From Williamsia sterculiae (lineage in GTDB: Bacteria > Actinomycetota > Actinomycetes > Mycobacteriales > Mycobacteriaceae), in the NCBI RefSeq assembly GCF_900156495.1, contig NZ_FTNT01000012.1, positions 1 through 64,000 of the forward strand: DNA of 64,000 nucleotides. The letters run 5' to 3'. The notes beneath the pieces were generated by a model. That model did not search any database. It was not told where the DNA came from and worked only from the letters and a program-made list of their open reading frames with translations. A program made the translations under genes and the position numbers. Of this stretch, positions 1-64,000 are shown piece by piece; position 1 is the first letter of the stretch, and each line of letters begins with the position of its first letter.

Positions 1-420
1 GTCCAGGGGTGGCGGGATGGCGACGTCGGTGATGACCGAACCCTCGTGCAGGAAGGGGCCGGCCGCTGATGTCGGCCGCAGGTCGACGAACTGTTCACCG
101 ACCGCGGATCGGTCCGCGACCACGGCGGTGGATGCGGCGGGTACCCGCGCGGCCCCGGTTTTCAGACGCAGGTCGACATCCACGCCCGCGTTGGTCAGCC
201 GCAACGCACTGACCCGGCCCACGGCCACGCCCTGGTAGGTCACCTCGGCGTCGGTGAAGATGCCACCGGAGTCCGGGAACACCGCCCGCACCGTGTATTC
301 GCCGATACCGACAGCCGATCCCAGGCGCGCATAGTGGATCCCGGTGTAGGTGAGGGTGACCAGCGCGAGGACGGCCAGCACGATCAACTGACGGATCTGC
401 AGTCGGCTGATCATGTTCAT
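1..420 (-). CDS. MCE/MlaD family protein, MceF-like, truncated at window edge
   Basis: N-terminal 140 residues of an Mce protein; the rest lies beyond position 1. A single N-terminal membrane segment (about residues 8-28) is followed by the start of an MlaD domain, with the pattern VGIGEYTVRAVFPDSGGIF, a VTYQGVAVGRV stretch and SAVGEQFVDLRP, which resembles MceF-type subunits. The family builds periplasmic lipid-import assemblies with YrbE permeases. No yrbE gene lies upstream; rpsA does, so this may be an orphan mce gene or one with its partners off the left edge. ATG at 420 was chosen. An in-frame ATG at 477 has no better ribosome site, and a TAG lies just above it. Confidence 0.75.
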   Translation of the reverse strand, partial: MNMISRLQIRQLIVLAVLALVTLTYTGIHYARLGSAVGIGEYTVRAVFPDSGGIFTDAEVTYQGVAVGRVSALRLTNAGVDVDLRLKTGAARVPAASTAVVADRSAVGEQFVDLRPTSAAGPFLHEGSVITDVAIPPPLD

Positions 421-628
421 CCGGGTGCATACCTCGTCTCGTCGCCCCGACCCCTCGCGCCTCCGCGAGGCGCTCATCCGTGAAAGCCGGTTCTGCTACG
501 ACATTTTCACGATCCGCGGCAATCACCAAAGCAGCGAGACGTATCCGCCATCGCGCGGCGTATGGTCTTGACCACGTCGATCGCGCGGAATGATGCAGAT
601 CACTTCGGCACGACCATCGGTCGATACG

Positions 629-665
629 ACAACGGGCCCCTCCTCGGTGAGGAAGGGCCCGTTGT
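629..665 (-). terminator. Intrinsic terminator after rpsA
   Basis: A perfect 11-bp stem (acaacgggccc / gggcccgttgt) encloses a further 5-bp tcctc/gagga stem with a 3-nt loop. It begins 16 nt past the rpsA stop and separates rpsA from the Mce gene. No T-run follows, as is common in high-GC actinobacteria. Confidence 0.75.
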
Positions 666-680
666 GGGTCGTCGGGAGAA

Positions 681-2159
681 TCAGGCGTTGCCCGAGAGCT
701 TCTCCCGCAGGGCGGCGAGCTGCTCGTCGCTGGCCAGCGAACCACCGCTCGACGCGGGTGCGCCGCCGCCGGACGAAGCGGGCTGGCGACCTGCCTCGGC
801 CGATTCGGACGAGTAGTCGCTCGGCGCGTTGGCGGCCTCGACGGCTGCCGCGGCGAACTTCTCCATCTGGGCACCGTGCATCTTGTGGCGACGCTCGGCC
901 TCGGCGTACCGGGCCTCCCACGCCTCACGCTGCTTCTCGAAACCCTCGAGCCATTCGTTGGTGTCGGGATCGAAGCCCTCGGGGAAGATGTAGTTCCCCG
1001 CCTCGTCGTAACTGTCGGCCATGCCGTACTTGGAGGGGTCGAACTCCTCGGTGTAGTCCTCGTTGGCCTGCTTGAGGCTCAACGAGATACGCCGGCGCTC
1101 GAGGTCGATGTCGATGACCTTGACCAGCGCGTCGTCGTTGACGGCGACGACCTGATCCGGCACCTCGACGTGACGCTCGGCCAGCTCCGAGATGTGCACC
1201 AGGCCCTCGATACCCTCCTCGACGCGGACGAACGCGCCGAACGGGACGAGCTTGGTGACCTTGCCCGGGACGATCTGACCGATCGCGTGTGTCCGGGCGA
1301 ACTGACGCCACGGGTCTTCCTGGGTCGCCTTCAGCGACAGCGAGACGCGCTCACGGTCCAGGTCGACGTCGAGCACCTCGACGGTGACCTCGTCACCCAC
1401 GGCGACGACCTCGGACGGGTGGTCGATGTGCTTCCAGGACAGTTCGGACACGTGCACCAGACCGTCGACGCCGCCGAGATCGACGAACGCACCGAAGTTG
1501 ACGATCGAGGAGACGACGCCCTTGCGGACCTGCCCCTTCTGTAACTGGTGGAGGAATTCGCTACGGACCTCGGACTGGGTCTGCTCGAGCCAGGCGCGAC
1601 GCGACAGCACCACGTTGTTGCGGTTCTTGTCGAGCTCGATGATCTTGGCCTCGATCTCCTTGCCGATGTACGGCTGCAGATCGCGGACACGGCGCATCTC
1701 CACCAGCGACGCCGGGAGGAAGCCACGCAGACCGATGTCCAGGATAAGCCCGCCCTTGACGACCTCGATGACGGTGCCCTTGACGGCCTCGTCCTTCTCC
1801 TTGAGCTCCTCGATGGTGCCCCAGGCGCGCTCGTACTGGGCGCGCTTCTTCGACAGGATCAGTCGACCCTCTTTGTCCTCCTTGGTGAGGACGAGTGCTT
1901 CCACCTCATCGCCGACGTTGACGACCTCGTTGGGGTCGACATCGTGCTTGATGGACAGTTCACGGGAGGGGATGACGCCCTCCGTCTTGTAACCGATGTC
2001 GAGAAGGACCTCGTCACGATCGACCTTGACGATGGTTCCCTCGACGATGTCACCATCGTTGAAGTATTTGATCGTGGAGTCGATGGCGGCGAGAAAATCC
2101 TCAGCCGTGCCGATATCGTTGACGGCAACTTGCGGCGAGGTGATGGTCGTGGACGGCAT
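681..2159 (-). CDS. rpsA: 30S ribosomal protein S1
   Basis: Ribosomal protein S1, 492 residues, close to the mycobacterial length of about 480. Four S1 (OB-fold) RNA-binding domains lie at about 33-102, 119-184, 205-273 and 290-359; the third and fourth carry the typical VNFGAFVDLGGVDGLVHVSEL and VPFGAFVRVEEGIEGLVHISEL cores. The C-terminal tail is acidic, then Ser/Gly/Ala rich. The protein binds mRNA on the small subunit to help initiation; in mycobacteria it has been linked to trans-translation and pyrazinamide. The ATG at 2159 gives the expected MPSTTITSPQVAVNDIG start. It is followed by a strong terminator. PolA lies 5.6 kb away, echoing the polA-rpsA neighbourhood of Mycobacterium. Confidence 0.97.
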   Translation of the reverse strand: MPSTTITSPQVAVNDIGTAEDFLAAIDSTIKYFNDGDIVEGTIVKVDRDEVLLDIGYKTEGVIPSRELSIKHDVDPNEVVNVGDEVEALVLTKEDKEGRLILSKKRAQYERAWGTIEELKEKDEAVKGTVIEVVKGGLILDIGLRGFLPASLVEMRRVRDLQPYIGKEIEAKIIELDKNRNNVVLSRRAWLEQTQSEVRSEFLHQLQKGQVRKGVVSSIVNFGAFVDLGGVDGLVHVSELSWKHIDHPSEVVAVGDEVTVEVLDVDLDRERVSLSLKATQEDPWRQFARTHAIGQIVPGKVTKLVPFGAFVRVEEGIEGLVHISELAERHVEVPDQVVAVNDDALVKVIDIDLERRRISLSLKQANEDYTEEFDPSKYGMADSYDEAGNYIFPEGFDPDTNEWLEGFEKQREAWEARYAEAERRHKMHGAQMEKFAAAAVEAANAPSDYSSESAEAGRQPASSGGGAPASSGGSLASDEQLAALREKLSGNA

Positions 2160-2344
2160 ATGGTGAGTGGCTCCGGACAGGTGTGTAGTAGGTACAGGAT
2201 CGAACTGGGTGGCATCAGGATGTATCGGTCGTTCGCGATGCGGGCGTCGATACAGACATGCACGGTTCGCACGCGCCTGAGCACGCGCGCTGTCGACGTT
2301 ACGCCAGGCGCCCAGTGCTGGGCAAATGACCCCGCGGGTCCCCC

Positions 2345-3169
2345 ATGAGCCGACCGGTCAGCGGGTTCCGACCCGATTCTCCCACCAGCGAGACGGCCAA
2401 TCGCCGGTGGTGGGATGCCGAGACCTCGCAGTATCACCGCGAGCACGGTGCGTTCCTGGGCACCGACACCGTCGGCGGCGAGTTCGTCTGGTGTCCGGAG
2501 GGGCTACACGAGGGTGACGCCCACCTGCTCGGTGACGTCTCGGGCCGTGACGTGCTGGAGGTCGGGTGCGGATCCGCTCCGTGCAGTCGGTGGCTGGTGT
2601 CGGCCGGGGCGCGGGCGGTGGGGCTCGACCTGTCCCGGCAGATGCTCGGTCGCGGACTCGCGGCGATGACCTCCGACCTCACCCGCACGCCACTGGTGCA
2701 GGCGGGCGCCGAACACCTCCCGTTCGCCGACCACAGTTTCGACGTGGTGTGTTCGGCGTTCGGCGCGATCCCGTTCGTCGCGGACTCGGCACGCGTGATG
2801 CGTGAGGTCGCCCGGGTGTTGCGGCCCGGGGGCCGCTGGGTCTTCGCGGTCAACCATCCGATGCGCTGGGCGTTCCCGGACGACCCCGGTCCGCCGGGGC
2901 TCACCGTCTCCATCCCCTACTTCGATCGCAGCCCGTACGTCGAGGTCGACGACACCGGCGAGGTCACCTACGTGGAGCACCACCGCACCATCGGCGATCG
3001 GGTCCGCGAGATCCGTGCCGCAGGGTTGTTGCTCGACGACATCGTGGAGCCGGAGTGGCCGGAGTGGCTGGAACAGGAGTGGGGCCAGTGGAGCCCACTG
3101 CGCGGTCAGTACTTCCCCGGAACGGCGATCTTCTGCTGCTCCCTCCCCGGCGATGACCGGGTCCGGTGA
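2345..3169 (+). CDS. Class I SAM-dependent methyltransferase
   Basis: A 274-residue methyltransferase of the Methyltransf_11 type. SAM motif I is VLEVGCGSAPCSRWL (about residues 73-87), followed by VGLDLSRQML for the acidic loop, FDVVCSAFGAIPFV for motif II and RVLRPGGRWVFAVNHP for motif III. An N-terminal WWDAETSQYHREHG stretch and a C-terminal WPEWLEQEWGQWSP stretch are typical of an actinobacterial group of unknown substrate. It is divergent from rpsA across a 185-bp gap that should hold both promoters, and convergent with the next gene. The substrate cannot be read from the sequence. Confidence 0.85.
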   Translation: MSRPVSGFRPDSPTSETANRRWWDAETSQYHREHGAFLGTDTVGGEFVWCPEGLHEGDAHLLGDVSGRDVLEVGCGSAPCSRWLVSAGARAVGLDLSRQMLGRGLAAMTSDLTRTPLVQAGAEHLPFADHSFDVVCSAFGAIPFVADSARVMREVARVLRPGGRWVFAVNHPMRWAFPDDPGPPGLTVSIPYFDRSPYVEVDDTGEVTYVEHHRTIGDRVREIRAAGLLLDDIVEPEWPEWLEQEWGQWSPLRGQYFPGTAIFCCSLPGDDRVR

Positions 3170-3193
3170 TCCTCACCGCGTGACATGGGTCGG

Positions 3194-3904
3194 TCAGTCG
3201 GTCGGCGCGTGTTCCCGCAGGAAGCGGACCGCGGTACTCCACGCACGCGGGGCCACCTCCGCGTCGTAACGCCCCGGCTCCGCGTCGTTCATGAAGGCAT
3301 GCCCGGCGTCCCAATCGATCCGGTCGACCTCCGCATCGGATTCGTCGGTGATGCGGCCCCACTCGGCGTCGACAGCGGCCGGCGGGTACGCGCGATCCTC
3401 GGAGGCGAACATGCCGAGGACGGCTGCGGTCAAGTCCGAGTACGAGACCTTCTCCGGTGGCAACCCGTAGAACGGGACGGCCGCGAACACCCGCTCACCC
3501 TCCTGTGCGGCCAGCGCAAGCACGAAGCCGCCGCCCATGCAGAACCCGACCACGCCGACCCGGTCACCGATCACCCGGTCGTCGACCAGCAACCGATCGA
3601 CCGCGCCCGCCAGGGTGCGGACCGCGTCGGCGAACGGCAGTGCCGACATCATCCGCTTGGCCTCCGCCGGGTCGTGCGCCACCTCGCCCCCGTAGAGATC
3701 CGGTGCCAGGGCGACGAATCCGTCGTCGGCGAACCGTCGCGTGATGTCGGCGATGTGCGGGGTCAGTCCCCACCACTCCTGGATGACGAGGAGGCCCGGC
3801 CCCCGCGCGTCGGGTCGGTCACCGTCGGGTCCCACCAGATAACCGTGTGCGGTGGCACCGTTGTCGAGGTCGAAGGTGATGTTCTGCTCTCCCGGTGTGC
3901 TCAC
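3194..3904 (-). CDS. Dienelactone hydrolase family protein
   Basis: An alpha/beta hydrolase of 236 residues. The nucleophile elbow is GFCMGG, a cysteine instead of serine, which marks the dienelactone hydrolase family. The IQEWWGL motif supplies the glutamate that interacts with the cysteine, and DAGHAF near residue 203 the catalytic histidine. Classical members hydrolyse dienelactone to maleylacetate in chloroaromatic breakdown, but most actinobacterial paralogues have no known substrate. No aromatic-degradation genes are nearby, so a general carboxylesterase role is as likely. The GTG at 3904 (MSTPGEQNITF) fits the family's N-terminus. Confidence 0.85.
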   Translation of the reverse strand: MSTPGEQNITFDLDNGATAHGYLVGPDGDRPDARGPGLLVIQEWWGLTPHIADITRRFADDGFVALAPDLYGGEVAHDPAEAKRMMSALPFADAVRTLAGAVDRLLVDDRVIGDRVGVVGFCMGGGFVLALAAQEGERVFAAVPFYGLPPEKVSYSDLTAAVLGMFASEDRAYPPAAVDAEWGRITDESDAEVDRIDWDAGHAFMNDAEPGRYDAEVAPRAWSTAVRFLREHAPTD

Positions 3905-3944
3905 CGGGTCGACGGTACCGACCCGCGGTCGTGACCCGTCCGGG

Positions 3945-4706
3945 TCACAGCAGCTTGGACAGGAACGATTGGGTCCGCTCGTGCTGTGGTGAGTTCAGCA
4001 CCTCGCGGGGATCACCCTTCTCCACCACCTTGCCCGCGTCCATGAAGACGAGTTGGTCGGCGACCTCCCTGGCGAAACCCATCTCGTGGGTGACCACCAC
4101 CATGGTCATCCCGTCCTTGGCCAGGTTGCGCATCACCGCGAGCACGTCGCCGACGAGCTCCGGGTCGAGTGCCGAGGTGGGCTCGTCGAACAGCATCAGC
4201 TTGGGGTCCATGGCCAGTGCCCGGGCGATGGCCACCCGCTGCTGCTGTCCCCCGGAGAGCTGCGCCGGGTAGGCCGAGGCCTTGTCCGCCAGCCCCACCT
4301 GGTCCAGCAGATCCTTCCCCCGTTCGACCGCCCGTGCGCGCACAACACCTTTGACCTGGATCGGCGCCTCGATGATGTTGTCCAGCGCGGTGCGATGCGG
4401 GAACAGGTTGAAGTGTTGGAACACCATCCCGATGTCGCGACGCTGAGCCGCGGCGTCCTTGGCGCTGAGTTCGTAGAGCTTGCCGCCCTTCTCGCGATAC
4501 CCGATCAGGTCGTCGTCGACGTAGAGCCGACCCGCGGTCACCGACTCGAGATGGTTGACACAGCGCAGGAAGGTCGATTTCCCGGATCCCGACGGCCCGA
4601 TCAGACACGTCACCTCCCCCCGTTCGACCTCGAGGCTGATGCCCTTGAGCACCTGCAGCGCACCGAAGCTCTTGCAGACCCGGTCGGCGAGCACCATCGG
4701 GCTCAT
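3945..4706 (-). CDS. Polar amino acid ABC transporter, ATPase (GlnQ/GluA-like)
   Basis: ATP-binding subunit of 253 residues. Walker A is GPSGSGKST, the Q-loop [10 protein letters not shown], the ABC signature LSGGQQQR, Walker [13 protein letters not shown] and the switch histidine [10 protein letters not shown]. The FQHFNLFPH and EAPIQVKG stretches are typical of glutamine/glutamate/arginine importers. It powers import with the permease and binding protein directly upstream. The ATG overlaps the permease stop by four bases (ATGA), so the two are translationally coupled. The exact amino acid is unknown. Confidence 0.93.
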
Positions 4707-5680
4707 CGTCCGTCCTCCCCTGGCAACGCCGTCCCCGGTGCGACGTCTCCGGCCGCACCTGCCTTCTCGGCGTCGGCCAACGCCTGTAGTTGTTTACCGG
4801 TCAGCGTGCGGGAACTGCCCCGCGCGTAATACCTCTCGAGGTAGAACTGGCCCACCATCAGCACACTGGTGACCGCGAGATACCAGGTGGATGCGACCAT
4901 CAGCAGGGGGATGGGTTGGAAATTGACCCCGGCGATATCTCGGGCACGGCCGTAGACCTCCAGGCTGAACGGCACCGCGGTCACCAGGGTGGTGGTCTTG
5001 AGCATGGAGATCAGCTCGTTGCCGGTCGGCGGGATGATCACCCGCATGGCCTGCGGCAACACCGTCCGTCGCATGGTCTGACCCCACGACATGCCCAACG
5101 CCACCGAGGCCTCGGTCTGCCCTTCGCCCACCGAGGTGAAGCCGGCACGCACGATCTCGGCCATGTATGCCGATTCGTTGAGGGCCAGACCGATCGCGGC
5201 GAAGGCGAAGGCCGCGTCCAGGGTCTGGATGTCGAAGTGGGCGAACTGCACGGTGAACGGGATACCCAGGTCGATCTTCTTGTAGATCGAGGGGAACAAC
5301 CCCCAGAACACCAGCTGGACGTAGACCGGGGTACCGCGGAAGACCCACAGGTAGACCCAGGAGACCGAGCGCAACACCGGGTTCGGCGACATGCGCATCA
5401 CGGCCAACGCAACGCCCAGGATCACCCCGACGACCATGGCGATGACGGTCAGGGCCAGCGTGTACCCCACACCGGTGAGGATGCGCGTGTCGAACAGGTA
5501 GCGGCCGTATGTGTCCCAGCCGTAGGCCTTGTTGGTGGCCGCTCCGTAGAGGAACAGGACCACGAGGACCGCCACGATGATCGCGGCGACGATCTGCCCG
5601 GGCCGCCGGACCGGAACCGCCTTGATCGGTTCCGGGTCGGCGGCGGGGTCGTGCGGAGTGGAGGTGACGGCGTTCGGCAC
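4703..5680 (-). CDS. Polar amino acid ABC transporter, permease
   Basis: HisM/GlnP-type permease, 325 residues from the chosen start. Several membrane segments follow a Pro-rich cytoplasmic N-terminus, and the EAA loop reads [22 protein letters not shown] before [16 protein letters not shown], typical of polar amino acid uptake systems. GTG at 5680 lies 2 nt after the binding-protein stop; a longer frame to 5740 would overlap that gene by 58 nt and adds an unlikely polar leader. Only one permease is present, so the transporter probably uses a homodimer. Confidence 0.92.
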
Positions 5681-5682
5681 CG

Positions 5683-6609
5683 TCAGCTCGTGGCGCCGTT
5701 GATCTGCGACGTCTTGATGAGTCCGTCCTGGACCCCCCACGTCTGGGCGATCGATTGCAGCGCACCGTTGTCGATGAGTTTCTGCACGGCCTTCTGCAAC
5801 ACCGGGCCGAGTGCCGACCCCTTGGTCACCGGGTAACCGTAGGGAGCGGAGTCGAAGACCGCACCGGCCTTCTCGATCTTGCCGCCCGCCTGCTTGATCG
5901 CGTACGCGGTGACCGGGGAGTCCGCCGACATGGCGTCCACCTGGCCGAGGACCAACGCGTTGGTCGCCGCGTCCTGGTCGTCGTATTTGCGGATGTCGAT
6001 CGCCGGCTTACCGGCATCGGTGCAGGCCTTGCTCTTGGCGGGCAGTTCGTCGGTGTCCTGGACGGTGGTGGTCTGCACGGCCACCTTCTTGCCGCAGGCG
6101 TTGTTCGGATCGACGGTCTTCCCGGCGGGCTCGGCCCACTGCGAACCGGCGTTGAAGTAAGTGACCATGTCCACCTGCTTCTCGCGTTCCTTGTTGTCGG
6201 TGAACGACGACATGCCCATGTCGTAGGTGTTGGCCTGTACGGCCGGGATGATCTTGGCGAAATCCGCTTCCTTGTACTGCGGGGTGACCCCCAGCAGCTG
6301 CCCGATCTTGTTCACCACGTCGACGTCGAAGCCGATGATCTTGCCACTGGGGTCCTTGAACTCGTTGGGCGAGTAAGGAACATTGACGCCCACCACGAGC
6401 TGGCCGGACGACTTGACCTTGTCTGGCAGCTGCGCTGCCAATGCGTTGTCCTTCGTCACCGCGACACTGCTCGCGGCGGTCGACGGCGCCCCGCTGCTGC
6501 CCTCACTGTTGGTGCAACCGGAGACGGTCGCCGTCAGTACACCCAGTACCGCGACGGCACCCACACCGCTGAAACATCGCGCCAGAATCCTCAACCCACT
6601 GCCCCACAT
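5683..6609 (-). CDS. Polar amino acid ABC transporter, substrate-binding lipoprotein
   Basis: Extracellular binding protein of 308 residues, family 3 (SBP_bac_3). The signal peptide ends in the lipobox VSGC, so the mature protein is lipid-anchored. LVVGVNVPYSPNEFKDPSGK opens lobe 1 and IGFDVDVVNKIGQLLG is the family signature. It is the first gene of a three-gene operon (binding protein, permease, ATPase). The 223-bp gap upstream, shared with the divergent 2H gene, should contain its promoter. Substrate (glutamate, glutamine, arginine or similar) is not resolved. Confidence 0.92.
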   Translation of the reverse strand: MWGSGLRILARCFSGVGAVAVLGVLTATVSGCTNSEGSSGAPSTAASSVAVTKDNALAAQLPDKVKSSGQLVVGVNVPYSPNEFKDPSGKIIGFDVDVVNKIGQLLGVTPQYKEADFAKIIPAVQANTYDMGMSSFTDNKEREKQVDMVTYFNAGSQWAEPAGKTVDPNNACGKKVAVQTTTVQDTDELPAKSKACTDAGKPAIDIRKYDDQDAATNALVLGQVDAMSADSPVTAYAIKQAGGKIEKAGAVFDSAPYGYPVTKGSALGPVLQKAVQKLIDNGALQSIAQTWGVQDGLIKTSQINGATS

Positions 6610-6832
6610 CTCTCGTCGGAAGATCGCGCCGATGACCCTTGCCGGTCACGGTGCGCTGCAACGAACCTAGGCCAGAAGCCGACGACACGTTCGCTACGTA
6701 ACGGGAGATTAACCCCGGCGCGCGGTGGGCGCGGCGGGAAAACGACAAACCACAGCGTCGTGTCGTCGCCATCATCGCCCGCTCGTCCAGCCCGAACCCG
6801 CGCCGCAACCCGGTCTCTGAGACAGTGGACCG

Positions 6833-7357
6833 GTGGCGCATTCGGTGGAGTTCCTACTCGACGCGGACACCGATGCCGCCGTCCGCGAGCTGTGGGATAC
6901 GTTGAGCGCACACGGTCTCCCGAGCCAGAACCGGGTGCGGTCGGCGAGCAACCGGCCGCACATCACCGCAGTGGCCGCACCGCGCATCCCCGCGTCGGTG
7001 GACGCAGACCTGGGCGCGGTGGCAGCGGAGCTGCCGGTGGCGGTCCTTCTCGGAGCGCCGCTGGTGTTCGGCGGGCGCACATCGACCCTCGCCCTCGGGG
7101 TGGTGGTGAACGCCGATCTGTTGGGACTACACCGACATGTGGTCGACGTGGTCGATCGACATCACGAAGACTCAGCCGTCTTCGATCATTGCCGACCGGG
7201 CCAATGGACGCCTCACGTGACAGTGGCGCGCCGAGTCCACGACGACGACGTCGGCGCGGCCATCGCCGTCATCAACCGCGCCCGGCCACAACCACGGGCT
7301 GCCGTGGCGACCCTGCGGCGATGGGATCCGGACACCCGCACCGAGCACTCGCTCTGA
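6833..7357 (+). CDS. 2H phosphoesterase superfamily (2'-5' RNA ligase-like) protein
   Basis: A 174-residue protein with two HxT/S-type motifs, HITAV (about residue 42) and HVTVA (about residue 129), about 87 residues apart, as in the 2H phosphoesterase/LigT fold. Members hydrolyse or form 2',5' or cyclic phosphodiester bonds in RNA or nucleotides. The short length and degenerate flanks place it with the bacterial 2'-5' RNA ligase family of unknown physiological substrate. GTG at 6833 is the first start in the frame. It is divergent from the ABC transporter operon. Confidence 0.8.
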   Translation: MAHSVEFLLDADTDAAVRELWDTLSAHGLPSQNRVRSASNRPHITAVAAPRIPASVDADLGAVAAELPVAVLLGAPLVFGGRTSTLALGVVVNADLLGLHRHVVDVVDRHHEDSAVFDHCRPGQWTPHVTVARRVHDDDVGAAIAVINRARPQPRAAVATLRRWDPDTRTEHSL

Positions 7358-7393
7358 GTCCCCCTGGGCCTCCGTGACGGGCGCGGGCGTTGA

Positions 7394-7690
7394 TCACATG
7401 GTCCGGCTACGAGAGTGGAAGCCCAGACCCTCGTCCTGCGCTCCGAGCCAGGCCTGTTCATCGGACTTGCTGTCGGGTACATAGACCACGTCGGGCCGTG
7501 CGGGGGGCGGGCGGAGCTGCTCCGGCGGCGACGTCTCGAGATCATGGACGTCGATCTCCAGACGCTCGAGGTCGTTGGTCAGTCGTCGGACCGCGGGCGC
7601 CTCGCCGTACTGCACCCGCAGCGCGGTGATGCAGACCCGAAGCTGGTTGATCGACTGATGTAGATCCTTGGATCCCGTGGTTGCAGCCAT
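7394..7690 (-). CDS. Small hypothetical protein with helical N-terminal half
   Basis: A 98-residue protein I do not recognise. ATG at 7690 is preceded by a very good ribosome site (gaaggaggt, 9-nt spacing), which supports a real gene and rules out the longer frame to 7777. Residues 8-50 look like a charged amphipathic helix (DLHQSINQLRVCITALRV, then LTNDLERLEIDVHDLE), a possible coiled coil. The C-terminal half is Pro-rich and probably disordered. There is no signal peptide or membrane segment. It lies downstream of polA on the same strand. Confidence 0.65.
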   Translation of the reverse strand: MAATTGSKDLHQSINQLRVCITALRVQYGEAPAVRRLTNDLERLEIDVHDLETSPPEQLRPPPARPDVVYVPDSKSDEQAWLGAQDEGLGFHSRSRTM

Positions 7691-7800
7691 CGGCGCATAC
7701 CTCCTTCGTGTGACCTGAGCCACACTACTGTCCGATACCGCACCCGGCACGTATTCGGGTCGGCGCGTGTCGACCACCCGTCCGCGACGCGGCGGCGGCC

Positions 7801-10518
7801 TCAGTGCGCAGCGTCGTCCCAGGACCGACCGAATCCGACGGATACGTCGAGTGGGACCGACAACGTGATCGCGTTACCCATCTCGGTACGCACCAGATCC
7901 TCGAGAACGTCATGCTCCCCCGGCGCCACCTCGAGCACGAGTTCGTCGTGGACCTGCAGCAGGATCCTCGACGCGAGACCCTGCTCGGTGATACGCCGAT
8001 CGACGTTGATCATCGCGACCTTGATGATGTCGGCCGCGGTGCCCTGAATCGGGGCGTTGAGCGCCATCCGCTCTGCCGATTGTCGGCGTTGCCAGTTGTC
8101 GCTGTTGAGGTCCGGAAGGTATCGACGCCTGCCGAACAGGGTCGCGGTGTATTCGTCGCGCCGGGCCTGCACCACCACGTCGTGCAGGTAGTCGCGCACC
8201 CCACCGAAGCGCGCGAAGTACGCCTCCATCTGTTCCACCGCCTCGTCGCGTCCGATACCGAGCTGCGCGGCCAGGCCGAACGCGCTCAACCCATACGCCA
8301 AGCCGTACGACATCGCCTTGACCCGGTGTCGCATCTCGGTGGTGACCGCGTCGATGGGTACGCCGAAGGCACGCGACCCGACGAAGTTGTGCAGGTCCTC
8401 GCCGGTGTTGAACGCCTCGATCAGACCCGCGTCCTCGGACAGATGGGCCATGATCCGCATCTCGATCTGGCTGTAGTCGGCTGTCATCAGCGACTCGAAC
8501 CCGTCGCCGACGACGAATTCGGTGCGGATCTGTCGCCCGGCTTCGGTGCGAACCGGGATGTTCTGCAGGTTGGGTTCGGTGGACGACAACCGTCCGGTGG
8601 CGGCGATGGTCTGGTTGAAGGTGGTGTGCACCCGGCCGTCGTCGGCGACCGACTTCAGCAATCCGTCGACGGTCACCTTCAGGCGGGTCGCGTCTCGGTG
8701 TTCGAGGAGGTGGGCCAGGAAAGGATGTTGGGTCTTCTCGAACAGACCCTGCAGGGCGTCGGCGTCGGTGGTGTACCCGGTCTTGGTCCGTTTGGTCTTC
8801 GGCATCTCCAGCTTGTCGAACAGCACCGTCTGCAGCTGTTTGGGTGAACCGAGATTGATCTGTTCGCCGATCACCTCATACGCGGCATCGGCGGCGGTGC
8901 GGATCCGGTCGGCGAAGGTCGCACCGAGCTCGTCCAGATGCGCGGTGTCGACGGCGATACCCGCGGCCTCGAGATCCGCCAGTACCACCAGCAGCGGGAC
9001 CTCGATCTCGGTCAGCAGCGGCAGCGAGTCGATCCGGGTGAGTTCCTCGTCGAGGGCGGTCGCGAGCTCCTCGACGGCGGTGGCCGCGACCATCGCGGTG
9101 TCGGCGCGTCGCTGCTCGCCCGCGTCGTCGTCGAGCAACGAGAGTTGAGCGTCGGCGGGTTCGTCGTCGGCCTTGAGCTCGCGTCGCAGATAACGCAGGG
9201 CGAGGTCATCGAGTGCGAACGATCGCTGCCCGGGGCGGACCAGGTATGCGGCCAGCGACGTGTCGCTGGTGAGCCCGGCCAGCGTCCACCCTCGTCCGCG
9301 CAGGGCGTGGATCGCCCACTTGGCCTCGTGCATCGCCTTGGGCGACGCGGGGTCGGCCAACCACTCACCGACGGCCCATTCGTCATCGGGCTCGAGCAGC
9401 GCGGTGTCGAGGTAGGCCACGGCACCGTCCGCGGCGGCGACCGCAATGCCGTCGGTGTCGGACCCGAACACCTGCTGGGGACCGCACACCGCGACCCCGG
9501 CACGGGGCTGACCGATCACGTGATCGGTCAGCCACTGACGCACCGTGCCGGCGGCGAGGATCTCCCCTTGCACGTCGAAACCCGACTCGGCCTCCGGTTC
9601 GGCGGACGAGAGGGTGGTGAACAGGCGGTCGCGGAGGACGCGGAACTCCAGATCGTCGAACAGTGTGTGGATCTGCTCGCGATCCCAGGCTTTGAGTTTG
9701 AGGTCGTCGGGGACCGCGGGCAGCGTCATGTCACGGACCAGCTCGGTGAGCCGACGGTTCATCTGGACATGTGCGAGGTTCTCCCGCAGCGCCGCCCCGA
9801 CCTTTCCCTTGACCTCGTCGACGTGATCGACCAGTCCGGACAGCGACCCGTATTCGCGGATCCACTTGGCCGCGGTCTTCTCGCCGACTCCCGGGATGCC
9901 GGGCAGGTTGTCGCTGGGGTCTCCGCGAAGCGCCGCGTAGTCGGGGTACTGCGCGGGTGTGAGCCCGTACTTCTTCTCCACCTCGTCGGGGGTGAAGCGG
10001 GTCAGGTCGGACACGCCCTTGCGCGGGTAGAGCACGGTGACGTCCGGACCGACGAGTTGCAACGAGTCCCGGTCACCGGTGACCACCAGCACCCTGTACC
10101 CCTCCGCCTCGGCCTGGGTGGTGAGGGTGGCGATGATGTCGTCGGCCTCATATCCCTCGATGGCCATCACCGGAATCCCCAGGGCGCCGAGCACCTCGCG
10201 GGTCAGTTCCACCTGACCGTTGAACTCGTCCGGCGACTTGGACCGCTGCGCCTTGTACTCCGGGTACATGTCCGCGCGGAAGGTCTTGCGTGACACGTCG
10301 AACGCCGCGGCCACGTGGGTGGGTTGCTCGTCGCGCAGCAGGTTGATGAGCATGGAGGTGAACCCGTAGACCGCGTTGGTGGTCTGGCCGGTCGCGGTCT
10401 TGAAGTTCTCGGCGGGCAACGCGAAGAACGCGCGGTAGGCCAACGAGTGCCCGTCGAGCAACATCAGGGTGGGCTGGGTCGACTTCTGCTGAGTTGACTT
10501 TTTCCGCGCATCTGCCAC
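7801..10518 (-). CDS. polA: DNA polymerase I
   Basis: Family A polymerase of 905 residues. The N-terminal FEN-like 5'-3' exonuclease domain (1-300) starts with MLLDGHSLAYRAFFALP and includes GYEADDIIATL and GDPSDNLPGIPGVGEKTA. A central domain (about 315-510) lacks the DxE proofreading motifs, as in mycobacterial Pol I. The polymerase domain carries motif A DYSQIEMRIMAHLS, motif B RHRVKAMSYGLAYG and motif C LQVHDELVLEV. It fills gaps and removes Okazaki RNA primers. It lies 90 bp downstream of livF on the same strand. Confidence 0.98.
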   Translation of the reverse strand: MADARKKSTQQKSTQPTLMLLDGHSLAYRAFFALPAENFKTATGQTTNAVYGFTSMLINLLRDEQPTHVAAAFDVSRKTFRADMYPEYKAQRSKSPDEFNGQVELTREVLGALGIPVMAIEGYEADDIIATLTTQAEAEGYRVLVVTGDRDSLQLVGPDVTVLYPRKGVSDLTRFTPDEVEKKYGLTPAQYPDYAALRGDPSDNLPGIPGVGEKTAAKWIREYGSLSGLVDHVDEVKGKVGAALRENLAHVQMNRRLTELVRDMTLPAVPDDLKLKAWDREQIHTLFDDLEFRVLRDRLFTTLSSAEPEAESGFDVQGEILAAGTVRQWLTDHVIGQPRAGVAVCGPQQVFGSDTDGIAVAAADGAVAYLDTALLEPDDEWAVGEWLADPASPKAMHEAKWAIHALRGRGWTLAGLTSDTSLAAYLVRPGQRSFALDDLALRYLRRELKADDEPADAQLSLLDDDAGEQRRADTAMVAATAVEELATALDEELTRIDSLPLLTEIEVPLLVVLADLEAAGIAVDTAHLDELGATFADRIRTAADAAYEVIGEQINLGSPKQLQTVLFDKLEMPKTKRTKTGYTTDADALQGLFEKTQHPFLAHLLEHRDATRLKVTVDGLLKSVADDGRVHTTFNQTIAATGRLSSTEPNLQNIPVRTEAGRQIRTEFVVGDGFESLMTADYSQIEMRIMAHLSEDAGLIEAFNTGEDLHNFVGSRAFGVPIDAVTTEMRHRVKAMSYGLAYGLSAFGLAAQLGIGRDEAVEQMEAYFARFGGVRDYLHDVVVQARRDEYTATLFGRRRYLPDLNSDNWQRRQSAERMALNAPIQGTAADIIKVAMINVDRRITEQGLASRILLQVHDELVLEVAPGEHDVLEDLVRTEMGNAITLSVPLDVSVGFGRSWDDAAH

Positions 10519-10608
10519 GTGTCGCAGTGTAGTTGTCGGTCCCGACAGCCCCGCCCGACCCGGGTCAGACCGAACCGGGTCGGCACGGGCGCCGAACCGG
10601 CCACCCGA

Positions 10609-11400
10609 TCACGCCACCCCGAGGTAGGCCTCCCGGACGGCGTCGTCGGCCAGCAGTTCCTTGCCGGGCCCCTCGCGCGTGATGGTCCCGGTCTCCAGAA
10701 CGTATCCGCGATCGGAGCGACTGAGGGCCTGCTGCGCGTTCTGCTCGACCAGCAGGATGGTGGTGCCCTGTTCGTTGATGGTCGCGATGATCCGGAAGAT
10801 CTGCTGGATGACCATGGGCGCCAACCCCATCGACGGTTCGTCCAACAACAGCAGTTTGGGTCGGGCCATCAACGCGCGGCCGATGGCGAGCATCTGCTGT
10901 TCCCCACCGGACATGGTGCCGCCGAGCTGGGATCGTCGCTCGGCGAGGCGCGGGAACAGCTCGTAGACGTAGTCGACGGTCGTCTTCTGTTCCGCTCGGC
11001 TGCCGAACTTACGGCCGTAGCAGCCCATGTCCAGGTTCTCGGCGACGGTCATCCCCGGGAACACCCGGCGCCCCTCGGGCACCTGCACGATGCCCTCGAT
11101 CACGCGTTTCGCGGCGGGCATGCGGGTGATGTCCTGACCGAGGAACTCGATGGACCCACTCGTCAGTTGTTTGAGTCCGGAGATACCGCGCATCGTGGTC
11201 GACTTTCCCGCGCCGTTGGCGCCCAGCAGCGTGACCAGTTCGCCCGCGTCGACGGTCAGCGAGATGCCGTGTAGGGCCTCGATCCTGCCGTAATGGATCA
11301 CCATGTCGCGGATCTGCAACACCGGCGTACCCGACGCCGGGGTGGCGTCCGCACTCCCGGTTCTCACGTCGCGTCTCTTGCCGAAACTAGGCGATCTCAT
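10609..11400 (-). CDS. livF: Branched-chain amino acid ABC transporter, ATPase LivF
   Basis: The second ATPase of the leucine/isoleucine/valine importer, 263 residues. Walker A is GANGAGKST, the signature MSGGEQQM and Walker B LLLLDEPSMGLAP, with the LivF-type ending GYVLETGTITREGPG. ATG at 11400 overlaps the livG stop by 14 nt. GTG at 11367, 20 nt past the livG stop, is an alternative giving 252 residues, closer to the usual LivF length. It is the last gene of livKHMGF. Confidence 0.93.
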   Translation of the reverse strand: MRSPSFGKRRDVRTGSADATPASGTPVLQIRDMVIHYGRIEALHGISLTVDAGELVTLLGANGAGKSTTMRGISGLKQLTSGSIEFLGQDITRMPAAKRVIEGIVQVPEGRRVFPGMTVAENLDMGCYGRKFGSRAEQKTTVDYVYELFPRLAERRSQLGGTMSGGEQQMLAIGRALMARPKLLLLDEPSMGLAPMVIQQIFRIIATINEQGTTILLVEQNAQQALSRSDRGYVLETGTITREGPGKELLADDAVREAYLGVA

Positions 11401-12430
11401 CGTCGGGCACCCCCAGGTAGGCGTTGATCACGGCCGGGTTCTCGCGAACCTCGGAAGGGGTCCCCTCGGCGATCTTGCGGCCGAATTCCAACACCACGAT
11501 GCGCTCGGTCACCCCCATCACCAGTCGCATGTCGTGTTCGATGAGCAGCACCGTGTACCCGTCGTCGCGGATCTTCTGGATCAGGCCCATCAGCGCGGTC
11601 TTCTCGCTGGGGTTGAAGCCCGCGGCGGGCTCGTCGAGACACAGCAGCTTCGGTTCGGTGGCCAGCGCTCGGGCGATCTCCAGTCGCCGCTGGTCGCCGT
11701 AGGCGAGATTCTTGGCCTGCTCGGCCGCCCGTGCCCCGATCCCGACGAACTCGAGCAGCGCCATACCCCGGTCGACGGCGTCGCGTTCCTCGCGGTAGTG
11801 CCGACGCGAGCGCAGGGCAGCGCCGAACACCGATGTCTTGTGCCGCGCGTCGGTGCCGACCACCACGTTCTCCAGTGCGGTCATCTCTCCGAACAACCGG
11901 ACGTTCTGGAACGTTCTGGCGATGCCGCGTCGGGTGATCTCGTGCCGCTTCACCCGGCCCAGCGGCTTGTTGTCGAAGGTGACCGATCCCGCACTGGGGC
12001 TGTACACCCCGGTGATGGCGTTGAAGCAGGTGGTCTTGCCGGCACCGTTGGGTCCGATCAGACCGAAGATCTCGCCACGCTTGATGTCGAACGTGACGTC
12101 GTCGAGGGCTTTGAGCCCACCGAACTGAACGGTCAGTCCCCGCACCTCGAGCAGCGCGCCGCCCACCTGGGTGTTGATGTCGCGTTGCGGTGCGACCGCC
12201 TCGGCGACCACCTCGGGATCGGCCAGTCTCGGGTCCACGTCGGTCACGTCGACCACCGCGGTCACCTTGGCGTTCTCGGCTCCGGCACCGTCCAGCGCGG
12301 ACAGGTCGGCGTCTGGTCCGGTCGCGGCCGGAGCGGTCGGCGACGAGGTCTCGGCGCTGGATTCGCCCGCGGTCGACTCACTGACCGCACCATCGGAACC
12401 GGTGTCGTCGGGTGTCCCGTGCTTGCCCAT
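11387..12430 (-). CDS. livG: Branched-chain amino acid ABC transporter, ATPase LivG
   Basis: ATPase of 347 residues, about 90 longer than usual because of an N-terminal Ser/Thr/Ala/Asp-rich, probably disordered extension (residues 1-90) before the ABC domain starts at LLEVRGLTVQFGGLKALDDV. Walker A is GPNGAGKTT, the signature region NLAYGDQRRLEIARALA and Walker B LLCLDEPAAGFNP, all LivG-type. ATG at 12430 shares bases with the livM TGA (TGATG). A longer open frame to 12979 runs through livM and was rejected. Confidence 0.93.
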   Translation of the reverse strand: MGKHGTPDDTGSDGAVSESTAGESSAETSSPTAPAATGPDADLSALDGAGAENAKVTAVVDVTDVDPRLADPEVVAEAVAPQRDINTQVGGALLEVRGLTVQFGGLKALDDVTFDIKRGEIFGLIGPNGAGKTTCFNAITGVYSPSAGSVTFDNKPLGRVKRHEITRRGIARTFQNVRLFGEMTALENVVVGTDARHKTSVFGAALRSRRHYREERDAVDRGMALLEFVGIGARAAEQAKNLAYGDQRRLEIARALATEPKLLCLDEPAAGFNPSEKTALMGLIQKIRDDGYTVLLIEHDMRLVMGVTERIVVLEFGRKIAEGTPSEVRENPAVINAYLGVPDDEIA

Positions 12431-13668
12431 CACGCCTCCCTCGACCCCAGTGTGCCCCCTGCCGCCGCGGGGCGTTTGACCGCGGAATAGACCTGCCTGC
12501 CATAGGTCAACAGCTTCTGTCGCGCCGGGAACAGTCCCTGTGGGCGGAAGACCATCAAGGCCACCAACGCGATGCCGAAGAACAGGTACTTGAAGTCGCC
12601 GAGCGACTGGCCACCGACCTGGATGCCCTGCACGCGCGCCGGTAGGTAGACCACGATGAACGCCCCGACGATGACCCCGAGCTTGTTGCCCTGACCGCCG
12701 AGGACCACCGCGCAGAGGAAGAGCATCGAATTGATGACGGTGAAACCCTTGGGGTCCACGTACTGCACCTGCCCCGCGTACAGCGCACCGGACAGCCCGC
12801 CGATCCCCGCGCCGATGACGAATGCCCAGAGTTTGAACTTGAACGTGGGCACACCCATGATCTCCGCGACATCCTCGTCCTCGCGGATCGCGATCCAGGA
12901 CCGGCCGACGCGGGATCGTTCCAGGTTGCCGACGAACAGCAGGGCCAGGATGACCAGCACCATGCCCAACCAGAACCACCAGACGCCGTAGTTGAAGGTG
13001 CCTCGGTTGTTCCCGTTGGAGAACACACCTTCGGGATGGGTCGTGGACTTCAACAACTCCGGGAACGCGATGTTGGACAAGCCGGCGGCGCCCCCGGTGA
13101 CGTCGGTGAGGTTGTCGGCCAGCAGCCGGACGATCTCACCGAAACCCAACGTCACGATGGCCAGGTAGTCACCGCGCAACCGCAGGGTCGGGGTGCCGAG
13201 GATGACACCGGTGAACCCCGTCAGCACGATGGCCAGCGGCACGCAGGCCACCCAGGCCCAGCTGCTGGAGAAGAACCCGTGGTCCTCCGATCCCCAGATC
13301 GGACTCGACGGGCTGGTGAGCATGGCGACCACATACGCCCCGACGGCGTAGAAACCGACGTACCCGAGGTCGAGCAGACCCGCCTGACCGACCACCACGT
13401 TCAGGCCGATCGCGATCAGCGCGATCATCGAGAACTGGGCCATCATGGCGCCGAAATCGACTGCGGTGGTGGTGATGAACGGCGGCTTGACCACGGGCAA
13501 CAGGGCGATGATGACTATCGCGGGGATCCCCACCGCCCACTGCGCCGGGCGACTCAGACCGGCCCACCACCCGCGGACCCGGTCGCCGAGCCCGCGGCGC
13601 TCCCGGCCCCCAGGCCTCGTGTCGGGACCGGTGTCGCCGGCCGGAACGGCCTTCTCGGCGGCGCTCAT
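12430..13668 (-). CDS. livM: Branched-chain amino acid ABC transporter, permease LivM
   Basis: Permease of 412 residues with about ten membrane segments after a 40-residue charged N-terminus. The family features GLNVVVGQAGLLDLGYVGFYAVGAY and LRLRGDYLAIVTLGFGEIVR are clear. The EAA-like loop reads GRSWIAIREDEDVAEIMGV and the C-terminal segment FIVVYLPARVQG. ATG at 13668 overlaps the livH stop (ATGA), so translation is coupled. It forms the inner-membrane channel with LivH. Confidence 0.93.
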   Translation of the reverse strand: MSAAEKAVPAGDTGPDTRPGGRERRGLGDRVRGWWAGLSRPAQWAVGIPAIVIIALLPVVKPPFITTTAVDFGAMMAQFSMIALIAIGLNVVVGQAGLLDLGYVGFYAVGAYVVAMLTSPSSPIWGSEDHGFFSSSWAWVACVPLAIVLTGFTGVILGTPTLRLRGDYLAIVTLGFGEIVRLLADNLTDVTGGAAGLSNIAFPELLKSTTHPEGVFSNGNNRGTFNYGVWWFWLGMVLVILALLFVGNLERSRVGRSWIAIREDEDVAEIMGVPTFKFKLWAFVIGAGIGGLSGALYAGQVQYVDPKGFTVINSMLFLCAVVLGGQGNKLGVIVGAFIVVYLPARVQGIQVGGQSLGDFKYLFFGIALVALMVFRPQGLFPARQKLLTYGRQVYSAVKRPAAAGGTLGSREA

Positions 13669-14708
13669 ACTCTTGCCCTTCCCAGACTCTCGCCGAGTAT
13701 GCCGGTGGGGCGGAACATCAGCACCAGCACCAGCAACGCGAAGGCGACGACGTCCTTCCACTGGTTGCCCAGCACGATCGACCCGTAGTTCTCCATGACC
13801 CCGAGCAGGAGCCCACCGAGAAGCGCACCGCGGACGTTGCCGATGCCACCCAGAACGGCCGCCGAGAATGCCTTGATCCCGAGGATGAAGCCGCCGTTGT
13901 AGACGATCCCGTTGGGCACCCGCAAGGTGTAGAGGATGGCCGCGGCACCGGCGAGCAGACCACCCAGGAGGAACGTCAGCAGGATGACCCGTTCACGCGA
14001 TACACCCATCAGTGTCGCCGCATCGGGGTCCTGCGCGACGGCGCGGATACCGCGGCCGAACTTGGTGCGGTTGATGAGGATCTCGGTGGCGGCGGCGAGC
14101 ACCAGCGCCGACACCACGATGGTGACGGTGACATTGGTGACCGTCGCACTGAAGATGTCGAACTCGGGTTTCGGCTCCACCAGCTTGATGGCCGGTTGTG
14201 CCGTCGAGCCACCGAGCGTCGGATCCCCGCCGAACTTGGGCAACACGTAATGCACGAATTCCTGTAGTACAAAGGACATCCCGATGGCGGTGATCAGGAA
14301 GGCGAGGGGTTTGGCCTTGCGGCGCCGCAGCGGCCGGTACGCCACTCGTTCCAGTCCGATGGCCGCTGCTCCCGCCACCACCATGCCGATCAGACCGGCG
14401 ATCAGCAGGTAGACGATGGTCAGCAGGGTGCCCTGGTCGTACGCGTCGGCCTGCGGCGAGAAACCGAGGAACAGCAGCCCGATGTACTGGCCGAACATGC
14501 CGAACATGAAGACCTCGGAGTGGGCGAAGTTGATCAGCTTCAGCACCCCGTAGACCAGGGTGTAGCCGACGGCGACGAGCGCATAGATGGCCCCGTAGGT
14601 CAGGCCTTCCACGGTCAGAGTCCAGAAGTTGTCGACGAGCGATCCGACGTCGAAGTTGATGGTGGCCGCCAGATCGGTGGTGCTCTGGGCCAGCAGATGG
14701 ACGGTCAT
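13665..14708 (-). CDS. livH: Branched-chain amino acid ABC transporter, permease LivH
   Basis: Permease of 347 residues. Diagnostic stretches are GLTYGAIYALVAVGYTLVYGVLKLINFAH near the N-terminus, GRGIRAVAQDPDAATLMGV (EAA loop) and AFSAAVLGGIGNVRGALLGGLLLG near the C-terminus. ATG at 14708 has the ribosome site gagagg 7 nt upstream; the longer frame to 14765 runs into the hairpin between livK and livH and was not used. Confidence 0.93.
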   Translation of the reverse strand: MTVHLLAQSTTDLAATINFDVGSLVDNFWTLTVEGLTYGAIYALVAVGYTLVYGVLKLINFAHSEVFMFGMFGQYIGLLFLGFSPQADAYDQGTLLTIVYLLIAGLIGMVVAGAAAIGLERVAYRPLRRRKAKPLAFLITAIGMSFVLQEFVHYVLPKFGGDPTLGGSTAQPAIKLVEPKPEFDIFSATVTNVTVTIVVSALVLAAATEILINRTKFGRGIRAVAQDPDAATLMGVSRERVILLTFLLGGLLAGAAAILYTLRVPNGIVYNGGFILGIKAFSAAVLGGIGNVRGALLGGLLLGVMENYGSIVLGNQWKDVVAFALLVLVLMFRPTGILGESLGRARV

Positions 14709-14747
14709 TCGAGAGCCTCTCGGGCGTTCAGGGTGCTCCACGCACAA

Positions 14748-14787
14748 ACGATGCGCCCGGGGCATCGCTGCTCGCCGGGCGCATCGT
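14748..14787 (-). terminator. Hairpin between livK and livH (attenuator/processing signal)
   Basis: A perfect 13-bp inverted repeat (acgatgcgcccgg / ccgggcgcatcgt) with a 14-nt loop sits 8 nt after the livK stop and 39 nt before livH. It is placed to stop part of the transcription, or to protect livK mRNA, so that the binding protein is made in excess over the membrane parts. Confidence 0.75.
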
Positions 14788-14795
14788 CGGGGGGG

Positions 14796-16034
14796 TTACT
14801 TGACGTCGTACATCCAGATCAGTGAGGTGGTGAGCTCACCGGTGCCGGTCCACTTGTAGGTACGGGCAAGACCCTGACCGTCGTAGGTCTTGATGTAGTC
14901 GAGCAGCGCCGGACGCGTGGTCTTGCCGCTGTCGATGCCCTTGACCATGATCGTCGCGAGGTCGTAGGCCTCCACCGAGTAGACACCGGGCGCCTGCTTG
15001 AACTGGGCCTCGTAGTCCTTGGTGAACTGCTCGGGCGCGGGACCACACGGGCAGGAGAGGTACGCACCCTTGGCCGCGCTACCGGCCTGCGACACGAATT
15101 GCGGGTCGTTCACACCGTCACCGGAGACGAATTTGGCGGTGACCCCACCGTCTTTCAGTTGCTGTGCCAGCGGTGCGGCCTCGGCGTAGTACCCGGCGTA
15201 GAAGACCGCATCGGGCTTGGCGCTGTTCACCTTCGCGACGACGGCGGAGAAGTCGCGCTCCTTGGTCTTGACGTCACCCGCGCAACTCGAGTCGTTGGCC
15301 GACCCGAGCCCGGTGGTGATGGCCTTGGCCAATCCGGCCGCGTACTCGGAGTCGTCCTTGATGACACAGATTTTCTTGTAACCGAGCTTGCCGGTCATGT
15401 ACTTGGCGACGGCCGGACCCTGCACGTCGTCGTTGGCCAGACCGCGGAAGAAGGTCTTCCATCCGTTCGTGGTCAACGCGGGGTTGGTGGCCGAGGCGGT
15501 GGTGGAGACCAGGCCCGCCTGGTTGAACACCGCGCCGGTCGCCTTGGTCTCGCCGGAGAACGCGGGACCGATCAGGCCGATGATCGACGGGTCGTTGGCG
15601 ATCTGCGGTGCGACCTGGGTCGCCTTCTGCGGATCACCCTCGGTGTCGAAGGTCTTCAGTGTCACCTGGCAACCGGGGTTGGCCTTGTTGTGTTGGTTCA
15701 CCGCGAGCTCGGCGCCGTAGCGGATGTTCAGGCCGAGGGCGGCGTTGTCACCGGTCAGCGCACCGGCCATGGCGATCGACGTCGGCTTGCAGGTCGCCTT
15801 GCCGTCACCCGCAGGGTTTGCGGCGTCGCTCGTCGATCCCTTGGGGACCTCGTTACCCGAGGTGTCGATCTGGGCCAGCGCATCGATCTTCAGACTCGAC
15901 GACCCGCCGCCACCGCTCGACCCCGATGACTCGGCCGATCCCCCTCCGGAGGACGACTTGTCCGAACAGGCGGACACCGCCAGCACGGATGCCATCGCCA
16001 CTGCGAGAGCTCCCGTCGCGACACGACGCTGCAT
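14796..16034 (-). CDS. livK: Branched-chain amino acid-binding lipoprotein LivK
   Basis: Periplasmic-type binding protein of 412 residues (Peripla_BP_6, leucine-binding family). The signal peptide ends in the lipobox VSAC, followed by a Ser/Gly linker. The mature lobe begins TSIAMAGALTGDNAALGLNI and includes IGLIGPAFSGETKATG, which contacts the amino acid backbone in the family. It is first in livKHMGF. The ATG at 16034 has ggaggttga just upstream. The 166-nt leader before it starts at the stop of the pdtaR-like gene on the same strand. Confidence 0.93.
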   Translation of the reverse strand: MQRRVATGALAVAMASVLAVSACSDKSSSGGGSAESSGSSGGGGSSSLKIDALAQIDTSGNEVPKGSTSDAANPAGDGKATCKPTSIAMAGALTGDNAALGLNIRYGAELAVNQHNKANPGCQVTLKTFDTEGDPQKATQVAPQIANDPSIIGLIGPAFSGETKATGAVFNQAGLVSTTASATNPALTTNGWKTFFRGLANDDVQGPAVAKYMTGKLGYKKICVIKDDSEYAAGLAKAITTGLGSANDSSCAGDVKTKERDFSAVVAKVNSAKPDAVFYAGYYAEAAPLAQQLKDGGVTAKFVSGDGVNDPQFVSQAGSAAKGAYLSCPCGPAPEQFTKDYEAQFKQAPGVYSVEAYDLATIMVKGIDSGKTTRPALLDYIKTYDGQGLARTYKWTGTGELTTSLIWMYDVK

Positions 16035-16200
16035 TTCAACCTCCGATACGGCCCAACGCCTATTCGACGTCGCCCCAACTGAACAGATGCTGAGAAAAGA
16101 TAGCCCGGTTCAGCCGGGTACGCGTTGCCAATCGGAAGATTCGCCCACGTGGGCGGACGCAACGTAGCGAGAATTTAACTTTCGCACGAGCTGTGGGTGC
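16035..16200 (-). promoter_or_regulatory. Leader between the pdtaR-like gene and livK
   Basis: A gene-free 166 bp. It contains a perfect 14-bp palindrome cgcccacgtgggcg (16142-16155) and a small cccgg-ttcag-ccggg hairpin (about 16102-16117). In the transcript, an outer cguugc/gcaacg pairing could enclose the palindrome. It could hold the end of the pdtaR-like transcript, the liv promoter, or both. I did not find the paired six-base-loop hairpins bound by ANTAR proteins. Confidence 0.4.
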
Positions 16201-16815
16201 TCAGGCAGGCGTGTCCAGGGTCTCGATGATGACCTCGGCCACCGCTTTCATGGTGGTACGGCGGTCCATGGCCGCCCGTTGGATCCACTTGAACGCCTCC
16301 GGCTCGGAGAGCGATTGGCTCGCCATCAGAAGCCCTTTGGCCCGCTCGACCAGCTTGCGCGTCTCCAACCGATCGGTGAGTCCCGCGATGTCGCGCTCGA
16401 GGACGGCGATCTCGTTGTATCGACTCACCGCGACCTCGATGGCGGGAACCAGATCCGCCTTGGTGAACGGTTTGACCAGATAAGCCATCGCACCCGCGTC
16501 ACGCGCCTTCTCCACGAAGTCGCGCTGGCTGAACGCGGTCAGCATCACCACCGCCGCGAGGCGGCGTTCGGCGATCTCGCCCGCCGCGTCGATCCCGTCA
16601 CGAACCGGCATCTTGATGTCCATGATCACCAGATCCGGCTTCAACTCCTCGGTGAGCGACACCGCGACCTCACCGTTGGGCGCCTCCCCGACGACGTCGT
16701 AACCCTCCTCCCGGAGCATCTCGATGAGATCCATCCGGATCAGGGAGTCGTCCTCGGCGACCAGTACGCGGTGCGGGATCAGCTCTTCGTCCGTGGTCGT
16801 AGCTTGTGCAGACAC
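16201..16815 (-). CDS. pdtaR: ANTAR-domain response regulator, PdtaR-like
   Basis: A 204-residue response regulator matching the length of mycobacterial PdtaR (Rv1626). The receiver domain (about 14-128) has the acidic pair in VLVAEDDSLIRMD, the phospho-acceptor aspartate in LVIMDIKMPVRDG, the conserved threonine in VVMLTAF and the lysine in YLVKPF. The ANTAR RNA-binding domain (about 140-200) contains RKLVERAKGLLMASQSLSEPEA and AFKWIQRAAMDRR. Such proteins act by antitermination when phosphorylated by a PdtaS-type kinase, not present here. GTG at 16815 has ggaggtgat upstream; the longer frame to 16980 enters the tRNA. Confidence 0.92.
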   Translation of the reverse strand: MSAQATTTDEELIPHRVLVAEDDSLIRMDLIEMLREEGYDVVGEAPNGEVAVSLTEELKPDLVIMDIKMPVRDGIDAAGEIAERRLAAVVMLTAFSQRDFVEKARDAGAMAYLVKPFTKADLVPAIEVAVSRYNEIAVLERDIAGLTDRLETRKLVERAKGLLMASQSLSEPEAFKWIQRAAMDRRTTMKAVAEVIIETLDTPA

Positions 16816-16965
16816 CAGATCACCTCCGCGTCGAGTGGACGGGGCCATCAGGCTCGCGGCCCCGGTGGGGTGCAGAGTACCGGTTGGCCCGGCGGGTCGC
16901 CGATCTACTAGAGTGGTCCCCTGCACTACCCGGGCCGCCCGTTCGCGGAGGTCAGGAGTGGAATT

Positions 16966-17042
16966 GCCCTCGTAGCCCAATTGGCAGAGGCAACGGATTC
17001 AAAACCCGTCCAGTGTGAGTTCGAGTCTCACCGAGGGCACCA
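16966..17042 (+). tRNA. tRNA-Leu (anticodon CAA), short variable arm, CCA encoded
   Basis: The acceptor stem gccctcg/cgaggc-type pairs fully (16966-16972 with 17032-17038), A73 is followed by an encoded CCA, and the T arm gtgag-ttcgagt-ctcac is perfect. The anticodon loop is ttcaaaa, giving CAA, which reads UUG leucine codons. The anticodon stem acgga/cccgt has one A.C mismatch next to the loop. The variable region has only about 5 nt (ccagt), whereas leucine tRNAs normally carry a long variable arm. A73 and the body otherwise look leucine-like. Confidence 0.85.
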
Positions 17043-17167
17043 CACAACCGCATGATCGACCGCGGTCCCGTGCACGGCGGCGCAGCTCGTCAGATCACCA
17101 CCTCGTCGTCGCTATAGCTCAGGACGATTGCGCGTCACATCGGCCTCGGGTTGCTTGTCCGACAACA

Positions 17168-17186
17168 TTGACTGATTATCAATCAA
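17168..17186. promoter_or_regulatory. Palindromic operator upstream of the SDR gene
   Basis: TTGA-n-TGAT-n-ATCA-n-TCAA, a 19-bp interrupted palindrome 71 bp before the SDR start. Its half TGACTGAT recurs, followed by TCAA, at 18099-18112 before the adjacent TetR gene. It is the best candidate for that TetR protein's binding site. The rest of the tRNA-SDR gap shows no other clear element. Confidence 0.55.
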
Positions 17187-17256
17187 GTCCTACCGTGGGC
17201 ACCGATCAGGTGCCGGTGTCACGCGGCGCGGATGCACCCTTCGGGAGGTCACGAGT

Positions 17257-18105
17257 ATGGGATCCACGCATCAACTAGATGGTCGGCGTGTTCTGATCAC
17301 CGGAGCGTCGAGTGGCATCGGGCGCTCTCTCGCGAAGCGCCTTGCCGCAGAAGGCGCCCAGCTCGCCATCGCAGCTCGCCGCACCGAGTTGCTCGACGAT
17401 GTGGCGCGAGAGATCGCCCGTCGTGGTCATCCGAGACCGGTCGTGCTCACAGCCGACCTCTCCCGACCCGGAGTTGCGGCAACCCTCGCCACACGGACGC
17501 TCGCTGAGCTGTCGGGTGTGGACATCCTCATCAACAATGCGGGCGTCAGCGTGACCGGCACAGTGAGCACCCTCGGCGACGGCTCAGCGGCCCGCGCGGT
17601 CATCGAGACCAATCTGTGGTCGCCGATGGCACTCGGAGCCGCTCTGTCGCCGACGATGGTGGAGCAAGGGCACGGAACGATCGTCAACGTCACCTCGACG
17701 ATCCAGTCGATCCCGCTGCCGCTGTTGGCGTATTACGCGGCGTCGAAATCGGCACTGGCACAAGCAACCACATCACTGCGGGGTGAGCTCGCGGGAACCG
17801 GAGTCCAGGTACTGGAAGTCATCCCGGGAGGCACCGACACCGCGCTGCGCGACATCGATGAATTGCCGTGGAAGGGCAAACCGCCCGCCACCATCCCGCC
17901 CGTCTCCGCCGACAGGGTCGCCGCGGCGATCGTGCGTGCGATCAAGCGCGCGAAAACCCGACTCGCTTACCCCTCATACGTCCTCTTGCCGACCGAGCTA
18001 CCCGCGATCGGACGTCTGATGGCCGGCATCGGTGGCCGACGAGTCGATCTGGCGTCGACTACCCGGCAGCTGCCAGAAGACCGCGCAGGTGACGGTACTG
18101 ACTGA
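17257..18105 (+). CDS. Short-chain dehydrogenase/reductase (SDR)
   Basis: Classical SDR of 282 residues. The nucleotide-binding motif is TGASSGIG (about 15-22), followed by the structural INNAG motif, the serine in IVNVTSTIQS and the catalytic YYAASK (about 164-169). The AARRTELLD segment after beta-2 has basic residues, which favours NADP(H). The substrate is unknown. Its stop lies 20 nt before a TetR gene, and both have a related palindrome upstream, so the pair probably forms an autoregulated unit. Confidence 0.88.
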   Translation: MGSTHQLDGRRVLITGASSGIGRSLAKRLAAEGAQLAIAARRTELLDDVAREIARRGHPRPVVLTADLSRPGVAATLATRTLAELSGVDILINNAGVSVTGTVSTLGDGSAARAVIETNLWSPMALGAALSPTMVEQGHGTIVNVTSTIQSIPLPLLAYYAASKSALAQATTSLRGELAGTGVQVLEVIPGGTDTALRDIDELPWKGKPPATIPPVSADRVAAAIVRAIKRAKTRLAYPSYVLLPTELPAIGRLMAGIGGRRVDLASTTRQLPEDRAGDGTD

Positions 18106-18112
18106 TCGTCAA
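18099..18112. promoter_or_regulatory. Second operator-like site, overlapping the SDR stop
   Basis: TGACTGAT-CG-TCAA repeats the half-site and flank of the palindrome at 17168. It contains TGAC-n5-GTCA and overlaps the SDR stop codon, 13 bp before the TetR start. Both sites are followed by CTACCGTG (17190-17197 and 18113-18120). Confidence 0.45.
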
Positions 18113-18125
18113 CTACCGTGCCGGC

Positions 18126-18761
18126 ATGGCTTCCACTTCCTCCGACACGGAGCGTCGTCGCATGCTCATCGAGACTGCTCGCGCGCTGTTCGGCACTCGG
18201 AGCTACGAATCGGTCACCACCACCGAGATCGCACGGGAGGCCGGGGTCGCATACGGCCTGATCGCCCACCACTTCGGCAACAAGCGGGGTCTCTATCTGG
18301 CCGTCATGAGCCAGATCCGCGAAGAACTCGCGTACGAACAGAACACACCGCCAACCGGTGGAGGCCTGGAAGACGAGTTACTGGGCGCTCTGCGCCGACA
18401 CGTCAGGTACATCGAGGCCCACGAGACAGGGTTCCGTGCGCTCATGAGGGGTGACCTGGGTTCGGACCGGGACATGCAGCTCCTGTTCGACGAGCTCCGT
18501 TGGAGCGGCGCACGACGGATCCTCGACCGCATCGGGAGCACCGGCGAGCCATCTCCGCTTCTTCGCGCCGCGATGCGGTCCTGGGTTGCCCAGTTCGACG
18601 AGCTCATTCTGGACCGTATCCAGACCGGCGCCGTCTCAGTCGACCACGTGGCAACACTCGCTGCCGCATCGCTGATCGCGCAGCTGCGGACGGTCATCGA
18701 CATCGACCCCGCCACGGACTTCGATCCAGGAGTCACGGTCATCCTGCGTTCTGCCCGTTGA
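18126..18761 (+). CDS. TetR family transcriptional regulator
   Basis: Regulator of 211 residues. The N-terminal helix-turn-helix (about 9-56) reads IETARALFGTRSYESVTTTEIA then AGVAYGLIAHHFGNKRGLYLAVM, the TetR_N signature. The C-terminal ligand-binding part is variable. It probably represses its own gene and the SDR gene upstream, through the two TGACTGAT-containing sites. No clear ribosome site precedes the ATG, so the transcript may be leaderless or coupled to the SDR gene. Confidence 0.88.
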   Translation: MASTSSDTERRRMLIETARALFGTRSYESVTTTEIAREAGVAYGLIAHHFGNKRGLYLAVMSQIREELAYEQNTPPTGGGLEDELLGALRRHVRYIEAHETGFRALMRGDLGSDRDMQLLFDELRWSGARRILDRIGSTGEPSPLLRAAMRSWVAQFDELILDRIQTGAVSVDHVATLAAASLIAQLRTVIDIDPATDFDPGVTVILRSAR

Positions 18762-18878
18762 CAGCATCCGCCGGCACGGTCTCCAAGTCCTGGCGTGACC
18801 CGCTCTCGCGGTTCAGACCTCACCGCAGTACGACGAGCACGACACGATGAGACCCGGTTCTCGCCGACTCCGTCTGCC

Positions 18879-19466
18879 TCAGACACCGTCCAGCACGATG
18901 TCCACCGCGGCCGCGATCACCTCGTCGCTGGGCAGCTCGTCCCACATGAGCGTTGCGCAGACCACAACTCCCGACAGCATCGATACCGCAGCGTCGAACG
19001 ATGGTCCCTGCGCCACCGTGGCCAACATGCTGCGCAATGGTCGTTCGCCCTCGGTCACGAGGCGTTCACGGATCCGACGGATCTCGTCGACGGTCACCCC
19101 CCACTGCGCGAGCACGATGAGGATGCGGTCGAGCTTGTAGTCCGACACCGCTCTGCGGAACGCCGTCAGTTCGGCTATGAGATCGGTACGCAGTTCCCCG
19201 GTCGGCTCGAGGTGTGGCATCTCCCCCACTGCATCCAACGCGATCGTCACCAGATCCAGCCGCGACGGCCAGTGGGTGTACAGCGTCGTCTTGGAGTATC
19301 CGGCGACGTCGGCCACATGGGCGTGGGTGATGGCGTCCCAGCTCTCTTCGGTCAACACCTGTAGAGCGGCGCGGCCCACGTCGGCGCGGGTCCGGGCGAC
19401 CCTGGCGTCCTCGGTCGAATCGGCCGACCTGCGACCCGGAACGGGCGGTGCCATCTCTTCACTCAC
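18879..19466 (-). CDS. TetR family transcriptional regulator, divergent from MAA operon
   Basis: Regulator of 195 residues with an N-terminal TetR_N domain (about 24-72): RADVGRAALQVLTEESWDAI, then HVADVAGYSKTTLYTHWPSRLDL. The C-terminal half resembles the TetR_C group with RRAVSDYKLDRILIVLAQWG. It is transcribed away from the HAD-mys operon across a 213-bp gap with palindromes, the standard arrangement for a local repressor. It is therefore the leading candidate regulator of sunscreen synthesis; its ligand is unknown. Confidence 0.88.
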   Translation of the reverse strand: MSEEMAPPVPGRRSADSTEDARVARTRADVGRAALQVLTEESWDAITHAHVADVAGYSKTTLYTHWPSRLDLVTIALDAVGEMPHLEPTGELRTDLIAELTAFRRAVSDYKLDRILIVLAQWGVTVDEIRRIRERLVTEGERPLRSMLATVAQGPSFDAAVSMLSGVVVCATLMWDELPSDEVIAAAVDIVLDGV

Positions 19467-19679
19467 CCCCCTCGTCGCGTGTCCGGATAGTGCTGCTCAG
19501 TCGCGGTGACGGGTTGAAAATACATCTTGAACTCTGTGACCAGTACTGTACTCTGAATCCTGTATCGACCTCGGTTCTCGTCAAAACAACACGGCGTCAA
19601 CCACTCTCGTTCACATGTGAAGCCGCTCGACCCGCCGCTTCGCGATCTTCGGCGTGTCCGCCGCTAGGAAAGGACCTTC
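19467..19679. promoter_or_regulatory. Divergent control region of TetR gene and MAA operon
   Basis: This 213-bp gap is more AT-rich than its flanks. It contains a -35-like TTGAAC (19527-19532) and a -10-like TACTCT (19549-19554) 16 nt apart toward the mys operon. The palindrome AGTAC-T-GTACT (19542-19552) covers that spacer and -10, and a second perfect palindrome TTCACATGTGAA lies at 19610-19621. Either could be the TetR operator. The promoter call is by eye. Confidence 0.45.
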
Positions 19680-20351
19680 ATGTCCGCCATCTTGTTCGGT
19701 TCCATCAGCACTCTCGCCGACACCTCCGAGCTCCAGCGGCAGGCGTTCAACGACGCCTTCTCCGCCCACGAGCTGGGATGGAACTGGAGTCGTGACGACT
19801 ATGTCGCGATGTTGGGCTCCAACGGCGGCGCCAAGCGCATCGCCGAGTTCGCGGCCTCCACCGGCGACGACGTCGACGCCGATGCTGTCCATGCGACGAA
19901 ATCGGAGATCTTCCAGCGCCTCCTCGCGTCGTCCGGGGTGTCCCCGCGACCAGGTGTGGTGCCGACGATCGAAGCGGCCAAGGCTGCCGGGGTCCGGGTG
20001 GGATTCGTGACCACCACCTCGCGGGACAACATCAATGCCCTCCTCACGGCCCTCGCACCGGAGATCGACACCGATACCTTCGACATCGTCGTCGACTCCG
20101 GTTCCGTCGACCATCCCAAGCCAGAGGCCGACGCGTACACCTTCGCTCTCAGCGAACTCTCCACCACCTCAGACGAGATCGTGGCCATCGAAGACAACGT
20201 GGGCGGTGTCGCGGCCGCCGATGCCGCCGGGATCCGCACGATCGCCTTCCCCAACGACAACACCTCCGGCGGCGACTTCTCCGCTGCGGCAGTCACGGTC
20301 GCCTCCCTCGACCCGCAGCACGTCCTCGACCTCGTCCGAGACCACGCGTGA
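19680..20351 (+). CDS. HAD-like protein lacking catalytic aspartates (CbbY/IA subfamily)
   Basis: A 223-residue HAD-fold protein, first gene of the MAA operon. Residues 5-12 read LFGSISTL where active enzymes have the pattern LFDxDGTL, so the nucleophile Asp (position 7) and the acid/base Asp (position 9) are Gly and Ile. The other motifs remain: a threonine in VTTTSRDN, the lysine in HPKPEADAY, and the acidic [15 protein letters not shown]. The helical cap segment (about 15-80) is present. Phosphatase action by the usual route seems impossible, so a binding, regulatory or structural role is more likely. I recall a group of HAD-like proteins with this FGS motif but not a function. It ends 64 nt before mysA. 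Confidence 0.8.
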
Positions 20352-20415
20352 ACGTCGACCCGACAACAACTTTCGTCCTTCAACTGGCCCTTCCGGCCAT
20401 GAACCAGGAGACTCC

Positions 20416-21648
20416 GTGAGCAACCTACAAGCTGCGGTCACCGCCGACAGCAGGTCTTTCCACGTCGAGGGTTACGAGAAGATCGAGTACGACCTCGTCT
20501 ACGTCGACGGCGTGTTCGACATCGACAATGCCGAACTCGCCGACCGGTACCGGCCCTATGGGCGGTGCTTGATGGTTGCGGACGAGACGGTCGAACGACT
20601 CTACGGCGCGCAGATCGAGGCCTACTTCGAACACCACCGGATCGCACTGACCGTGGTGGGAGTGCAGATTCGCGAGACGGCCAAGTCGCTGGAGACATTC
20701 GAACAGATCGTGGCGGCGTTCGACGCCTTCGGGCTGGTGCGTACCGAACCCGTGCTGGTGGTCGGCGGGGGGCTGACCACCGACGTCGCCGGTTACGCCT
20801 GTGCCAGCTATCGACGCAACACCCCGTACATCCGTATTCCCACCACCTTGATCGGACTGATCGACGCCAGTGTGTCGATCAAGGTCGCGGTGAATTACGG
20901 CAAGCACAAGAACCGACTGGGCGCATACCACGCCTCGGAGCTGGTGATCCTGGACTTCTCGTTCTTGGCCACGCTGCCGGAGGATCAGGTGCGCAACGGG
21001 ATGGCTGAGCTGATCAAGATCTCGGTGGTCGGGAACCTGGAGATCTTCGAGCTCCTGGAGAAGCACGGACCCGACCTGTTGCGCACCCGGTTCGGACACC
21101 TCGACGGAACTCCTGAGTTGCGTGCCATCGGCGGCCGGGTGACCTATGAGGCCATCGCCACGATGTTGGAGCTCGAGGCGCCGAACCTCCACGAGATCGA
21201 CCTCGACCGCGTCATCGCGTTCGGTCACACCTGGAGTCCGACTCTGGAATTGACGCCGCCGGTGCCGTTCTTCCACGGACACGCCATCGCCATCGACATG
21301 GCCCTGTCGACCACGCTGGCCGAACTGCGCGGGCACCTCACCATCGCCGACCGCGACCGGGTGCTGACGGTGATGAGCGATCTGGGTCTGGCCCTGGACA
21401 GCGAACATCTCACCCCGGAACTGCTGACCGCCGCAACGGCATCAATCCTGCGGACCCGCGACGGCCTGCTGCGGGCGGCCATCCCCGATCCCATCGGATC
21501 GTGCCGGTTCCTCAACGACGTGACCACCGAAGAGCTCACGGATGCACTGCGTCTACACAAGAAGATCTGCTTCGACCACGCCCGGGAGGGTGACGGGGTC
21601 GACATGTTCACACTCGCCGACACGGCGTCGCCCACCGTCTCGTCGTGA
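20416..21648 (+). CDS. mysA: Desmethyl-4-deoxygadusol synthase (MysA)
   Basis: A dehydroquinate synthase-like sugar phosphate cyclase of 410 residues, the length of cyanobacterial DDGS. It would convert sedoheptulose 7-phosphate to desmethyl-4-deoxygadusol with NAD and a metal. Seen: the NAD-binding [20 protein letters not shown] (about 113-132), [20 protein letters not shown], and metal ligands E198 (GMAELIK), H271 (GHTWSP) and H287 (FFHGHA). The close relatives EEVS (valiolone synthase) share this fold; the mysB-C-D genes behind it decide for DDGS. GTG at 20416 has aggag 6 nt upstream. Longer frames reach into the HAD gene and were rejected. Confidence 0.93.
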
Positions 21649-22499
21649 CCGGACCGCGAGTGGCCGCGCGACCGGTCACCCCGACCACCATCGTCGCCGC
21701 AGAACTCGATCGGATCTGCGCCGACCTGGACCGCTTCGAGGGCATCGAGCCGGCGACGACGGCCCGGTTACGACGGGTCCGTGACATCGCCGCCGGACTC
21801 GATCCCTACCTCGACGGGTGTACGTCACCGGAGTCACCCGCGTTGGCCGACCTGGCCCGGTCGACTCGTGAGATCGACTGGGACGCCGACGATGCGGCGG
21901 ACGGGTTCGTGGAGAAAGAGATGCTGTCGGGACATGTCGAGGGCCGGTTGCTCCGATTTCTCGTCACCATGACACGCGCGACGCGTGTCCTGGAGATCGG
22001 CGTGTTCACCGGTTACTCGGCGCTGGCGATGGCCGAGGCACTACCCCGAGAAGGATCGGTGGTGGCCTGCGAGCTCGACCGCAAGGTGGCCGGACGGGCG
22101 CGCGAACTGCTGAACGCGTCCGTCGCCGGCAAGCGGGTGACCATCGAGGTCGGTCCGGCCACCGACACGCTGCGACGGCTCGCCTCGCAGTCCCGCTCCG
22201 GACCGGATTCCCGTTTCGACCTGGTGTTCATCGACGCCGACAAGGCCGGCTACATCGACTACCTGAACACGCTTCTCGACAGCGATCTGCTGACCGACCA
22301 TGCCGTGATCGCCGTGGACAACACCCTTCTCCAGGGTGAGCCGTATCTGGTAGCCGAGAGCCGCTCGACCAACGGGGCGGCCATCGCCGAGTTCAACGAG
22401 GTGGTGGCCGCGGATCCCCGCGTCGAGCAGGTGCTGATACCCGTGCGTGACGGCCTCACCCTCATTCGCCGTCTCGCCCCGGCCACGGGGGAACGGTGA
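21645..22499 (+). CDS. mysB: MAA O-methyltransferase (MysB)
   Basis: SAM-dependent O-methyltransferase of 284 residues, of the caffeoyl-CoA-OMT-like family. Motif I is [20 protein letters not shown] (about 113-132), the acidic residue follows in VACELD, and [16 protein letters not shown] holds the metal-binding aspartates. In the MAA pathway it methylates desmethyl-4-deoxygadusol to 4-deoxygadusol. Its GTG overlaps the mysA stop by four bases (GTGA). The N-terminal 90 residues are an added helical region as in other MysB proteins. Confidence 0.93.
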
Positions 22500-23815
22500 C
22501 CGTCGTCTCCCGGGACTCCCTCAGGACCGTGGGAGCGCTGGTGGGTCTGACGGCCACGTTGCCCGTCGATCTGGTGCTGGTCGGCGCAGCGTTGGCCACC
22601 CGCAGGTTCCGTCACCCACCCGTCGTGGAAAGGGTCTCGGCCACCGACCGCAAGACGGTGCTGATCAGCGGGGGCAAGATGACCAAAGCGTTGCAACTGG
22701 CCCGATCGTTCCACGCTGCCGGACATCGCGTCGTACTGGTGGAATCCGGCAAGTACCGCTGGACCGGCCACCGGTTCTCGCGGGCCGTCGATGCGTTCCA
22801 TTGTGTGCCCGAGGCGACCGCTCCGGGTTACGCGGACGCGGTGGCCGCGGTGGCCCGCCTCGAGGACGCCGACGTCTTCGTGCCGGTGTCGAGTCCCGCG
22901 GGCAGTGCCGCCGACGCCGACGCCGGGGCGGTGCTCGCGGGGGTCTGCGACACCGTGCACGCCGACCCCGCGACGGTGCGCACCCTCGACGACAAGGCCG
23001 CGTTCTCCCGGACCGCGGAGTCGTTCGGACTGCGCGTTCCCGACTTCGTGCTCATCACCGACGCCGCACAGGTCGAGACGTTCGATTTCCCACCCGACCG
23101 GACGTACATCCTCAAGCGCATCGCCTACAACCCCGTGGGCCGGATGGATCTCACCCCGCTGCGTGCGACCACGCCCGAGCACAACAGGGCGGTCGCCCGC
23201 GCCCGCGACATCTCGCCCGACGATCCCTGGATCCTGCAGGAGTTCATCGACGGCACCGAGTTCTGCACCCACGGCACCGTCCGCGACGGACGGCTCCAGG
23301 TCTACGGCTGCTGCGAGTCCTCGGCGTTCCAGATCAACTACGCGATGATCGACAAACCCGAGATCCGGTCATGGGTGGAGCACTTCGTGTCCGGGCTGCA
23401 GGTCACCGGACAGTTGTCATTCGACTTCATCGAGAGCGCAGACGGTACGGTGTACGCCATCGAGTGCAACCCACGCACCCACTCGGCGATCACGATGTTC
23501 TACGACCACCCCGACGTTGCCGCCGCATATCTGCAGACCGGCCACCCCGTCATCGAACCCCGCCCCACGGCGCGCGCCACCTACTGGATCTATCACGAGC
23601 TGTGGCGATTGCTGACCCAACACAATCGTCGCGCTCGGTTGAGCACCATCGTGCGGGGCACCGACGCGATCTTCACCTGGGACGACCCATTGCCCTATCT
23701 CATGGTGCACCATCTGCAGATCCCGTCGTTGCTCATCCGCAGCCTGCGTTCGGGACGCGGATGGAGTCGGATCGACTTCAACATCGGCAAACTCGTCGAG
23801 ACCGGCGGGGACTGA
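22496..23815 (+). CDS. mysC: Mycosporine-glycine synthase, ATP-grasp ligase (MysC)
   Basis: ATP-grasp ligase of 439 residues that would join glycine to 4-deoxygadusol, giving mycosporine-glycine. Residues 9-34 are a hydrophobic, possibly membrane-bound segment, also known in cyanobacterial MysC. Family-specific stretches are ISGGKMTKALQLARSFH, WILQEFIDGTEFCTHGTVRD, the ATP/metal site YAIECNPRTHSAITMFYDHP, and the C-terminal IDFNIGKLVETGGD. The match to MysC is unusually close along the whole length. GTG overlaps the mysB stop (GTGA). Confidence 0.95.
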   Translation: MTVVSRDSLRTVGALVGLTATLPVDLVLVGAALATRRFRHPPVVERVSATDRKTVLISGGKMTKALQLARSFHAAGHRVVLVESGKYRWTGHRFSRAVDAFHCVPEATAPGYADAVAAVARLEDADVFVPVSSPAGSAADADAGAVLAGVCDTVHADPATVRTLDDKAAFSRTAESFGLRVPDFVLITDAAQVETFDFPPDRTYILKRIAYNPVGRMDLTPLRATTPEHNRAVARARDISPDDPWILQEFIDGTEFCTHGTVRDGRLQVYGCCESSAFQINYAMIDKPEIRSWVEHFVSGLQVTGQLSFDFIESADGTVYAIECNPRTHSAITMFYDHPDVAAAYLQTGHPVIEPRPTARATYWIYHELWRLLTQHNRRARLSTIVRGTDAIFTWDDPLPYLMVHHLQIPSLLIRSLRSGRGWSRIDFNIGKLVETGGD

Positions 23816-23822
23816 GCCCACC

Positions 23823-24839
23823 GTGCGAACCATCCTGCATCTCGCCGGGTCACCCACCGACGACTTCCACGCCGAGTTGTCGCGCTTGTACGCCGCCGAC
23901 TGCGTGTCCACACTCACCGATTCCGCGCGCTACCGATTCCTACTCGCCTACGTCGGTCCCGACGGACTGTGGCGGTTCCCCGCTGCGTTCGACCCGGACT
24001 CCATCGCCGCCGCATCAGCGTTGCCGCTGCGAGCCGCCCTGGACCACATCGCCGCCAGCGGCGTCGACGCGGCACTGCCACAAATGTTCTGCCGAACCGG
24101 GATGACGTCGTACCGGGCGCTGCTCGACGTCCTCGGGATTCCGTATGTCGGCAACACCCCGACCGCCATGGCCATCACCGCGGACAAGTCGATCGCGCGC
24201 AGCATCGTCGCAGGAGCCGGGGTGGACGTGCCGGATGCCGAGGTCGTGCGGGGTGTCGGCGCCACCACCCTGCATCCACCGATGGTCGTCAAACCCGTGG
24301 ATGCCGACAACTCGGTCGGGGTCACCCTGGTGCGAGACCCCGCGGATCTCGCCGCGGCGGTGGCCGTCGCAACGCAGCACTCGAACGCCGCACTGGTGGA
24401 ACGCTATGTCGAACTCGGCCGCGAGGTGCGCTGCGGCGTCGTCGTCGACGCCGGGTCGCTGCGGTGTCTGCCGTTGGAGGAATACGCCGTCGACCCGGAC
24501 GTCTCACCGGTTCGCACCGCCCGAGACAAACTGGCCCGCAACGAGTCCGGTGAGCTGTTCCTGGTCGCCAAGGACGTGTCCCGGGCCTGGGTCGTCCCGC
24601 CGGACGACCCGATCACCTCGGCGGTGTGGGAGGCGGCGCGGCGCTGTCACGTCGCTCTGGGGTGCCGGCACTACAGCCTGTTCGATTTCCGGATCGATCC
24701 GGTCGGCAGACCATGGTTTCTCGAGGCGGGTCTCTACAACTCGTTCGCCCGGGGCAGTGTGCTCACCACGATGGCTGCTGCCGCCGGCATCGACCCCGCC
24801 CGGCTCTTCGACATCGCGCTCGGAGAACTGTTCGCCTGA
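23823..24839 (+). CDS. mysD: D-Ala-D-Ala ligase-like MAA ligase (MysD)
   Basis: ATP-grasp ligase of 338 residues. MysD adds a second amino acid (serine, threonine, glycine and others) to mycosporine-glycine, forming the imine that shifts absorption into the UVA, for example shinorine or porphyra-334. Family stretches are PQMFCRTGMTSYRALLDVLG, IPYVGNTPTAMAITADKS, MVVKPVDADNSVGVTLV and the metal site FRIDPVGRPWFLEAGLYNSF. The substrate choice depends on a loop I cannot model here. It starts with GTG 7 nt after mysC. Its presence instead of an NRPS-like MysE separates this cluster from the Anabaena type. Confidence 0.93.
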   Translation: MRTILHLAGSPTDDFHAELSRLYAADCVSTLTDSARYRFLLAYVGPDGLWRFPAAFDPDSIAAASALPLRAALDHIAASGVDAALPQMFCRTGMTSYRALLDVLGIPYVGNTPTAMAITADKSIARSIVAGAGVDVPDAEVVRGVGATTLHPPMVVKPVDADNSVGVTLVRDPADLAAAVAVATQHSNAALVERYVELGREVRCGVVVDAGSLRCLPLEEYAVDPDVSPVRTARDKLARNESGELFLVAKDVSRAWVVPPDDPITSAVWEAARRCHVALGCRHYSLFDFRIDPVGRPWFLEAGLYNSFARGSVLTTMAAAAGIDPARLFDIALGELFA

Positions 24840-24865
24840 CCCGTCCGACGACATGAGGAGGACTC

Positions 24866-25639
24866 GTGGACGCAGCACTGACACGACCGCTCGGAGCTCG
24901 CGTGTCCGACCTCCGGGTCGATGCGTTGAACGACGCCGATCGGGACGAACTGGTCGGCCTGCTGGCCCGCGTCGGGGTCGTCGTCGTGCCGGGTCAGCAC
25001 CACACGGATGACAGCGCGTTCACCCGGTTCCTGCACAGTCTGGGGCCGATGATGTTCACCGTCGGCGAGACGCCAGTGCCCGACCATCCGGATCTCAACG
25101 TCATCAGCAACATCGGACGCGCGACACCACCACGCTCGAGCTTCCACGTCGATACCAGCTATGTGGCCCGCCCCCCGGTGTACACCGCACTGCGCGCCGT
25201 CGACGTACCCCGATGTGGTGGTCAGACGCTGTTCAGCGACCAGTACGCCGCCTACGACACACTGCCGACCGAACTACGGCGATCCCTCACCGGGTGTCAG
25301 GTGACTCACGTGGTGACCGGTCTCGACCTCGGCGACGACGCCGAGACCACGGCCCGGCATCCCCTCTTCCTCCGTCACCCGATCTCCGCCAGAACGGCCC
25401 TGTATCTCTCGACGCCGCAACGATGTGTCGCGGTGGACGGTATGACTCCCGACGAGTCGGCCGCGATCGTCACCCACCTGTATGAGCACTCGACTCGCGA
25501 AACCAACCTTCTCCGACACCAATGGGCAGCAGGCGACGTGGTCATCTGGGACAACCGATGCGTGATGCATCGCGCCGACCATTCCGGGGTGGTCGGTGAC
25601 CGGGTGATGCATCGCGGGATGGTCGCGGGCCCGTGGTGA
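24866..25639 (+). CDS. mysH: Fe(II)/2-oxoglutarate-dependent oxygenase (MysH-like)
   Basis: TauD-type oxygenase of 257 residues. Iron ligands are H94 and D96 (FHVDTSY) and H235 (WDNRCVMHRAD); R250 in MHRGMV would bind 2-oxoglutarate, and GGQTLFSD supplies the TauD threonine. In cyanobacteria the equivalent last gene, MysH, converts disubstituted MAAs such as porphyra-334 and shinorine into palythines. GTG at 24866 has aggagg 6 nt upstream, and the gap to mysD is 26 nt, so it belongs to the operon. A taurine or sulfonate role is less likely, because no sulfonate genes are near. Confidence 0.85.
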   Translation: MDAALTRPLGARVSDLRVDALNDADRDELVGLLARVGVVVVPGQHHTDDSAFTRFLHSLGPMMFTVGETPVPDHPDLNVISNIGRATPPRSSFHVDTSYVARPPVYTALRAVDVPRCGGQTLFSDQYAAYDTLPTELRRSLTGCQVTHVVTGLDLGDDAETTARHPLFLRHPISARTALYLSTPQRCVAVDGMTPDESAAIVTHLYEHSTRETNLLRHQWAAGDVVIWDNRCVMHRADHSGVVGDRVMHRGMVAGPW

Positions 25640-25663
25640 CCGCGCCAGGGTCCCCGTTATCCG

Positions 25664-25957
25664 TCAGGCGGACCGGGCAACGGTCCGGGTGAGCTCGGCG
25701 GCGGACGACCCACCCCAGACACCCCACCGCTCACCGGCGCGCACCGCGTGCTCGCGGCATTGGCGCAACACCGGGCAGTCACGGCAGACCGAGGTGGCCT
25801 GCTCCTCGCGACGGCGGCGGGCGGCCGACGACTCGCGACCGATGGGTTCGAAGAAGAGCTCCGGATCCACGTCGGCGCCGCAGCACCGCCCGCGGACCTG
25901 CCAATTCCACTCCGAGATGTCGTCCACATGCGCCTGGTCGGGGCGGTATCCGTCCAT
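25664..25957 (-). CDS. WhiB family iron-sulfur transcriptional regulator
   Basis: A 97-residue Wbl protein. Four cysteines, one in RGRCCGAD and three in VCRDCPVLRQC, bind a [4Fe-4S] cluster, and RWGVWGG is the family turn motif. DPELFFEP is also typical. Such proteins sense oxygen or nitric oxide and work with the housekeeping sigma factor. It is convergent with mysH, 24 bp apart. The C-terminus is short, with few of the basic residues expected for strong DNA binding. I cannot assign it to a numbered WhiB class. Confidence 0.93.
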   Translation of the reverse strand: MDGYRPDQAHVDDISEWNWQVRGRCCGADVDPELFFEPIGRESSAARRRREEQATSVCRDCPVLRQCREHAVRAGERWGVWGGSSAAELTRTVARSA

Positions 25958-26050
25958 ACCCGCATCGTCGGTCAGGCACCCCGGTCCACAACAGCTTTGG
26001 CGCCCGCAGAATTCAAACGCTTGACATCCGCCACCGTCGAACCGGTGACG

Positions 26051-26221
26051 TCAGTCCGGTGGTTCGACGGTCGGCCGCCCCTCATCCGCATCCGCGTCGG
26101 AGGCACCATCGCCGGCATCTGCCACGTGGCGATCTGCGGCGTCGCCACCCCGTTCGGAGTTGACGTTCTCCTCGAGTTCGTCGACGGTCTCGGCGAGGTC
26201 GTCATCACGGTTTCCGGTCAT
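26051..26221 (-). CDS. Small acidic protein, 56 residues
   Basis: An open frame of 56 residues with a strong ribosome site (caggagg, 5-6 nt before ATG). The product is very acidic, with an N-terminal helix-like stretch DDDLAETVDELEENV followed by a Gly/Ala/Asp-rich tail. No domain is recognised. It lies 93 bp upstream of the whiB start on the same strand and may share a transcript. The rest of the 25958-26480 gap shows only presumed promoters for whiB and the dehydrogenase. Confidence 0.55.
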   Translation of the reverse strand: MTGNRDDDLAETVDELEENVNSERGGDAADRHVADAGDGASDADADEGRPTVEPPD

Positions 26222-26480
26222 CACAGCCTCCTGCCCTCTGCCGTTACCCTACGCGGATGCGGTGACCACCGAGAGCGGGGTGGGTGCGGGCGCCGTCATC
26301 ATTACCAATCACGCTCGACCACAGCGGTTCTCGGTATGTCAACCACTCTTCGTCGACTCGCTCGGTCGACACTCGGCGTAGGGTCGGGTTCGGCAGTCGA
26401 AACATGCGCGCTGTACCGATGTCGATTAACGACGGCGATGCTCAGGTAGCCGATCGCACGTCGGGACGAGGAGTGTGCAC

Positions 26481-27662
26481 ATGAAAGCTGTCACCTGGCA
26501 GGGACGTCGGGACATCAGGGTAGAGCAGGTCCCCGATCCACAGATCACGGATTCGACGGACGCCATCGTCAAGATGACCACCACCAACATCTGCGGTTCC
26601 GACCTGCATCTCTACGAGGTCCTCGGGGCCTTCATGAGACCCGGTGACATCGTCGGTCACGAACCCATGGGCGAGGTGGTGGAGGTCGGTTCGGCGGTCA
26701 CCACACTGACGGTCGGTGACCGTGTGGTGATTCCTTTCCAGATCGCATGCGGACATTGTCTGATGTGTGACACCGGGTTGCCCACCCAGTGCGAAACCAC
26801 CCAGGTCCGCTCCCAGGGGACCGGCGCCGCACTGTTCGGCTACTCCGAGCTCTACGGTTCGGTGCCGGGTGCCCAGGCCGAGTATCTGCGCGTCCCGCAC
26901 GCCGATTTCACGCACATCCCGGTGCCACCCGGCCCGCCCGACAGTCGTTTCACCTATCTCTCCGACGTGCTGCCGACCGCTTGGCAGGCTGTCCGTTACG
27001 CGAACATCCCCGACGGCGGTACCGTCGTGGTGTTGGGGCTCGGCCCCATCGGTGACATGGCGGCTCGCGTCGCGAGTCATCTCGGCGCTCGAGTCATCGC
27101 GGTCGACCTGGTACCCGAACGCCTTGCGCGGGCACGGGATCGGGGTATCGAGACCGTCGATCTGGCCACCGAGGGCGGTGACACCGCCGATGTCATCCGC
27201 GAGCTGACCGACGGCATCGGACCCGAGTCGGTGATCGACGCGGTCGGCATGGAAGCGCACGGATCACCCGGAGCGAGCCTCCTGCAGAAGATGACGGCAC
27301 ACCTGCCCGATGCCGTCGCCGCCCCGATGATGAAGACCGCCGGGGTCGACCGGTTGGCGGCCGTCAACACCGCGGTCGACACGGTCCGTCGAGGGGGCAC
27401 CATCTCGCTGGTCGGCGTCTACGGCGGCGCCGCAGACCCGTTGCCGCTGTTCACCATGTTCGACAAGCAGGTCACCCTCCGAATGGGGCAGGCCAACGTG
27501 AAACGGTGGGTACCCGAGATCATGCCGCTGCTCACCGACGACGACCCGTTGGGCGTCGACAGCTTTGCCACCCACGAATTGCCTCTCGACGAGGCACCCC
27601 GCGCCTATGAGATCTTCCAGAAGAAGCAGGACGGCGCGGTCAAGGTGCTCCTGAAACCGTGA
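26481..27662 (+). CDS. Zinc-dependent alcohol dehydrogenase
   Basis: Medium-chain dehydrogenase of 393 residues. The catalytic zinc site includes CGSDLH (about residue 38) and GHEPMGEV (about 61); the structural zinc cysteines lie in CGHCLMCDTGLPTQC. The NAD(P) fold has VVLGLGPIGDMAARVA. The long form, with an extra segment (MTAHLPDAVAAPMMKTAGVD), resembles the formaldehyde-dehydrogenase-like branch. The substrate is not defined. ATG at 26481 has cgaggag 7 nt upstream; GTG at 26475 is less well placed. Confidence 0.9.
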   Translation: MKAVTWQGRRDIRVEQVPDPQITDSTDAIVKMTTTNICGSDLHLYEVLGAFMRPGDIVGHEPMGEVVEVGSAVTTLTVGDRVVIPFQIACGHCLMCDTGLPTQCETTQVRSQGTGAALFGYSELYGSVPGAQAEYLRVPHADFTHIPVPPGPPDSRFTYLSDVLPTAWQAVRYANIPDGGTVVVLGLGPIGDMAARVASHLGARVIAVDLVPERLARARDRGIETVDLATEGGDTADVIRELTDGIGPESVIDAVGMEAHGSPGASLLQKMTAHLPDAVAAPMMKTAGVDRLAAVNTAVDTVRRGGTISLVGVYGGAADPLPLFTMFDKQVTLRMGQANVKRWVPEIMPLLTDDDPLGVDSFATHELPLDEAPRAYEIFQKKQDGAVKVLLKP

Positions 27663-27732
27663 CCGCGAACGACACCTAAGCTGGCAGGACGGACCCACGA
27701 GGCCCGCCCCACGTAACGCGAGGAGAGATGCG

Positions 27733-29319
27733 ATGAGCACCTCGGACGCGGTCGTCATCGGAGCCGGCCACAACGGTCTGATCTCCGCCATCCGATTGGC
27801 CGACGCCGGCTGGGATGTCACCGTGCTCGAGTCCCGTGCGGTGGCAGGCGGTGCGGTTGCCAGTGCCGAGCTCGTGCCCGGGTACCGAGCCGATCTGTTC
27901 AGTGCGTTCTACCCGCTCGCCGTCGCGTCGCCGGGCTTCGAGGGACTGGAGCTCGAGGCGCACGGGCTGCGCTGGAGTCGGGCGCCGATCCCGTTCGGTC
28001 ACCCCGCAGCTCCGGACGACGACCAAGCCGCGGTGGTCCACCCGGACCCATCGGACACCGCGGCGGAATTGAGCCGTCACGATGCGCGCGACGGTGACGC
28101 GTGGATGGAGCTGGTGACGCAATGGCGCGCAATCCGACCGGCGTTGCTCAACACCCTGTTCCGACCGTTCCCACCCACCCGCGGACCCCTGCAGTTGCTG
28201 CGAGCCGTCGGCACCGGTGACGCGCTCCGGCTGGCCCGATTCTTCGTGTTGCCCGCCAACCGGATGGTGACCGAGCTGTTCCGGTCCGAACACGCACGAT
28301 TGCTGTTGCTGGGCAACGCGATGCACGCCGACATCCCGCTCGACGCACCGGGCAGCGGGATGATGGGATATCTGCTGACCATGCTCGCCCAGGACTCCGG
28401 ATTCCCGGTCCCGGTGGGTGGTGCCGGTGAACTGGCTGCCGCGTTGGTGCGACGTGCCGAGTCGGCGGGTGTGAGGGTTCTGTTGGGCCACCGTGTCGAT
28501 CACATCGACGTGTCCGGCGGTCGTGCCACAGGCGTACTTACCGCAGACGGTCACCACTGGAGTGCGCGGCGCGCAGTGCTCGCCGACGTCTCCGCGCCGA
28601 TGTTGTACAACCAGTTGCTCGCACCTTCGGACGTTCCGTCCCGGTTGACGCGCGACATCGGCAGATTCGACTGGGACACTCCGGTGGTCAAGGTGGATTA
28701 TGCGCTGCGTGAACGCATTCCGTGGAACAGCCCCAACCTCGGCGGAGCCGGCACGGTGCACCTCGGCGCGGACACACGTGGCCTGGTGCGGTGGATGGCC
28801 GACCTCAACACGGGAGTGGTACCCCGTCGACCGTTCCTGCTGTTCGGCCAGATGACCACGGCCGACCCGACCCGCTCACCGGCAGGTACCGAGAGTGCGT
28901 GGGCGTACACACATCTGCCGCGAGACATCAGCGACGACGACTCGGCGCTGCGGCTTGCCGCCCACACCGATGCCGTGCTCGAGGAATATGCACCCGGCTT
29001 CGGAGAGCTCATCGTCGGGCGACACGTCCACACTCCCTCCGAACTACACGGGGAGGATCAGAATCTGCACGCGGGCGCCGTGAACGGTGGTACGGCACAA
29101 CTGTTCCAGCAGTTGATATTCCGTCCGACTCCGGGGCTCGGTGGCGCGGAGACAGCCATCCGTGGGCTCTACCTGGCCAGCGCCGCCGCACATCCCGGTG
29201 GGGGCGTACACGGCGCCTGCGGGAACAACGCAGCCCTCGCCGCACTGGCCTGCGATGGCCTCCGAGGTCTTCCGCGACGGCGCGGTACCCATTGGTTGAT
29301 CGGGCACCTGTCGCGATGA
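27733..29319 (+). CDS. FAD-dependent oxidoreductase, PYROXD2/phytoene desaturase-like
   Basis: Flavoprotein of 528 residues. The FAD-binding fold opens the protein: VVIGAGHNGLISAIRLADAG then VTVLESRAVAGGAVAS. The C-terminal flavin motif is IRGLYLASAAAHPGGGVHGACG. This architecture is that of PYROXD2 and the carotenoid-isomerase/desaturase superfamily. No carotenoid genes (crtB, crtE) are nearby, so carotenoid desaturation is unproven. The ribosome site aggagag is 6 nt before ATG. A small SRPBCC gene follows 31 nt later and may carry or help bind a hydrophobic substrate. Confidence 0.85.
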   Translation: MSTSDAVVIGAGHNGLISAIRLADAGWDVTVLESRAVAGGAVASAELVPGYRADLFSAFYPLAVASPGFEGLELEAHGLRWSRAPIPFGHPAAPDDDQAAVVHPDPSDTAAELSRHDARDGDAWMELVTQWRAIRPALLNTLFRPFPPTRGPLQLLRAVGTGDALRLARFFVLPANRMVTELFRSEHARLLLLGNAMHADIPLDAPGSGMMGYLLTMLAQDSGFPVPVGGAGELAAALVRRAESAGVRVLLGHRVDHIDVSGGRATGVLTADGHHWSARRAVLADVSAPMLYNQLLAPSDVPSRLTRDIGRFDWDTPVVKVDYALRERIPWNSPNLGGAGTVHLGADTRGLVRWMADLNTGVVPRRPFLLFGQMTTADPTRSPAGTESAWAYTHLPRDISDDDSALRLAAHTDAVLEEYAPGFGELIVGRHVHTPSELHGEDQNLHAGAVNGGTAQLFQQLIFRPTPGLGGAETAIRGLYLASAAAHPGGGVHGACGNNAALAALACDGLRGLPRRRGTHWLIGHLSR

Positions 29320-29350
29320 CGCAGATGCATCCCACGACGAGGCGGAGCCG

Positions 29351-29800
29351 ATGAGACGGATCACACACACCACCCCTGCCACCCCGGAGCAGGTGTGGTC
29401 GGTACTCGCCGACGGGTGGTTGTACGCCTCCTGGGTCGTGGGAGCGTCGCGCATTCGGGATGTCGACGCGCACTGGCCGGCACCCGGGTCACGGATACAC
29501 CACTCAGTGGGACTGTGGCCCTTGGTGATCGACGACATCACCGAGTCGTTGCCGGCTCCGGACAACGCGCTGGTCCTCTCGGCACGGGCCTGGCCCGCCG
29601 GGAAGGCCAGGGTGTCGGTCACGGTGGAACCCGCCGCCGAGGGATCGCGGCTGGCCATGGATGAGTACGCCGAAACCGCACCGGTGTCGTGGATCCCGTA
29701 TCCGGTGCAGTTCACGGCTGTGGCCCCGCGGTTGCGCGAGTGTCTGGTGCGCTTGGCGCTGTTGGCGCAGCGCCGTCCCGACCGAGGTGGCCCGGCCTGA
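29351..29800 (+). CDS. SRPBCC family protein
   Basis: A 149-residue START-like (SRPBCC) protein. The start MRRITHTTPATPEQVWSVLADG and the middle ASWVVGASRIRDVDAHWPAPGS match the polyketide-cyclase/dehydrase group that forms a hydrophobic cavity. It has no signal peptide. It lies 31 nt after the FAD oxidoreductase in the same direction, so the two are likely cotranscribed. The ligand is unknown. Confidence 0.8.
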   Translation: MRRITHTTPATPEQVWSVLADGWLYASWVVGASRIRDVDAHWPAPGSRIHHSVGLWPLVIDDITESLPAPDNALVLSARAWPAGKARVSVTVEPAAEGSRLAMDEYAETAPVSWIPYPVQFTAVAPRLRECLVRLALLAQRRPDRGGPA

Positions 29801-29814
29801 GCCGGGCCACCGGA

Positions 29815-30984
29815 TCAGTTGAGTCCCACCACTTCCTGCGCGATCGCCGCCAGTCGCGTCTGGGCGGCCGAGATGACGCCTTGCCGATCCTTGTGCGCCT
29901 CCTCGTAGGCGACGACGACCCGGATGTCTCGGGCGTCCTCGATGTCGCGGATCGCGGCGACCACCTCGCCGACGTTGAGCGAGTCGTAATCACCGATGGG
30001 GAGTTGCTCGGCGGTGACCGTTCCTGTCGACTCGCGCAGAGAACGCACCGCCTCGGCCAGACCGGTGGCACCGCTGTCGCGGGCAGTCGACTCCGCGGCG
30101 TCCAGCGCGGCTTCGCGGCCGGCGGTCACACTGTTCTCCAGTGTCGCGACCGCATCATCGACCGTGGAGCCCACCGCGTCGGTCACCGCCGCGACCCGCT
30201 CCTTACCCGTCTCCACAGCCGTGTCGACCGTGGAGCCCACCGCGTCGGTCACCGCCGCGACCCGCTCCTTGCCCGTCTCGACGGCCGAGTCGACCGTCGC
30301 GGCGATGGTGTCCACCGCGTTCTCGGCCTGCGTGCGCGTACTGTCCACCACCCCCGTGCCGACTTCCTGGGCACGACCGCGGACCGCGGCCACCGTGGAC
30401 GGCACCCGCCGAACGGTGTCCACGAGCTGGTCGACTCCGCGCGCAGCAATCCACGCGGGGAGCGTCGCCGCACGAACCGCGACACCCGCACCCCACTGGG
30501 TGGGACTCCGACGCAGCGCAACGGGTCCGCCCAAGGCTTCCTCGGCGAGCACGGTGGTCAGCCATTCCACGGTCGCCGCGTGGGCGGTGATCAGCCGGTC
30601 TGCCAGATCGACCACCCCCGTGTGTTCCTCCGCGACGGCGAGAGCCTTGAGGTAACGGGACCGGTCGAGCAGCTGATGCTCGAGGGCCAGGTCACCCAGG
30701 ATGGCTTCGTCGAGCGGCTGAGCCTGCTCGGCGACGAGCTTTCCGACACCGACGAGTCGGCCGACCGCGGGGCGGATCACCTCGCGCAGCACTCCCTGAT
30801 CGCGCAGGGCCTCGTTGATGGCTTCGGCGCGGGCGCGGGCGTTGGCGGCGTTCTGCACCAGCTCGCGTCGCACCGCCTCGGTGCGAGCTTGTGCGGTCCG
30901 GGTCTCCGCGACCTGGATCTCGCTGTTGGTCAAGGCCAGCAGTGCGCGCAACTGGCCGGGAATCGCTGTGGTCGAGACGGTCAT
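29815..30984 (-). CDS. Ferritin-like helical protein with 22-residue tandem repeats
   Basis: A 389-residue, almost entirely helical protein. Residues 8-140 look like a four-helix ferritin-like bundle with acidic and histidine residues (AILGDLALEHQLLDRSRYLK, ITAHAATVEW), although iron ligands cannot be confirmed. Residues about 230-280 contain two exact 22-residue repeats around AVETGKERVAAVTDAVGSTVD, like LEA or apolipoprotein amphipathic helices. There is no signal peptide. ATG at 30984 has gaggag upstream; the frame to 31008 is less likely. A stress or envelope-associated role is a guess. Confidence 0.75.
   Translation of the reverse strand: MTVSTTAIPGQLRALLALTNSEIQVAETRTAQARTEAVRRELVQNAANARARAEAINEALRDQGVLREVIRPAVGRLVGVGKLVAEQAQPLDEAILGDLALEHQLLDRSRYLKALAVAEEHTGVVDLADRLITAHAATVEWLTTVLAEEALGGPVALRRSPTQWGAGVAVRAATLPAWIAARGVDQLVDTVRRVPSTVAAVRGRAQEVGTGVVDSTRTQAENAVDTIAATVDSAVETGKERVAAVTDAVGSTVDTAVETGKERVAAVTDAVGSTVDDAVATLENSVTAGREAALDAAESTARDSGATGLAEAVRSLRESTGTVTAEQLPIGDYDSLNVGEVVAAIRDIEDARDIRVVVAYEEAHKDRQGVISAAQTRLAAIAQEVVGLN
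30158..30289 (-). repeat. Two tandem 66-bp coding repeats
   Basis: Copies at 30158-30223 and 30224-30289 differ at only a few bases, and a third partial copy starts at 30290. Each encodes one 22-residue helical unit. The near identity at DNA level suggests recent duplication and possible copy-number variation between strains. Confidence 0.85.
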
Positions 30985-31126
30985 GTGTGATCGCTCCTCA
31001 ATACGCATACCGGTCGTCGATCGTTGACGACCGTCGTGACCACGACGTTACCGAAGCGGAAGTATCCGGCGACATGAACTGTGGCCGAATACTCCCGTGC
31101 CGGATCTCACACCGGGTGCACCGAGC

Positions 31127-32308
31127 TCACTTCGCGCCGGGACTGGCCTTGTCGTCGGTGGTGTACGACCGGGCGCCGGTACCGGCGAGTTTGCCGCCCT
31201 CGACGATCAGGTACTCGTCGCGGATCGGCTTCTCGGCGAAGAAATCCTCCAGGATCTCGCGGGTGCCCGCCGCGTACCGTGCCTGCGCTGACAACGTGGT
31301 CCCGGACACATGCGGCGTCATCGCCTCGTGCGGCATGGTGCGCCACGGGTGGTCCGGCGCAGGCGGCTGCGGGAACCACACATCACCGGCATATCCGGCC
31401 AGCTGACCGGTACGCAACGCCTCGACGATGTCGTCACGCACGGCGATCTCCGCGCGCGCGGTGTTGACGATGTACGAGCCCCGGCGCATCGAATTCAGCA
31501 GGTTCTTGTCGAACAGATGGTAGGTCTTCGGGTGCAGCGGAGCATGGATGTCGACGATGTCGACCGAACTGACCAGCGACTGCACATCCGGGTGATACGT
31601 GAGATTCAGTTCCTTCTCCAGCTCCTCCGGCAGCCGGCGGGTGTCGAAGTAGTGCAGATTCACGTCGAACGGCGCCAGGCGGCGTAGGACCGCCTGACCG
31701 ATACGACCCGCAGCGATCACACCGACGTCGAAGCCTTCGAGGTCGTAGGCGCGCTCGACACAATCGGCGATGTTCCAACCACCGTTGACCACCCACTCGT
31801 GGGACGGCAGATAGTTGCGCACCAACGCGAGGACCTGCATGACCGCGTGTTCGGCCACGCTGATGCTGTTGCAGTAGGTCACCTCGGCGACCGTGATGTT
31901 CCGCTTGATCGCGGCATCCAGATCCACGTGATCCGAACCGATGCCTGCGGTCAACGCCAACGTGAGACTTTTCGCCTTGGCGATCCGATCCGCATCCAGA
32001 TAGGCGGGCCAGAACGGCTGGGAGATGACCACGTCGGCATCGACGAGTTCACGCTCGAACTCCGAATCCGGACCATCCTTGTCGGATGTCACCACCAACT
32101 CGTGTCCCTGCGACTCGAGGTACTCGCGGAGCCCGAGTTCACCGGATACGCACCCGAGCAACTGGCCGGGAGTGAAATCGACCGCCGACGGCGTCGGTTG
32201 GGTCTGGCCGTCCGGGTACGGCCCGACAGCAGGGATCGAATCACGCGCGTACACCGGCGGGTACCCCGTCACCGGATCCGGGTAGAGCACACACAAGACC
32301 TTTGCCAT
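31127..32308 (-). CDS. fdh: NAD-dependent formate dehydrogenase
   Basis: NAD-FDH of the D-2-hydroxyacid dehydrogenase family, 393 residues, the usual length (about 400). It oxidises formate to CO2 with NAD in the cytosol and needs no metal. Seen: the formate loop SQPFWPAYL, NSISVAEHAVMQVLALVRNY, the NAD fold VGVIAAGRIGQAVLRRLAPF, the specificity aspartate in YFDTRRLP, and PHVSGTTLSAQARYAAG with the catalytic histidine. The start MAKVLCVLYPDP is typical. It lies downstream of a LysR gene on the same strand, with an inverted repeat between them. Confidence 0.97.
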   Translation of the reverse strand: MAKVLCVLYPDPVTGYPPVYARDSIPAVGPYPDGQTQPTPSAVDFTPGQLLGCVSGELGLREYLESQGHELVVTSDKDGPDSEFERELVDADVVISQPFWPAYLDADRIAKAKSLTLALTAGIGSDHVDLDAAIKRNITVAEVTYCNSISVAEHAVMQVLALVRNYLPSHEWVVNGGWNIADCVERAYDLEGFDVGVIAAGRIGQAVLRRLAPFDVNLHYFDTRRLPEELEKELNLTYHPDVQSLVSSVDIVDIHAPLHPKTYHLFDKNLLNSMRRGSYIVNTARAEIAVRDDIVEALRTGQLAGYAGDVWFPQPPAPDHPWRTMPHEAMTPHVSGTTLSAQARYAAGTREILEDFFAEKPIRDEYLIVEGGKLAGTGARSYTTDDKASPGAK

Positions 32309-32431
32309 GTTCGCTGATCACTCCTGTTGCCTCGGGGCGGCGCGCCTGCCGCCGTGGTTTGCCCCGCTCTCGCGGTACCCCCAGCGTGTTACTCGGGAGA
32401 CGGCGCGTCCAAGACTTGTCGCCGACCACCC

Positions 32432-32448
32432 GATAGGCGCGACCTATC
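32432..32448. promoter_or_regulatory. LysR-type inverted repeat upstream of fdh
   Basis: GATAGG-n5-CCTATC contains ATAG-n7-CTAT, the spacing and ends of LysR/OxyR-type sites. It lies between the lysR stop (5 bp away) and fdh, 124 bp before the fdh start, as expected for activation of fdh by the neighbouring regulator. Confidence 0.6.
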
Positions 32449-32453
32449 ACACC

Positions 32454-33353
32454 TCAGTCGGTGAGGCCGACGCGCGGGACCGCGACGGCTTCCAGTGCGG
32501 CGGCCAGGATCGGCGCGGGCCGTACATCGTTTCGCACCAGCGCGACGGGTCCGCCCAGAGTCAGACCGTCGAGCTCGATCACGCACATGTGCGGGTCGGT
32601 TCTCAGCAACGGGAGCCACGCTCTGGGCACGATGCTCGCCCACCGGCCGGTGCTGACCATGGCGACGAGTGTGGCGACCGAATCGCTCTCCAGTCGCGCC
32701 TCCAACACCACGCCGTGCTGCGAGGCCACCTCATCGATGCGCATACGTTGACGCATCCGGCCGTGCAACAGACACAGCGGCAGGTCCTTCACCGTGTCCC
32801 AGGTGGTGGTGTCGGGGCCGACGGGATGCAACAGCTCCGACGACACCACCAGCACGTGATGTTCCTGGTACAGCAGTGTCGAGGTGAGCCCTTCCATGTC
32901 GACCCCGTTCAGGTACACGACACCCACGTCGAGCTCGAACCGGCGAACACCGTCGACGATCCGGTCGGAGTGCATCGTGGATTCCAACCGGACCCGCACC
33001 AACGGATGGGCGGCGCAGAAACGGTCGGCGAGCTCCGCGGCACGTGTCGCGGCCGCCGGGACGACACCCATCCGCAGTTCCCCGGTCAGGCCGGTGCGCA
33101 GGGCAGTCACCTCCAGCTGCATCGCCTGCCGGTCGGCGAGGATGCGGCGAGCCCAGAGCACCAGCCGCTCCCCTTCCGGCGTCAGGCCCTCGAAGCTGCT
33201 GCCTCGGCGGACCAACAGGACCCCCAACTCGTGTTCGAGTTTGCGAATGGCCTCCGACAGTGCGGGTTGAGAGACGAAACACGCCGTCGCCGCGCGGGCG
33301 AAATGCTGTTCGCGGGCGAGTGCGACGAAGTACTCCAACTGACGGAACAGCAC
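32454..33353 (-). CDS. LysR family transcriptional regulator
   Basis: Regulator of 299 residues. The N-terminal helix-turn-helix (1-60) reads FRQLEYFVALAREQHFARAA, CFVSQPALSEAIRKLEHELG, then VLLVRRGSSFEGLTPEGE. The C-terminal two-lobe effector domain begins at ELRMGVVPAAATRAAELADR. It precedes fdh on the same strand, 145 bp away, so it likely controls formate oxidation, perhaps with formate or an oxidation signal as effector. A second perfect palindrome lies just before its own start. Confidence 0.92.
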   Translation of the reverse strand: MLFRQLEYFVALAREQHFARAATACFVSQPALSEAIRKLEHELGVLLVRRGSSFEGLTPEGERLVLWARRILADRQAMQLEVTALRTGLTGELRMGVVPAAATRAAELADRFCAAHPLVRVRLESTMHSDRIVDGVRRFELDVGVVYLNGVDMEGLTSTLLYQEHHVLVVSSELLHPVGPDTTTWDTVKDLPLCLLHGRMRQRMRIDEVASQHGVVLEARLESDSVATLVAMVSTGRWASIVPRAWLPLLRTDPHMCVIELDGLTLGGPVALVRNDVRPAPILAAALEAVAVPRVGLTD

Positions 33354-33371
33354 GGCATGTTCATATCACGA

Positions 33372-33392
33372 ACGATCGGTGTGACCGATCGT
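33372..33392. promoter_or_regulatory. Palindrome upstream of lysR
   Basis: ACGATCGGT-gtg-ACCGATCGT, a perfect 9-bp inverted repeat, lies 18 bp before the lysR start. It may be an autoregulatory operator or a leader hairpin. Its sequence differs from the ATAG-n7-CTAT site before fdh. Confidence 0.5.
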
Positions 33393-33490
33393 GTCGGTCG
33401 ACGACCCTCTTCGGGAACGTACGATCAGGCTGCCCGCTCCGGATCGTCTCGCACGACCCGGAGACGACACCCATCGAGTGAGGAGCGGAC

Positions 33491-33595
33491 GTGACCGACA
33501 AGAAGCCGCACGAAGAAGAGATCGAGCACGAGGAGAAGCGCCGTCAGGAGGAGCGCGAGCGGCTCGAACGCGAGGAAGAAGAACGCCTGCGCTGA
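33491..33595 (+). CDS. Charged helical microprotein, 34 residues
   Basis: A 34-residue frame starting GTG at 33491 with aggag 7 nt upstream. Nearly every residue is Glu, Arg, Lys or Gln (core ERERLEREEEERLR), which predicts one long single helix or coiled coil. No similar domain is recognised. It lies alone between the divergent lysR gene and a lipoprotein gene. The ribosome site and clean stop favour a real gene, but low-complexity frames can arise by chance in high-GC DNA. Confidence 0.5.
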   Translation: MTDKKPHEEEIEHEEKRRQEERERLEREEEERLR

Positions 33596-33646
33596 CACGC
33601 GCTCCGGTGCGTGACCACCCGGCCACCGGTGTGATGAAGTACGCCT

Positions 33647-34591
33647 GTGGACGGGTGGCGCGCGTGGCGACGAAGCACGATGGGTTCGGTGGTCGTGGGA
33701 TGCGCGTCAGTGCTTTTGCTCGGCGGATGTTCCACCCCGGCGCCGACCTCGCCGACTCCGGATTCGCCGCTGCCTGCCGTCGCGACCAGCGCGGCCACCC
33801 CCGCCGAGCCGACCCTGCCACTCGGGGGACGAGAGATCTTCCCCGAGCACCGCGTGGTCGCTCTCTACGGCGCAGCGGGATCGGGAGCGTTGGGAGATCT
33901 CGGGGTGGGGACACCCGACGACGCCGCCGCCCGCCTGGCCCGGGTGGCCAAGCCCTACGAGACCCCGACCAAACCAGTGCTCGGAGTCATGGAACTGATC
34001 GTGCACGTGGCCGATCCTCAGCCCGGCCCAGCCGGTTGCTACTCGCACGGCACCGACATGCGCCAGGCGCGCGCCTACCTCGACGCCGCCCGCAGGCACC
34101 GACAGATGCTGGTGCTCGACATCCAACCCGGTCAGTGCGACTTCATGTCGCAGACCCGCGAGTGGGCTCCCCTGCTCGCCGAGCCGGACGTGGGCCTCGC
34201 CCTCGACGCCGAGTGGCGGATGCCGCAGGGGGCCATCCCGGGCCAGCAGGTCGGAACCGTGGACGCGGCCGAGGTCAACGACGTCAGTGGTTGGCTCGCG
34301 GGCATCGTTCGCGACAAGCGGTTACCGCAGAAGCTCTTCGTCCTGCACCAGTTCACCCCCGACATGATCTCCCGTCCGGAGACACTCGCCAACCGACCGG
34401 AGCTGGCCGGGGTGACGCATATCGATGGATTCGGCAGCATTCCGGACAAGTTGACGAAATATCGAGAACTGCTGACCAGCAGCAGATTTCACCCCGGTTT
34501 CAAACTGTTCTTCACCGAGGACCGGCCGATGATGACGCCGAGGGCGGTCTTGGGATTGATCCCACCGCCGGAGTACATCAGCTATCAGTGA
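33647..34591 (+). CDS. Putative lipoprotein of unknown function
   Basis: A 314-residue secreted protein. An Arg-rich N-terminus and a hydrophobic segment end in the lipobox LGGC (about residues 25-28), followed by a Pro/Thr/Ser linker. The globular part starts HRVVALYGAAGSGALGDLG and contains HRQMLVLDIQPGQCDF and GLALDAEWRM, strands with acidic ends that suggest a TIM-barrel glycosidase-like fold. I do not know the function. GTG at 33647 is used; ATG at 33680 also leaves an intact signal. The 3' end overlaps the next, convergent gene by 14 bp. Confidence 0.75.
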   Translation: MDGWRAWRRSTMGSVVVGCASVLLLGGCSTPAPTSPTPDSPLPAVATSAATPAEPTLPLGGREIFPEHRVVALYGAAGSGALGDLGVGTPDDAAARLARVAKPYETPTKPVLGVMELIVHVADPQPGPAGCYSHGTDMRQARAYLDAARRHRQMLVLDIQPGQCDFMSQTREWAPLLAEPDVGLALDAEWRMPQGAIPGQQVGTVDAAEVNDVSGWLAGIVRDKRLPQKLFVLHQFTPDMISRPETLANRPELAGVTHIDGFGSIPDKLTKYRELLTSSRFHPGFKLFFTEDRPMMTPRAVLGLIPPPEYISYQ

Positions 34592-35081
34592 CCGCGGTCC
34601 CACCCGGCTGCTCGTCGACCTCGATGCGCTCCGATCGCACCGGTGCACTGACGGTCTCGGTGTCGGCGACCTGCACCACCCGCAACCGGGCGCGTTCCAC
34701 CGGCACCCACTCGGTGGTCACGCGCACCTGCTCGGCATGCAGCACAACCGAGTCGGCCTGGTCCGGATGGTTGCCGCGGCCAGGGGGCGCGGTTGTCGAG
34801 ACGGCGGCATCTGCCGCCGCCGGTTGGTCCCACACCACCCGTACCTCCTCACGACGGACGGAGACGGTGACGGTCTGTTCCTCGGTCACCAGGTACTTCT
34901 CCAACCGCGCGGTGGCGCTCGGGTGCCGCTGTACCCCGACCGTGAGTCGCTCCTCCGACCGGACCAGCGTGGCATCGCCAGGGGCGGTCGACGTGGGCGG
35001 TCGTGACCGGGCCGCATGCCGTCCGTAGGTCTCGGAACCGCCGTAGGTCTCACCGTCGTCGGGCAACTCTTCGTCGACCAT
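34578..35081 (-). CDS. DUF2382 (YsnF/AvaK) domain protein
   Basis: A 167-residue protein with a DUF2382 domain (about 40-165): VRSEERLTVGVQR, then RLEKYLVTEEQTVTVSVRREEVRV, and a second half VRVTTEWVPVERARLRV. The alternating beta pattern is that of general-stress YsnF-type proteins, often paired with PRC-barrel domains; none is visible here. The first 35 residues are polar and low complexity. It is convergent with the lipoprotein gene, and the two coding ends overlap. Confidence 0.8.
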   Translation of the reverse strand: MVDEELPDDGETYGGSETYGRHAARSRPPTSTAPGDATLVRSEERLTVGVQRHPSATARLEKYLVTEEQTVTVSVRREEVRVVWDQPAAADAAVSTTAPPGRGNHPDQADSVVLHAEQVRVTTEWVPVERARLRVVQVADTETVSAPVRSERIEVDEQPGGTAVTDS

Positions 35082-35284
35082 CTGCGCGCCCCATCTCTTG
35101 TATCGACAACCGTCAGCCGGCTGACCTCACCGTAGCGCCCGGCGTGTGATGGCCCGACTCTGCCGCGCCCGGTCCACCGAGTGGACTCTTCCCGAGCATT
35201 GCACCCATCCACCTCCGCGGCTGCTCCGAAGTTCCTGTGACAGACGGTCAGACAAGCCGGGATCACCAACGAGGAGACACTCAC

Positions 35285-35989
35285 ATGGGACACACTGTTC
35301 GAAAGATGTTCGCCGGGTCGGCAATTGCTGCGATCGCGGTTCTGGGCGTGGCTGCCTGTTCAGACGACAGCTCGTCGTCGGGAAGTTCGTCCGGATCGTC
35401 GGCGGCGCAGTCGACGGCGGCCGGTGCCTCGACCTCGGCACAACAAGGCAAGTTGGTCGCCGAGGTGCCCAACCTGACGGGCAAGTCCAGCGCGGTCAAG
35501 CTCGACCCGGGTTTCACCGATGCGTTGACCACCCTGAAGTTGACCCCGGGCACGGTCGGGTCCGCCACACTGGAGGACGGTTCGCTGATCTTCCCGATCA
35601 CCGGCGGCAACGTGAAGTACTACCAGCCCGGTTCGATCCAGCCGTACGTGCAGGGCATCATCAACCACGAGGGCAGCGGTTTCTCACTGAGCAGCGCCGA
35701 CACCAAGGTCGAGTTGAAGAACTTCACCATCGACCCCGGCACCTCGAAGCTGATGGGTGACGTGTTCGCCAACGGCCAGGAAGCCGCCAAGCAGGCCGTG
35801 ATCTTCGATCTCGACGGCAGCACCCTGAAGCCGCTGCAGACCAATCCGGACGGTACCGCCGTGCTGGAGGGCACCAAGGTCAACATCTCCGAGACCGCCG
35901 CCGGTCTGCTGAACAAGACCTTCAAGACCGACGCTGTGAAGCCGGGACTGCTGGTCGGTATCGCGAAGATCACCATCAACACCAAGTAG
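35285..35989 (+). CDS. Putative lipoprotein, beta-rich
   Basis: A 234-residue exported protein. The signal peptide (MFAGSAIAAIAVLGVAAC) ends in the lipobox VAAC, followed by a Ser/Ala/Thr linker. The mature part is a beta-sandwich-like repeat: PGFTDALTTLKLTPGTVG, LIFPITGGNVKYYQPG, GSGFSLSSADTKVELKNFTI. This recalls adhesion or HtaA-like surface proteins, but I cannot assign a family. ATG at 35285 follows gaggag; the frame to 35237 would bury the signal. A long palindromic hairpin follows. Confidence 0.75.
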   Translation: MGHTVRKMFAGSAIAAIAVLGVAACSDDSSSSGSSSGSSAAQSTAAGASTSAQQGKLVAEVPNLTGKSSAVKLDPGFTDALTTLKLTPGTVGSATLEDGSLIFPITGGNVKYYQPGSIQPYVQGIINHEGSGFSLSSADTKVELKNFTIDPGTSKLMGDVFANGQEAAKQAVIFDLDGSTLKPLQTNPDGTAVLEGTKVNISETAAGLLNKTFKTDAVKPGLLVGIAKITINTK

Positions 35990-36021
35990 ATCGCCCGCGG
36001 TGAACGAAGCCGCGACGACCG

Positions 36022-36057
36022 CGCCCTGCATCGAGCCGATCGGCTCGGTGCAGGGCG
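36022..36057 (+). terminator. 36-bp perfect inverted repeat (terminator)
   Basis: An 18-bp stem, cgccctgca-tcgagccga paired with its complement and one G.T wobble, with no spacer (four bases must form the loop). It begins 32 nt after the lipoprotein stop and ends 22 nt before the GH15 start. It probably ends the lipoprotein transcript, and may act on GH15 expression. Confidence 0.7.
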
Positions 36058-36079
36058 TCAGTGTCCGTACGGTGGTGTC

Positions 36080-37948
36080 ATGACGTCGCGCCGGGATGCA
36101 GATCACGTGGACACGGATTCGGGTGCCGCCGAGACGAACTCCGAGCCGCGATATCTCCCGATTGCCGATCACGGGGTGATCGGCGATCTCCGCACCGCAG
36201 CGCTGGTGGGTACCGACGGACGCATCGACTGGTTCTGTTGCCCACGGTTCGATTCGCCCAGTGTGTTCGGCTCTGTCCTCGATGCCGATGACGGTGGCGC
36301 ATGGACGGTACGTCAGCTCGACGGTCACATCACCAATCGGCAGTTCTACCTACCCGATTCGAATGTCCTGGTCACCCGTTTCATGAGCGAGGACGGCGTC
36401 GCCGAGGTCCAGGATCTGATGCCGTTGACCAAGAGCAACGATCCCGATCACCACAGCCGGATCGTCCGTCGCATCGAATGTGTCCGTGGTCACGTGCGGT
36501 TCCGCACCGAATTGACACCCCGGTTCGACTACGGGCGCGCACAGACGACCATCGAGGACCGCGACGAGAGACGCGTCGATCTCGTCTCCGACGATCTGAC
36601 CCTGCATCTCAGGGCGTCGGTACCCCTGGAACAGGATTCGGGAGTGGTCTGGGCCGAGTTCACCCTCGATGCCGGTGAGAGTGCGACGTTCGTGTTGTCC
36701 CTCGATGACCTCCCCGACAGCGAATTCGAGAAGGATTGCGCCGCCGACGGGGTTCACGCCACCGTTGCGTTCTGGCAGAACTGGATATCCCAGTCGAATT
36801 ACACGGGACGATGGCGCGAGACCGTGCATCGGTCGGCACTGGCGTTGAAGTTGCTGACCCACGAGCCCTCGGGTGCGGTGGTCGCCGCGGTGACGTGCGG
36901 CCTGCCCGAAGAGGTCGGCGGCGAACGCAACTGGGACTACCGGTATGTGTGGATCCGGGACGCTGCGTTCTCGTTGTACGCCCTGTTGCGACTGGGGTTC
37001 ACCGCGGAGGCCTCGTCGTTCATGGACTGGCTGACCTGCCGGTTCAGTGGTGACGGTGACGAGCAGGCCGGAGGACCTCTGCGACTCATGTACACGATCG
37101 ACGGTGGCGCACCACCCGGCGAGCAGGTCCTGGATTCGTGGGAGGGATATCGCGGCTCTGCCCCGGTACGCGTCGGCAACGACGCGGGTCATCAACTGCA
37201 ACTGGACATCTACGGCGAGCTGATCGATTCGGTCTATCTGTTCAATAAGTACGGCCCGGGGATCTCGCAACATTCGTGGCAACAATTGTGTGAGGTGGCC
37301 CGTTGGCTACTGGACAACTGGGACACACCCGATCAGAGCATCTGGGAACCACGATCATCACCGCAGCGGTATGTGTACTCCCGGTTGATGTCGTGGGTCG
37401 CGCTGGAACGGATGATCCGGATCAGCCGGCAGCGGGGGCTACCCGGCGACGTCGCCGACTGGATGCGGGTCCGCGACGAGATCTTCACCCAGATCATGGA
37501 CCACGGCTGGAATGCCGAGCTCCAGTCGTTCGTCCAGGTTCTCGATGGCGACCAACTCGACGCTGCACTGCTGCTGATCCCCGCGGTGAAGTTGTTGTCC
37601 CCGTCGGACGAGTTGTTCACCGCGACGCTGCACGCGATCGAGCAGAACCTGGTCAGCGACTCACTGGTGTTCCGCTACAACACCGGCGACGGCGACGACG
37701 GGCTCAACGGATCCGAGGGCACCTTCTCACTGTGCTCGTTCTGGTACGTCGAGGCATTGACCCGCGTCGGTCGGTTGGCCGACGCCCGGCTGGCGCTGGA
37801 GAAGATGTTCACCTACGCCAACCATCTGGGTCTCTACGCCGAGCAGATCGCGCTCACCGGCGAGCAGTTGGGCAACATGCCGCAGGCATTCACCCACCTG
37901 TCGTTGATCAGTGCGGCCATCAATCTCGACCGGCGCCTGGGTGGTTGA
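36080..37948 (+). CDS. Glycoside hydrolase family 15 protein, trehalase/glucoamylase-like
   Basis: A 622-residue GH15 enzyme. The N-terminal beta-sandwich begins YLPIADHGVIGDLRTAALVG and RIDWFCCPRFDSPSVF, the bacterial GH15 signature. The (alpha/alpha)6 catalytic barrel contains GERNWDYRYVWIRDAAFSLY and the acidic GSEGTFSLCSFWYVEAL. The mycobacterial relatives of this length (Rv2402 type) are trehalases, so trehalose hydrolysis is the best inference; glucoamylase action on alpha-glucans is the alternative. There is no signal peptide, so it acts in the cytosol. Confidence 0.88.
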   Translation: MTSRRDADHVDTDSGAAETNSEPRYLPIADHGVIGDLRTAALVGTDGRIDWFCCPRFDSPSVFGSVLDADDGGAWTVRQLDGHITNRQFYLPDSNVLVTRFMSEDGVAEVQDLMPLTKSNDPDHHSRIVRRIECVRGHVRFRTELTPRFDYGRAQTTIEDRDERRVDLVSDDLTLHLRASVPLEQDSGVVWAEFTLDAGESATFVLSLDDLPDSEFEKDCAADGVHATVAFWQNWISQSNYTGRWRETVHRSALALKLLTHEPSGAVVAAVTCGLPEEVGGERNWDYRYVWIRDAAFSLYALLRLGFTAEASSFMDWLTCRFSGDGDEQAGGPLRLMYTIDGGAPPGEQVLDSWEGYRGSAPVRVGNDAGHQLQLDIYGELIDSVYLFNKYGPGISQHSWQQLCEVARWLLDNWDTPDQSIWEPRSSPQRYVYSRLMSWVALERMIRISRQRGLPGDVADWMRVRDEIFTQIMDHGWNAELQSFVQVLDGDQLDAALLLIPAVKLLSPSDELFTATLHAIEQNLVSDSLVFRYNTGDGDDGLNGSEGTFSLCSFWYVEALTRVGRLADARLALEKMFTYANHLGLYAEQIALTGEQLGNMPQAFTHLSLISAAINLDRRLGG

Positions 37949-37960
37949 GCTCTACCCCGA

Positions 37961-38323
37961 TCAGTGATGGACGATGCAGAACGGGTGACCGACCGGGTCG
38001 AGGAAGACCCGGAAGCCGTCGAACGCCTGGCCCTCGATCGGGCGGGCACCGGCTTCGATCAACTGTGCCTGCGCGGCGTCGAAGTCGGTGACCTGCACGT
38101 CGAGGTGGTACTGCTGACTACCGTGCGGGTCCGGGAACTCCGGTGGGGCGTAATCGGTGGATGGCTGGAACGCCAGATGCGCCCTACCCAGCCCACAGTC
38201 GAGCGTCACCCAGTCCGGGTCGTCGGTCTTCAACTCACCCCCGAGCACCCGTTGATAGAACTCCCCCAACGCCACCGTGTCGGGACAATCGAGCACCACT
38301 GCGTTCACGAATCCGATAGCCAC
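37961..38323 (-). CDS. VOC family (glyoxalase/dioxygenase-fold) protein
   Basis: A 120-residue VOC-superfamily protein: FVNAVVLDCPDTVALGEFYQ at the start, WVTLDCGLGRAHLAFQPSTD in the middle, and FRVFLDPVGHPFCIVHH at the end. This is the two-betaalphabetabetabeta-module arrangement of the glyoxalase-like group. Metal ligands are not certain. GTG at 38323 gives the normal family length; the open frame continuing to 38587 crosses the inverted-repeat element and was rejected. It is convergent with the GH15 gene. Confidence 0.85.
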   Translation of the reverse strand: MAIGFVNAVVLDCPDTVALGEFYQRVLGGELKTDDPDWVTLDCGLGRAHLAFQPSTDYAPPEFPDPHGSQQYHLDVQVTDFDAAQAQLIEAGARPIEGQAFDGFRVFLDPVGHPFCIVHH

Positions 38324-38464
38324 CCCGTCAGCGTAGGCGCCGACACGACGATCGTGCCCGCCTTTTCGGCCGGGATCGTCGTGTGGTCGGGTCAGCCCTC
38401 GAGGATCTCCGCGAACTCGGCACCCACCGGCTCTGCACGTGACGGCAGCGGCTGGTTGATCATC

Positions 38465-38572
38465 CCGAAAACTGCGGGAAATCCGATCTCCCGCTGAATT
38501 GGCGTTTTCCTGCTGCTGTATCACCAGGAACTGACCGAAACTGCGGGAGATCGGATTTCCCGCAGTTTTCGG
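38465..38572. repeat. 30-bp perfect inverted repeat with nested hairpins, intergenic
   Basis: Arms at 38465-38494 and 38543-38572 are exact reverse complements over 30 bp, with a 48-bp spacer. Each arm also contains its own smaller palindrome (gcggga...tcccgc), and the right arm can form a 9-bp actgcggga/tcccgcagt hairpin. It fills most of the gap between the VOC gene and the next gene. There are no transposase remnants or obvious target-site duplication. Confidence 0.8.
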
Positions 38573-38613
38573 CCAGCAGTCGACCACCGGCCACCGTTCG
38601 GAGGGTCGCGGAG

Positions 38614-39141
38614 CTACGGTGCGATCCGGATGCCGCCGCGCAGTTCGTTCTCGGTCACCGTCTGCGCAGTCGAGACGCCCACCACCACCAGGTAGTTGTG
38701 ATCGCTCGTCGGGACGTCGCCGATCTCGAAGTCGAGACGGCAGGTGTCCTGGGTGACCGTCGAGTCCGTCAATCGGCCGTCGGCCAGCACCTTCTCGGTG
38801 TCTGCGTCCGCGATTCGTACCTTCGTCCCGGACCGCAGATCGGCCACATCGCCGGTGCCGCGACAGGAGTCGCCGCTGTTGGTGAACTGATCCGTCGTCA
38901 GGATCACCGCGCCTCGGGCGGTGAAGGTGTCATCGGTGAGACCACCGGCACCGAACACCACCGCGACGACGGCGATGGCCGCGAGCAGGACCGCACCGAT
39001 CGTCGAGATCACGATCACCGGTCGGCGGCTGCGGCGTTGCCACGTCCGCTTCGGCAGGTCGGCACCCGGCGGTAACCACAGTTCGGGCGGCTGAAAGCCG
39101 TACTGGTCGCCACCGTGCGTGGGCGGCTGGGGATGCGACAT
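38614..39141 (-). CDS. Membrane-anchored hypothetical protein
   Basis: A 175-residue protein with a Pro/Gln-rich cytoplasmic N-terminus (1-37), a basic stretch (KRTWQRRSRR), one membrane segment (about 42-65) and an extracytoplasmic C-terminal domain. Two cysteines (GDSCRGTG and DTCRLDF) may form a disulfide. This arrangement is common for small actinobacterial membrane proteins related to the MmpS or DUF4333 kind, but I cannot assign one. ATG at 39141 fits; the frame to 39321 overlaps tesB. Confidence 0.65.
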   Translation of the reverse strand: MSHPQPPTHGGDQYGFQPPELWLPPGADLPKRTWQRRSRRPVIVISTIGAVLLAAIAVVAVVFGAGGLTDDTFTARGAVILTTDQFTNSGDSCRGTGDVADLRSGTKVRIADADTEKVLADGRLTDSTVTQDTCRLDFEIGDVPTSDHNYLVVVGVSTAQTVTENELRGGIRIAP

Positions 39142-39182
39142 GGTTGCCAGTGTGCCCGATCGGCCGTGTCCGTCGCCTCCGG

Positions 39183-40055
39183 TCACCGGGGCGGGAAGTA
39201 CTTGATCAACGCCTCCTGCACCACCGTGGTCACCTGCACCCCGTCGCGCCGGAAGAACCGGCCGGTTCCCATCCCCCGCGATCCGGCGGCAACCGGTGAC
39301 TCGGTCGCGTAGAGCATCCACTCGTCGAAACGGAATTCACGGTGGAACCACATCGAATGGTTCACGGTGGCCGCGAACAGTCGGTCGACACCCCACGACA
39401 GTCCGTGGGTCGTGATCACCGAGTCGAGGACGGTGGTGTCGGAGGCGTAACACATGGCCGCCACATGCAACAACGGGTCGTCGGGCATGTGTCCGTCGGT
39501 CCGCATCCACACCCGGTTGTTCTCCAACCGCTCACCCGTCTCCTTCGCCTTCCAGGCGGGGTCGTTCGCGAAGCGGATGTCGATCGGGTGCAGGGCGTCG
39601 ATGAACATCGCGATCCGATCCTCGTAACCGCGGAAGTGCTCACCCAACGGTGGCAGTTCCTCCGGATACGGGACCTCCGGGCTCGGCACCGCGTGCTCGA
39701 GACCCGCAGCGTTGTCCTGGAACGCGACCAGCATCACGAACACCACCTCACCCTCCTGGGTGACCGTGATCTGCCGGTTCGCGAACGACCTGCCGTCGCG
39801 CAGGCGGCTCACCCGGTACTCCAAGGGTTTGCTCACGTCACCACCACGGATGAAGTGCGCATGCAACGCGTGCACCGGAGGGTTACCGCGCGCCAGGGAC
39901 CGTCCGGCCGCGACCACCCCCTGAGCGAGCAGTTGACCGCCGAACGTCCGCGGCCCGACCTGCCGTGGATGCACTCCGACGTACAGGTCCGGCTCCGGGT
40001 TCTCCAGGTCGAAGAGTGCGAGCAACTGCGCCAGATCGTCGCCGGCGGGGGCCAC
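39183..40055 (-). CDS. tesB: Acyl-CoA thioesterase II
   Basis: A double-hotdog thioesterase of 290 residues that hydrolyses acyl-CoA to free acid and CoA. Seen: the N-terminal hotdog with GPRTFGGQLLAQGVVAAGRS and HALHAHFIRGGD, and the C-terminal hotdog with DTTVLDSVITTHGLSW, the conserved HSMWFHREFRFDEW and ESPVAAGSRGMGTGRFF. GTG at 40055 is the only in-frame start near the pyk stop, 23 nt after it, so expression may be coupled. The pyk-tesB pair also occurs in Mycobacterium. Confidence 0.93.
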   Translation of the reverse strand: MAPAGDDLAQLLALFDLENPEPDLYVGVHPRQVGPRTFGGQLLAQGVVAAGRSLARGNPPVHALHAHFIRGGDVSKPLEYRVSRLRDGRSFANRQITVTQEGEVVFVMLVAFQDNAAGLEHAVPSPEVPYPEELPPLGEHFRGYEDRIAMFIDALHPIDIRFANDPAWKAKETGERLENNRVWMRTDGHMPDDPLLHVAAMCYASDTTVLDSVITTHGLSWGVDRLFAATVNHSMWFHREFRFDEWMLYATESPVAAGSRGMGTGRFFRRDGVQVTTVVQEALIKYFPPR

Positions 40056-40078
40056 GGCCGCCGGGACGTCGTCGTTGC

Positions 40079-41500
40079 TCAGTGATCCTCCTCGCCGATG
40101 CGGTGCACGTGTATCAGGTTGGTCGAACCGACGGTTCCGGGCGGAGCGCCCGCGACGATGACCACCTGATCACCGGCCTTCAACCGACTGATCTGCAACA
40201 ACGACGTGTCGACCTGCCGAATCATCGCATCGGTGCTCTCCACCCTGGGCACGATGAACGTCTCGGTTCCCCAACTCAACGCCAACTGACTGCGGATCTC
40301 CGGCAACGGGGTGAAAGCCAGCAGCGGGAGGCGGGTGTGCAGGCGCGCGAGGCGGTGCACGGTGTCCCCGGATTGGGTGAACGCGACCAAAGCCTTGACG
40401 TCCAGCCGTTCCCCGATGTCGCGGGCCGCGTAGGAGATGACACCGCGTTTGGTGCGCGGCACGTGGCTCAGGGGCGGGACCACACGGGTCCCGTTCTCGA
40501 CCGAGGTGACGATACGGGCCATGGTCCGCACGGTCTCCATCACGTACTTGCCCACCGAGGTCTCACCCGACAACATCACCGCGTCGGCGCCGTCGAGTAC
40601 GGCGTTGGCCACGTCGGAGGCCTCGGCGCGCGTCGGCCGGGAGTTCTCGATCATCGATTCCAACATCTGGGTCGCCACGATCACCGGTTTGGCGTTCTCG
40701 CGGGCGATCTGGATCGCCCGCTTCTGCACCAGCGGAACCTCTTCGAGTGGCAACTCCACGCCGAGATCACCTCGGGCGACCATCACCGCGTCGAAGGCCA
40801 GCACGATGGCCTCGAGATTGTCGATTGCTTCCGGCTTCTCCAGCTTCGCGATCACCGGTACCCGTCGACCCACGCTGTCCATCACCTCGTGGACGAGTTC
40901 GATGTCGGACGGCGACCGCACGAACGACAGCGCGATGAAGTCGACGCCGAGTTCGAGGGCGAATCGCAGGTCGGCGATGTCCTTCTCGGACAGCGCGGGT
41001 ACCGAGACGTTCATCCCGGGCAAGGACAGACCCTTGTTGTTGCTGACGGGGCCACCTTCGGTCACCCGGCAGACCACGTCGTCACCGTCGACGTCGGTGA
41101 CGACCAATCCGACCTTGCCGTCGTCGACGAGCAGGCGGTCGTTCGCGGAGGCGTCGGCAGCGAGTTCCTTGTAGGTGGTCGACACCCGGTCGTGGGTACC
41201 CTCGACGTCGTCGACGGTGATCCGCACCTCCTCGCCGGTCGCCCACGTGGTGCGGCCGTTCTCGAAGGTGCCCAGACGGATCTTGGGGCCCTGCAGGTCG
41301 GCGAGGATACCCACCGCCCTACCGGTGATGTCGGACGCCCGGCGAACGCGTTTGTACATCTCCTGATGATCGGCGTGGGCGCCGTGGCTGAAGTTCAGCC
41401 GGGCGACATCCATCCCGCTCTCCACGAGGTCGAGCACCCTCTCGTCGGATGCGGTGGCGGGACCCAGGGTGCAGACTATTTTTGTTCGACGCTGGTTCAC
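40079..41500 (-). CDS. pyk: Pyruvate kinase
   Basis: Pyruvate kinase of 473 residues, the last step of glycolysis (PEP plus ADP to pyruvate plus ATP). It starts RRTKIVCTLGPAT and has ARLNFSHG, the active-site KLEKPEAIDNL with the catalytic lysine, the metal-binding MVARGDLGVELPLEEVP, and TRAEASDVANAVLDGADAVM. The C-terminal regulatory domain is complete. ATG at 41500. It is preceded by a strong hairpin that insulates it from gltBD. Confidence 0.97.
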   Translation of the reverse strand: MNQRRTKIVCTLGPATASDERVLDLVESGMDVARLNFSHGAHADHQEMYKRVRRASDITGRAVGILADLQGPKIRLGTFENGRTTWATGEEVRITVDDVEGTHDRVSTTYKELAADASANDRLLVDDGKVGLVVTDVDGDDVVCRVTEGGPVSNNKGLSLPGMNVSVPALSEKDIADLRFALELGVDFIALSFVRSPSDIELVHEVMDSVGRRVPVIAKLEKPEAIDNLEAIVLAFDAVMVARGDLGVELPLEEVPLVQKRAIQIARENAKPVIVATQMLESMIENSRPTRAEASDVANAVLDGADAVMLSGETSVGKYVMETVRTMARIVTSVENGTRVVPPLSHVPRTKRGVISYAARDIGERLDVKALVAFTQSGDTVHRLARLHTRLPLLAFTPLPEIRSQLALSWGTETFIVPRVESTDAMIRQVDTSLLQISRLKAGDQVVIVAGAPPGTVGSTNLIHVHRIGEEDH

Positions 41501-41519
41501 GCCTAGAGCGTAGTCCGCC

Positions 41520-41585
41520 CGGTCGGGTGAGGACGTGGGATGACCGACGTCGTCATCCGATGTGCACGTTCACCTCACCCGACCG
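41520..41585 (-). terminator. Nested terminator between gltD and pyk
   Basis: A perfect 13-bp inverted repeat (cggtcgggtgagg / cctcacccgaccg) encloses a second 7-bp hairpin (ggatgac / gtcatcc). It starts 15 nt past the gltD stop and leaves 19 nt before pyk, so the pyk promoter must lie inside or just upstream of it. Confidence 0.75.
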
Positions 41586-41600
41586 ACGGGCAGACCACCG

Positions 41601-43103
41601 TCACCGCGCCGACAGCGGCAGCGCATTGGGGTGCACCGGAGACGGCAGATCCGAAGCGCCCATGAGGAATTCGTCGACACCGCGCGCGGCGGCACGGCCC
41701 TCGGCGATGGCCCACACCACCAGGGACGCACCACGATGGGCATCACCGCAGACGAACACACCCGGGGCGTCGGTCTGCCAATCGCTGCCGCACGGGACCG
41801 CCCCCCGGGGACTGCGCCGAACGTTCAGGTCGTCGAGCAACCGCGAGTCCTCGACACCCTCGAATCCGATCGCGAACAACGCGAGTTCGCAGGGGATCTC
41901 GAACTCCTCCCCGACCGGCACGATACTGCGGTTACCCGCGTCGTCGCGTTCCACGGTCACCTCGGCCAGGATCATCGCGCGCACGCTGCCGTGTTCGTCG
42001 CCGAGGAAGCGTTGCACGGCCACCTCGTAGCGCCGCTCACCGCCCTCGACATGCGAGGACGACGACCGCATGACCAGTGGCCAGGTGGGCCACGGTGAAC
42101 GCGCGTCGTCGCGGTCGGCGGGCAGTTCCGCGTTGTAGTCGAGCTGGGTGATCGACGACGCACCCTGACGGTGTGCGGTGCCCAGACAGTCGGCACCGGT
42201 GTCACCACCGCCGATGATCACCACGTGTTTGCCCTCGGCGCTGATCGGACTCGGGCCGTCACCCTCACACTCGCGATTCGCGGGCACCAGGTGCTCCATG
42301 GCCAGGTGCACACCCTTCAGGTCGCGTCCCGGCACCGGGTTGTCGCGCGCCTTCAGTGCGCCGACGGCCAGCACCACCGCGTCGAACCGTTCCCGCAGCT
42401 GCTCGACGCTGAGGTCGTCGCCGACCTCCACGCCGGTGACGAACTCGGTGCCCTCGGCCCGCATCTGCGCGAGCCTGCGGTCGATGTCGGTCTTCTGCAG
42501 CTTGTACTCGGGGATGCCGTACCGGAGCAGACCGCCGAGGCGGTCGTCGCGTTCGAAGACCGTCACGTCGTGGCCCGCCCGGGTCAGCTGCTGAGCGGCG
42601 GCCAGTCCGGCCGGACCCGAGCCGACCACCGCGACCGACCGCCCGGTGCGGACCGCCGGCGGATTGGGCTCGATGTAACCGTCCTGCCAGGCCGTCTCGG
42701 CGATCTCCTTCTCGACCCGTTTGATGGTCACCGCCCCGCCCGTGGTCGCCTCGGAGATCGACAGCACACAGGCCGCCTCACACGGCGCCGGACAGATCTT
42801 GCCGGTGAACTCGGGGAAGTTGTTGGTCGCATGCAGCCGACTGCTGGCCGCATCCCACCGGTTCCGGCGGACGAGATCGTTCCACTCGGGGATCAGGTTG
42901 CCCAACGGGCAGCCCGCCGAACCCGAGTGGCAGAACGGGATCCCGCAATCCATGCAGCGTCGCGCCTGCTTCGAGACCTCGGCCCGCTCCTTTCGGGGGT
43001 CGTCCACCGCGTAGACGTCGCGCCAGTCGTGCACCCGCTCGCGTGCAGGGCGGGCGGCAGCGTCCTTGCGCTCGACCTCCAGGAATCCGCGCGGATCAGC
43101 CAC
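41601..43103 (-). CDS. gltD: Glutamate synthase (NADPH), small subunit
   Basis: Beta subunit of GOGAT, 500 residues. N-terminal cysteines for [4Fe-4S] clusters are in [11 protein letters not shown] and [12 protein letters not shown]. The FAD site is [17 protein letters not shown] and the NADPH site [18 protein letters not shown]. It passes electrons from NADPH to GltB. GTG at 43103 overlaps the gltB end by 8 nt, so translation is coupled. Confidence 0.97.
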
Positions 43104-46100
43104 GTGCTGCCTCCATGATCGCCGAATCGACGTCCCGGCCCTCTGCCTCGGCCATCCGGGCCGCGTCGAGTACTCGTTGGTAGTCGGTGGGCATCACCTT
43201 GGTGAAGGCAAGGCACCGCCGCGGCCAGTCGGCCAGGATCGAGGCACCGATGGCCGACCCCGTGTGCCGGGTGTGGGTCTCGATGCGCTCGCGCAACCAC
43301 GTCAGGTCGTCCGGGTCGGGTGCCTGCAACGACACCATCGCCTTGTTCACCTTGTCCGGGTCGAGGTCGTGGACGAAGGCGATACCGCCGGACATACCCG
43401 CGGCCATGTTGCGGCCGGTGGGTCCGAGAATCACCACCCGACCACCGGTCATGTATTCACAGGCGTGGTCACCCACCCCTTCGACCACCGCCAAGGCTCC
43501 GGAGTTGCGCACCGAGAAGCGCTCGCCCACCCGGCCGCGCAAATACACCTCACCCGACGTCGCGCCGTACAGGATGGTGTTGCCCGCGATCACCTGGTCC
43601 TCGGCGATGAACCACGAGCCGGATGGTGGGGTGACGATGACCTTGCCGCCACACAACCCCTTGCCCACGTAGTCGTTGGTGTCGCCCTCGAGTCGCAGGG
43701 TGACGCCCGGTGGCAGGAAGGCGCCCAGCGACTGCCCGGCCGACCCGGTGAGGTTGACCGTGATGGTGTCGTCGGCGAGGCCGCGCGCGCCGTAGCGGCG
43801 GGTCACCTCGGCACCGAGCAGGGTGCCGACGGTGCGGTTGACGTTGCGCACCGGCAGGTGCAGCGTCACCGGGTGGGCGTCCTCCAGCGACCCCTCGGCC
43901 AGCTGGATCAGCGTCTGGTCGAGGGCCTTGTCGAGGTTGTGGTTCTGTTCACGGATCCGACGACGGGGTCCGTCGCCCTCGGCAACCGAGAAGATCGCGG
44001 ACAGGTCCACACCACGGCTCTTCCAGTGCGCCACCGCGGTCTCGGTCCGCAACACGTCGGCGTGACCGATGGCCTCGTCGAGGCTGCGGAACCCCAGCAT
44101 GGCCAGATGGCGTCGCACGTCCTCGGCGATGAACCGGAAGAAGTTGACCACGTGTTCGGCCTTGCCGGTGAAGCGTGACCGCAGTGTCGGATTCTGCGTC
44201 GCCACCCCCACCGGGCAGGTGTCGAGATGGCAGACCCGCATCATGATGCAACCCGACACGATCAGCGGAGCGGTGGAGAAGCCGTACTCCTCCGCGCCGA
44301 GCAGCGCGGCGACCATCACGTCGCGGCCGGTGCGCAACGCACCGTCGCACTGCACCGTGATGCGATCGCGCAGGTTGTTCATCATCAGCGTCTGCTGGGC
44401 GTCGGCCAGGCCGATCTCCCACGGGGTGCCCGCATGTTTGAGCGAGGTCAGCGGGGATGCGCCGGTGCCGCCGTCGTATCCGGAGATCAGCACCACGTCG
44501 GCGTGTGCCTTGGACACCCCGGTGGCGACGGTGCCGACGCCGACCGCGCTGACCAGCTTGACGTGTATCCGCGCCTGCGAGTTGGCGTTCTTCAGGTCGT
44601 AGATCAGCTGGGCAAGGTCCTCGATCGAGTAGATGTCGTGGTGCGGCGGTGGCGAGATCAACGCGACACCCGGTGTGGAGTGCCGGGTCTCGGCGATCCA
44701 CGGATACACCTTGTAGGCCGGGAGTTGCCCACCCTCGCCGGGTTTCGCGCCCTGCGCCATCTTGATCTGGATGTCGGTTGCGTTGATGAGGTAGTCGCTG
44801 GTGACCCCGAACCGCCCGCTGGCGACCTGCTTGACCGCGCTGCGCCGAGTCGGGTCGTAGAGCCGGTCGGTGTTCTCCCCGCCCTCACCGGAGTTGGACC
44901 GTCCGCCGATCTGGTTCATCGCGATGGCGATCGTCTCGTGTGCCTCGGCGGAGATGGACCCGTAGCTCATGGCGCCGGTGTTGAACCGGGTCATGATCGA
45001 CTCCACCGACTCGACCTCCTCCAGCGGCACCGGTGTACGGGTCTCGGTGTCGAATTCGAAGAGTCCGCGCAGGGTTCCGCCCTCTCGTGAGAGGCGGTTC
45101 ACCTCGTCGGAGTACCTCTGGAAGATCTCCTGTTTGCCGGTCTTGGTGGCGTGTTGCAGCAGGAAGACGTTCTCCGGGGTGAACATGTGCAGTTCACCCT
45201 CGCGGCGGTACTGATATTCACCGCCCACCTCGAGGCGCCGGTACACCTGCTCGGTGGGATTCTCCGGGAACGCGCGGTGATGCCGGATCCGCACCTCCTC
45301 GGACAGTTCGTCGAGGCCGACACCCTCGATCCGCGACACGGTCCGGGTGAAGTACTCGGTGATGAGCTCCGACGAGAGACCCACGGCCTCGAAACACTGT
45401 GACCCCGTGTACGAGCTGACCGTGGAGATGCCCATCTTGCTCATCACCTTGAGCACGCCCTTGCCCAACGCGAGCAGGTAGTTGCGCACCGCCTTGGTGG
45501 GAGGGACACCGGTCAGCTCGCCCTCGGCGATGAGGTCCTCGATGGACTCCATGGCCAGGTACGGGTTGACCGCTGCCGCACCGAAACTGATCAGCAGGGC
45601 GATGTGGTGGACCTCGCGGGCATCACCGGTCTCCACCACCAGCGCGACGCGGGTGCGTTCCTTGGTACGAACGAGGTGGTGGTGCACCGCCGACACCGCG
45701 AGCAACGACGGGATGGGGGCGTGCTCGCGGTCGGGACCGCGATCGCTGATGACCAGGGTGGAATGACCGTCGGCGATGGCGTGGCTCGCCCGCTCACGTA
45801 GATCCTCGAGTGCATCACCCAGCGCTTGGCCGCCGCCGTTGGGATCGAAGTGTGCGCGCAGGACTTTCGCCGACAAACCACCGTTGTCACCGTCGTCGTT
45901 GATGTGCACGATCTTGGCGAGTTCGTCGTTGTCGAGCACCGGCCACGGGAGGTTGATCTGCCTGCACGACGCCGCGGTGGGGCCGAGCAGGTTGTGTTCG
46001 GGACCCATCACCCGTGACATCGACGTGACGATCTCTTCGCGGATGGCATCCAGTGGCGGGTTGGTCACCTGGGCGAACAGCTCGACGAAATAGTCGTAGA

Positions 46101-47664
46101 GCAACCGGGACCGCTGTGACAGCACCGCGATGGGGGTGTCGGTACCCATCGACCCGATCGGCTCGGTACCGGAGGCGGCCATCGGTGTGAGCAGGACCCG
46201 TAGATCCTCCTCTGTGTAGCCGAACGCCTCCTGCCGCTGCACCACCGAGTCGTGGTCGGGTTGGAACCGCGGCCGGTCGGGCAGGGTGGCCAGATCCAGC
46301 AGGCCGGCGTGCAACCACTCGTCGTAGGGGTCCGCGTCGATGAGCTCGCCCTTGATCTCGTCGTCGGGGATGATCCGACCCTGCTCGGTGTCGACCAGGA
46401 ACATCTTGCCCGGCTCCAGCCGGCCCTTACGGACCACGTCGTCGACGGCGACATCGAGCACCCCGGCCTCCGACGCCAGGATGATCCGACCGTCGCGGGT
46501 CTGCCACCAACGGCCGGGGCGCAACCCGTTGCGGTCGAGGACCGCGCCGATCACCGAACCGTCGGTGAAGGTGACACAGGCCGGACCGTCCCAGGCCTCC
46601 ATCAGCGAGGCGTTGAACTCGCAGAACGCGCGACGCCCGGGATCCATGTCGGGGACGTTCTCCCAGGCCTCCGGGACCATCATCATCACGCTGTGCGCCA
46701 CGCTCCGGCCCCCGAGGTGCAACAGCTCCAGCACCTCGTCGAGCGACGCCGAGTCCGACGCCCCGGGAGTACAGATCGGGAACACGCGGCGCAGGTCGCC
46801 GGGGATCAGATCGGTGGCGAGCATCGCCTCGCGAGCACGCATGCGGTTGCGATTGCCCTTGACGGTGTTGATCTCACCGTTGTGGGCGATGTACCGGAAC
46901 GGATGGGCCAACGGCCAGGCCGGGAAGGTGTTGGTGGAGAACCGCGAATGCACGATGGCCAGCGCGCTGCTGGTGCGCTCGTCGCGCAGGTCCGCGTAGA
47001 ACGCCGGCAGCTGCCGCTCGGTGAGCATCCCCTTGTAGACGATGGTGCGTGCGGACAGCGATGGGAAGTAGACACCCGAACCCTCGGCCTCGATCTCGGG
47101 GGTCACCCTCTCGGCGCGTTTGCGTAGCGGGTAGACGAGACGGTCGAGGGCGAGCCCGGCCGGGCGCTCGCCGTCGGGGGCCTCGACGGTCACGAACAGT
47201 TGGCCCATGTATGGCATGCAGGCCAGGGCGTTGGGACCGAGGTCGGCACCCTTGGGATCGGTGGGCAGATCACGCCAGCCCAGCACGGTGATGCCCTCGT
47301 CGGCGGCGATGTCGGCGATCCGCGCGACGGCCTGCGCACGAGCGGCCGGGTCTGCGGGCAGGAAGCATATCCCCGCCGCGAAGGTGTTCTCGCCGGTCAG
47401 GGTCGGTTCAGGCAACGAGAAGTCGACCACTGCGCGAAACAGGTCGGCGGGGAGCTGGATCAGGATGCCGTTGCCGTCGCCGTCCTTGGGGTCGGCGCCC
47501 AGGGCACCCCGATGTTCGAGGTTCTCCAGCGCCAACAGGCCGTCGGCGACGATGGAGTGTGAGCGACGGCCGTGGATGTCGGCGACGACCGCCACACCAC
47601 AGGAATCGATCTCCGTGTCGGGATCGTAGAGACCCTGCGCCGCAGGGAGCCTCGAGAACAGCAT
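43096..47664 (-). CDS. gltB: Glutamate synthase (NADPH), large subunit
   Basis: Alpha subunit of GOGAT, 1522 residues, making glutamate from glutamine and 2-oxoglutarate. A 21-residue propeptide ends before the nucleophile Cys22 ([14 protein letters not shown]), which opens the class II glutaminase domain (about 22-430). The central and FMN-binding domains follow, with [20 protein letters not shown], and the [3Fe-4S] cysteines lie in [15 protein letters not shown]. The GXGXG beta-helix domain closes the protein. ATG at 47664 has ggagg 9 nt upstream; the frame to 47703 was not used. Its promoter should be in the 148-bp gap next to the lgt terminator. Confidence 0.97.
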
Positions 47665-47812
47665 GGGGTGCGACCTCCACGGATCAGCCCGACACAGGGG
47701 CAACCAGTTCAGTCCTCAGGACAACACTGGCCCGTGGCGCCTATCGCGCACAGACTTTCATCCGCGCGTCGGCCGATACTAGCAAAAGCCCGATCATCGG
47801 GATCCATCTCGC

Positions 47813-47832
47813 ACCCCGACCGGGGTCGGGGT
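47813..47832 (-). terminator. Hairpin at the lgt stop
   Basis: accccgac-cggg-gtcggggt, a stem of 8 bp touching the lgt stop codon. It is the only clear end signal for the trp-lgt unit before gltB. It lacks a T-run. Confidence 0.45.
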
Positions 47833-48965
47833 CAGTCGCTGCGCCGATGCTCGTCGGCGACGGTGGCCTCGGCCTGATGATCATCCGTCGCGGTCTCTGT
47901 GGGTCGCGTTGCAGCGGCCGTCGGATTCCCGGATTCGTCGGCCGCCTCGGCTGCGGTTGCCGACGACTCGTCGGCTGTCGCCTCCTCCGGAGGCTGGTCC
48001 ACGGTCGCGTCGGTCGTCTGCGACTCGTCCGCCTCCGGCTCGGCGATTCGGGTCGCCTGCTCGCGTTGGTGTTCGATCTCCGTGGCACGGTGCGGCCAGT
48101 AGATCTCGAGGCCCTGTTCGCGACCGCGTTTCGCGACCAACACGTACACGGCCGCACAGATGAACACCAGGGCCGCGGTGAACAGGTTGATCCGGATCCC
48201 CCAGATCTCGGTGGCGTGGTCGGTGCGCAGGGTCTCCACCGCGAACCGCCCGACACAGTAACCGGCGACGTAGAGGGCGAACAGTCGGCCGTGTCCGATC
48301 CGCAGCCGACGGTCGATCAACACCAGGGCGATCACCACGATGACGTTCCACAGCAGTTCGTAGAGAAAGGTGGGCTGCACGATGGCGACCACCTGACCGT
48401 TGGAGGTGCCGTCGATGGCGCCGGGGTTGACGTTGCCCGCGCGGTCCACCCGCTCGTAGATCTTCAGCCCCCACGGCAGCGTGGTCGGGCCACCGTAGAG
48501 CTCCTGGTTGAAATAGTTGCCGAGGCGACCGATGGCCTGTGCGAGGAGGATCGCCGGCGCGATGGCGTCGCCGAACGGAGGCAGCCTGATCCCTGCGCGC
48601 CGGGCCCCTATCCAGGCGCCGAGCGCGCCGAGCGCGACCGCACCCCAGATACCCAGGCCGCCGTCCCAGATCTTCAGGGCGTCGATGGGTTGTTTGCCGC
48701 CGTCGCCGAAGTAGGTCTGCCAATCGGTGGCCAGGTGGTAGAGCCTGCCACCGATGAGCCCGAACGGCACCGCCCAGATGGCGACGTCGAGGACCTCACC
48801 GTCCTGACCGCCGCGAGCCCTCCAGCGTCGATTTCCCCACCAGACCGCGACGATGATGCCGGCGATGATGCAGAGCGCGTACGCCCGCAGCGGGAACGGA
48901 CCGAGGTACCAGACCCCCTGCGGAGGGCTGGGGATGTAGGCCAGGACGGTCGTCGGCGTGGTCAC
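47832..48965 (-). CDS. lgt: Prolipoprotein diacylglyceryl transferase
   Basis: Lgt, 377 residues, a seven-pass membrane enzyme that attaches diacylglycerol to the lipobox cysteine of prolipoproteins, such as those encoded in this window. Seen: FPLRAYALCIIAGIIVAVWW, GGRLYHLATDWQ, IWDGGLGIWGAVALG and the signature IGRLGNYFNQELYGGPT. The last 100 residues are an acidic Ala/Thr/Glu-rich cytoplasmic tail absent from the E. coli enzyme but seen in actinobacteria. GTG at 48965. It lies 22 nt behind trpA, as in Mycobacterium. Confidence 0.96.
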   Translation of the reverse strand: MTTPTTVLAYIPSPPQGVWYLGPFPLRAYALCIIAGIIVAVWWGNRRWRARGGQDGEVLDVAIWAVPFGLIGGRLYHLATDWQTYFGDGGKQPIDALKIWDGGLGIWGAVALGALGAWIGARRAGIRLPPFGDAIAPAILLAQAIGRLGNYFNQELYGGPTTLPWGLKIYERVDRAGNVNPGAIDGTSNGQVVAIVQPTFLYELLWNVIVVIALVLIDRRLRIGHGRLFALYVAGYCVGRFAVETLRTDHATEIWGIRINLFTAALVFICAAVYVLVAKRGREQGLEIYWPHRATEIEHQREQATRIAEPEADESQTTDATVDQPPEEATADESSATAAEAADESGNPTAAATRPTETATDDHQAEATVADEHRRSD

Positions 48966-48987
48966 GTTGCCACCCTAACGAGCGTCG

Positions 48988-49788
48988 TCAGCGCGGTGCG
49001 GCGGCGGTCGTGCGCACACCGTCGGCCAGCTCGCTGACCAGCGACTCCAGCGCGGCTGTGCCCTCGTCGACGGCGGAGACCAACGCGGAACCGACGATCA
49101 CACCGTCGGCATATGCGGCCATCTCCGCGGCCTGTGCGCGGTTGCGGACACCGAGTCCCACCCCTATCGGGATGTCGGAGTGTTCGCGCACCCGAGCACA
49201 CAGTTCGGGCGCCGCGCTGGACACCGCGTCCCGGGCACCGGTGACCCCCATCGTCGAGGCGGCGTACACGAACCCGCGGCTGGCGTCGGCGGTCATCGCG
49301 AGCCGTTCCTCGGTGGACGACGGCGCGACCAGGAAGATGCGGTCGAGACCGTGCTCGTCGGAGGCGGCGAACCAGTCCTGGGCCTCGTCGGGGATGAGGT
49401 TGGGCGTGATCAGTCCCGCGCCACCCGCGGCGTCGAGGTCCCGGGCGAACGCGTCGACGCCGTAGCGCAAGACGGGGTTCCAGTAGGTCATCACCACCGC
49501 CGACGCGCCCGCGTCGGCGACCGCGGAGACGGCGGTGAAGACGTCGCGCACCCGTACCCCGGCGGTGAGTGCGATGTCGGCGGCACGCTGGATGGTCGGG
49601 CCGTCCATGACGGGGTCGGAGTAGGGCACGCCGACCTCGACGATGTCGCATCCGGCCGCGACGATGGCGCGCATCAGGCTCAACGACGTCTCGACGTCGG
49701 GGTAGCCGACGGGCAGGTAGCCGATCAGCGCCGCACGATTCTCGGCGCGGGCCCGGGCGAAGACCGGCCCCAATCGTGACTCGACCAT
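48988..49788 (-). CDS. trpA: Tryptophan synthase alpha chain
   Basis: TrpA of 266 residues; it cleaves indole-3-glycerol phosphate to indole. The catalytic glutamate and aspartate lie in IVEVGVPYSDPVMDGPTIQ. The start FARARAENRAALIGYLPVGYPD is typical, and the phosphate site IGVGLGVRNRAQAAEM is present. ATG shares bases with the trpB TGA (TGATG), so the two subunits are coupled. Confidence 0.97.
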   Translation of the reverse strand: MVESRLGPVFARARAENRAALIGYLPVGYPDVETSLSLMRAIVAAGCDIVEVGVPYSDPVMDGPTIQRAADIALTAGVRVRDVFTAVSAVADAGASAVVMTYWNPVLRYGVDAFARDLDAAGGAGLITPNLIPDEAQDWFAASDEHGLDRIFLVAPSSTEERLAMTADASRGFVYAASTMGVTGARDAVSSAAPELCARVREHSDIPIGVGLGVRNRAQAAEMAAYADGVIVGSALVSAVDEGTAALESLVSELADGVRTTAAAPR

Positions 49789-51125
49789 CAGTGCCCTCCC
49801 TCGTTGCTGGTGTCCGGACCCTGCTGCGCGGCTTCGGCGTGCGCCTCCTGGTCGTCGTCGAACAACCCGAACCACTTGGCCGCGGTGTCGACATCCTTGT
49901 CCCCACGCCCCGACAGGCTCACCACGATGATCGAACCCGGACCGAGCTCCCTGCCGAGCCGCAGGGTGCCCGCGACCGCGTGCGCTGATTCGATGGCCGG
50001 GATGATGCCCTCGGTGTGGCTGAGCAGGGCCAGCGCGTTCATCGCCTCGGTGTCGGTGACCGGCAGGTATTCCGCTCGACCGGAGTCCTTGAGGTTCGCG
50101 TGTTCCGGTCCGACGCCCGGGTAGTCCAGGCCGGCGGAGATCGAATGCGACTCGATGGTCTGACCGTCGTCGTCCTGCAACAGGTACGAGTACGCGCCCT
50201 GGAAAGCGCCGGGGCTACCCCCGGTGAAGGTGGCGGCATGCCTGCCCGTGTCCACCCCGTCGCCTGCCGCCTCGTAACCGACGAGCCGTACCCCGGTGTC
50301 GTCGATGAACGGGTGGAAGATGCCGATGGCGTTGGACCCGCCACCGACACAGGCGGTGACGGCGTCGGGTAGCCGACCGGCCTGGTCGATGATCTGCGCC
50401 CGCGCCTCGAGACCGACGATTCGCTGCAGGTCGCGCACCATCACCGGGAACGGATGTGGTCCTGCCGCGGTACCGAAACAGTAGTAGGTGGTGTCGGCGT
50501 TGGTGACCCAGTCCCGCATGGCCTCGTTGATGGCGTCCTTGAGGGTTGCCGACCCGCTGTCGACGGCGATGACCCGCGCGCCGAGCAGCCGCATCCTGGC
50601 CACGTTCAGGGCCTGACGACGGGTGTCCACCCGACCCATGTAGACGATGCATTCCAGGCCCAGCAGCGCACAGCCGGTCGCGGTGGCCACCCCGTGCTGA
50701 CCGGCACCGGTCTCGGCGATGATGCGGCTCTTGCCCATCTGCTGGGCCAGCAACACCTGACCGAGCACGTTGTTGATCTTGTGCGAACCGGTGTGGTTGA
50801 GGTCCTCGCGTTTGAGGAAGATCCGGGCGCCGCCCGCGTGTTCGGAGAGTCTGGTGGCCTCGAAGAGGGGCGAGGGCCTCCCGACGTAGTCACGTTGCAG
50901 CCGATCCAACTCGTTGAGGAACGCGTCGTCGCTGCGCACCTTCTCGTACGCCGCGGTGACCTCCTCGATCACCGCCATCAGCGCCTCGGGCAGATGCCTG
51001 CCGCCGTACACGCCGAAGTGACCCCCGGCGTCGGGCTCGGAGGAGGTGCGGGCGGTCAGCCCCGCGCTGGCCTGCGGGAGCGTGGTGATGATGCCGCCGG
51101 AATGGTCGTCACTCATGGCGTCCAT
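49788..51125 (-). CDS. trpB: Tryptophan synthase beta chain
   Basis: TrpB of 445 residues; PLP enzyme that joins indole and serine to give tryptophan. The PLP lysine is in [15 protein letters not shown], the phosphate-binding loop is [12 protein letters not shown], and [20 protein letters not shown] is the family signature. It has an N-terminal extension of about 30 residues and a polar tail. ATG at 51125 is used; ATG at 51116 is equally possible. It follows trpC by 22 nt. Confidence 0.97.
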
Positions 51126-51147
51126 GATGCCCGGCGACCCGGTCGGG

Positions 51148-51966
51148 TCAGCGCGCGGGTTTGGGGCAGGACGGGTGGGTGCCCGCGGTCACCAACTCGG
51201 AGACCGCCGCACGGGGGTCACCGCTGGTGACCAGGCCCTCACCGACCAATACGGCGTCGGCACCGGCCCCGGCGTAGGCGAGCAGGTCGGCGGTACCGCG
51301 TACCCCCGACTCGGCCACCCGGACCGTCTCGGTGGGCAACCCGGGGGCTATCCGGGCGAAGGTGTCGGTGTCCACCGCGAGGGTCTTGAGGTTGCGCGCG
51401 TTGACGCCGACCACACCGGCCCCGGCCTGCAACGCCCGGTCGGCCTCCTCCTCGGTGTGGACCTCCACGAGGGCGGTCATCCCGAGCGACTCGGTGCGGT
51501 CGAGCAGAGCCGCGAGCACGTTCTGCTCCAGGGCCGCGACGATCAGCAGGATCATGTCCGCGCCGTGCGCCCGCGCCTCGTGGATCTGATACGGGCCGAC
51601 GATGAAATCCTTGCGGAGAACGGGGATGTCGACCGCGGCACGGACCTCGTCGAGGTCGGCCAGCGATCCGCGGAACCGGCGTTCCTCGGTGAGGACACTG
51701 ATGATGCGCGCTCCACCGGCCTCGTAGGCGCGGGCCAGGTCGGCCGGGTCGCCGATGTCGGCCAGGTCGCCGCGAGACGGGCTGGCCCGCTTCACCTCGG
51801 CGATCACCCCGATCCCGGTCTCCAACAGGGCGGCCTTGGCGTCACGCGGGGCAGGGGCGGCCGTCGATGCCGCCTTCATCGACGCGAAGTCGACGACCGC
51901 CTCCCGGGCGGCGACGTCGGCCTTCACTCCCTCGATGATCGTGTCGAGGACGGTCGGCGTGCTCAC
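51148..51966 (-). CDS. trpC: Indole-3-glycerol phosphate synthase
   Basis: IGPS, a TIM barrel of 272 residues that closes the indole ring from CdRP. Seen: [17 protein letters not shown] with the catalytic lysine, [50 protein letters not shown] and [16 protein letters not shown] at 51966 has gaggag just upstream; the frame to 52053 was rejected. TrpF and TrpD are not fused to it and are absent from the window. Confidence 0.97.
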
Positions 51967-52109
51967 GGCTGCTCCTCCCCTTCCCCATGAGATCTCGGTC
52001 CTGACTCCGTCGCGGCAGGTCGTTCGATGCGCGACGGCTGTTCGGTGTCTCACAGATTAGCCGTCGACCGAAGTCGGCCCGATCCGGGGTACCCGCGACC
52101 GTCGGGCGG
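51967..52109 (-). promoter_or_regulatory. Gap before trpC, possible internal promoter
   Basis: At 143 bp this is the only sizeable gap in the trp-his block. A -10-like TAATCT reads toward trpC at 52059-52054, with no convincing -35. I see no leader peptide with tandem tryptophan codons. It may let trpCBA run apart from trpE. Confidence 0.3.
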
Positions 52110-52886
52110 TCAGGTGTGATCTTGCTCGCCCTCGGGACGAGACCGGGGCGTACCGGAGGTGGGGTCGGCACCGGTGTCCTGAGCGTCCCAGAGCATCCGC
52201 TCGGTGGGCTCGTGGTCGCGCGCCGAGTCGTCGTCGGCGGGGCGCTGGGCGTCGGTGGTTGTGGCACGTTCCCGCTCGGCGAACACCCGCTCCTCGAGTT
52301 CGGCGCGCCGCGCCGCGGGCGAGGAGTATCTGCTCGACATCCCGGTGGCGGTGCGCGTGGCCCGCAGCAGCAGGACTCCGGCGATCACCGCTATGACCCC
52401 GCCGACGATGACCACGACCGCCGCGAACGGTTTGTGGTCGATGGAGACCACCGTGTACCGACCCGGTAGATCGATGGCCTTGGCGGCGTAGGCGGTGTTC
52501 GCACCGCCGGTCAGCATCGAGATGGCCGGAACGATCGACACCACCCCGATGACCGCGACCAGGACGGCGACCACCCGCAGCAGCCACCCCCGCACCGCGA
52601 CCGCGGCGGCGATCGCCGCGACGACGACGATGGCCAGCGGGGTGAGCCACGGGCTCCAGTCGGAACCGTGCACGGTGTAGCCACGGGGAGGCGCGAGACC
52701 GTCGGCGGCGGTGAGAGATGCCCAGGTCATCCGGGACGACGCCCACAGCACCGCCGCGGCCACGGCCAGCAACAGCGCGATGACCCCCAGTCGCCGGCGC
52801 CGTTCGCGGTCGGCGGTGGCGACGCGGTCGGTCCCGCCGTTCTGCCCGGTGTCGTCCTGCTCGGCGTCACTGTCGTGTTGCGTCAT
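52110..52886 (-). CDS. Trp region conserved membrane protein
   Basis: A 258-residue protein with four membrane segments (about 33-53, 80-98, 103-125, 160-180) and a charged C-terminal tail. It matches the Trp biosynthesis-associated membrane protein (TIGR02234) found between trpE and trpC in actinobacteria: [16 protein letters not shown] after segment 1 and the late [18 protein letters not shown]. The role is unknown; transport or anchoring are suggestions only. ATG overlaps the trpE stop (ATGA). Confidence 0.88.
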
Positions 52887-54454
52887 GGGTTCCCATTGTC
52901 CCGTGCGGGAGCCTCGGGGGCGCCGGTGGTACCGACCCGGCGCATCGTGCCCGCGGCGGCGATGGCCCGCAGCACCGCACTGGCCTTGTTGCGGGCCTCG
53001 TTGAACTCGTATTCCGGGTCGCTGTCGGCGACCACCCCACCACCGGCCTGTACGTAGGCCACGCCATCGGACATGACCGCGGTGCGGATCGCGATGGCGG
53101 TGTCGGCGTCGCCCGCGAAATCGAGGTAGCCGACGATACCGCCGTACAGACCACGGCTGGTGATCTCGTGTTCGTCGATCAATTCCATCGCCCGCACCTT
53201 GGGAGCACCGGTCAGGGTGCCTGCCGGGAAGCAGGCACTGACGGCATCGAGTGCGGACCGGTCGTCGCGCAGCTGACCCGACACCGTCGACACCAGGTGC
53301 ATCACGTGGCTGTACCGCTCGATGTGGCGGTAGTCGCTGACCTTGACCGTTCCCGGCTTGCAGACCCGACCGAGATCGTTGCGGCCGAGGTCCACCAGCA
53401 TCAGGTGTTCGGCGTTCTCCTTGGTGTCGGCCAACAGCTCCTTGCCGAGACTGGTGTCCTCCTCGTCGGTGGCGCCGCGCCAACGGGTGCCGGCGATCGG
53501 GTGCGTGGTGGCCACGCCATCGGCCACGGTGACCAGCGCCTCGGGGCTGGACCCGACGATGGTGAACGCCTCGCGTCCGTCCACGGCCGGGACGTTGAAC
53601 AGGTACATGTACGGGCTGGGGTTCGACGCCCGCAGCACCCGATACACGTCCACCGGGTCGGCGTCGGTGTCCATCTCGAAACGCATCGACGGCACCACCT
53701 GGAAGGCCTCCCCGGCCTCGATGTCGGCGACGAGGCTGGTGACCACGGTGCGGTACTGCGCGAGATCCCGTTGCGACCGGTAGTCGGGGGCCGGGGTGTC
53801 GTACACCGACACCGTGGAGGGGGCGGGCGCCGACAGGGCCGCGGTCATCCGGTCCAGGCGGGTGACGGCGTCGCGGTACGCCTCCTCGGCGCGGTCGTCG
53901 GTGCCGTCCCAGTTGACCGCGTTCGCGATGAGGGTGATGGCGCCCTCGTGGTGATCGACGGCGGCTATGTCGGTGGCCAACAGCATGACCATGGTCGGTA
54001 GTCGCAGATCGTCGACGGTGGTCTCCGGCAGTCGCTCCAGCCAGCGCACCGCGTCGTAGGACAGGTAGCCGACGAACCCGCCGGTCAGCGGAGGCAGGTC
54101 GGGCAGTCGGTCGGTGGCCAACAATTCCAGCGACCGGGCCAGCACCCGCAGCGGATCACCCTCGGCGGGGGCCCCCGCGGGGACGGCACCCCACCAGTGG
54201 GCCCGGCCGTCGACGACGGTCAGCGCCGACGGGGCACCGGCGCCGATGAACGACCACCGCGACCAGGAACGACCGTTCTCTGCGGATTCGAGCAGGAACG
54301 TGCCCGGTCGACCGCCGGTGAGTTTGCGGTACGCCGACAGCGGGGTCTCGGAGTCGGCGAGCACCTTGCGGGTCACCGGCACCACGCGGTGATCGCGGGC
54401 GAGGTCGAGGAAGTCGGCCAGGCTCGTGGTGGCGTCCGTGCGGGTGGCGGCCAT
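52883..54454 (-). CDS. trpE: Anthranilate synthase component I
   Basis: TrpE of 523 residues; chorismate plus ammonia to anthranilate. The N-terminal domain includes [20 protein letters not shown], with the LLES tryptophan-feedback motif. The catalytic domain has [42 protein letters not shown] and [19 protein letters not shown]. Its TrpG partner is not in the window. ATG at 54454 is used; GTG at 54463 overlaps the tautomerase stop (GTGA) and is an alternative. Confidence 0.96.
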
Positions 54455-54459
54455 CGGGG

Positions 54460-54642
54460 TCACAGTCCCAGCGGCTCGCCGCCGACTCCCCAGTGGCTGC
54501 GCGGGACCTCGGTGATGGTCACCCAGACCGAGTCGGGGTTCTTGCCGGTCGCCTTGGCGTAGGCCTCGGTGACCGCGGCGATGGTCTCCCGCTTCACCCG
54601 GTCGGACAGGCCGGGGGTCTGGGAGATCTGGATCAGCGGCAT
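54460..54642 (-). CDS. 4-oxalocrotonate tautomerase family protein
   Basis: A 60-residue tautomerase. Pro1 after methionine removal (MPLIQISQ) is the catalytic base, and [10 protein letters not shown] carries the expected arginine and tryptophan region. 4-OT enzymes catalyse keto-enol shifts in aromatic breakdown, but many family members have no known substrate. It overlaps the hisI stop by 10 nt and the possible trpE GTG by 4, so it is translated with the his-trp operon. Confidence 0.92.
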
Positions 54643-55043
54643 TGCGGAACCTCTCGCTCGGGGGCGGCACGGTCGGAATGGGGATCGGTCGGCGCGGTGT
54701 GGCCGTCCGACATCAGCACCTCGGTGTCGAAACAGCTGTGGGTGCCGTTGTGGCAGGCGGCGCCGACCTGGTCGACGATGAGCAGCACGGTGTCACCGTC
54801 GCAGTCGATTCGCACCTCGTGCACGGTCTGGACGTGGCCGCTGGTCTCCCCCTTGACCCACTGCCGGGCGCGGGATCGGGAGAAGTACGTGGCCCGCCCG
54901 GTGCGCAGGGTCGCGTCCAGGGCGTCGTCGTCCATCCACGCCATCATCAGTACGTCGCCGGTGGACCGCTCCTGGACCACGGCGGCGATCAGACCGTCCG
55001 CGGTGCGGCTCAGTTTCGCGGCGATGGTGGGATCGAGGGTCAT
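54633..55043 (-). CDS. hisI: Phosphoribosyl-AMP cyclohydrolase
   Basis: HisI of 136 residues, monofunctional (no HisE half). It opens the adenine ring of PR-AMP. Metal-binding residues are in [13 protein letters not shown] and [26 protein letters not shown] and [18 protein letters not shown] are family signatures. ATG at 55043 follows gagagg; the frame to 55118 overlaps hisF and was rejected. The gap to hisF is 40 nt. Confidence 0.96.
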
Positions 55044-55083
55044 CGCGGGTCCCTCCTCTCGGGGCGGTGTGTGCTCGGACCGG

Positions 55084-55857
55084 TCATCGGACGACGATGC
55101 CCTGCGCGCGCATCGCATCCTTCACCTCGGCGATGGTCAGTTCACCGAAGTGGAACACCGACGCGGCCAGGACCGCGTCGGCACCGGCCTGCACCGCGGG
55201 CGGGAAGTCATCGACGGCGCCTGCCCCACCGCTGGCGATCACCGGTACCCCCACGGCGGCGCGTACCGCTTCCAGCATGGCGAGGTCGAATCCCCGCTTG
55301 GTGCCGTCGGCGTCCATCGAGTTCAACAGGATCTCCCCCACGCCGAGTTCCTGACCCCGTCGCGCCCATTCCACCGCATCGATACCGGTGCCCCGACGGC
55401 CACCGTGCGTGGTGACCTCCCATCCCGACGGGGTGGCGGCCTCACCGTCCGGGACGGTCCGCGCGTCCACCGACAGCACGATGCACTGGGACCCGAACCG
55501 CCTGCTCATCTCGGCGAGGACCTCCGGGCGGGCGATGGCCGCGGTGTTCACGCTGACCTTGTCGGCTCCGGCCCGCAGCAGCATGTCCACGTCGGCGACG
55601 GTGCGGATGCCGCCACCCACCGTGAGCGGGATGAACACCTGGTCGGCGGTGCGTTTGACCACTTCGAGCATCGTCGACCGACCCGAGCTGGACGCGGTGA
55701 CGTCGAGGAAGGTGAGCTCGTCGGCTCCTTGGTCGTCGTAGCGGGCGGCCAGTTCCACCGGGTCACCGGCGTCGCGCAGGTTCTGGAAGTTGACCCCTTT
55801 GACCACCCGGCCGTCGTCGACGTCCAGGCACGGGATGACCCGCACGGCGAGGCTCAT
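55084..55857 (-). CDS. hisF: Imidazole glycerol phosphate synthase, cyclase subunit
   Basis: HisF of 257 residues, a TIM barrel that with HisH makes IGP and AICAR from PRFAR. Catalytic aspartates are in [15 protein letters not shown] and [10 protein letters not shown]. Phosphate sites are [11 protein letters not shown] and [15 protein letters not shown] at 55857 overlaps the preceding stop (ATGA). Confidence 0.97.
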
Positions 55858-56693
55858 GCGCCGGCCTCCTGCCGTAGGTGCTCGGCCGGGTCGCCGGCTT
55901 CGGCGATCAACTCGACGAGTTCGGCGTGCACCCCTGGGTCGCCGGTGAGGACCGACGGCGAGTCGACCCGCCACGGGTTGCCCGCGAGATCGGTCGCCAC
56001 CCCACCCGCGGCGCGCACCAGGAACACCCCGGCGGCGTTGTCCCAGGCGTGGTGGCCGAATCCGACGGTCCCCCCGACCAGGCCGGCTGCACTGAATGCG
56101 AGGTCGACCCCGGTGCTGCCGAACAGCCGGATCCGCGACACCCGACGGCTGAGCCGACCGAGCACGTCGAGGCGCCACCGGCCGGGATAGCGGCCGCGGC
56201 TGTCGATGTTGAACGCACCGAAGGTGACCACGCTGTCGGGCAGCGACGTCGGGCTCAGCGCGGGCAGTGCCTCGTCGTTGCAGAACAGCGGGCTGTCACC
56301 GTGCGCGGCGTAGTTGCGACCCAGCAGCGGTAGCCAGGTCAGCCCGATCACCGGCTGGCCGTCGTGCATCAGCGCGAGCAGGATGCCGGTCAGCGGCACC
56401 CCGGCGGAGTAGTTGAACGTGCCGTCGACGGGGTCCAGGACCCACACGGTCTCGCTGTCGACGGCGGGTCCGCCGAACTCCTCCCCGTGCACGGCGATGC
56501 CGGTACGGTCGGCGATCTCGGCGCTGATGATCCGCTCGAGATCCAGGTCTACCTGGGTGGCGAAGTCGTTGCCGCCCTTGTCGACGGCGCTCGGGGCACC
56601 CACACCGTCGATGAAGCGGTCGGCGACGGAGTCGAGCACCGCCGACGCCGTCGCGCACAACCCCGACAAGTCGAGGGAATCCAGCGCAGTCAT
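55854..56693 (-). CDS. Inositol monophosphatase family protein
   Basis: A 279-residue IMPase-fold phosphatase. Metal-binding motifs are HGEEFGG, the diagnostic [12 protein letters not shown], and the late [18 protein letters not shown]. The equivalent M. tuberculosis gene (impA, Rv1604) occupies the same place between hisA and hisF. Because a separate histidinol-phosphate phosphatase is not seen in the operon, it could serve as HisN; inositol phosphatase for mycothiol or phosphatidylinositol is the other option. It overlaps both neighbours by 4 nt. Confidence 0.9.
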
Positions 56694-57433
56694 CCCCCGG
56701 CTACCGCCCGCAGCGCCTCGGGCAGGGTGAAACGTCCCGCGTAGAGCGCCTTGCCGACGATGGCACCCTCCACACCGCAGTCGGTCAAGCCCGAGATCGC
56801 GACGAGGTCGTCGATGGTGGACACCCCACCCGACGCGACAACCGGCACCGAACTGCGGCGGGCGACCTCCGCCAGCAGTTCCAGGTTGGGCCCGGTCAAG
56901 GTGCCGTCCTTGCTCACGTCGGTCACCACGTAACGGGCACAACCATCGCCTTCGAGCCGGTCCAGGACCTCCCAGAGGTCACCGCCGTCGGAGACCCAGC
57001 CGCGGCCGCGCAGCCGCCACTCGTCGCCGTCGCGGACGGCGTCGAGGCCCACCGCGATCCGGTCGCCGTACCGTTCGATCACCGACGCACACCACTGCGG
57101 GTTCTCCAGTGCGGCGGTGCCGAGGTTCACGCGGGTGCAGCCGGTGGCCAGCGCCGCGGCCAGCGAGTCGTCGTCCCGGATTCCGCCGGACAGTTCGACC
57201 TTCACGTCGAGGGTGCCCACCACGTCGGCGAGCAGCGCCCGGTTGTCACCGCGACCGAAGGCGGCGTCGAGGTCGACGAGATGGATCCACTCGGCGCCGT
57301 CGGCCTGCCAGGCCAGCGCGGCGTCGCGGGGTGACCCGTAGGAGGTCTCGGTGCCCGCGGCGCCCTGGACCAGGCGTACGGCCTGCCCGTCGGCGACGTC
57401 AACGGCGGGTAGCAGTTCCAGCGTCGAGCCCAT
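56690..57433 (-). CDS. priA: Phosphoribosyl isomerase A (bifunctional HisA/TrpF)
   Basis: A 247-residue TIM barrel. The catalytic aspartates lie in [17 protein letters not shown] and [20 protein letters not shown]. In actinobacteria this enzyme (PriA) isomerises both ProFAR (histidine) and PRA (tryptophan), and the absence of trpF from the trp block here fits that. ATG at 57433 overlaps the stop of the small membrane gene (TGATG). Confidence 0.96.
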
Positions 57434-57714
57434 CAGTTCTCGTCTGTTCCTCTCGGTGTCGGATCGTTCGCGTTCGGTGGTCGGTCGGCCGCCTCGGCCT
57501 CGGCCAGGGCCTTGTTGATCTGGTGGTTGGAGGTCAGGCCGATCGCGGCGATCGCGCCCACCACCGCGAGCAGTGCGACCACCAGCGCCGCCACCGGTGA
57601 CACCTGGGACAGACCGACCACGATGGGCACCGAGATGGCCAGAACCAGTACGCCGGCACCGAGTGAGGTCAACGCCAACCGGGCGAACGACGGACCGTCC
57701 TGTCCGCGGGTCAC
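57433..57714 (-). CDS. Small two-pass membrane protein in the his operon
   Basis: A 93-residue protein with two membrane segments (about 12-35 and 40-62) and a polar tail. It is not recognised. Its GTG overlaps the hisH stop and its stop overlaps the priA start, so it is translated as part of the operon; this tight fit makes it a real gene. It separates hisH from priA, which are usually adjacent. Confidence 0.8.
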
Positions 57715-58351
57715 AGCGTCGCCACCCAGTTCGCGAGCAACTGTGCGCCGGCCTCACCGGACTTCTCGGGATGGAACTGGGTCGCCGACAGCGGACCGTT
57801 CTCCACCGCGGCGAGAAACGGACCGCCGTGCCTGGCCCAGGTCAACGTGGCCGGCGGGATCCGTGACGTGGGGTCGTCGGGGATCTCCCACCGCTGGGCG
57901 GCATACGAGTGCACGAAGTAGAAGCGGGTGTCGGGGTCCATCCCGGCGAAGAGCACCGAGTCGGCGGGTGCGTCGACGGTGTTCCACCCCATGTGCGGCA
58001 ACACGTCGGCGGGCAGCCGACTGATGGTGCCCGGCCATTCACCGCATCCGTCCGCGGGCACCCCGAACTCGACTCCCCGGTCGAACAGGATCTGCATCCC
58101 GACGCAAATTCCCAGCACCGGTCGGCCTCCGGCCAGCCGCTGGTCCACGAGGCGGTCACCCTTCACCGCGCGCAACCCGTCCATACAAGCGGCGAACGCA
58201 CCCACCCCGGGGACCACCAGACCGTCGCAGTTCAGCGCGAGGTCGCGGTCGTCGGTGACGGTGACGTCGGCTCCGGTGCGCTCGAGTGCGCGTTGCGCCG
58301 AGCGCAGATTGCCCGACCCGTAGTCCAGGACGGTCACTCGGGGTCGGGCGG

Positions 58352-58355
<4 letters not shown>
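57711..58355 (-). CDS. hisH: Imidazole glycerol phosphate synthase, glutaminase subunit
   Basis: HisH of 214 residues, the class I glutaminase supplying ammonia to HisF. The nucleophile is in [11 protein letters not shown], and the His-Glu pair in [12 protein letters not shown]. The start [13 protein letters not shown] is typical. GTG overlaps the hisB stop (GTGA). Confidence 0.97.
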
Positions 58356-61463
<3,108 letters not shown>

Positions 61464-61498
61464 GGGCGACGGACTCCTAAGCAGACGAGCGGCCGGGA

Positions 61499-61520
61499 CG
61501 GCGGCGACACCTCGCCGCCG
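61499..61520 (-). terminator. Hairpin between nadC and hisD
   Basis: cggcggcga-cacc-tcgccgccg, a perfect 9-bp stem with a 4-nt loop, 66 nt after the nadC stop and 35 nt before hisD. It may end the nad transcript or sit in the his leader. No histidine-rich leader peptide was seen. Confidence 0.5.
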
Positions 61521-61586
61521 GTGAGCACCAGGATATGGGGTCCGGGCCACTCGTTTTCACCTGCCCGTGTCCGGCGGTGCGGACGG

Positions 61587-62480
61587 TTACAGGTCCAGCC
61601 CCAGATCGAGGACGCGCACCGAGTGGGTCAGCGCACCCACCGCGAGGTAGTCGACACCCGTCTTGGCGTAGGAGTGTGCGACGTCGAGGCTCAGCGATCC
61701 CGAACTCTCCAGCTTCGTCTCCGGCGCCCGCGTGTTACGACGCTGCACCGCCATCTGCGTCTGCCAGAGCGGGAAGTTGTCCAACAGGACGAGCTCCGCG
61801 CCCGCGGTCAGTGCCTCGTCGAGTTGTTCCAGGGTATCCACCTCCACCTCGACCGACAGTTCGGGCGCCGCCGCCCGCACCGCCTCGAGCGCGGCGGTCA
61901 ACGAACCCGCCGCGGCGATGTGGTTGTCCTTGATCAGCGCGGCATCACCGAGCGACATCCGATGGTTGCGGCCCCCACCGGCCCGCACCGCCGCCTTCTC
62001 CAACGCGCGCAGCCCCGGCAGGGTCTTGCGGGTGTCGCGGACCACGCACCCGGTGCCGGCGATCGCATCCACCCATTGCGCGGTGGCGGTGGCCACCCCC
62101 GACAGATGACACAACAGGTTGAGCGCGGTGCGTTCGGCGGTGAGCAGTCCCGCGGTGGGGGCGTCGAGGGCGAGCACCACGTCACCGGGGTGCACCCGGT
62201 CGCCGTCGGAGCGCCGCGACGCCACGGTCACGTCGTCACCGATCACCTCGGCGAACACCGCGAGGGCGACGTCCAGCCCGGCGACCACACCGTCGGCACG
62301 ACTGACGACCGCCGAGGCCGTGCGCGCCCCGGGCGGCACCGTGGCCAGGGTGGTCACGTCGGGCCCGTCGCGGAGATCCTCGGCGAGCGCGGTGGCGATG
62401 AGGGCGCGGACGTCGTCGGTGACCGGTGCGCCGGCCGTTGTCCCGGTCATTCCCCGCTGTGCTGTTTCCCGCCCGGTCAT
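61587..62480 (-). CDS. nadC: Nicotinate-nucleotide pyrophosphorylase (carboxylating)
   Basis: Quinolinate phosphoribosyltransferase of 297 residues; quinolinate plus PRPP to NaMN. Seen: [58 protein letters not shown] and [18 protein letters not shown] at 62480 overlaps the nadA stop (ATGA). A second copy of the atgaccggg start sequence lies 30 nt downstream (62450), so the start is ambiguous by ten residues. Confidence 0.96.
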
Positions 62481-63478
62481 TCCCCACCCGCCGGCGTGCC
62501 GATGGCGATCATCCGTTCCACGCTGGCCCGCGCGCGCTCGGCGACGTCGGGGGCCACGAGCACCTCGTCGCGCCCCTCGCGCAGGCATCGCAGCAACGCC
62601 GCCGGGGTGATCATCTTCATGTAGGGGCAGGACGCGCGGTCGTTGACCGCCTGGAAGTCGACGTCGGGGGCGGCGCGGCGCAACTGGTGCAACATCCCCA
62701 CCTCGGTGGCCACCAACACCTCCCGGGCCCCGGTCTGCCGGGCGGCGTCGAGCATGCCGCCGGTGGACAGGATCTTCACCTTCTCCTCCGGCACGAATCC
62801 CTCGCCCGCGAGGTAGAGCGCCGACGTCGCGCACCCGCATTCGGGGTGGACGAAGAGCTCCGCGTCGGGGTGGGCCTGGGCGCGAGCGGTCAGTTCGTCG
62901 CCGTTGATCCCGGCGTGCACGTGGCACTCTCCCGCCCAGATCTGCATGTTCTCCCGGCCGGTGACCCGTTTGACGTGCGCGCCGAGGAACTGGTCGGGCA
63001 GGAACAGCACCATCCGGTCGGGATCGATGGAAGCCACCACCTCGACCGCGTTCGACGACGTGCAGCAGATGTCGGTGAGACCCTTCACCTCGGCGGTGGT
63101 GTTCACATAGGACACGACCACCGCGTCGGGATACTCGGCCTTCCACGCGCGCAGGTCGTCGGCGGTGATGGAGTCGGCCAGCGAACAGCCGGCGCGCGCG
63201 TCCGGGATCAACACCCGCTTGTCCGGGCTGAGGATCTTGGCCGTCTCCGCCATGAAGTGCACACCGCAGAAGATGATCTCGTCGGTCTCGGCCTCCGAGG
63301 CGATCCGCGAGAGGGCCAGTGAGTCGCCGACGTGATCGGCCACGTCCTGGATGGCCGGCAGCTGGTAGTTGTGGGCCAACAGGGTCGCGTTCCGGGCGGT
63401 CGCCAGGCTGCGGACCTCGTCGAACCACTCGGGTGTGGGTTCGACGCCGGTGTAGGGGGCGGGTGCTGTGGTCGTCAT
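62477..63478 (-). CDS. nadA: Quinolinate synthase
   Basis: NadA of 333 residues; condenses iminoaspartate and DHAP to quinolinate with a [4Fe-4S] cluster. Cluster cysteines are among [27 protein letters not shown] and [36 protein letters not shown] opens the protein. ATG at 63478 follows caggaggtgg. The NrtR operator lies in the gap upstream. NadB is not next to it. Confidence 0.96.
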
Positions 63479-63544
63479 GCCGACCACCTCCTGGTCATCG
63501 TGTGCGGAGTCGTGCTGTGTGGGCTGCCGTCCGTGAACGGACCG

Positions 63545-63569
63545 GGTTTTCGACCGTAGATCGAAAACC
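63545..63569. promoter_or_regulatory. NrtR operator in the nadA-nrtR gap
   Basis: A perfect palindrome of 9-bp arms GGTTTTCGA and TCGAAAACC with a 7-nt spacer, centred between the divergent nadA and nrtR starts. Its AT-rich core stands out. Its position matches control of nadA-nadC, and of nrtR itself, by the adjacent Nudix-like regulator. Confidence 0.8.
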
Positions 63570-63614
63570 TCTGCCGATGCTACACCCGCCAGTCGGGCCC
63601 ATAGACTCGGCACC

Positions 63615-64000
63615 ATGCCGGCACCGGGGGTCTTGCACGAGGTGCTGTGCGCCGTGTTCGAGGTGCGCGCGGGCGGCGACGCGGAACCACCCGGTCTCTC
63701 GGTGCTGTTGTGGCAACGCGGCGAGGAGCCACAACGAGGGTCCTGGTCGTTGCCCGGCGGGTTGTCGTGCACCGACGAGGACCTCGAGACGTCGGCCCGG
63801 CGTCAGCTCGCTGAGAAGGTGGACCTGCGCGAGGTCGCGCATCTGGAGCAGCTGGCAGTGTTCTCGGCACCCGACCGGGTGCCCGGTGAGCGGGTCATCG
63901 CCTCGACATACCTCGGTCTGGTGCCATCGGACTCGCCTGCGAACCTCCCCGACGACACCCGGTGGCATCCGGTGGATCGGCTGCCGGACATGAGCTTCGA
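63615..64000 (+). CDS. nrtR: NrtR-like Nudix-fold regulator, truncated at window edge
   Basis: The first 128 residues of a Nudix-domain protein; the 3' end is outside the window. The fold is clear ([21 protein letters not shown]), but the Nudix box is degenerate ([15 protein letters not shown], without the REUxEE glutamates), as in NrtR repressors that sense ADP-ribose-type ligands. A C-terminal winged helix would be expected beyond position 64000. Divergent placement from nadA and the palindrome between them support NrtR. An active Nudix hydrolase is less likely. Confidence 0.82.

Follow-up and report, generated by a model that had tools for sequence, protein, structure and literature searches.

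The chemistry of the steps catalysed by MysA to MysD is well established, and Miyamoto reportedly described in 2014 the shinorine clusters of Actinosynnema mirum and Pseudonocardia, with the mysABCD core in actinomycetes. Clusters for mycosporine-like amino acids (MAAs) with a larger gene set are the subject of the GATOR-GC preprint of 2025 (PMC11888242), the accessible part of which reports HAD and TauD/TfdA proteins in actinobacterial MAA clusters, leaves the role of the HAD protein open, and states that no previously known MAA cluster had HAD or TauD and that both are absent from Cyanobacteriota. It also cites unpublished work on an operon of Rhodococcus fascians that includes HAD and TauD, from which shinorine, palythine and palythine-serine were obtained. 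In cyanobacteria, TauD/TfdA oxygenases of MAA clusters have been named MysI, and for MysI of Nostoc sp. UHCC 0926 palythine formation via a destabilized hydroxylated glycine was proposed (PMC10510106, in the part of the text accessible); the same text had already suggested for cyanobacteria that palythine formation evolved in two unrelated families of oxygenase. Among the matches listed in a search of the open-licence literature, only these two papers concern TauD in MAA clusters.

We analysed a window (the whole stretch of DNA under study, 64,000 nucleotides) from Williamsia sterculiae, a soil-type actinobacterium, in which a six-gene MAA operon occupies positions 19680–25639. The genes run in the order HAD, mysA, mysB, mysC, mysD and TauD/TfdA oxygenase, all on the + strand, and their family matches lie far above chance, which bears out the original prediction of a complete, single-strand MAA operon. 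Its description as 'mostly overlapping' was overstated, as overlaps (4 bp each) occur at two of the five junctions and the other three are gaps of 64, 7 and 26 bp. We consider it probable that the operon serves to make a palythine-type MAA and that the HAD protein encoded at its start, a CbbY derivative, has no phosphorylatable aspartate and is maintained by strong selection in a non-hydrolytic, accessory role.

The core genes are those of a shinorine-type cluster: a DDGS-type cyclase, an O-methyltransferase, a MysC ATP-grasp protein and a MysD ligase, each as predicted. The mysA product (20416–21648, GTG start), a sugar phosphate cyclase of the 2-demethyl-4-deoxygadusol synthase type, matches the Pfam DHQ_synthase family (4.4e-30) and scores 548.6 bits (7e-164) against 5tpr_A, which we take to be the Anabaena DDGS, versus 284.7 bits against 4p53, presumably the EEVS ValA. 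The O-methyltransferase gene mysB (21645–22499) is identified by Methyltransf_3 (4.3e-46), and mysD (23823–24839), for a D-Ala-D-Ala-ligase-like ligase, by Dala_Dala_lig_C (1e-15). For mysC (22496–23815), the match to NF005315/PRK06849 (6e-118, 394 bits) falls slightly below the cut-off of 406 and Pfam returns a single sub-threshold match; the protein is 57–72% identical to its family relatives, and a tree of 69 of the 172 loci places it among the MysC proteins of mys clusters. The omega loop of MysD (24561–24587) carries L247 and A255 in the alignment, the L-A pattern that, by a rule given in the accessible text of PMC11983340, predicts serine and hence shinorine; the rule derives from cyanobacterial enzymes, and the serine preference of the window MysD is a predicted one.

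The same gene set was found again in relatives, in nearly all of those outside the cyanobacteria, with gene order mostly kept. From 311 confirmed relatives the 80 best were retained as related loci, and distant clusters are therefore under-sampled; because some genomes are common to the family set and the named set of loci, we counted distinct sequences, accepting TauD at more than 30% and HAD at more than 45% identity. Among 136 distinct MysC, 95 have both HAD and TauD nearby and 33, every one from cyanobacterial genomes, have neither. Two loci have HAD without TauD, and six have TauD without HAD, the upstream side there being missing at a contig end. The cyanobacterial sample was centred on one genome (G782) picked for having both genes, and alignments A2 (49 rows) and A3 (34 rows) comprise selected sequences rather than all.

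The HAD gene (19680–20351) encodes a 223-residue CbbY-like putative pseudo-phosphatase. It matches HAD_2 in Pfam (1.5e-21) and the CbbY structures 4uat_A and 4uar_A (both 4e-37), and its AlphaFold2 model (pLDDT 96.2) has the predicted CbbY-type HAD fold, with Z = 30.2 to CbbY 4uar and an rmsd of 2.0 over 220 residues. Motif I, which the original prediction passed over, is destroyed. At residues 7–11 (19698–19712), where a CbbY/HAD phosphatase has DxDx[TV], the window protein reads GSIST in place of DxDGT, with the nucleophile aspartate replaced by G7 and the acid/base aspartate by I9. The replacement is fixed across cluster HADs (G7 in 97/97, S8 in 97/97 and I9 in 96/97, the frame-broken L094 being left out), whereas CbbY-like paralogues have aspartate at both positions in 10/10, a set from which a near-copy (L177) and a dead stand-alone protein (L208) were left out; the near-copy also reads FDVDGT. 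All but one of the distinct cluster HADs (97 of 98) carry the pattern GS[IL]x[TSV], three cyanobacterial ones included, the remaining copy being L094. Motifs II (T111), III (K147) and IV (E171, D172) are kept in all 97, as are R20, R53, H71, K74 and R90. We rejected an ordinary phosphatase, as both motif I aspartates are lost: the aspartate that forms the phospho-enzyme is absent, so the protein is most likely not a phosphatase, and because it has lost what phosphatase action would require and is nonetheless strictly conserved, it probably does something else. No report of a catalytically dead HAD in MAA clusters was found among the matches listed for the open-licence literature, and this conserved, putative pseudo-phosphatase is the fresh point here relative to the literature searched. 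The string FGSIST...SELQR offers a sharp signature with which to find such clusters.

In two genome samples, strong matches to the HAD protein are confined to genomes with MysC. They occur in 55 of 55 MysC genomes and in none else of 401 in the family sample, and in 7 of 7 and none else of 396 in the phylum sample, which shares some genomes with the first; a general housekeeping gene was rejected on this distribution. We favour a non-hydrolytic partner of the MAA pathway, which would most likely act with the oxygenase module or bind a sugar phosphate for the cyclase. A wider formulation, that in actinobacteria and a few cyanobacteria the MAA clusters employ a dedicated CbbY-derived pseudo-phosphatase, with fixed Gly-Ser-Ile-Ser-Thr in place of both catalytic aspartates and motifs II–IV kept, that is non-hydrolytic, is needed for palythine-type sunscreens and tends to travel with TauD, seems to us somewhat better than an even bet.

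A possible but doubtful alternative is that the HAD protein works for the MAA core and not for the oxygenase step, for instance by offering sedoheptulose 7-phosphate to MysA or shielding it. In the window it is encoded first in the operon and adjoins mysA, and the titles of 4uat and 4uau describe CbbY D10N crystals with bound ketose bisphosphate. It is also retained in two clusters free of TauD, L120 (TauD not found genome-wide at E 1e-20) and the long-branched L170 (not found in its genome, G609, at E 1e-15), which disfavours a role as oxygenase partner only; a strict tie of HAD to TauD was not upheld. Against a core role, no HAD lies near the 33 distinct cyanobacterial MysC loci that lack both genes; a genome-wide search of 30 genomes, covering 32 of these loci, gave relatives of at most 30–37% identity (absence in L157 was judged from the locus alone), so the MAA core evidently manages without it. 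In the three cyanobacterial contigs that have HAD and TauD, moreover, the pair is divergent from mysABCD. It is less likely still that the HAD protein remains an enzyme, either through a substitute nucleophile or by acting on an MAA intermediate in some other reaction. The retained motifs II–IV and a substituted motif I that is itself conserved, with an invariant serine available, would suit a re-tuned active site, but the nucleophile and acid/base positions are fixed as glycine and, in all but one copy, isoleucine. A HAD protein without these aspartates could still perform other chemistry, and Ser8 lies between the two lost positions.

The last gene (24866–25639) encodes a TauD/TfdA-family Fe(II)/2-oxoglutarate (2OG) oxygenase, with PF02668 (6.4e-52) the sole Pfam family matched. 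As anticipated, the HxD...H triad is intact, with H94 and D96 at 25145–25153 and the distal H235 at 25568–25570; these residues and R246 (25601–25603), a candidate 2-oxoglutarate arginine, are invariant in the 34 of 34 aligned cluster oxygenases, an alignment that omits L110 (stop in the chosen frame). The ligand pattern is found in 100 of 101 distinct cluster oxygenases, the exception (L107) being without its C-terminal part at a contig end. The AlphaFold2 model (pLDDT 95.4) has its best fold matches in AAD-1, PlaO1 and taurine-type enzymes. The original prediction would have fallen had the oxygenase grouped with taurine dioxygenases; it does so at superfamily level, but the taurine dioxygenase model NF007104 is far missed (119.5 bits against an equivalog cut-off of 313), and because the Fe/2OG ligands are also kept in all aligned copies, the palythine proposal survives the change of family. 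As a TauD/TfdA protein within an MAA operon, the oxygenase is properly labelled a putative MysI-class protein. Elsewhere, five weak TauD matches (30–33%) occur in 4 of 30 cyanobacterial MysC genomes; around four of them (L228–L231) there was no match to mysA–D or HAD, and the ORF lists show no recognizable kin of mysF or mysE, the neighbours of MysI.

In the pathway that we propose, MysA would cyclize sedoheptulose 7-phosphate and MysB would O-methylate the product to 4-deoxygadusol; MysC would then join glycine to it, with ATP, giving mycosporine-glycine, and MysD would add serine, again with ATP, giving shinorine. The MysI-class oxygenase would hydroxylate the glycine side chain next to the nitrogen, and the hydroxylated side chain would drop off to leave the palythine amine, chiefly as palythine-serine. 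The 2OG oxygenase superfamily is versatile, which counts for the alternative that the TauD protein modifies the MAA otherwise, for example by hydroxylation or by action at C3, with an end product other than the proposed palythine. The accessible text of PMC10510106 likewise proposes the C3 glycine, not that at C1, as the substrate of MysI. We think such an outcome unlikely, as the R. fascians operon gave palythine and palythine-serine (second-hand, PMC11888242, accessible part). These products and the gene content of the operon together make a palythine-type output likely, and the palythine-type UV absorber originally predicted stands as the likeliest product.

Two further readings can be set aside. 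Median dN/dS over 12 pairs, drawn from 17 non-overlapping close pairs, was 0.037 for mysA, 0.061 for HAD, 0.091 for mysC, 0.124 for mysB, 0.145 for mysD and 0.147 for tauD, and the HAD gene, second lowest in the operon, is thus under strong selection. Loss of both catalytic aspartates could suggest a decaying relic, but we give this very little credence, as dN/dS speaks against it, frame-broken copies number 1 in 98 distinct HADs and the gene strictly co-occurs with MysC. That the oxygenase is a true PhyH-family MysH orthologue, as the original prediction had it, is the least credible reading of all: an equal reaction class is expected and the gene closes the mysABCD operon as MysH would, but the protein is TauD in Pfam and in its best fold matches, and is dissimilar to two MysH candidates (L181 and L188, PF05721 PhyH, each encoded some 3 kb away from MAA genes of cyanobacteria) both in BLASTP and in hhalign of the cluster oxygenase profile (probability 0.7% and 0.2%). 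It therefore looks as though the palythine step evolved in two oxygenase families with no relation to each other, TauD/MysI-class and MysH.

HAD and TauD both occur in three cyanobacterial contigs (L151, L156 and L163). Their MysC proteins fall inside the cyanobacterial clade (SH-aLRT 99), and their HADs lie among actinobacterial HADs (support 96/89), a grouping no longer starred once the long-branched L208 is removed; a constraint uniting all non-cyanobacterial HADs gave p-AU = 0.0503. The TauD tree has the cyanobacterial copies as the sister group of all others (87/82); placing them beside the two actinobacteria that are closest in the HAD tree was not rejected (p-AU = 0.375). These trees are only suggestive of a joint transfer of HAD and TauD out of actinobacteria and into MAA clusters of cyanobacteria. 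Upstream of the operon, a divergent TetR-family gene (18879–19466, − strand; TetR_N 5.1e-7), a putative regulator, may belong to the MAA locus. Among HAD-bearing loci, a divergent TetR homologue less than 600 bp away on the upstream side of the HAD gene occurs in 22 of 53 from the family set (window left out), in 41 of 73 from the named set (which overlaps the family set) and, by distinct HAD sequence with the window counted, in 51 of 98; in the phylum set it was found in 0 of 5.

A dead HAD motif fixed in all 97 intact copies shifts the focus to binding, complex formation and flux, beyond phosphate release, and may be of use when palythine production is reconstructed in a heterologous host. 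Compared with Rhodobacter sphaeroides CbbY (4uar, 4uat and 4uau), which we take to be a xylulose-1,5-bisphosphate phosphatase, the window HAD has a common fold, about 36% identity and motifs II–IV, but both motif I aspartates are gone and, shortly downstream of that motif, S16 for Glu and Q19 for His are fixed. Among whole clusters, the Actinosynnema mirum and Pseudonocardia shinorine clusters would be without noted HAD or TauD, as implied by the statement in the accessible part of PMC11888242 rather than from sequence. The cluster of Nostoc sp. UHCC 0302 (mysABCJ1D1G1H; PMC11378024) resembles the window in combining mysABCD with a 2OG oxygenase and in its palythine variants, but its MysH is termed a phytanoyl-CoA dioxygenase, and the word haloacid is absent from the accessible text. 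MysI of Nostoc sp. UHCC 0926 (PMC10510106) is, like the window oxygenase, a TauD/TfdA enzyme of an MAA pathway; it lies within a plasmid-borne mysF-mysI-mysE set apart from mysABC, its proposed action is on the C3 glycine, and neither haloacid nor HAD-like appears in the accessible text. Whether a version of the cluster with the oxygenase had been described, which the original prediction left open, can be answered: the same gene set is in PMC11888242. The words catalytic, aspart-, inactive and motif are absent from the accessible main text of that preprint, and it reports no HAD or TauD in cyanobacteria, in contrast to the three contigs found here. Its Pseudonocardia alni and Rhodococcus fascians D188 clusters have the gene families of the window, with palythine-type products known second-hand and no essential difference in gene content apparent from the accessible text; the Williamsia cluster is thus one more member of a kind already reported, and its palythine-type output, though likely, is not new.

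The window oxygenase, which the original prediction had called MysH, is a TauD/TfdA-family protein (PF02668, 6.4e-52). MysH is a PhyH-family enzyme, and the PhyH-family proteins that lie about 3 kb from MAA (mycosporine-like amino acid) genes at two surveyed cyanobacterial loci, L181 and L188, have no similarity by BLASTP to the window oxygenase, or to the profile of the cluster oxygenases; this rules out the MysH label. Residues H94, D96, H235 and R246 are invariant in all 34 aligned oxygenase copies, and 100 of the 101 distinct copies show this Fe/2OG ligand pattern; the one that does not, at locus L107, is truncated where its contig ends. The AlphaFold model (pLDDT 95.4) has AAD-1 and PlaO1 as its top fold matches. 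TauD/TfdA oxygenases of cyanobacterial MAA clusters have been named MysI, and the same source proposes that palythines arose at least twice (PMC10510106).

The claim of a complete MAA operon stands: six co-directional genes are present on the forward strand, with assignments backed by family searches. They encode a HAD protein (19680–20351), MysA (20416–21648; GTG start with an AGGAGA-like site ahead), MysB (21645–22499), MysC (22496–23815), MysD (23823–24839) and the oxygenase (24866–25639); two of the junctions are 4-bp overlaps, and the remaining three leave 64, 7 and 26 bp between genes. Similarity scores argue against an EEVS-type cyclase: the protein is much nearer to 5tpr (548.6 bits), the Anabaena 2-demethyl-4-deoxygadusol synthase, than to 4p53 (284.7 bits), the EEVS ValA. 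In alignment, the omega-loop pair of MysD is L247 and A255, an L-A pattern that, by a rule described for cyanobacterial enzymes (PMC11983340), would predict a preference for serine, and thus shinorine. A TetR-family gene (18879–19466, reverse strand) is transcribed away from the operon and is a candidate regulator of sunscreen production; of the 98 distinct loci with a HAD, 51 carry a homologue at this position. Immediately 3′ of the operon, an open reading frame (25748–26449, forward strand) has no Pfam match and no relative among the fetched loci, and is probably not a gene.

The closest solved relatives of the HAD protein are CbbY structures (4e-37; Z of 30.2 over 220 residues; model pLDDT 96.2). 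Motif I, however, reads DVDGT in CbbY and GSIST in the window protein, so that the nucleophile Asp is replaced by Gly and the acid/base Asp by Ile. Decay is an unlikely explanation, given the presence of GS[IL]x[TSV] in 97 of 98 distinct cluster HADs. The remaining copy, at locus L094 (Mycobacterium sp. AT1), shifts frame past residue 79, either genuinely or through sequencing error; the rest of that cluster is intact. An alignment of 97 copies shows no variation at G7 or S8, and I9 is present in 96. Ten further invariant residues (R20, N24, R53, H71, K74, R90, T111, K147, E171 and D172) are common to ten CbbY-like paralogues (T111 being Ser in one of them), whereas S16, Q19, N173 and N194 are changed relative to the paralogues and fixed in the cluster copies. 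FDxDGT is intact in the CbbY-like paralogues that genomes of these kinds carry at other sites. The median dN/dS of the HAD gene (0.061, 12 close pairs) is lower than those of mysB, mysC, mysD and the oxygenase gene and higher than that of mysA.

Strong HAD matches occur in exactly those genomes that encode MysC: 55 of 401 in the family sample and 7 of 396 in the phylum sample, each including the genome of the window. One additional family-sample genome, G028, has only a 34% HAD paralogue with an intact motif. The best 80 of 311 relatives in a named scan are chiefly Mycolicibacterium/Mycobacterium, Rhodococcus/Rhodococcoides and Williamsia, and include Aeromicrobium, Pseudonocardia, Kineosporia, Klenkia, Nocardioides, others and four cyanobacterial records. 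Among 136 distinct MysC sequences from 172 loci, 95 are accompanied by both HAD and TauD and 33 by neither (32 cyanobacterial-survey loci and locus L157). Six have TauD without HAD, all with the upstream side lost to a contig end; in one of these genomes (G262) the HAD was found on a different contig. At L037 and L096 (the latter from Rhodococcus sp. 1168; contig of 210089 bases in both), the TauD gene is probably broken or misassembled, as it aligns only partly, at 34% compared with about 60% in neighbours. Some actinobacterial and cyanobacterial MAA clusters carry a divergent second MysA lineage, 37–39% identical to that of the window (L172:10292–11539 and L173:9490–10779, both reverse strand; L200:3447–4799; L219:5262–6623), with IDAGPSPRTC instead of [12 protein letters not shown]; the L172 protein remains a member of the DHQ-synthase family.

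Gene content suggests that the HAD may be linked to the TauD oxygenase. Although both were stated to be absent from Cyanobacteriota (PMC11888242), three cyanobacterial MAA clusters (L151, L156 and L163) carry the two as a pair, in divergent orientation to mysABCD. Both are missing from 33 further distinct cyanobacterial MysC loci, and 30 other surveyed cyanobacteria have, genome-wide, no HAD above 37% or TauD above 33% identity. The MysC proteins of the three clusters are cyanobacterial in the MysC tree; their HADs tend to group with actinobacterial HADs, in a borderline test (p-AU 0.0503). Against the proposed link, 2 of the 136 MysC sequences (L120 and L170) are accompanied by HAD without TauD. 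A fair alternative is that the HAD may bind a sugar phosphate (for example the MysA substrate), because a dead CbbY can still hold one: structure titles describe CbbY D10N mutants crystallized with bound xylulose bisphosphate. A lone HAD in the cyanobacterium G842 (L232:9352–10053, reverse strand; only 33% identity) has a dead motif of the same type (VGSIGT...ETSELQRE) and lies about 334 kb from the MAA cluster of its genome, in which TauD is missing; it suggests that dead HADs form a wider family.

What merits following up at this locus is the conserved pseudo-phosphatase. Among the matches listed in the open-licence literature, PMC11888242 is the only paper on this cluster HAD, and the words catalytic, aspart-, inactive and motif are absent from its main text. 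The gene set and likely product are already known, because the same preprint reports good conservation (over 60%) of both HAD and TauD/TfdA across MAA windows and refers to unpublished experiments by Osborn and Mahmud (2018) that obtained shinorine, palythine and palythine-serine from the Rhodococcus fascians D188 operon. The pathway originally predicted was right and a palythine-type product is probable, although the MysH label was wrong; the cluster type is one that PMC11888242 has already described.
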